From the NCBI GenBank assembly GCA_021826795.1, contig JAKAYM010000083.1:1-7756 (forward strand): a DNA stretch of 7,756 bases, written 5' to 3'. Below, piece by piece: positions 1 through 7,756 of this stretch. Position 1 is the stretch's first letter, and every line of letters starts with the position of its first letter. The translations under genes were made by a program, and so were the position numbers. The notes below the pieces were generated by a model. That model made no database searches and was not told the origin of the DNA. It saw only the letters and a program-made list of their open reading frames with translations. Source of the stretch: Thermoplasmata archaeon (lineage in GTDB: Archaea; Thermoplasmatota; Thermoplasmata; Thermoplasmatales; Thermoplasmataceae).

Positions 1-1
1 A

Positions 2-778
2 CACATAAAAAACGATGGCACATACATTTCATATGCCTCTGAATTTATTGAAAGACTTACAGAAATGATATCCAAATCCATGTCAAGACACGGAAATTTA
101 TATGTGCTGGATGGCAGATGCGCCCTTTACAAGACAGATGTTGTCAAGCCATTCATGACATCAGATGAATTCCTGAACAAAAAAATACTGGGAAAGAAGG
201 TTGTTCTTGGGGATGACATGCAGTTGACAAGCTATCTTATAAAAAATAAATACAAAATGATAAAGGACTATGATATAACGGTAGAAACTGAACCCCAACA
301 TGGCTTAAAGAAGTTCATGAACCAGCAGATAAGGTGGTCCAGAAGGGGCTGGTATTTCTTTTTTAAAAATATAAGTGATGGCACGACCAAAAATGGCGGA
401 AAATTCTATACCTTTGAAATACTGTACATATATCTGATACCCATAATAGGATTTATACTGTTATTGTTTAGGGGTATGTTCCTCCTGAGGATTATGGGGC
501 ATATAGATTATCTTAGCACATCATCTATAGACAATTTTGTAATGCACCATTTCTTTCATTATCACCCACATAACTTTCTGGAGTCAGTAATCAATGGATT
601 GATGTATGTTCTCGGGGCCATAGGCGATACTATATTTGTTGGAGCTATAATGATAAGAATACCTAAGAACAGGATAAGGACTCTCGCATATGGGGCGATC
701 GGTTTGGGAATCCTTTTCTTCGTGAATATATACGGGCTTTTAACATTCTGGAAACAGTCAAAATGGTTAACCAGATAA
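2..778 (+). CDS. Membrane glycosyltransferase family 2, C-terminal part (5' truncated by window edge)
   Basis: The reading frame is open from base 2, so the first visible ATG (65) is internal and the gene begins left of the window; about 258 residues are seen. The motifs are those of processive membrane GT2 enzymes (hyaluronan synthase, NodC, cellulose synthase): a GRCALYK segment, the acceptor-side GDDMQLT motif (GDD at 209-217) and QQIRW (323-337). Hydrophobic segments follow that should form about three or four membrane helices (roughly 415-505, 595-660 and 685-750). The protein ends in WLTR, a common type of ending for this family, so the 3' end looks intact. It would transfer a sugar from a nucleotide-sugar at the cytoplasmic face into a surface polysaccharide or glycolipid. 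Product and substrate cannot be told, and the donor-binding N-terminal half is missing. The family call is firm; a more specific name would be a guess. Confidence 0.85.
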   Translation, partial: HIKNDGTYISYASEFIERLTEMISKSMSRHGNLYVLDGRCALYKTDVVKPFMTSDEFLNKKILGKKVVLGDDMQLTSYLIKNKYKMIKDYDITVETEPQHGLKKFMNQQIRWSRRGWYFFFKNISDGTTKNGGKFYTFEILYIYLIPIIGFILLLFRGMFLLRIMGHIDYLSTSSIDNFVMHHFFHYHPHNFLESVINGLMYVLGAIGDTIFVGAIMIRIPKNRIRTLAYGAIGLGILFFVNIYGLLTFWKQSKWLTR

Positions 779-803
779 ATTAATCACAGTACGCAAATAA
801 TAA

Positions 804-1183
804 AAATATGTTTATGTGATATTCTGCCCTAAATACAGAAGAAATGTCCTGAAGGGTGGCAGTGATGTCAGACTAAGAGAGCTAACCCTGAGAAGCAGGA
901 TGAATATCAGTACAAAATACTTGAAATGGAAGTTATTCCAGATCATGTGCATCTCCTGATAGACATAAATCCCCGGCTTGGTGTGTATCATGTTATCAAC
1001 CAGATTAAGGGCTGCACTTCATCTGTCCTGACAAATGAGTTTCCTGCATTAAAGCGCAAGCTTCCCACAATGTGGACACATTCCAAATTCATATCTACCG
1101 TTGGGTCTGTAACACTGGAAAGTGTACAAAAATACATGGAGGATCAAAGGGGGAAAGATATTAACATACAATATAACGCATAA
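804..1183 (+). pseudogene. tnpA: Decayed IS200/IS605-family TnpA (Y1 HUH) transposase
   Basis: Two frames together spell a TnpA protein. The first (804 to about 899) reads KYVYVIFCPKYRRNVLKG and then DVRLREL, the usual N-terminal strand and basic stretch. The second (about 899-1183) reads DEYQYKILEMEVIPDHVHLL, with the metal-binding HUH motif HVH at 944-952, then FISTVGSV and KYMEDQRG, whose Tyr (1133-1135) sits where the catalytic nucleophile is expected. The join between RLREL and DEYQY needs a shift equal to loss of one base near 893-902. The first frame has no ATG and meets a TAA at 801-803, so the start is lost as well. The open part alone (926-1183) would be an 85-residue fragment. TnpA of this family normally has about 130-150 residues and moves single-stranded DNA. 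No tnpB lies next to it. The copy is probably inactive, although the catalytic motifs remain. Confidence 0.8.
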
Positions 1184-1199
1184 CAGAAATTTTTTCCAT

Positions 1200-1223
1200 C
1201 GAAATGGTCAGGCATGGATTTCG
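1200..1223. repeat. Short inverted repeat, possible IS200-type right-end hairpin
   Basis: CGAAAT (1200-1205) and ATTTCG (1218-1223) are perfect complements around a 12-base loop, 16 bases after the TnpA stop and just beyond the end of the convergent radical SAM gene. IS200/IS605 elements end in subterminal hairpins recognised by TnpA, and the place fits. However, the stem is short and no matching left-end hairpin was found, so this may be chance or a 3'-end structure of a transcript. Confidence 0.25.
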
Positions 1224-1226
1224 CAT

Positions 1227-2054
1227 TTAAAATAATGTTCTGTATCTTTTACTGGTTTCATACTTCCATTCATCCTTCTCCAGTGTGCATGAAACACCAT
1301 ACTCGCCACATGTTTTTTCTATGGACAAATTCAGTCTCTCCCACCACTCAGGATCTGACTTCATATAGCCAGTTCCTGCCATGTATGGTAAGGTGCCTTT
1401 GAAATCCTGGTATGAATCATATATTATACGTATTTTGTTTGCAGCGCAGAATTCCACTATTTTTTTTATATCCTCAATATTATCGTTGAGTCCTCTCACA
1501 ATGGGCCCCAGATACAGCCATGTTTTTATTTTTCTCTGGGTAAGTTTTTTCAGGGCGTTTAACCTTTTGGCAGGATCTGGAGCATATGGCTCCAGCAGTG
1601 ATGCAACCTTTCTGTCAATGGTTGTTACAGTCAGCCCCACATCTAAATTATTTCTGTATTTTTCAAGGATTTCAATGTCTTTTAATATTAAGGGGGATTT
1701 TGTCTGAATTGTAACATAAAATCCGTTTTTGCTGAGTATCTCTATGGCCCTAGGCATAATCCTGAATTTCATTTCAACAGATTGATATGGGTCTGTTATT
1801 GTTGACATTCCGACTATTCCCCTTTTATAAGTACGTGCTTCCCTCTCAAGCAGTGTAATTATATTTTTCCTGACAAAAACTGTCCTTCCCCAGTTGCTGG
1901 AAGCCTCAGAGGGTGACATATCTATTGCATAGCAGTAGCGACATCCATGCAGGCATCCAAGATACGGATTAAAAGCATAGTCAAGCTCTGCCATTCCTGA
2001 TTTACCCAGAGCATGCCTTGCGTTTATTTCAAATATTCTTAAATTTCCTATCAT
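1227..2054 (-). CDS. Radical SAM protein, SplB-like (COG1533 type)
   Basis: The protein has about 275 residues from the ATG at 2054. A TTG three codons upstream (2063) would overlap the preceding stop codon and is less likely. The N-terminal sequence NPYLGCLHGCRYCYA carries the radical SAM signature CxxxCxxC (Cys34, 38 and 41), which binds the [4Fe-4S] cluster used to cleave S-adenosylmethionine. The remaining length suits a TIM-barrel core, with TDPYQSVE and TIQTKSP segments typical of spore-photoproduct-lyase-like proteins. The gene follows nre with only 5 bp between, so the two are surely co-transcribed. That points to nucleic-acid repair or modification, but the substrate is unknown: classical SplB repairs spore thymine dimers, and an archaeon has no spores. 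The best name is SplB-like radical SAM protein. Its 3' end faces the TnpA remnant, 43 bp away. Confidence 0.88.
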   Translation of the reverse strand: MIGNLRIFEINARHALGKSGMAELDYAFNPYLGCLHGCRYCYAIDMSPSEASSNWGRTVFVRKNIITLLEREARTYKRGIVGMSTITDPYQSVEMKFRIMPRAIEILSKNGFYVTIQTKSPLILKDIEILEKYRNNLDVGLTVTTIDRKVASLLEPYAPDPAKRLNALKKLTQRKIKTWLYLGPIVRGLNDNIEDIKKIVEFCAANKIRIIYDSYQDFKGTLPYMAGTGYMKSDPEWWERLNLSIEKTCGEYGVSCTLEKDEWKYETSKRYRTLF

Positions 2055-2059
2055 TTCAA

Positions 2060-3343
2060 TCAATAGTTATCCAGGTTTGATACCAGGTATTTCATATTGT
2101 TGGATTTTGCCTTCCATGCCCTAATATCAACCTTTGTGAATTTCGATACATACTTTACGGCTTCCTGTATATTGTTAAATATTTCAGGTTTCCCTCGGAA
2201 TAGTTCTCTTACATTTTCCCTTACATACCACACACCCACTGGAATATTAAATCCCGGATATATTTCCCTCCAGAGCATCGCTGACCCTGTTCTTTTCATC
2301 TCTCTGTATTTCTCCGCAACTGCAAGCCTTGAAGAATAATAGCATCCACCTATGTCAGGATATGTCTTTCTTCCGTAATAGCCCTCATAATCCAGCTCCA
2401 CCTCAACAGAATCACCAAAACTGTTCCACGTGCTTCCTGGAAACCATGACTCTCCCCACTCAAACATCCACTGTCCAGGAGCCAGTATCCCTATGAAAAG
2501 ATTACCCTTGGTTTCCCTTATATATACCTGAAATTCATCTATCTCATTATAGTCCTTTATTTCTTCCACCAGATTGTCAGATATGGATTTGTCTGCAGCT
2601 GTAATAGACCATCTGGTTGGAACTATCCTCCTCTTCTTTCCCGTGCCCAGCGAACCTGAACTCAGTGCCTTGGAAATGCCATTTATTCCCATACCCTTTT
2701 CATACAGTTTAATTATTCCATTACCAGCTTTTAGATCCCGGTCATAGTATATTTTTTCAATCCTGTTGTCTATATGGTAATTACCAAATTTTATGCTTTT
2801 AAGTGGCGATGATGGTCCCATTGGTGTGATATTCTCATCCAACATCACATTATTTTTAAATGATTTTTCAACAGTCATTTCAATATCTACTGGACTTGAA
2901 GACAGTGAACTTATTTGAATTTCCTGAAGGCGATAGTCTGGATTTGAGGCCCGTGTAGCCTCAACCTTTATTCCGCCTCTTAGCAGGGACAGCCTGTTAG
3001 AGAGAAAGTCATTCAGATCCTGTGAAAGCCATTTTGACTCATCTTCCATATAAGAGGTGTTACCGGTGAATGGAGGCTTTGAAGGATAAATATTTATTTT
3101 CGGGTATCCATACCTCCCTACGAAAAGGGATGGTGGTGATGAACCAGTAATAGAATTCCCTGTAAAAGTATATACTTTCTTTACACGGTCGGCTATTGAA
3201 ACTGGACAGTAGGAAAGCCCACAGAGCATCTTTGCCCCACGGCATTTGACGCATAATGAAGGTGGAATTTTAATAAGGTTTTTCACCATATAACTATAAA
3301 TACTATTATTCATATTAATACTTTTCAATACAATATTTAACAT
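2060..3343 (-). CDS. nre: Archaeal DNA-repair protein Nre (NreA/NreB family)
   Basis: The product is 427 residues long from the furthest ATG. Near the N-terminus it has a four-cysteine zinc-finger pattern, CVKCRGAKMLCGLSYC (Cys31, 34, 41 and 46; CX2CX6CX4C), followed by segments typical of the archaeal Nre family, such as SSPPSLFVGRYGYP, KSIKFG and PTRWSITAADKSIS. Nre proteins are archaeal and protect against DNA damage; family members with a C-terminal PCNA-binding (PIP) peptide act with the sliding clamp. Here the C-terminus (KYLVSNLDNY) shows no clear PIP box. The start is uncertain: internal Met11 (3313) and Met19 (3289) have TATA-like sequences at leaderless distance, and Met19 would leave the usual short lead into the first cysteine. 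The stop lies 5 bp before the radical SAM ATG, so this is the first gene of a two-gene unit. Confidence 0.9.
   Translation of the reverse strand: MLNIVLKSINMNNSIYSYMVKNLIKIPPSLCVKCRGAKMLCGLSYCPVSIADRVKKVYTFTGNSITGSSPPSLFVGRYGYPKINIYPSKPPFTGNTSYMEDESKWLSQDLNDFLSNRLSLLRGGIKVEATRASNPDYRLQEIQISSLSSSPVDIEMTVEKSFKNNVMLDENITPMGPSSPLKSIKFGNYHIDNRIEKIYYDRDLKAGNGIIKLYEKGMGINGISKALSSGSLGTGKKRRIVPTRWSITAADKSISDNLVEEIKDYNEIDEFQVYIRETKGNLFIGILAPGQWMFEWGESWFPGSTWNSFGDSVEVELDYEGYYGRKTYPDIGGCYYSSRLAVAEKYREMKRTGSAMLWREIYPGFNIPVGVWYVRENVRELFRGKPEIFNNIQEAVKYVSKFTKVDIRAWKAKSNNMKYLVSNLDNY
3313..3340 (-). promoter_or_regulatory. Candidate TATA boxes of the nre/radical SAM unit
   Basis: On the - strand TTAAATAT (3340-3333) is centred about 24 bases before the Met11 codon, and TATTAATA (3320-3313) about 27 bases before the Met19 codon. 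Archaeal TATA boxes sit near -26, and Thermoplasmatales mRNAs often start at the ATG, so either could drive a leaderless nre transcript. The whole stretch is AT-rich, which weakens the case and leaves the true start open. Confidence 0.35.
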
Positions 3344-3789
3344 CCTGAAATGAGTTTTTTCCTAACATAACTATAACTGAATTTTTGAGATCCGTCTATC
3401 TATAATTTACAATTAACAATCAAGAGAGAACTTCTAAAAACACATGAAATTCGTGTGTAATTCTTGTTTAGATAACTTAATATTATCCCTATTAACGATT
3501 TCTCAGAGCTAAATCGATGTTGATATTTTCACAAACTGGGTTTTCTTGAAATCCTCATAAGTATACTATTTTCTCCGCATATTGGATATAACATCGGGAT
3601 GAACATTATCAATCCGCATGTCAATGGCCGATTTAAATCCCTAAACTTGGGTTTGGCTGACAGATGAACGTAGAATTAAAAAAATAAGAAGCATGTGTCA
3701 GAAGATAACTTCTCCACGGAATGTCATATGATTAATGGAAATTATAGCTCACTATCCCATGTAAAAGTTGTATGGCTCAGAAATCAGTA
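3344..3789. other. 446-bp intergenic region without a convincing gene
   Basis: Neither strand gives a reading frame with both a plausible start and recognisable similarity. The longest piece read was a + strand frame of about 47 codons (3524 to the stop near 3670) that contains an ATG at 3599; it matches no family I know. The right end lies downstream of the MFS stop and the left end holds the upstream region of nre. It may be a graveyard of a lost gene, or hold an RNA not recognisable by eye. Confidence 0.5.
3678..3684 (-). terminator. Possible oligo-T terminator of the MFS gene
   Basis: Seven consecutive A on the + strand give a T7 run in the - strand transcript about 106 bases after the MFS stop. 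Archaeal RNA polymerase ends at U-rich tracts without a hairpin. In such AT-rich DNA a T7 is not rare, so this is tentative. Confidence 0.25.
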
Positions 3790-4959
3790 TTAATTATTCA
3801 CCTCTGGCATTTTTTTATATTGATATAATATGAAAATAAACAATATTATGACAGGAACGGCAAACAAAAGAAACGTATTTCTTAACCCCACTGAATAAAC
3901 CATTACTCCTGATAGGGATGGAACAAGAACTGCCAGAAACATCATTAATGCAAAGAAATATGTATTTGCCACAGATATTTCGTCTTCCTTGAATGATCTT
4001 GACAATGCTGTTAATGATGTGGGAAAAGTCAAACCATGAGGTATCCCCAGAAAGCTTATGATGATAAAGTAAGTAATTAAACTATCCGAAAAATACACCA
4101 TTATAAGGCCCACAATTGTTATACTAACTGAGGCCATTGTTGTTATGTACAATCTCTTTGCCGGCCTGTATGATAAAAAAAATCTAGATAAGAACGATAA
4201 ACCGAAAAATCCAGAAAGGAGGAGCTCAACAAATGAATACTGAGCATTAAATTCTGTTCTTGCAAATATTCCTCCAAACGTTAAAATTAATGCAAAGGGC
4301 AAATCATATGAAATGTTATTGAAAACCGATAACTTAAATCCATTATTTTTAAAAACATTTATTTTCTTTTGTGTTTTATTATTTTCCGCCGGAAATCTTA
4401 TTTTAAAGGATAATATTATAGCTATAATGCCAAAGGGAATAAAAAAAATGAATAGCTGATTTAAATCAAAATACAATAATATGTAGGATTCTATCAAAGG
4501 ACCTATGACAAGGCTTGCACTTAATGATAAAGTATACAATGTCAGTGCTCTCTCCCTTAATTTTTTATCTTTTATTGTACCTGCTGAGCTCATTATATTT
4601 GGCATAATGGATCCGAAAAAGAATCCGGACAAAATAACTAATATCCAGATACTGTAAACATTTGAAAAATAAAAAACTGGTTCAAGAATTGAATATATCA
4701 CAACGGATGAGATAAATAATTTTCTTCTTTTGTGCATATCAAATCTAGAATTTATAAATCCGCTCATTATTGCCGTTGATCCCATGGCCGTAGCAGCTAA
4801 TATACCTACTTCTATTTCATTGAAGTTCAAATAATATTTTGAAATTAAGGGTATTGTTGTAAGTATCAAATTATTGCTTGCGCGAACTGAAAAGGTAAAT
4901 GTCATTAATAATATTATGTATAAAATTATACCATCACGCCTGTTATTCCAAAATTTCAT
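3790..4959 (-). CDS. Major facilitator superfamily transporter
   Basis: The protein has 389 residues from the ATG at 4959. The frame is open further, to a TTG at 5013, but a good TATA box (5018-5025) would place the transcript start inside that extension, so the ATG is preferred. It is very hydrophobic, with about 12 predicted membrane helices in two groups of six and a polar cytoplasmic loop (AENNKTQKKINVFKNNG) in the middle, the MFS pattern. After helix 2 comes SRFDMHKRRKLF, a version of MFS motif A (GxxxDxxxRR). It would be a secondary transporter in the cytoplasmic membrane, driven by an ion gradient. The substrate cannot be told, since no substrate-specific motif or metabolic neighbour is visible. 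It stands alone, with long spacers on both sides. Confidence 0.85.
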   Translation of the reverse strand: MKFWNNRRDGIILYIILLMTFTFSVRASNNLILTTIPLISKYYLNFNEIEVGILAATAMGSTAIMSGFINSRFDMHKRRKLFISSVVIYSILEPVFYFSNVYSIWILVILSGFFFGSIMPNIMSSAGTIKDKKLRERALTLYTLSLSASLVIGPLIESYILLYFDLNQLFIFFIPFGIIAIILSFKIRFPAENNKTQKKINVFKNNGFKLSVFNNISYDLPFALILTFGGIFARTEFNAQYSFVELLLSGFFGLSFLSRFFLSYRPAKRLYITTMASVSITIVGLIMVYFSDSLITYFIIISFLGIPHGLTFPTSLTALSRSFKEDEISVANTYFFALMMFLAVLVPSLSGVMVYSVGLRNTFLLFAVPVIILFIFILYQYKKMPEVNN

Positions 4960-5017
4960 TTTTCCATGATTAATAAATGGCACATAAGATTTTTTGTGTG
5001 CAATTCCCCTCAATTCA

Positions 5018-5025
5018 TTTTATAG
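5018..5025 (-). promoter_or_regulatory. TATA box of the MFS transporter
   Basis: On the - strand the sequence CTATAAAATG spans this place and gives a strong TATAAAA core. Transcription would begin about 26 bases downstream, near 4995, leaving a leader of roughly 35 bases before the ATG at 4959, with a weak purine stretch (GGAAAA) in front of it. This favours the shorter protein over a TTG start at 5013. Confidence 0.45.
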
Positions 5026-5318
5026 TTAGTCCATAAATTTACAAATGCTATGTCCTGCCAGAAGATGGATTACCTTTTCAATAAACAATCAGGAGATATT
5101 TAGTAAATACCATTACTTTCTACTATAAACTACCAGGAAAATATAACTCTAAATATAAACATATGAGAAAGCACTATCTAAAACCTTTCATAATATGTAT
5201 TTTTCCAGTCACCAGTGTCCAAATCTATAAATTATCTGCGGATACAAAAATGAAGCATAACATTATTATTCCGAAGCGGCAAAATATAATTTAGAACTTT
5301 ATAAGATGTTTATATACA
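5026..5318. other. Intergenic region upstream of the MFS gene and downstream of the Suf regulator
   Basis: AT-rich spacer beyond the MFS promoter. The only reading frame of note is 5163-5294 (+), 43 codons from an ATG. It has no Shine-Dalgarno sequence, no TATA box at leaderless distance and no recognisable similarity, so it is not called a gene. No tRNA or other RNA gene was recognised. Confidence 0.5.
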
Positions 5319-5975
5319 TCATGAAAGTGTGATCTCAACCACACATTTATTGTCTCCATCAGGGAAATTCTCAATAAGTTTGAACCTGTCATTTAAGGTA
5401 TCTGCAAGCATAGATTTTTCAAGTGAGCCGCATACCATATCCTTATTGGTCTTTGCCAGTTCATAAAATATGCAGTTATGCCTTATTATTTTTACAGTAT
5501 CATCATCCACCTCCATCTTAGCGTAATATCCGAGCCTGTTCAGGATATTTACATATTCACTTATTTTTTCCAGTTTTTCTTCCTTGTTTAAGGAGAGAAG
5601 AGACATGTTATCAGACGACACTTCCTTAACCATGTCCTCCGCTATCTTCATTAAAATGCCGTTTAACTTAACGGTTCCAAATTCCCTTTCTATTTCTTTC
5701 AAAAGCATGGATGAAAAGTTGATATATTGTTTTGGGAATATTTGCATTCCCTTTTCAGTCAACTTGTAAAATTTTTTAGGTCTTCCAGTTTTTGCCCTGA
5801 CAAAATATGATGAAACAAGATTGTGGCTTTCAAGAAAACTGATATGTTCTTTTACAGCATTTTTGTTCACTCCCATAATCCCTGACAGCTGGTCAAGTGT
5901 TTTATCGTCATAGAGCAGGGAACTGAGTATAGTGCTTTTGCTATTACCCAGATAATCATTAACTATTTCTTCCAT
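5319..5975 (-). CDS. SufR-like winged-helix transcriptional regulator with Fe-S-type cysteines
   Basis: The protein has 218 residues. Residues 1-75 form a winged helix-turn-helix of the ArsR/MarR type (LDQLSGIMGVNKNAVKEHIS, then a basic wing RAKTGRPKKFYKLTEKG). The middle is helical and probably makes the dimer. The C-terminal domain has HNCIFYELAK (Cys168), MVCGSLE (Cys182) and DGDNKCVVEI (Cys211), spaced C-X13-C-X28-C. This matches the NCPF...C..E...G...C layout of SufR-type regulators, which sense an Fe-S cluster and repress suf operons. The gene is transcribed away from sufC across a 103-bp region holding a long dyad, so it very likely controls both itself and sufCB. A four-cysteine SufR would have another Cys within the X28 gap; here that position is Asp196. 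Cluster binding and the direction of control are inferred. Confidence 0.82.
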   Translation of the reverse strand: MEEIVNDYLGNSKSTILSSLLYDDKTLDQLSGIMGVNKNAVKEHISFLESHNLVSSYFVRAKTGRPKKFYKLTEKGMQIFPKQYINFSSMLLKEIEREFGTVKLNGILMKIAEDMVKEVSSDNMSLLSLNKEEKLEKISEYVNILNRLGYYAKMEVDDDTVKIIRHNCIFYELAKTNKDMVCGSLEKSMLADTLNDRFKLIENFPDGDNKCVVEITLS

Positions 5976-5993
5976 ACAACCACAATTATATAT

Positions 5994-6037
5994 TATAATG
6001 TAATATTTATACTTATATGTATTTTAGTTACATTATA
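5994..6037. promoter_or_regulatory. Inverted-repeat candidate operator between regulator and sufC
   Basis: TATAATGTAA (5994-6003) and TTACATTATA (6028-6037) are perfect 10-bp complements separated by 24 bp. On exactly the same axis (between 6015 and 6016) lies a smaller palindrome, ATAC (6009-6012) and GTAT (6019-6022), with a central TATA (6014-6017). The arms are about 34 bp apart centre to centre, near three helical turns. A winged-helix dimer or tetramer bound here would cover the regulator's own TATA box and lie just upstream of the sufC TATA box. The divergent regulator is the obvious ligand, but binding is inferred. Confidence 0.6.
6004..6011 (-). promoter_or_regulatory. TATA box of the SufR-like regulator
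   Basis: TATAAATA on the - strand is centred about 32 bases before the regulator ATG, which predicts a leader of only a few bases. It falls inside the spacer of the dyad, next to the left arm, so a protein bound to the dyad would block it. Other AT-rich boxes nearby make the exact site uncertain. Confidence 0.45.
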
Positions 6038-6049
6038 CATAATAAAATG

Positions 6050-6057
6050 TTTAAATA
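6050..6057 (+). promoter_or_regulatory. TATA box of the sufCB unit
   Basis: TTTAAATA is centred about 26 bases before the sufC ATG, the archaeal TATA-to-start distance, so transcription should begin at or next to the start codon and give a leaderless mRNA. There is no Shine-Dalgarno sequence in front of this ATG, which agrees. The box lies 12 bases to the right of the dyad. Confidence 0.65.
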
Positions 6058-6078
6058 CCTATTTGTAATGAATCTGTA

Positions 6079-6822
6079 ATGACAAATACAGTACTTGAAA
6101 TCAAAAACCTTAAGGCTGAGGTAGAGGGCAAGGAAATACTCAAGGGCATAGATCTTATTATTAATTCTGGGGAAATACATGCATTGATGGGTCCCAACGG
6201 AGCCGGTAAAAGTACCCTTGGTGAGGTACTTATAGGCCATCCTAATTATAAAGTCACGGGCGGAAAAATTATGGTTAATGGAAAAGACATTACAAGTGCT
6301 CCGCCGGAAGACCGCGCAAAGGCAGGATTATTTCTTGCATTCCAGAATCCAATAACCGTGAGTGGTGTAAAAATATCATCATTTCTCAGGATGGCGTACA
6401 AAAACCTGTATCCTGAGGAGAATATGTCTTTAAAGGACTTTTTCAACATGGTAAAAGCAGTAATGAAGGATGTTGATATAGATGAGTCATTTATATCCAG
6501 GTCCATAAACGATGGATTTTCCGGTGGTGAAAGAAAACGCTTTGAAGTGTTACAAATGGTGATACTTAAACCAAAAATAGTTATTTTAGATGAGATCGAT
6601 TCAGGGCTTGATGTTGATGCTCTGAAACTAGTATCAGCAGAAATAAAAAAAATGTATAATCAGAATGTTGGCTTTTTGATAATTACACATTACCAGAGAA
6701 TTTTAAAGGATATTATCCCGGAATTCGTCCATGTCCTGAAGGACGGAAAGATAGTGATGAATGGAGACAGAACAGTATCTGACAGAATAGAGAATGAAGG
6801 GTACGACTGGATAAAGGAGTGA
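6079..6822 (+). CDS. sufC: SufC, ABC-type ATPase of the SUF Fe-S cluster assembly scaffold
   Basis: The protein has 247 residues, the usual length. All ABC ATPase elements are present in order: Walker A GPNGAGKST (38-46), Q-loop Gln89 (FQNP), signature FSGGERKR (147-154), Walker B IVILDEIDSGLD (167-178) with catalytic Glu172, and the switch His204 (THYQRIL). The EIDSGLD form and the GGERKR signature are typical of SufC rather than of transport ATPases. It is a soluble cytoplasmic ATPase that drives conformational change in the SufBC2D or SufB2C2 scaffold on which Fe-S clusters are built. The start is set by a TATA box 26 bases upstream, so the message is probably leaderless. The stop overlaps the Shine-Dalgarno sequence of sufB, 5 bp before its ATG, so the two are translated from one mRNA. 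Confidence 0.96.
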   Translation: MTNTVLEIKNLKAEVEGKEILKGIDLIINSGEIHALMGPNGAGKSTLGEVLIGHPNYKVTGGKIMVNGKDITSAPPEDRAKAGLFLAFQNPITVSGVKISSFLRMAYKNLYPEENMSLKDFFNMVKAVMKDVDIDESFISRSINDGFSGGERKRFEVLQMVILKPKIVILDEIDSGLDVDALKLVSAEIKKMYNQNVGFLIITHYQRILKDIIPEFVHVLKDGKIVMNGDRTVSDRIENEGYDWIKE

Positions 6823-6823
6823 T
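6814..6823 (+). promoter_or_regulatory. Shine-Dalgarno sequence of sufB
   Basis: AAGGAGTGAT overlaps the last codons and stop of sufC, 4 bases before the sufB ATG, and resembles the anti-Shine-Dalgarno complement GGAGGTGAT with one G missing. It contrasts with the leaderless sufC: the internal gene of the operon uses a ribosome binding site. It fixes the sufB start at 6828. Confidence 0.7.
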
Positions 6824-6827
6824 AAAA

Positions 6828-7756
6828 ATGGAAGACTACAACAAAGATGAGGAAATAGAAAAACTTACTGAAAGTTTAAAGCATAATAAGAAATCCGATT
6901 TCGAATTTCACGACACAATAAATCCTGTATACTCTACGGGGACGGGACTTAACAGGAAAATTGTGGAAGAGATTTCAGATATAAAACATGAACCAGACTG
7001 GATGAGAAGAAGCAGGCTCAAGGCACTGGAAATATTTTTGTCAAAACCAATGCCTACCTGGGGACCAGACCTTTCTGGAATTAACTTCGATAATCTTACA
7101 TACTATTCAAAGCCCGGGGAAACGAAGGCGAAGAACTGGGATGATGTACCTGATAAAATAAAGGAAACATTCAATAAACTGGGTATACCTCAGATGGAGC
7201 AGAAATATCTTGCTGGTTCCGTTGCACAGTACGACAGTGAAGGGGTATATGGAAGCCTGAGAAAGGAATGGGAAGATAAGGGAGTAATATTTACGGACCT
7301 TGATACAGCTGTACAGGAACATCCTGACCTTGTAAAGGATTACTACTGTAAGGCAATACCACCTAGCGATAATAAGTTCGCTGCATTGAATGGTGCTGTA
7401 TGGTCAGGAGGTTCTTTCCTCTACGTACCTAAGAATGTCACTATAGACCTGCCATTGCAGACATATTTCCGAATGAACGGAGAGCAGAGTGGACAATTCG
7501 AGCACACAATAGTGGTGGCAGATGAGGGTGCAAAAGTGCATTATATTGAGGGATGTCTTCCAGATGATGAACTTATAAGCCAGGGTGATAAATTTGTAAC
7601 AATAAATGAATTATTTACCGATGATAAGATTGTTTCAAATACAGGGAACAAAAGGAGTATAACCCGTAAATATGTTCATCCATATAATGGATTTATGTAT
7701 AAAATAATACCATTATCACCAGGAAATGCTTTCAGAGCAACATACGAGCATCCTGT
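6828..7756 (+). CDS. sufB: SufB, Fe-S cluster assembly scaffold, interrupted by an intein (3' truncated by window edge)
   Basis: The frame is open from the ATG to the right edge (309 complete codons). Residues 1-242 are a SufB N-extein: STGTGLNRKIVEEIS, the stretch DWMRRSRLKALEIF, WSGGSFLYVPKNV, then FEHTIVVADEGAKVHYIEG, which lead in normal SufB to the conserved CTAP. Instead the frame runs at Cys243 into CLPDDELISQGDKF, the start of an intein. SufB, with SufC and SufD, forms the scaffold that accepts sulfur and iron for new Fe-S clusters; the active protein appears only after splicing. The M. tuberculosis SufB intein is, as I recall, at the same place after about 252 residues. The C-extein and any sufD lie outside the window. 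The identity is certain; completeness of the intein is not known. Confidence 0.95.
   Translation, partial: MEDYNKDEEIEKLTESLKHNKKSDFEFHDTINPVYSTGTGLNRKIVEEISDIKHEPDWMRRSRLKALEIFLSKPMPTWGPDLSGINFDNLTYYSKPGETKAKNWDDVPDKIKETFNKLGIPQMEQKYLAGSVAQYDSEGVYGSLRKEWEDKGVIFTDLDTAVQEHPDLVKDYYCKAIPPSDNKFAALNGAVWSGGSFLYVPKNVTIDLPLQTYFRMNGEQSGQFEHTIVVADEGAKVHYIEGCLPDDELISQGDKFVTINELFTDDKIVSNTGNKRSITRKYVHPYNGFMYKIIPLSPGNAFRATYEHP
7554..7756 (+). other. Intein N-terminal splicing domain inside SufB (partial)
   Basis: It begins with Cys1 in CLPDDELI (block A; nucleophile for the N-S acyl shift) directly after the conserved SufB HYIEG. The next 67 residues look like a Hint domain: GDKFVTINEL, YNGFMYKIIPL, then block B as ATYEHP, with Thr63 and His66 (TxxH) at the distance usual for inteins. 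None of this resembles SufB. The host would resume with the SufB cysteine of CTAP as the +1 nucleophile. The window ends right after block B, so blocks C to E (homing endonuclease) and the terminal His-Asn are not seen; mini-intein and full-length are equally possible. Confidence 0.88.

Follow-up and report, generated by a model that had tools for sequence, protein, structure and literature searches.

A SufB intein in a Ferroplasma-like archaeon: most likely a homing element that splices constitutively

Introduction

A contig of 7,756 nucleotides from a Thermoplasmata archaeon (the whole stretch analysed here, hereafter the window) ends inside a sufB gene that has just passed from SufB into intein sequence, which raises the question of whether this intein can splice and, if so, whether splicing would control Fe-S assembly or simply restore SufB. 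The initial annotation favoured control, proposing a post-translational gate that responds to metal or redox stress. In E. coli SufB, Cys254 is the point of sulfur entry, and Cys405 is the final sulfur acceptor and a Fe-S ligand (excerpt of PMC6006206). Three points are on record for SufB inteins in the accessible part of PMC8891592: 1) the M. tuberculosis SufB intein, with 359 residues, an endonuclease and a His at -5, follows Gly252, with Cys253 as Cys1 and HN before Cys+1; 2) His-38 has been proposed as a catalytic helper in the mycobacterial SufB intein; 3) Ferroplasma is among the SufB inteins with divergent extein sequences and insertion sites, and the intein of F. acidarmanus has already been compared with the mycobacterial ones, in line with the initial annotation, which had counted Ferroplasma relatives among the probable carriers at this site.

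Results

The suf genes of the window and the part of the intein that it holds comprise the following features:

5319..5975, minus strand: divergent SufR-like regulator (TIGR02702, weak, 42 bits against a cut-off of 178.8, E 7.9e-11)
6079..6822, plus strand: sufC (TIGR01978, E 1.7e-95), directly 5' of sufB and overlapping its start
6819..7553, plus strand: SufB N-extein, to Gly-1 (TIGR01980 and alignment with E. coli SufB, 5awf_A)
7539..7541, plus strand: N-extein His-5, His in 30/30 Thermoplasmata loci
7554..7756, plus strand: N-terminal part of the intein, 67 complete codons, then the window end
7554..7592, plus strand: intein block A, CLPDDELISQGDK, with catalytic Cys1 as TGT 7554-7556; Cys1 in 30/30 gap-free inteins
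7722..7754, plus strand: intein block B, GNAFRATYEHP, with Thr 7740-7742 and His 7749-7751, both in 30/30 gap-free inteins

The sufB frame (6819-7754), for which GTG 6819 (overlapping the sufC stop) and ATG 6828 are the candidate starts, matches TIGR01980 (E 3.7e-104, residues 25-246), reads as SufB to HYIEG and continues from 7554 as CLPDDELISQ...GNAFRATYEHP, open to the window end; the blocks A and B that the initial annotation had named are read here as well. Of about 356 intein codons, the window covers 67; a profile search of this cut-off frame returned no intein family at E 0.001. Based on positions counted from the printed alignments, the Cys+1 that follows the intein aligns with E. coli SufB Cys254, as the initial annotation had it, and the cysteine of QCDAL aligns with Cys405, the insertion lying directly before the Cys254 equivalent, between Gly-1 and Cys+1. 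Compared by the numbering in the excerpt of PMC8891592 only, the M. tuberculosis insertion point looks equivalent.

Elsewhere in the window, an MFS transporter gene (3790-5013) lies between nreA and the SufR-like gene; the matches flanking it are less than 40 bases apart in F. acidarmanus Fer1 (L003) and in L002, and L001 is colinear with the window. An 85-residue frame at 926-1183 matches Y1_Tnp, the profile of IS200-type transposases, in its later part (positions 46-121).

The complete precursor was sought in relatives by a scan of genome contigs, which gave 17 loci (L001-L017). The nearest, L001 (Ferroplasmaceae UBA567), is 98.67% identical to the window over 1821-7756; it shares the N junction of the window and, like the loci below, shows HN/CTAP (the slash marks the splice junction), its frame being broken by two NN gaps (6158-6159 and 7258-7259); an ungapped sufB of the window's own species was not among the loci found. 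Fer1 (L003, NC_021592.1) shares gene, site and organisation with the window, with about 81% nucleotide identity over 5323-7756 and about 81-82% protein identity in the intein as judged from L001, and the window's species, on sequence, is probably another one. The Fer1 intein has 356 residues with a LAGLIDADG region and ends in KGFAVHN, followed by Cys+1. A single open frame of N-extein, intein, HN/CTAP and C-extein was found in Fer1 and in seven gap-free loci (L002, L004-L009), so that the junction and the SufB C-extein stand in these relatives where the initial annotation expected them, with neither a missing HN/C junction nor an early stop; the breaks in L001 sit on its NN gaps.

Profile scores and fold matches are given here for Fer1 unless another locus is named. 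PF14890 (Intein_splicing) reaches 38.9 bits against a cut-off of 35.8 and also matches L006 and L009; PF14528 (LAGLIDADG_3), the region anticipated by the initial annotation, is above cut-off in Fer1 only and below it in L006 and L009; TIGR01443 scores 17.3 against 15.6, and TIGR01445 (intein N-terminus) scores 16.1, below its cut-off of 24.5. The AlphaFold model of the Fer1 intein (27-sequence alignment) has a pLDDT of 93.4, and Foldseek ranks 7qsu, the TliVMA intein with its endonuclease, as the best match (E 1.1e-18, TMq 0.71); TliVMA and PI-SceI (7qsu, 1vde) share the intein-with-homing-endonuclease fold of this model but differ in host protein, with identity of at most 17%. A model of the full precursor (pLDDT 75.5, pTM 0.51) was too weak for placing the intein on SufB. 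The class 1 motif set is represented by Cys1 and TxxH in the window and by HN/CTAP in L001, and is complete in 30/30 gap-free relatives. The intein is real and looks able to splice.

Two of the 203 bases of 7554-7756 are not the same in the window and in L001: the change at 7556 is silent, and the one at 7744 gives the Tyr of ATYEHP (codon 7743-7745) in the window and Ser in L001. Tyr at this block-B position was found in 0/30 gap-free inteins and in 0/116 block-B-pattern homologues among the matches listed. The changed base is 12 bases from the window end, and either rare variation or an error at the contig end could account for the Tyr.

Conservation in relatives separates the two halves of the element. 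Across 30 gap-free inteins from 30 genomes, Cys1, the block-B Thr and His, the penultimate His and the Asn are kept in 30/30, with the proviso that the extraction pattern itself demanded Cys1, the final Asn and Cys+1; this pattern failed in only two of 39 carrier loci, L001 and L032 (gapped records, one contig). Both endonuclease acids were present in 21 of the 30, at least one being lost in nine. Of the LAGLIDADG region, which lies outside the window, Fer1 has both acids and L001 has Asn for the second (KGNG vs. KGDG in Fer1), and, judging from its conspecific L001, the window's species probably has an endonuclease that is impaired by now. Pairwise dN/dS, a rough measure here as dS exceeded 1 or could not be computed for many of the 11 pairs, was 0.005-0.04 for the exteins, 0-0.10 for the splicing part and 0.06-0.33 for the endonuclease part where computable, pointing to purifying selection on the splicing part in relatives.

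The histories of intein and host also differ. L005 groups with L004/L021 in the intein tree and with L007/L008 in the extein tree (supports 99 and 100), and in AU tests each data set rejects the grouping of the other (p 0.0008 and 5e-56). In a 112-protein set, 65 extein splits are supported, 33 of which conflict with an intein split that is itself supported; one pair has an intein identity of 89% vs. an extein identity of 60%. We take this conflict between trees to mean that inteins have moved between lineages. In the same set, 20 supported splits are common to both trees and intein and extein identities correlate (Spearman 0.50), which suggests that inheritance is partly vertical and the overall history mixed. 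Gain, decay and loss of this kind have been described as the homing cycle (excerpt of PMC4071816). Intein-minus L012 and carrier L009 are sisters (support 100). L010 is nearest by identity to carriers L004/L021; its placement in the extein trees is poorly supported, so that loss and never having gained the intein are not distinguishable for it. Of 1010 bases compared between L010 and L011, 11 differ. Among 16 allele pairs, eight of them intein-plus vs. intein-minus, compared in 90-base blocks, no clear homing scar or co-conversion tract was seen beside the insertion, and without a clear dip in divergence there no recent homing event could be dated.

The distribution was surveyed at three levels. 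At the class level, 400 genomes drawn evenly from a larger group were searched with the Fer1 intein, giving a match of any kind in 63 and one with E below 1e-29 in 35; one match each was retrieved from 30 genomes, and in all 30 the intein lies in SufB at the Cys254 site (L032, a gapped UBA567 copy, was read in two pieces). At the family level, a SufB match was found in 74 of the 77 genomes searched. Among the matches listed, at least 16 of the 74 hold an intein-bearing SufB, two of these (G002, G414) also holding an intein-free copy, and the other 58 show no intein-bearing SufB, some being visible only in part (G286 with the N-extein only, G409 with part of the C-extein only). Carriers concentrate near Ferroplasma, making up 11 of the 15 genomes with a SufB at least 80% identical to that of Fer1 (exceptions G010, G011, G039 and G410), a concentration that a beneficial role could also explain. 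SufB is without an intein at the Cys254 site in L010-L017, of which L017 is a bacterium.

The third survey, a protein search, gave 206 matches at E<=1e-3, of which 120 were listed. Among these 120, 111 fit the pattern, all with HN/C(T/S)AP, and 116 have both junctions, five of them off-pattern by slightly different spelling (P0020, P0021, P0031, P0034 and P0116). Only the C junction was present in P0025 and P0086 and only the N junction in P0007; P0085 has the SufB N-extein, the intein and the N junction and ends in ...GFEARFCL without HN/C, being a broken copy or a sequence error. Source names among the matches listed include Nitrososphaerales, Micrarchaeota, Marsarchaeota and several groups of Patescibacteria; the SufB-intein family is a wide one, with members in archaea and Patescibacteria. 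A joint search of the open-licence literature for intein, SufB, archaea and candidate phyla radiation returned no paper.

Some of these homologues carry two inteins. In P0009-P0012 and P0083, one lies at the Cys254 site and the second has an HN/CDALL junction with the Cys405 equivalent as its Cys+1, so that both sulfur-relay cysteines are intein +1 residues in these proteins. Other second SufB inteins have the junctions HN/SEAVYH (P0068) and HN/SK(L/I)TMK (P0079, P0089 and P0110).

Discussion

We consider the element, with a probability of roughly 85%, to be a class-1-type cis-splicing intein with a LAGLIDADG endonuclease region before the Cys254 equivalent of SufB, that is, a homing element whose splicing is most likely constitutive. 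By the standard intein pathway, Cys1 would attack Gly-1, Cys+1 would take the N-extein over from Cys1, the terminal Asn would cyclise with the help of the penultimate His, and the exteins would be ligated into an intact SufB that has its sulfur-acceptor cysteine. On this reading, the homing element has settled in a highly conserved segment of sufB, where its splicing half is kept because unspliced SufB should be dead, and its endonuclease half decays repeatedly, probably in the window's species too. The pattern of mobility and endonuclease decay needs no regulation to explain it, and splicing is most likely constitutive, with no switch.

The initial annotation held up as far as it placed an intein at the Cys254 equivalent, at a site known in Ferroplasma; its proposal that splicing gates Fe-S assembly by metal or redox state was not supported. 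The lineage of Ferroplasma and its relatives combines an iron-rich setting with an acidic cytoplasm, and the proposal would be that oxidants, metals or low internal pH slow splicing, releasing SufB under suitable conditions only. Cys1 and Cys+1 are nucleophiles here too, and the catalytic Cys1 could be a target of oxidation or metal binding, as happens in other inteins. In addition, Cys+1 is a functional residue of SufB (excerpt of PMC6006206), and the M. tuberculosis SufB intein has been reported to be redox-sensitive (excerpt of PMC6195587). Set against these points are: 1) the intein-free SufB of close relatives (L010-L012) and of the 58/74 family genomes among the matches listed, some of them partial; 2) the cysteines of the Fer1 precursor, five in number (-69, 1, 204, +1 and +145), with none in the N-extein nearer than -69; 3) the replacement of the mycobacterial His-38 by Thr in both the window and Fer1; 4) the SufR-like neighbour, which could give transcriptional control instead, its function being judged from a weak match. 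A nearby extein cysteine matters in other conditional splicing switches. Not all inteins, moreover, and not even all those of class 1, show cysteine-based redox inhibition (excerpt of PMC6195587). On balance, we regard such a gate as unlikely. By DNA similarity, the SufR-like gene is also present in intein-minus L010.

As to His-38, the corresponding position is His in 5/30 Thermoplasmata loci and in 11/111 pattern-fitting homologues among the matches listed; the remote-histidine mechanism put forward for mycobacteria thus appears not to be a general one. His-5 was found in 48/111 of the same homologues. If the SufB intein were nevertheless a real control point, an outcome to which we give only a small chance, splicing, and with it Fe-S assembly, would follow redox state, metal or internal pH through a mechanism different from that of mycobacteria, given that His-38 is missing, and natural intein-plus and intein-minus relatives would differ in their Fe-S stress response. 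In the open-licence literature, no splicing study of Ferroplasma SufB was found beyond the sequence comparison in the accessible part of PMC8891592; that paper was the one returned for Ferroplasma, intein and SufB together. Among four papers returned for Ferroplasma, intracellular pH and iron-sulfur, the one searched (PMC12524180) mentions neither SufB nor an intein.

That sufB is instead broken by a non-splicing intein, a pseudogene with SufB supplied from another copy, is very improbable: the nearest record, L001, is without a single open frame, and G002 and G414 hold both kinds of sufB side by side, but the L001 breaks coincide with NN gaps with open frames on either side, the splice residues are conserved with apparent purifying selection on the splicing part in relatives, and the sufB sequences of the G002 contigs L002 and L010 show 10-20% divergence in each 90-base block, so that this bin probably mixes two organisms. 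The pseudogene reading of L001 itself was rejected, its frame breaks falling on the gaps.

The value of this single finding is comparative, the window adding one more species to a kind of intein known already from Ferroplasma and mycobacteria. The occurrence of intein-plus and intein-minus SufB in close relatives makes a direct test of the effect of the intein on Fe-S assembly possible.

Two minor observations concern other open frames. In the genome of L009, a weak intein-like match (28% identity) lies in another open frame of 676 aa (G009:C1:85407-86471). Open frames of 897-909 aa, running from sufB through a SufD-like part, were counted in 10 genomes with intein-free SufB; in L013, L015 and L016, and in the cut-off L014, L073 and L074, TGA closes sufB, and an in-frame stretch that looks SufD-like by eye follows, in all of these but L014 noted as starting a few codons further on. 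Read-through of this TGA to give a sufB-sufD fusion was rejected; it is taken as an ordinary stop because TGA also closes some of the other long frames in L013, L015 and L016.
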